In this document: positions 1-10,580 of the stretch, piece by piece
Layout of the letters: the number at the start of each line of letters is the position of its first letter
How positions within the stretch are numbered: the first letter of the stretch is position 1
Assembly: GCA_030037575.1 (NCBI GenBank)
Contig: JASHRB010000357.1
Span: 1-10,580, forward strand
Length of the DNA: 10,580 nucleotides
Origin: Candidatus Sulfotelmatobacter sp.
GTDB taxonomy: Bacteria; Acidobacteriota; Terriglobia; Terriglobales; Acidobacteriaceae
Direction of reading: 5' to 3'
Translations under genes and position numbers: made by a program
Notes under the pieces: model-generated
Database searches by the model: none
The model's input: the letters and a program-made list of their open reading frames with translations, nothing else
Told to the model about the DNA's origin: nothing

Positions 1-601
1 GAGGTGAAGAAGCATTACTACGACCCGAAATTTCACGGTATCAATTGGGACGAACAGACCCGGCAGACGAAGGGGTTTGCGGGAAAATCCGGGAGGTGCG
101 ATGGACACCATGGAGGATCTGCTGGGAGGGATGTTGGATAAGGATGTGAAGATCGGGAACCGTGTCAGCAGAAGTTCGACCAAGCCGTGGAGGCCAAATC
201 GCGCCACAGTGCCTTCGGCGGGAGGTTGATTGTCTTGGTGGATAGCGAATCCAGTTCGGGATCAGAACTGCTGGCCCGGGTGGTTCAAATCGAGAAGCGA
301 GGGTTGGTTTTGGGGGATTGTAGCGCCGGCCGGGTGATGGCAGCCCGGCATTACCGTTACACAGTGGAGATGGGCACAATCGTTTCTTACGGCAGCCTCG
401 ATCACCGAAGCAGACATAAAAATGAAGGATGGGTAAAGCCTGGAGCATACCGGCGTAACTCCTGACACTTTGATCCTATCCGCCTCCGATCTCGCAAATG
501 GTAACGATCCCGTACTGGCAAAGGCAGCAGAGATGCTCGGCGTAAAAGTGAGCGCGGAAGAAGCCGGGAGCCTGTTTCCATACGAATGGCCGAAAGACTG
601 A
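1..601 (+). pseudogene. Decayed S41 (tail-specific/C-terminal processing) peptidase, fragment
   Basis: Pieces of one S41-family serine peptidase can be read in order but in alternating frames. Bases 1 to about 75 (frame 1) give VKKHYYDPKFHGINWD, the N-terminal helical part of the family. Bases about 80-170 (frame 2) give ENPGGAMDTMEDLLGGM and DKDVKIGNRV, which is the LRxNPGG region of the C-terminal catalytic core. Bases about 175-397 (frame 1) give GRLIVLVDSESSSGSELLAR, with the catalytic-serine neighbourhood, then VVQIEKRGLVLGD. Bases 398-601 (frame 2) give SITEADIKMKDG, an in-frame TAA at 434-436, then SLEHTGVTPDTLIL and so on to a natural TGA at 599-601. The first and second pieces are joined directly, so the PDZ/central part of the protein (probably about 200 residues) has been deleted. 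At least two frameshifts and two stops (139, 434) make a functional product very unlikely. The 5' end lies outside the window. Sequencing error could explain single shifts but not the deletion. Confidence 0.85.
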
Positions 602-613
602 ATTCCTTCTGCC

Positions 614-937
614 TTAGTCTCCGCCGACCGAGTCGGCAATCCACTCGAGATAGGTTGGTGACCCGTCCTCGATTTTTAGACAGACGCACTCCGGCAGTTC
701 ATAGGAGTGCAGCTCACTAATAGCTGCCCGAACTCCAGCAAAGGCGCCCTCCGTCGTCTTCATGATCAGCAGCCACTCGCTGGCTTCGTCCACCTTGCCC
801 TGCCAACGATAGATCGATATCACTCGCGGAACGATATTCACGCAGGCCGCGAGCCGCTTCTCGACCAGATGCTTGGCCATCGTGCGAGCTTCTTCTTCCG
901 ATCCCGCTGTGGTGAGGACGATTCGCTTGTCAGTCAT
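614..937 (-). CDS. cutA: Divalent-cation tolerance protein CutA
   Basis: This is a 107-residue protein of the usual CutA1 length (about 105-115). The family forms very stable cytoplasmic trimers with a ferredoxin-like fold. It is linked to copper and other divalent-cation tolerance, though its biochemical role is unsettled. Visible signatures are the early strand RIVLTTAGSEEEA (residues 5-17), RLAACVNIVP (28-37, with the conserved Cys32), SIYRWQGKV (41-49), HSYELPE (77-83) and YLEWI near the C terminus. The ATG at 937 lies directly in front of the first strand, as in homologues, but no clear Shine-Dalgarno precedes it. It converges with the peptidase remnant (12 bases between the stops) and diverges from the phosphohexomutase gene. 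A hairpin-forming inverted repeat lies just upstream of its start. Confidence 0.93.
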   Translation of the reverse strand: MTDKRIVLTTAGSEEEARTMAKHLVEKRLAACVNIVPRVISIYRWQGKVDEASEWLLIMKTTEGAFAGVRAAISELHSYELPECVCLKIEDGSPTYLEWIADSVGGD

Positions 938-949
938 ATAAAATCGGTT

Positions 950-980
950 TTCGGCTGTTAGTCATCAGCAACCAGCCGAA
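950..980. repeat. Inverted repeat between divergent cutA and phosphohexomutase genes
   Basis: TTCGGCTG at 950-957 is the exact reverse complement of CAGCCGAA at 973-980. Two more pairs (TT 958-959 with AA 970-971) form inside if C972 is bulged, giving a stem of about 10 bp around a 10-base loop. It ends 12 bases before the cutA start codon and has no T-tract on the plus strand. It could be an operator for either divergent gene or a leader hairpin in cutA mRNA. The sequence alone does not tell which. Confidence 0.45.
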
Positions 981-1023
981 GGATCGCAGCACCCAAGGAC
1001 ATTCGATTTCAAAGGCCTATTCC

Positions 1024-2436
1024 ATGCTAACGCAGATCAAGTTCGGCACGTCAGGTTGGCGAGCAGTCATGGCTGAGGAATTTACTTTCGCCAATGTTCG
1101 CCGTGCCGTTGCGGGAATCGCGCGCTACGTCGCGGCTTACAAGCCGCAGGGAGCCCGTGTAATCGTTGGTCGCGATGCGCGATTTTTAGGCGAAACTTTC
1201 TGTGCGATGGCCGCCGAAATTATTGCCCAGCACGGCATTACGCCGCTGATGGTTGAAGAACCCGCGCCCACTCCGGCATTGGCCTATGCGGTCGTGCACG
1301 TGAACGCTGATGGCGTGATCAACTTCACCGCTTCGCACAATCCTCCGGAATACAACGGAATCAAGTTTTCGACGCCCGATGGCTGTCCAGCGCTGCCCGA
1401 AGTTACGAAGAAGATGGAAGCGGAGATTGCAGCAAGCGACGCGAGCAGCGCGCCCGCTGCCCGAAGCGGCGGAAGCGGAGCCAAGAAGCAATCGATTGAC
1501 GTGAAGTCGAGCTACCTCAAGCGCCTCTCCGAAGTCGTCGATCTCTCAGCCATTTGCAAGGCGAAGGTGAAGGTCTGCTTCGACCCGATGTGGGGTGCGG
1601 CGCGCGGGTATTCTGACGGGATTCTGCGCGGCCAGGGAGTCGATGTTGCCACGGTTCACGATTATCGCGATGTGTTGTTCGGCGGACACGCACCGGAACC
1701 GGCTGATCACCGGCTACAGGATCTCCGCGACAAAATGAAGGCGACTGGAGCCCACATCGGCATTGCCACCGACGGCGACGCCGACCGCTTTGGCATCGTC
1801 GATGCCGACGGGACTTTCCTGCAGCCCAACTATGTGATCGCCCTCTTGTTTGACTACCTGGTCGAAACTCGTGGGTGGAAGAACGGGGTTGCGAAATCCG
1901 TCGCGACCACGAATCTGATCAATGCGATTGCCAAGGCTCGCAACGTCGAATTGCACGAAACACCGGTGGGATTTAAGTACATCGGTGAACTTATTATGAG
2001 AGATAAGATCGCGATCGGTGGAGAAGAAAGCGCCGGACTTTCGATTCGCCATCACGTGCCGGAAAAAGACGGAATCCTGGCCGGCCTGCTTTGTTGCGAA
2101 ATGGTTGCCCGCCGCGCAAAGCCGTTGGGTGAGCAATTGAAGTCGCTCTGTAACCAAGTTGGTTCCTACTATCCACAGCGCGAAAACTTCCGCTTGACGC
2201 CCGAGGTGAAAGCGAAGTTCACTGAAAAGTTACGCTTCGATCCGCGGGAATTTTGCGGCCACGAGGTCGGCGAAGTCGTGCGCACTGACGGATTGAAACT
2301 TGTTTTTGCGGATGGCTCCTGGGTGTGCTACCGGCTTTCCGGAACCGAGCCGGTGGTGCGGGTTTACTCGGAAGCCCGGAGTCAGCAAGGGTTGGAAAAA
2401 CTGAGCAGCGCGGCCAAGCAATGGATTTTCGAATAG
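1024..2436 (+). CDS. Phosphoglucomutase/phosphomannomutase (alpha-D-phosphohexomutase)
   Basis: This is a 470-residue cytoplasmic enzyme of the alpha-D-phosphohexomutase superfamily, which interconverts hexose 1- and 6-phosphates (glucose or mannose) for glycogen, cell-wall and exopolysaccharide precursors. All four family signatures are visible. KFGTSGWRA (6-14) opens domain 1. TASHNP (102-107) carries the phospho-serine Ser104. DGDADR (250-255) is the Mg-binding loop. GGEES (332-336) is the sugar-binding loop. RLSGTEP (437-443) is the phosphate-binding loop of domain 4. A low-complexity Ala/Ser/Gly stretch (about 137-157) sits between domains 1 and 2. The start is supported by AAAGG at 1011-1015, eight bases before ATG, and by FGTSGWR lying near the N terminus as in relatives. 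Glucose versus mannose preference cannot be decided from sequence. The 3' end overlaps the next gene by 16 bases, which suggests co-transcription. Confidence 0.95.
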   Translation: MLTQIKFGTSGWRAVMAEEFTFANVRRAVAGIARYVAAYKPQGARVIVGRDARFLGETFCAMAAEIIAQHGITPLMVEEPAPTPALAYAVVHVNADGVINFTASHNPPEYNGIKFSTPDGCPALPEVTKKMEAEIAASDASSAPAARSGGSGAKKQSIDVKSSYLKRLSEVVDLSAICKAKVKVCFDPMWGAARGYSDGILRGQGVDVATVHDYRDVLFGGHAPEPADHRLQDLRDKMKATGAHIGIATDGDADRFGIVDADGTFLQPNYVIALLFDYLVETRGWKNGVAKSVATTNLINAIAKARNVELHETPVGFKYIGELIMRDKIAIGGEESAGLSIRHHVPEKDGILAGLLCCEMVARRAKPLGEQLKSLCNQVGSYYPQRENFRLTPEVKAKFTEKLRFDPREFCGHEVGEVVRTDGLKLVFADGSWVCYRLSGTEPVVRVYSEARSQQGLEKLSSAAKQWIFE

Positions 2437-2888
2437 AACCCAGGGCAAGAATCAGGAAGTTTCCCAGCGCGGAAGAAGGCCTGCGCGCGATTGCCGAGAA
2501 ACTTCCGCACGCTGAAGCCGTGGCGGCTTCGAGGATCGAACCTATCCGGCCGCTGCTGTCGCAGATATACGTGCAACGCCGGCGCATCGCCACCATTTCG
2601 GTGATCGTCCTCGCTGCATCGTTGTTTGTGCATGTCATGTTCGGGGCGAACGGCATGGTTGTTTACAAACAAAAGCGCGCGGAATTTCAGCTCCTGCAGA
2701 AGCAGATTGCGGACGAGCAGCAGGAAAACGAAATCTACAATCACAAAATTCAGGAATTGCAGACCGACGAAAAAGCGATCGAGAAAGAAGCACGCGAGCA
2801 GTTGCGCTATGTGCGCCCCGGAGAATTCGTTTATGTTCCTCCGCCGCCGGTGAATCCGCCTGCCGCCCATCAGACCGCGAAGAATTAA
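2421..2888 (+). CDS. FtsB/DivIC-like septum formation initiator protein
   Basis: This is a 155-residue single-pass membrane protein. A cytoplasmic N-terminal tail (1-55) is followed by one hydrophobic segment (about 57-76, IATISVIVLAASLFV), then a charged Gln/Glu-rich coiled coil (about 83-125), then the family-typical end EKEAREQLRYVRPGE (121-135), and a proline-rich tail. This order matches FtsB/DivIC, small bitopic proteins that link early and late divisome parts (with FtsL and FtsQ/DivIB) on the outer face of the inner membrane. The N-terminal tail is longer than in E. coli FtsB, which begins almost directly with the membrane segment. The ATG at 2421 lies inside the end of the phosphohexomutase gene. 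The frame stays open further upstream, but that part only overlaps the mutase and looks unrelated. No strong ribosome site is visible, so translational coupling to the mutase is likely. Confidence 0.88.
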   Translation: MDFRIEPRARIRKFPSAEEGLRAIAEKLPHAEAVAASRIEPIRPLLSQIYVQRRRIATISVIVLAASLFVHVMFGANGMVVYKQKRAEFQLLQKQIADEQQENEIYNHKIQELQTDEKAIEKEAREQLRYVRPGEFVYVPPPPVNPPAAHQTAKN

Positions 2889-2963
2889 CTATCGCCAAGT
2901 TTCCCCTCTGCAACAACAGACCGGACAGCACCGTCGAGCTCTGGAATTGAAACAGCGCACGGC

Positions 2964-3001
2964 CACAGCGTGACATCTGAGAACTTCGGCTGTGCTATAT
3001 T
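2964..3001 (+). promoter_or_regulatory. Candidate promoter for the small exported protein gene
   Basis: TATATT at 2996-3001 is preceded by TG one base before it (2993-2994), the form of an extended -10 element. GTGACA at 2970-2975 resembles a -35 box, but the 20-base spacer is longer than normal. An inverted repeat, CACAGC (2964-2969) with GCTGTG (2989-2994), flanks the spacer and could bind a regulator. Transcription from here would give a leader of about 115 bases. The rest of the gap 2889-3121 shows nothing else I can name. Confidence 0.35.
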
Positions 3002-3105
3002 TCCAGCAATCGGCGTCCTGGGTTTGAGTGGAAGCCGGGAGAAGACTAGAATTCCTGCCATAACCTGCGGCTGTTGTGCCGCTGAGAAGAGTCAAGAAGA
3101 GTCAA

Positions 3106-3111
3106 AAGGAG
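3106..3111 (+). promoter_or_regulatory. Strong ribosome binding site of the small exported protein
   Basis: AAGGAG lies ten bases before the ATG at 3122 and fixes that start. It is one of the clearest ribosome sites in the window. A short tandem repeat (AAGAGTCA twice) directly precedes it. Confidence 0.75.
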
Positions 3112-3121
3112 AAGCCCGGCC

Positions 3122-3451
3122 ATGAGAAAAGTTTTGGTTCTTTGTCTCGCGATCTTCTTCGTCTGCGCCCTGGCGGCGCTGGCGTTCGACGATATGGGGA
3201 AGCGTGCCACGGTCAACGGATGGATAACGGACAGCCAATGCGGCGCCAAGGGCGCGAACGCGAAAGCTGAAGAATGCACCAAGAAATGCCTGGCGAAAGG
3301 CGCCAAGATGGTGATTGTGACCGACAACGATCAGAAGGTTCTGATGGTCGACAATCCGGATGCAATCGAGGAACATGCCGGACACCACGTGGCTGTGACC
3401 GGCACGGTGAATGGAGATTCCATTCACGTGGACAGCGTGAAGATGATGTGA
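3122..3451 (+). CDS. Small exported Cys/His-containing protein of unknown function
   Basis: This is a 109-residue protein with a typical signal peptide: MRK, a hydrophobic core (4-20), and a probable cut after Ala21 in AALA/FD. The mature part of about 88 residues starts with a strand-rich segment VNGWITDSQCG (31-41). It contains three cysteines (C40, C52, C56, the last two spaced CxxxC) and later a histidine cluster HAGHH (85-89), followed by VAVTGTV. The predicted fold is a small beta barrel, as judged from the alternating strands. I recognise the general type as recurrent in acidobacterial genomes, but I cannot assign a function. The Cys and His residues could bind a metal or form a disulfide in the periplasm; that is inference. 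It stands alone with its own ribosome site and terminator. Confidence 0.85.
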   Translation: MRKVLVLCLAIFFVCALAALAFDDMGKRATVNGWITDSQCGAKGANAKAEECTKKCLAKGAKMVIVTDNDQKVLMVDNPDAIEEHAGHHVAVTGTVNGDSIHVDSVKMM

Positions 3452-3497
3452 AGGGCCCGCGCGAAAATCTGCCCTGAATTCGCGTAGGAAAGAATAT

Positions 3498-3521
3498 GGG
3501 GCGGTTGCAGCCGCCCCTTTT
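3498..3521 (+). terminator. Rho-independent terminator, probably bidirectional
   Basis: GGGGCGG (3498-3504) pairs perfectly with CCGCCCC (3511-3517) around a six-base loop and is followed by TTTT (3518-3521). It lies 46 bases after the stop of the small exported protein. On the minus strand the stem is followed by a T-rich stretch (ATATTCTTTCC), so it can also stop transcripts coming from thiG. Confidence 0.85.
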
Positions 3522-3550
3522 GTTGGGCAAAGGATTTCGATTCGCGGACG

Positions 3551-3571
3551 GCACGGGCTCAGGCCGCGTGC
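3551..3571 (-). other. GC-rich hairpin downstream of thiG
   Basis: GCACGGGC (3551-3558) pairs with GCC and CGTGC (3563-3565, 3567-3571) around the loop TCAG, with G3566 bulged. This gives a stable eight-pair stem 38 bases after the thiG stop. There is no T-run on either side, so it is not a classical terminator, but it may protect the 3' end or help pausing before the terminator at 3498-3521. Confidence 0.4.
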
Positions 3572-3608
3572 GGCGGAGTTCAGTCATGCGCGCTCATGCG
3601 GGAAACGC

Positions 3609-4382
3609 TTATCGCACCATGCCTTCCAGCGGCGAACTCGCCGTCGCGTAAAGCTTCTTCGGCATCCGCCCGGCCAGATAAGCCTGCCGTCCGGCACTCA
3701 CGGCATAGCGCATTGCTTCCGCCATCAGTACAGGATCCTGCGCGCCCGCGATCCCTGTATTCATCAGAACTGCATCCGCTCCGAGTTCCATGGCGATTGC
3801 CGCGTCAGAAGCCGTACCCACGCCCGCGTCCACGATGAGTGGCACGCCGCTGATCATCTCCCGCAGGATTCGAAGATGCGCCTGATTCTGAATGCCCATG
3901 CCACTGCCGATGGGAGCGCCAAGCGGCATCACGGCGGCCGCACCGGCGTCGATCAGACGCTTGGCAAACACAATATCGTCGGAGGTATAGGGCAACACCG
4001 TGAACCCCTCGCTGGCCAGCACTCGCGTAGCTTCGAGCGTGGCCTGCACATCGGGATACAGCGTCGCTTGATCGCCGACGACTTCGAGCTTGACCCATTC
4101 GGAAAGTCCAACTTCGCGACCCAGTCGCGCTGCCCGAATGGCTTCATCGGCGGTGTAGCAGCCGGCGGTATTAGGCAACAGAAAATACTTCTTGGGATCA
4201 ATGTAATCGAGCAGCGACTCCTTGCCCCGATCAAGATTCACGCGCCGCACGGCCACGGTGACCATCTCGGCTCCACTGGCCTCAAGCGCGCGTGCGGTCT
4301 CCTGAAAAGATTTGTATTTTCCCGTGCCAACGATCAGGCGGGAGCGAAGCGAGCGGCCGGCAATGAGCAGTGGGTCACGCAT
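3609..4382 (-). CDS. thiG: Thiazole synthase ThiG
   Basis: This 257-residue cytoplasmic TIM-barrel enzyme makes the thiazole phosphate half of thiamine. It uses 1-deoxy-D-xylulose 5-phosphate, dehydroglycine and sulfur from ThiS thiocarboxylate. Signatures are [10 protein letters not shown] (16-25), LPNTAGC (69-75), WVKLEV with the Schiff-base lysine Lys98, PLGAPIGSG (153-161) and the phosphate-binding [12 protein letters not shown] (184-195) followed by [12 protein letters not shown] (201-212). The frame is open for 17 more codons upstream, but homologues begin at MRDPLLIAG, so I choose the ATG at 4382. No ribosome site precedes it. TACAAT sits six bases before the ATG, so the message may be leaderless. 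No thiS, thiO/thiH or thiE is adjacent. The acyl-CoA synthetase gene lies 85 bases upstream on the same strand. No TPP riboswitch is visible in front of the gene. Confidence 0.95.
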
Positions 4383-4388
4383 GAAAGT

Positions 4389-4394
4389 ATTGTA
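4389..4394 (-). promoter_or_regulatory. Candidate -10 box (TACAAT) directly in front of thiG
   Basis: On the minus strand TACAAT is followed by six bases and then the thiG ATG, so transcription would begin at or near the start codon (leaderless mRNA). No convincing -35 box is seen at the usual distance. The absence of a Shine-Dalgarno sequence fits this reading but does not prove it. Confidence 0.35.
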
Positions 4395-4423
4395 ACGAAT
4401 TGCAATCCATGAGTACGAGCGAC

Positions 4424-4448
4424 CTTCGGCCAACGCTGGCGCCCGAAG
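4424..4448. repeat. Inverted repeat between acyl-CoA synthetase gene and thiG
   Basis: CTTCGG (4424-4429) pairs with CCGAAG (4443-4448) around 13 bases, with an inner CCA/TGG pairing (4430-4432 with 4437-4439). It lies just after the synthetase stop codon on the minus strand. No T-run follows it in that direction, so it is at best a weak terminator or an mRNA-stabilising hairpin. Confidence 0.35.
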
Positions 4449-4467
4449 AAATTAAAAAATGCCACGC

Positions 4468-6255
4468 TCAAGGTACCGCCGTAGCTTCCGCTAAGGCATA
4501 GACTTCTTCAATCTGCCTGCGATATCGTTCTTCGACCACCCGTCGCCGCAGTTTCATGGTGGGTGTGAGGGCCCCGTTTTCGGGAGTAAACTCGTCAGGA
4601 ATCAGCAGCACACGCTTCATGGTCTCAAAACGCGCCAGCTTTTCGTTCGTGCGCGCGACAATCTCCTCGTACAGTGCCTGCACCTTTAGGCTTGCCAGCA
4701 ACTCAGACCGTGATCGGAAAACGATGCCGGTATTGCGCGCCCAGTCCTCCAGTAGCGCAAAATTGGGCGAAATCAGCACGCAAGCAAACTTTCGCTTATC
4801 GCCCACCACCACTGCAGTTCCAACCAGGGGATTGATCCTAAGGGAGTTCTCGATCGGCTGTGGGGCAATAAATTTTCCGCCGGAAGTCTTGATGAGTTCT
4901 TTTTTGCGATCCGTAACCGACAAATATCCGTCGGCGTCGATGTTGCCAATGTCCCCGGTTTTGAACCAGCCATCCTGAAACGCGCTCTGCGTTTCCTCAG
5001 GACGGTTCCAATAACCCTTGAATACTGACGGCCCGCGAACCAGAATCTCGCCGTCTGGGGCAATGCGAACTTCAATATTCGCTAATTTCTTGCCAACCGT
5101 TCCCATGCGATGGTGCATGGGTGTGTTCACCGCAATCACTGGCGAAGTCTCGGTTAGTCCGTACCCTTCGTGAATGCGAATGCCGACAGTTGCGAACCAT
5201 TCAGCAAGATCGCGGCCCAGGGGCGCTCCCCCGGAGATAAAAACTTCCACGCGTCCGCCCAGACCTTGGCGAATTTTCGAGAAGACGAATTTGTTGACAA
5301 GCTTCCAGCGGAGTGAAGTAGGAATTTTGCCGGAAAGAATCTCCGGCTGATGCGTGCGGCCCACCGAGAGCGCCCACTGATACATGTTTCGCCGGAGAAA
5401 GCCTTGCGCGCTTGTTTCCGTTTTGGCGTAAATCTTTTCGTAGACCCGTGGCACCGAAACGCAGGTCGTGGGACGTACCTCGAGAAACGCCGTCGGAAGA
5501 TTCTCCATAAACGGACAGTAGGCTAGGGTGACGCCTTGTGAGAGCAAGCCGAAATCGACGCTTCGTGCGGTAACGTGTGAGAGCGGAAGAAAAGACACAC
5601 TGACTTGGTTGGAATGAAAATCGAAGCCCGGCAGCCAGCCTTCAATATTCGAAGCCATGTTTCCGTGAGTTAGCATCACACCTTTGGAAACACCCGTTGT
5701 TCCGGAAGTGTAGATAATGGTGGCCAGGTCGTCGGGCTGAACGGAGCGCGCAAGTGACTCGATCTCAGCGTTGAGATTTTCGCCAGCCGGGGCGCTAAAT
5801 TCTTCCATCAACACGCACGACGAAGTCAATTCGCTCGGAACCTGCACGCGATCCATAAGCACAATCTTTCGCAGCTGGGTCTGGCTGAGAATCGACCGAA
5901 GTTTTTGCAACTGCTTTTCGGTCGAGACAAACCCTACCGTGGCGCCGGAATCACGCAGGGTGTGAGCCGTTTGCTCCGGAGTCAGGGTCGCATAAAGCGG
6001 AACAGTCACGGCACCCAGCAGCAAAATGGCGAAATCGGCCGTAGGCCATTCCGGACGGTTCTCGCTCAATATGGCAACCCGGTCGCCTTTGCCAACACCC
6101 CATTGCCGCAATGCATTTGCGGTTCCGGAGACATTGCTGCGAAGTTGCGAAGAAGAGGTCGGCAACCATCTGCCGTTTTCGCAGTGCAGCGTGGCGGCGT
6201 CGAGATTGCGTCCGACGGCCGCAAAAAAGATGTCGTTCAGGGTATGGAGGCTCAT
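4468..6255 (-). CDS. Long-chain acyl-CoA synthetase (AMP-forming)
   Basis: This is a 595-residue member of the ANL adenylate-forming superfamily, closest in style to bacterial long-chain fatty-acid--CoA ligases of about 600 residues. It would activate fatty acids with ATP to acyl-AMP and then acyl-CoA at the inner face of the membrane. Visible motifs are the P-loop [13 protein letters not shown] (180-192), SFLPLSHV (221-228), [10 protein letters not shown] (363-372), GWFKTGDIG (429-437) and [14 protein letters not shown] (449-462) with the likely catalytic Lys461. [12 protein letters not shown] near the C terminus is typical of this subgroup. The frame is open for 52 more codons upstream. That stretch has no family resemblance and would run into the leader of the divergent peroxiredoxin gene, so I choose the ATG at 6255 (MSLHTLND). 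The start is not backed by a clear ribosome site. Chain-length preference cannot be told. No other fatty-acid gene is adjacent. Confidence 0.93.
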
Positions 6256-6393
6256 CGCATCAGGTTGCGGTCCGAGATTGAATGTACTGGTTTCGTGCGG
6301 TCCTCGGCAATGCGAAATCGTAGTCGGCCATTGATTGCCAGACCTCCGCATTGCCTCAGCGGCTACCATGGAGTAAGCTGGTGCGGAGCCGTC

Positions 6394-6400
6394 GAGGAGA
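6394..6400 (+). promoter_or_regulatory. Ribosome binding site deciding the peroxiredoxin start
   Basis: GAGGAGA lies five bases before the ATG at 6406. It singles out this start from a much longer open frame that reaches back to about 5905 through the antisense of the acyl-CoA synthetase gene. Confidence 0.8.
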
Positions 6401-6405
6401 ACTTC

Positions 6406-6990
6406 ATGCAAGTGAGACGTTCCGCTCTTTTGCGGGCGGTGTTATTGGCGGGAACGCTGGCAACCGCTCCGGCCAATCCTGCTCTCGCGAAAAGTCAGCC
6501 GCCGCCGGAGGCCCCCGCCAGGTCGATGCCCAAGGTTGGCGCCGTGGCTCCCGATTTCACTTTGCAGTATTTCGACGGCAATGATCTGAAAGATGTTTCC
6601 CTGAGCCAGTATCGCGGAAAGAAAAATGTCGTCGTGGCGTTCTTTATTTTTGCTTTCACCGGAGGTTGAACCAAGCAGATGCAGGCGCTCCAGCAGGATT
6701 TGAAGCGGCTGGACGCGACCGATACCCAGGTTCTGGGTGTGAGCATGGATAGCGCCTTCGCCAACAAAGCGTTTGCCGACCAGATTGGAGTTAGCTTTCC
6801 GCTGCTCAGCGATTGGGGCGGGGACGTAACCCACAAATACGGAATTTACGTTGACAAGTACAAGGCCGCACGCCGCGTGAACTTCCTCATCGGAAAGGAT
6901 GGAAAAATTCTCGAGGAGCAGGTTGATAAAGACGCACTCGATCCCACGAAGATTGTGGATACGTGTGAGCGGCCCAAATTGAAGAACTGA
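6406..6990 (+). CDS. Exported selenocysteine-containing peroxiredoxin (AhpC/TSA type)
   Basis: This is a thioredoxin-fold peroxidase that reduces hydrogen peroxide or organic peroxides. Residues 1-29 form a signal peptide (MQVRRS, hydrophobic core, ALA/KS), so the enzyme should act outside the cytoplasm. [14 protein letters not shown] (45-58) begins the AhpC/TSA domain. FAFTGG (82-87) is followed by an in-frame TGA at 6667-6669 (codon 88), then [11 protein letters not shown]. The family motif here is TxxC, so the UGA stands exactly at the peroxidatic cysteine and is best read as selenocysteine. The frame then continues without damage through [19 protein letters not shown] and [13 protein letters not shown], which hold the usual core strands and the conserved arginine, to 194 residues. 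A SECIS-like hairpin follows the UGA. The single cysteine, Cys187 near the C terminus, could be the resolving residue. The proline usually seven residues before the active site is isoleucine (Ile81). It is divergent from the acyl-CoA synthetase gene and convergent with the histidine kinase (4 bases apart). An automatic caller would split it at 6669. Confidence 0.88.
6682..6711 (+). promoter_or_regulatory. Bacterial SECIS element candidate
   Basis: It starts 13 bases after the UGA codon. Lower stem: CAG 6682-6684 with CTG 6709-6711. After a G/G mismatch, CGCT 6686-6689 pairs with AGCG 6704-6707. After a C/A mismatch, CAG 6691-6693 pairs with TTG 6700-6702 (the last pair is G-T wobble). The loop CAGGAT (6694-6699) begins 25 bases after the UGA and carries two guanines. 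Distance, upper stem and G in the apical loop fit the bacterial SECIS form recognised by SelB. The structure was paired by eye, not computed. Confidence 0.65.
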
Positions 6991-6994
6991 GCTT

Positions 6995-8440
6995 TCAAGC
7001 GGCGGGCAGCTCGAAGGAAAAAACCGAGCCTCGCCCCGGCTGGCTGGTAACTGCGATTGTGCCGGTGTGCGCCTCAACAATCGCCTTGGCGATGGCTAAC
7101 CCCATGCCAGTACCTTGCACGCTGTAGCGCTGGTCGCGCCCGCGGTAGAACTTGTCGAAAACCAGTGACTGCTCGAAGTCGTCAATGCCGTGGCCGCGAT
7201 CGGTGACACTGGTAATCACGCGATCTCCTTTGCTTTCGGCCGTGATCGTGATGGGTGACGTCGATGCCGAATATTTCGCGGCATTCTCCAGCAACTGCTT
7301 GAGCACCTCGGCAACGCGATCGGAATCGACGCGTACTTTCGGTAATGACGGAGGCACGCGGAGTTCCAGCGGATGCTGGCCAAGCACTGTTCTTGATTCC
7401 TCAACCGCCGATTCGATTATGGTCGCAATGTCAACCGGCACCATGTGCAGCTCAACTTTGTGAGCGTCGAGCTGCGCCATTTCCGTGGCTTCGCCCACCA
7501 GCCGGTCGAGACGATCGGTTTCCTCGTTGATCACGGTGAGCAATTCTTTTCTTTGCGCATCGTCTAGTTTGTAATCCGAGAGCAGCCCTGTGACCGCAGC
7601 CTTGATACCCGTGAGCGGCGTGCGCAGCTCATGCGTGACGGAATCAAGAAGAACCGAGCGAAGGGTTTCGCTCTGGCGCGTGGCCTCGGTTTGCGAAAGC
7701 TTTTCCATGGCGCCTGCTCGTTCGATCGCGATGCCAATCATGCTGCCCAGCGCTTCCAGCGTTGCGCGGGAGAGCGCCGGGCCGGCAATGCCTACCGCGC
7801 CGGTGGTGCGGGTTCCGAGATGCAGCGGAGACAGCGAAACGCCGCGGTCATGATCGATGACCGGCTCGCCGCGCGCACTGACCATTTGCAGATCATGCAC
7901 CGGAAACCAGGTCGCCGTCGGATCGGTTCGATAAACCTGTTGCGAGCTGAGCAGGTAGATCGCGGCGGCTTTCGCTGCGAAGCCATCGCGCACATAAGCG
8001 GGAATTGCATTCAACAATTCGGCCATGTTGTCGGTGGCCAGCAGGCGCTGGCTGAAAGCATAAAGGCGCTCCACGTCGCGGCGCCGCTGATTGGCGTCAG
8101 CCGCTTGCCTGCGCGCGCGGTCGGCAAGCTGGCTGGCGATGCCGGCGGTCACGAGGAATGCAAACAACGCGACCCAGTTCTGCGGATCAGCCACCGTGAA
8201 CGTGCCAATGGGGGGAAGAAAATAATAGTTGAAGGCCAGCGTGGCCAGCAACGCGAGAAAAACAGAAAAGCGAAAACCCCAATAGGCGGCCACCCACAAG
8301 ACCATGAGCAAGAAGGTCAGAGCCACGGTCGTCGGATTCACACGGACGGCATGCCGATAGAGCTGCACGACCAATTCCGTCGCAACCATGCACACGCCAT
8401 AACAGAACAAATGCTGTGGCCAGCGGGGCTTCACGCGCAC
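6995..8440 (-). CDS. KdpD-type sensor histidine kinase, C-terminal half (DUF4118-GAF-HisKA-HATPase)
   Basis: This protein of about 481 residues corresponds to the membrane and kinase half of KdpD. Four hydrophobic segments (about 8-28, 38-56, 57-76, 88-105; [17 protein letters not shown] is in the middle) form the DUF4118 region. A basic stretch [16 protein letters not shown] leads into a GAF-like domain (about 120-245). The kinase core has the H-box SVTHELRTP with phospho-acceptor His270, the N-box [10 protein letters not shown] (Asn385), DRGHGI (414-419), and the G2 loop GTGMGL (443-448). The Walker A/KdpD domain and the Usp domain are absent and lie in the divergent neighbour. The frame is open to an ATG at 8566, but that would overlap the neighbour's start by 65 bases. 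GTG codons at 8440 or 8434, just before the first membrane segment, are more likely starts. No ribosome site is clear. The probable partner is KdpE, encoded two genes away. Confidence 0.88.
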
Positions 8441-8501
8441 GATTGTAACCGGAACCGGCCGGGATTCGACAATTCCCGCTGCGGCGTGGAAAATAGCGGC
8501 G
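8441..8501. promoter_or_regulatory. Shared intergenic control region of the two kdpD half-genes
   Basis: These 61 bases separate the divergent starts. On the minus strand TACAAT (8442-8447) lies seven bases before the GTG at 8434, resembling the arrangement in front of thiG. On the plus strand I see only weak -35/-10 matches (TTCGAC at 8466-8471 and AAAATA at 8490-8495). If the kinase start is at 8566, this region would be coding and the promoter would have to lie elsewhere. Confidence 0.35.
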
Positions 8502-9617
8502 ATGGCCAAGAGTCCCGAAGAGTGGCTGGCGGAAGTAGAGACGGCGAAACGATCGGCCGTGTTCAAGCTGTTTTTGGGCTACGCTCCGGGCGTGGGAAAG
8601 ACTTACGCCATGCTGAGCGAAGGAGTACGCCGCGCAAGCCGCGGCGAAGAAGTCGTCATCGGCGTCGTAGAAACTCATGGACGAAAACCGATCGTCGAAC
8701 TTTCCTCGCGCCTCGAGACCGTTCCGCGCAAAAAACTGGAATATAAGTCGACCATCTTTGAAGAAATGGATGTCGACGCGATTCTCGCCCGCAAGCCGCA
8801 TGTCGTTTTGGTCGACGAGCTCGCGCACACAAATATCGAGGGCAGCAAGCACGCGAAACGCTACGAAGACGTCTTCGAGTTGCTCGATGCCGGGATCGAC
8901 GTTCTTTCCACGTTGAATGTCCAGCACGTCGAGAGTTTGTCGCCCACGATTCGCACTCTCACCGGAGTCCAAGTGCGTGAAACCGTGCCCGATTGGGTGA
9001 TTCGCCGCGCTGGTGAAATTGTCATGGCCGATCTCACTCCCCAGGCCTTGCAGACCCGCATGAGGCGCGGAGATATTTATCCGCTCGAGCGAGTGGAGCG
9101 CGCGCTAGCAAATTTCTTTCGGAATACCAACCTGGTGGCACTGCGCGAACTGGCTTTGCGACAGGTTACGCAGGCAGTCGACCGAACGCTTTCCGAGTTG
9201 AAAACAGAAGATGGTGAGCCTTTGCAGGTGCGCGAACGGATCGCGGTCTGCATCAGTTCAAATCCGGCCGCGCAATATCTGATCGCGCGCGGCGCTCGCA
9301 TGGCCCAGGCGATCGACGCCGATCTGTTTGTGCTCTACGTCGATACCGGCGCCGATGAAAGCGATGAAAATCAGCGGAGTCTGGCTGACAATGTTCGCTT
9401 TGCCGAGAGCGTGGGTGCAAAGGTCGTGAAAACGGAGGGGAAAATTGTCGCCGAAAGAGTCGCCGAGTTCGTCCGCGAGAATCACATCACGCAGGTAGTT
9501 TTCGGGCGGTCGGCAACGAAAGGATGGAAGCGATATTTCTATCTTTCCACCATTCACAAGTTTCTCCGCGACACTCCCGCCGTGGATGTTCACATCGTGA
9601 CCCAGGAAATGCGGTGA
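8502..9617 (+). CDS. kdpD: KdpD N-terminal sensor domain plus universal-stress domain protein, without kinase
   Basis: This 371-residue cytoplasmic protein equals the N-terminal half of KdpD, the turgor/potassium sensor of the kdp system. FLGYAPGVGKT (24-34) is the Walker A motif and VVLVDELAHTN (101-111) the Walker B motif of the KdpD domain. HVESLSPTI and RETVPDWV follow, as in full-length KdpD. Residues about 245-367 (RIAVCISSNP, MAQAIDADLFVLYV, GRSATKGWKR, VDVHIVTQ) form a Usp-like domain; in some KdpD proteins this domain binds c-di-AMP. The protein stops there: there is no membrane region and no histidine kinase, which are encoded divergently at 6995-8440. The ATG at 8502 gives the family-typical beginning (MAKSPEEWLAEVE). 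KdpE starts five bases after the stop, so the two form an operon. Confidence 0.92.
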   Translation: MAKSPEEWLAEVETAKRSAVFKLFLGYAPGVGKTYAMLSEGVRRASRGEEVVIGVVETHGRKPIVELSSRLETVPRKKLEYKSTIFEEMDVDAILARKPHVVLVDELAHTNIEGSKHAKRYEDVFELLDAGIDVLSTLNVQHVESLSPTIRTLTGVQVRETVPDWVIRRAGEIVMADLTPQALQTRMRRGDIYPLERVERALANFFRNTNLVALRELALRQVTQAVDRTLSELKTEDGEPLQVRERIAVCISSNPAAQYLIARGARMAQAIDADLFVLYVDTGADESDENQRSLADNVRFAESVGAKVVKTEGKIVAERVAEFVRENHITQVVFGRSATKGWKRYFYLSTIHKFLRDTPAVDVHIVTQEMR

Positions 9618-9622
9618 GCCTG

Positions 9623-10318
9623 ATGACGAACGAGCACCGTCGAATTCTGGTGGTAGACGATGAGCTGCAGATCACGCGCGTTCTGCGCACTACGCTGTCG
9701 GCACAGGGTTACGATGTTCGCGTGGCCAACGACGGTGAAATGGCGCTGGAGTTGATGAAGAACTGGACTCCGCACGTCGTCATCACCGATCTTGCCATGC
9801 CGAATCTTGATGGCGTCGAGCTGTGCAAACGGGTGCGGCAGCTTTCGCAAGTGCCGATCATCGTGCTTTCGGTTCGCGGGTTCGACCGATCCAAGGTCGA
9901 AGCTCTCGATGCCGGCGCGGACGACTACGTTACCAAGCCATTCAGCATGAACGAATTGCTGGCGCGCATCCGCGCGCAGTTGCGGCGGAACCCCGCGCCT
10001 GAAGAGCCGCCGAGCGCGATCACGGCGGGCGATTTCTCCATCGACCTGGAGGCTCGCTCGGTGAGTGTTGCTGGACGGGATGTTCACCTCACCCCGAAGG
10101 AATTCGATTTGCTCATTTATTTGGCGCGTCGTCCGGGAAAGGTGGTGACGCACCGCACGCTGCTCGCCGCCGTCTGGGGCGCGAACAGCACCGAACAGCC
10201 GGAATACTTGCGCGTTTTTGTCGGTCAACTGCGCAAGAAGATCGAGCCTGATCCTTCGTCGCCAAAATATCTGCTCACCGAACCCTGGGTTGGTTACCGA
10301 TTCGAACCAGGCTTTTGA
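9623..10318 (+). CDS. kdpE: KdpE-type response regulator (OmpR/PhoB family)
   Basis: This is a 231-residue two-domain DNA-binding regulator of usual KdpE length. Its receiver domain (about 6-120) shows the acidic pair Asp12-Asp13, phospho-acceptor Asp56 in VVITDLAMP, Ser83 in place of the usual Thr/Ser switch residue, and Lys105 in VTKPF. The winged-helix effector domain (about 135-229) shows HLTPKEFDLLIYLARRPGKV, VWGANSTEQPEYLRVFVGQL, and the final WVGYRF, which is typical of KdpE. In the family it activates kdpFABC for high-affinity K+ uptake. Those genes are not in this window. The frame is open back to 9524, but that region overlaps the preceding gene; the ATG at 9623 with GGTGAG at 9613-9618 is the sensible start. 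Translation is probably coupled to the KdpD N-terminal gene. No clear terminator follows. Confidence 0.94.
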   Translation: MTNEHRRILVVDDELQITRVLRTTLSAQGYDVRVANDGEMALELMKNWTPHVVITDLAMPNLDGVELCKRVRQLSQVPIIVLSVRGFDRSKVEALDAGADDYVTKPFSMNELLARIRAQLRRNPAPEEPPSAITAGDFSIDLEARSVSVAGRDVHLTPKEFDLLIYLARRPGKVVTHRTLLAAVWGANSTEQPEYLRVFVGQLRKKIEPDPSSPKYLLTEPWVGYRFEPGF

Positions 10319-10468
10319 TTTGGCTCGCACCACATCCGCGAAGCGAGTCACCTCTGGGTTCACTCTTTACCAACATTTTATGGAACCTCTATTCCGAACT
10401 TCTGCCTATTCGTGTCGAATGAACATGAGCGAAACAGTTTGGTATGCAGATGTTCGCAGGGGGGTAAT

Positions 10469-10580
10469 ATGTGGGTTCACGAGGTTGCGCCGGAACACTT
10501 CGCAGAACTTTTCCATCACTATCAAGACGCCCTGATGCCTGGGGTTTCGGGGAAAGGAAGCGAGCGCGGCGGCGAATGGA
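10469..10580 (+). CDS. Start of an unknown protein, cut by the window edge
   Basis: An ATG at 10469, preceded by AGGGGGG-rich sequence (about 10458-10464) as a possible ribosome site, opens a frame that stays open for 37 codons to the end of the window. It begins MWVHEVAPEHFAELFHHY, then reads LMPGVSGKGSERGGEW. I do not recognise the family. The beginning looks soluble, with no signal peptide. The 150 bases between kdpE and this start show no feature I can name beyond a short CTCGC/GCGAG pairing near 10324-10347, which is too weak for a terminator. Confidence 0.5.
   Translation, partial: MWVHEVAPEHFAELFHHYQDALMPGVSGKGSERGGEW

Follow-up and report, generated by a model that had tools for sequence, protein, structure and literature searches.

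The window, by which we mean the whole 10,580-nucleotide stretch of a Candidatus Sulfotelmatobacter sp. contig analysed here, contains two open stretches in the same frame that are parted by a UGA codon. Is this UGA translated as selenocysteine (Sec), and if so, which RNA element signals it? The explanation as a whole that we consider very likely is that the gene encodes an exported peroxiredoxin of Acidobacteriota with Sec as its peroxidatic residue, signalled by a downstream hairpin here termed hairpin II.

An in-frame UGA at the peroxidatic site

Direct reading gives a start ATG at 6406, a stop TGA at 6988-6990 and a single in-frame TGA, which is codon 88. This agrees with an earlier note on the same DNA, which had described one AhpC/TSA protein spanning both stretches (6406-6990) with a UGA at the peroxidatic site as the sole interruption, and which had also pointed to the ribosome site. 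The features of the gene are as follows.

6406..6990, plus strand: putative Sec-peroxiredoxin gene of 194 residues with UGA as Sec (direct reading, Pfam, database relatives and locus comparison)
6395..6399, plus strand: AGGAG six bases 5' of the ATG, a likely ribosome binding site (sequence)
6406..6489, plus strand: residues 1-28, probable signal peptide (judged by eye, with cleavage following ALA; a low-confidence stretch of the predicted model)
6667..6669, plus strand: UGA codon 88, predicted selenocysteine at the peroxidatic position (TGA in 59/59 loci with the column)
6964..6966, plus strand: codon of Cys187, likely the resolving Cys (C-terminal Cys in 58/59 loci; the window protein has no other Cys)

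The peroxidatic site of the window protein reads FTGG-U-TKQM, within the fuller motif FAFTGGU, and the Pfam AhpC-TSA score is 111.3 bits against a gathering cut-off of 26. The gene also terminates at UGA, both in the window (6988-6990) and in 24/59 loci, so one gene may use UGA as Sec and as stop.

A first set of 60 loci was collected by homology, with the window's own copy included (L013): 30 were obtained from a scan of species genomes, and the other 30 are the best of 72 genomes that gave a match at 1e-20 among the 297 genomes of the phylum searched. Column 88 is TGA in all 59 loci that contain the column (L072 starts past it and lies outside this count), and the frame is otherwise open through the C-terminal Cys in 58 of these, L071 stopping early. 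The contig of L071 is labelled Alphaproteobacteria but may be misbinned, as the tree places this locus within the clade of Acidobacteriota. A second fetch, consisting of the 29 remaining rows listed with TGA and 11 of the 20 rows listed without a stop, had TGA at column 88 in 28 cases and TGC or TGT in 12. Homologues with U or Cys at residue 88 are what the earlier note had named as support; the first set has TGA alone at this column, the second TGA or a Cys codon. Named relatives are nearly all acidobacterial (Acidobacteriaceae, Candidatus Sulfotelmatobacter, Terriglobia), and the 120 listed database relatives include many pieces of 107-109 amino acids starting just past the UGA, as had been anticipated for automatic annotation. 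In the predicted database proteins P0003, P0005 and P0008 a Trp occupies the UGA column, like calls made with a UGA-as-Trp code.

A single stop codon is a common type of lesion, and a pseudogene or a sequencing error could produce one. Against this, the TGA stands at one column in every one of the 59 loci, drawn from many assemblies and otherwise open in 58, which refutes the idea and leaves it a negligible probability. The same counts uphold the earlier judgement that a random nonsense mutation is improbable, and they run opposite to the pattern proposed as its refutation, namely relatives with other disruptions or without Cys or Sec at this column.

The window's genome, which is 82% complete and in 751 contigs, holds a tRNA-Sec with anticodon TCA (67.5 bits, cut-off 47), selB (365.5 bits, cut-off 242.25) and selD (378.4 bits, with one in-frame TGA near the N-terminus). 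Of the four machinery genes that the earlier note would have sought, selA is thus the one represented by sub-cut-off pieces only: a C-terminal match of 68 bits (cut-off 267.9) and an N-terminal match of 51 residues, cut off where a different contig begins, as would be expected from a split assembly. Absence of selB and selC, which had been put forward as evidence against Sec, does not apply, as both genes are present. Across the phylum, 53 of the 54 genomes that have TGA at this codon also carry selB, compared with 194/297 searched overall, and 50/54 have a tRNA-Sec match better than 1e-10, compared with 177/297; these counts are not independent events since the genomes are related. Among the 54, selB was not found in G266, and a clear tRNA-Sec was not found in G266, G234, G005 and G185. 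The 1e-10 line was our own choice (G147 is counted at 4.1e-11 though it has no selB match), and G026, with TGC at the column, was left out of the 54. Of 31 genomes searched in the window's own family, eight have selB and six have the TGA gene, all six within the eight. One genome, G203, carries two selD genes (L121 and L146) without an in-frame stop, though its peroxiredoxin has UGA; each of the other 25 genomes compared with it has one TGA in selD.

Transfer RNAs that read UGA are known besides tRNA-Sec, and such a tRNA might insert Cys or another residue at codon 88. The tRNA search with ARAGORN covered four loci. We regard this reading as very improbable, given that the genome has an above-cut-off tRNA-Sec, selB, and a selD that itself contains an in-frame TGA. 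From these comparisons we infer that UGA 88 is almost certainly decoded as Sec.

Two hairpins downstream of the UGA

Two RNA elements follow the UGA within the coding sequence.

6687..6715, plus strand: hairpin I, proposed spacer (or the SECIS itself), +18 to +46 after the UGA (folding, conservation and shuffles)
6722..6740, plus strand: hairpin II, proposed SECIS (SelB ligand), +53 to +71, with a GUU loop closed by a G-C pair

Neither region was matched by Rfam, which at gathering thresholds gave no hit within the window. The loci were sorted into five groups: A, the window's clade, with 38 members; B with 34; C with 7; D with 8; and 12 Cys homologues. The consensus of hairpin II in group A is about ACACCCAG-GUN-CUGGGUGU, and columns 55-62, 65-68, 71 and 73-75 are invariant across the 38 rows. 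All eight pairs are present in 33/38 rows and seven of the eight in the other five; the six core pairs occur in 34/38 group A rows and in none of groups B (0/34), C (0/7) and Cys (0/12). The codons that form hairpin II are near-fixed in the 38 rows (ACC 38, CAG 38, GGT 37, GTG 37, AGC 38) and vary at the same places in the 21 group B rows examined, which suggests that they are held beyond amino-acid need. Base conservation in group A is much stronger in hairpin II than in hairpin I, and because the element hardly varies there, its covariation within the group rests on few rows.

The group B hairpin lies at +15 to +36 and has a GGC or GUC loop. In 21 rows, four of its nine pairs are changed on both sides, a count reached by 22/500 shuffles, and its covariation score is reached by 0/500. 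Hairpin I of group A has an invariant core; its covariation score is likewise reached by 0/500 shuffles, its changed-pair count is reached by 192/500, and one slid control equalled one of the measures (14 vs 13 cells). RNAalifold returned five pairs for it in group A, none with both sides changed.

Synonymous shuffles gave mean z values for hairpin I (or the near region) and hairpin II of -1.81 and -1.84 in group A, -1.68 and +0.21 in B, -1.02 and +0.27 in C, and 0.01 and -0.34 in the Cys homologues. Averaged over rows, groups A and D show a signal at both hairpins, group B and, weakly, group C at the near one only, and the Cys homologues at neither. Among single group A rows, 61% (hairpin I) and 47% (hairpin II) reached 0.05, and the window alone has z values of -2.37 and -1.77, respectively. 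Compared with dinucleotide shuffles, the 59 nt of the window that hold hairpin I have a z of -1.70, with 12/200 shuffles folding as well.

Position, spread and alternative readings of the signal

The published bacterial SECIS model, as given in the portion of a 2026 review used here (PMC13188914), has a loop of 3-9 nt with G in the first two positions, 16-37 nt from the UGA, on a stem of 4-16 bp with an energy at or below -7.5. Hairpin II agrees with this consensus in its 3-nt loop of G then U and its stem length, and its energy is at or below -7.5 in 38/38 rows, the window included. It differs in that the loop is 60 nt from the UGA and another hairpin lies between. A scan with the published rule at 16-37 nt identified elements in 0/38 loci of group A, 12/34 of B, 5/7 of C, 1/8 of D and 0/12 of Cys; at 55-62 nt the corresponding counts were 36/38, 0/34, 1/7, 7/8 and 1/12. 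The scan allows no bulges and under-counts canonical elements (the 12/34 in group B), so 0/38 at 16-37 nt is no proof of absence.

We propose that SelB with tRNA-Sec(UCA) would read UGA 88 by binding hairpin II, an element of bacterial-SECIS type with 8 bp and a 3-nt loop starting GU, placed 60 nt from the UGA. Hairpin I would fold 29 intervening bases out of the path, leaving an effective distance of some 31 nt (17 bases before hairpin I, 6 after it and 8 of the rising strand), within the published 16-37. As judged from sequence comparison, hairpin II is probably the SelB ligand, and the assignment of hairpin I as a spacer is favoured to a lesser degree.

Hairpin II also occurs outside the window's clade. 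Group D loci carry it together with a hairpin upstream of it; as the group was picked for hairpin II, its 7/8 in the rule scan is not an independent count. By eye, five of these loci look cytosolic (L097, L099, L103-L105) and three exported (L082, L095, L096). For covariation, 15 of the 38 group A rows were aligned with 7 of the 8 group D rows, L095 being left out since its hairpin is one codon off. Two pairs are changed on both sides, which 169/500 shuffles reach, and the covariation score and the paired-cell share are reached by 0/500, in a test that is partly circular because group D was chosen for hairpin II.

On a tree of 99 proteins, which carried a long-branch warning, group A forms one clade (100/99) within a group B grade, a placement compatible with the signal having moved once at that point; for group D, several changes have to be assumed. 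The Cys gene L116 groups with the Sec gene L103 of the same family (support 94/69), has no hairpin II, and has EVVA where QVLG stands. If the Cys of L116 is derived, the RNA had been constraining the protein sequence. A further group of Sec-peroxiredoxins (L098, L101, L102, L106-L109) combines a near hairpin with a Cys four residues past U (UTAEC or UTLQC), and five of its seven members agree with the SECIS rule at 16-37 nt.

SelB might instead bind hairpin I, whose loop is often as large as 13 nt, as the SECIS, with hairpin II an auxiliary element that, for example, slows the ribosome. Hairpin I does sit at the usual bacterial place and has a conserved core stem under synonymous constraint, and its stem, UCCAGC/GCUGGA, resembles by eye that of selD in the window's family, where the loop is GGC (GGU in one); this likeness keeps the reading alive. 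Among the 25 selD loci given, of which 20 yielded the UGA site, the apical core of hairpin II, CAG-GUN-CUG, recurs in 6/9 selD genes of genomes that do not belong to group A, where roughly 33 nt separate the UGA from the loop, and this speaks for hairpin II. A SelB-bound hairpin I is nevertheless hard to reconcile with a loop that exceeds 3-9 nt in many rows and lacks G in the first two positions in rows such as L066 and L070, with the 0/38 of the bulge-free scan at 16-37 nt, and with the much stronger base conservation of hairpin II, and we consider it unlikely. Hairpin I as the SECIS was our first reading, drawn in part from 51-nt windows that blur the two hairpins, and was given up on codon conservation and on pair probabilities that showed hairpin II.

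It is also conceivable that hairpin II is no RNA signal and that its pairing follows from the protein motif DTQVLGVS, from codon preference or from a DNA-binding palindrome. The motif alone favours pairing, as the 12 Cys homologues pair 2-7 of the 8 positions, one of them has the CAG-GTN-CTG core and two fold significantly there; the element is also a DNA dyad, and its both-side changes are readily reached by shuffles. These points are outweighed by the restriction of the six core pairs to 34/38 group A rows and none of groups B, C and Cys, by the covariation score and paired-cell share (with the circularity noted above), and by the lack of hairpin II in L116 next to L103 on the tree, which together make this reading improbable. 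Hairpin II as SelB ligand stays our preferred assignment.

These loci may define a SECIS class in which the SelB hairpin lies about 60 nt past the UGA and a conserved hairpin shortens the path. Such a class, present in several Acidobacteriota Sec-peroxiredoxin subfamilies, would escape the 16-37 nt rule, and its hairpin would have shifted position within a single gene family whose protein retained its active site and fold; on balance we lean towards this view. The 2026 review notes that some bacterial SECIS elements are off consensus, and the distant two-hairpin layout is absent from its SECIS section (PMC13188914). Within the accessible portions of the open-licence literature searched (including PMC1794560, PMC1088965, PMC5029168, PMC10778597, PMC2398784, PMC12013277, PMC8659212 and PMC13188914), no distant two-hairpin bacterial SECIS was described. 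The displaced element with its spacer hairpin would be a previously undescribed variant of the bacterial SECIS layout.

The predicted protein and its setting

The predicted model has a mean pLDDT of 87, and ten-residue blocks from 41 to 190 score 92-98. Residue 88 sits close to the beginning of helix 86-97. Cys187, the sole Cys of the protein and kept as a C-terminal Cys in 58/59 loci, lies within the C-terminal helix 181-192. Cys187 is probably the resolving Cys. N-termini of the 59 loci, at starts picked by script, are mostly signal-peptide-like by eye and often end in AQ or AxA, and the peroxiredoxin is probably exported. After export, Sec88 would reduce peroxide, the resulting selenenic acid would form a selenenylsulfide with Cys187, and an extracytoplasmic reductant would reset it.

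With PrxU (NF040737) the window protein shares the AhpC/TSA family, the TxxU peroxidatic site and Sec machinery in the genome, but it scores 79.6 bits, below the PrxU cut-off of 270, and differs in its likely signal peptide (by eye), in the C-terminal Cys of 58/59 loci and at position -7 from Sec. There the Pro of the PxxxTxxU signature, highly conserved according to the part of the review consulted (PMC13188914), is Val or Ile in 55/59 loci, the window included, and Pro in 4/59. The TxxC-type motif with UGA at the Cys site described in the earlier note stands, and the Pro usual seven residues before Sec is replaced in the window protein. Its family and fold scores nonetheless place it among the AhpC/TSA peroxiredoxins. 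The 1-Cys peroxiredoxin AhpE (1xxu, 1xvw, 4x0x, 4x1u) is among the nearest folds, with TM 0.78-0.89 by target length and 33-36% identity; the archaeal Bcp1 structure 3drn is equally near (TM 0.86-0.89 by target length), and other peroxiredoxins top the fold ranking by E-value. AhpE is also among the best sequence matches, behind 2ywn. It has Cys where the window protein has Sec, and the sequence match stops at residue 169, leaving the Cys187 region outside.

As far as the excerpted sources extend, TxxU-type Sec-peroxiredoxins are well known, a 2006 survey credits Acidobacteria with four selenoproteins in three families, and the open-licence texts searched gave no description of an exported Sec-peroxiredoxin. 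The protein is probably a further, and probably exported, member of the known Sec-peroxiredoxins.

A comparison of neighbours from 57 sources revealed one divergent gene family, present at 25 loci and resembling an acyl-CoA synthetase. Positions 6995-10318 of the window look like a KdpD-type sensor broken up into a pair of divergent genes that overlap: the minus-strand gene (6995-8566) would be the histidine kinase half and the plus-strand gene (8502-9617) the KdpD-like N-terminal half. A presumed response regulator comes next.

Should SelB indeed bind hairpin II, the distance rule by which bacterial selenoprotein genes are searched for is too narrow, and genes of this kind are being lost as fragments. 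The family would then offer a natural experiment, in which related clades of one apparently exported peroxiredoxin have the signal loop at about +24 or at +61, and silent mutations could serve to test how SelB, when bound to a hairpin so far downstream, gets to the decoding site. If our explanation is true, soil Acidobacteriota would have a selenocysteine peroxidase outside the cytoplasm.
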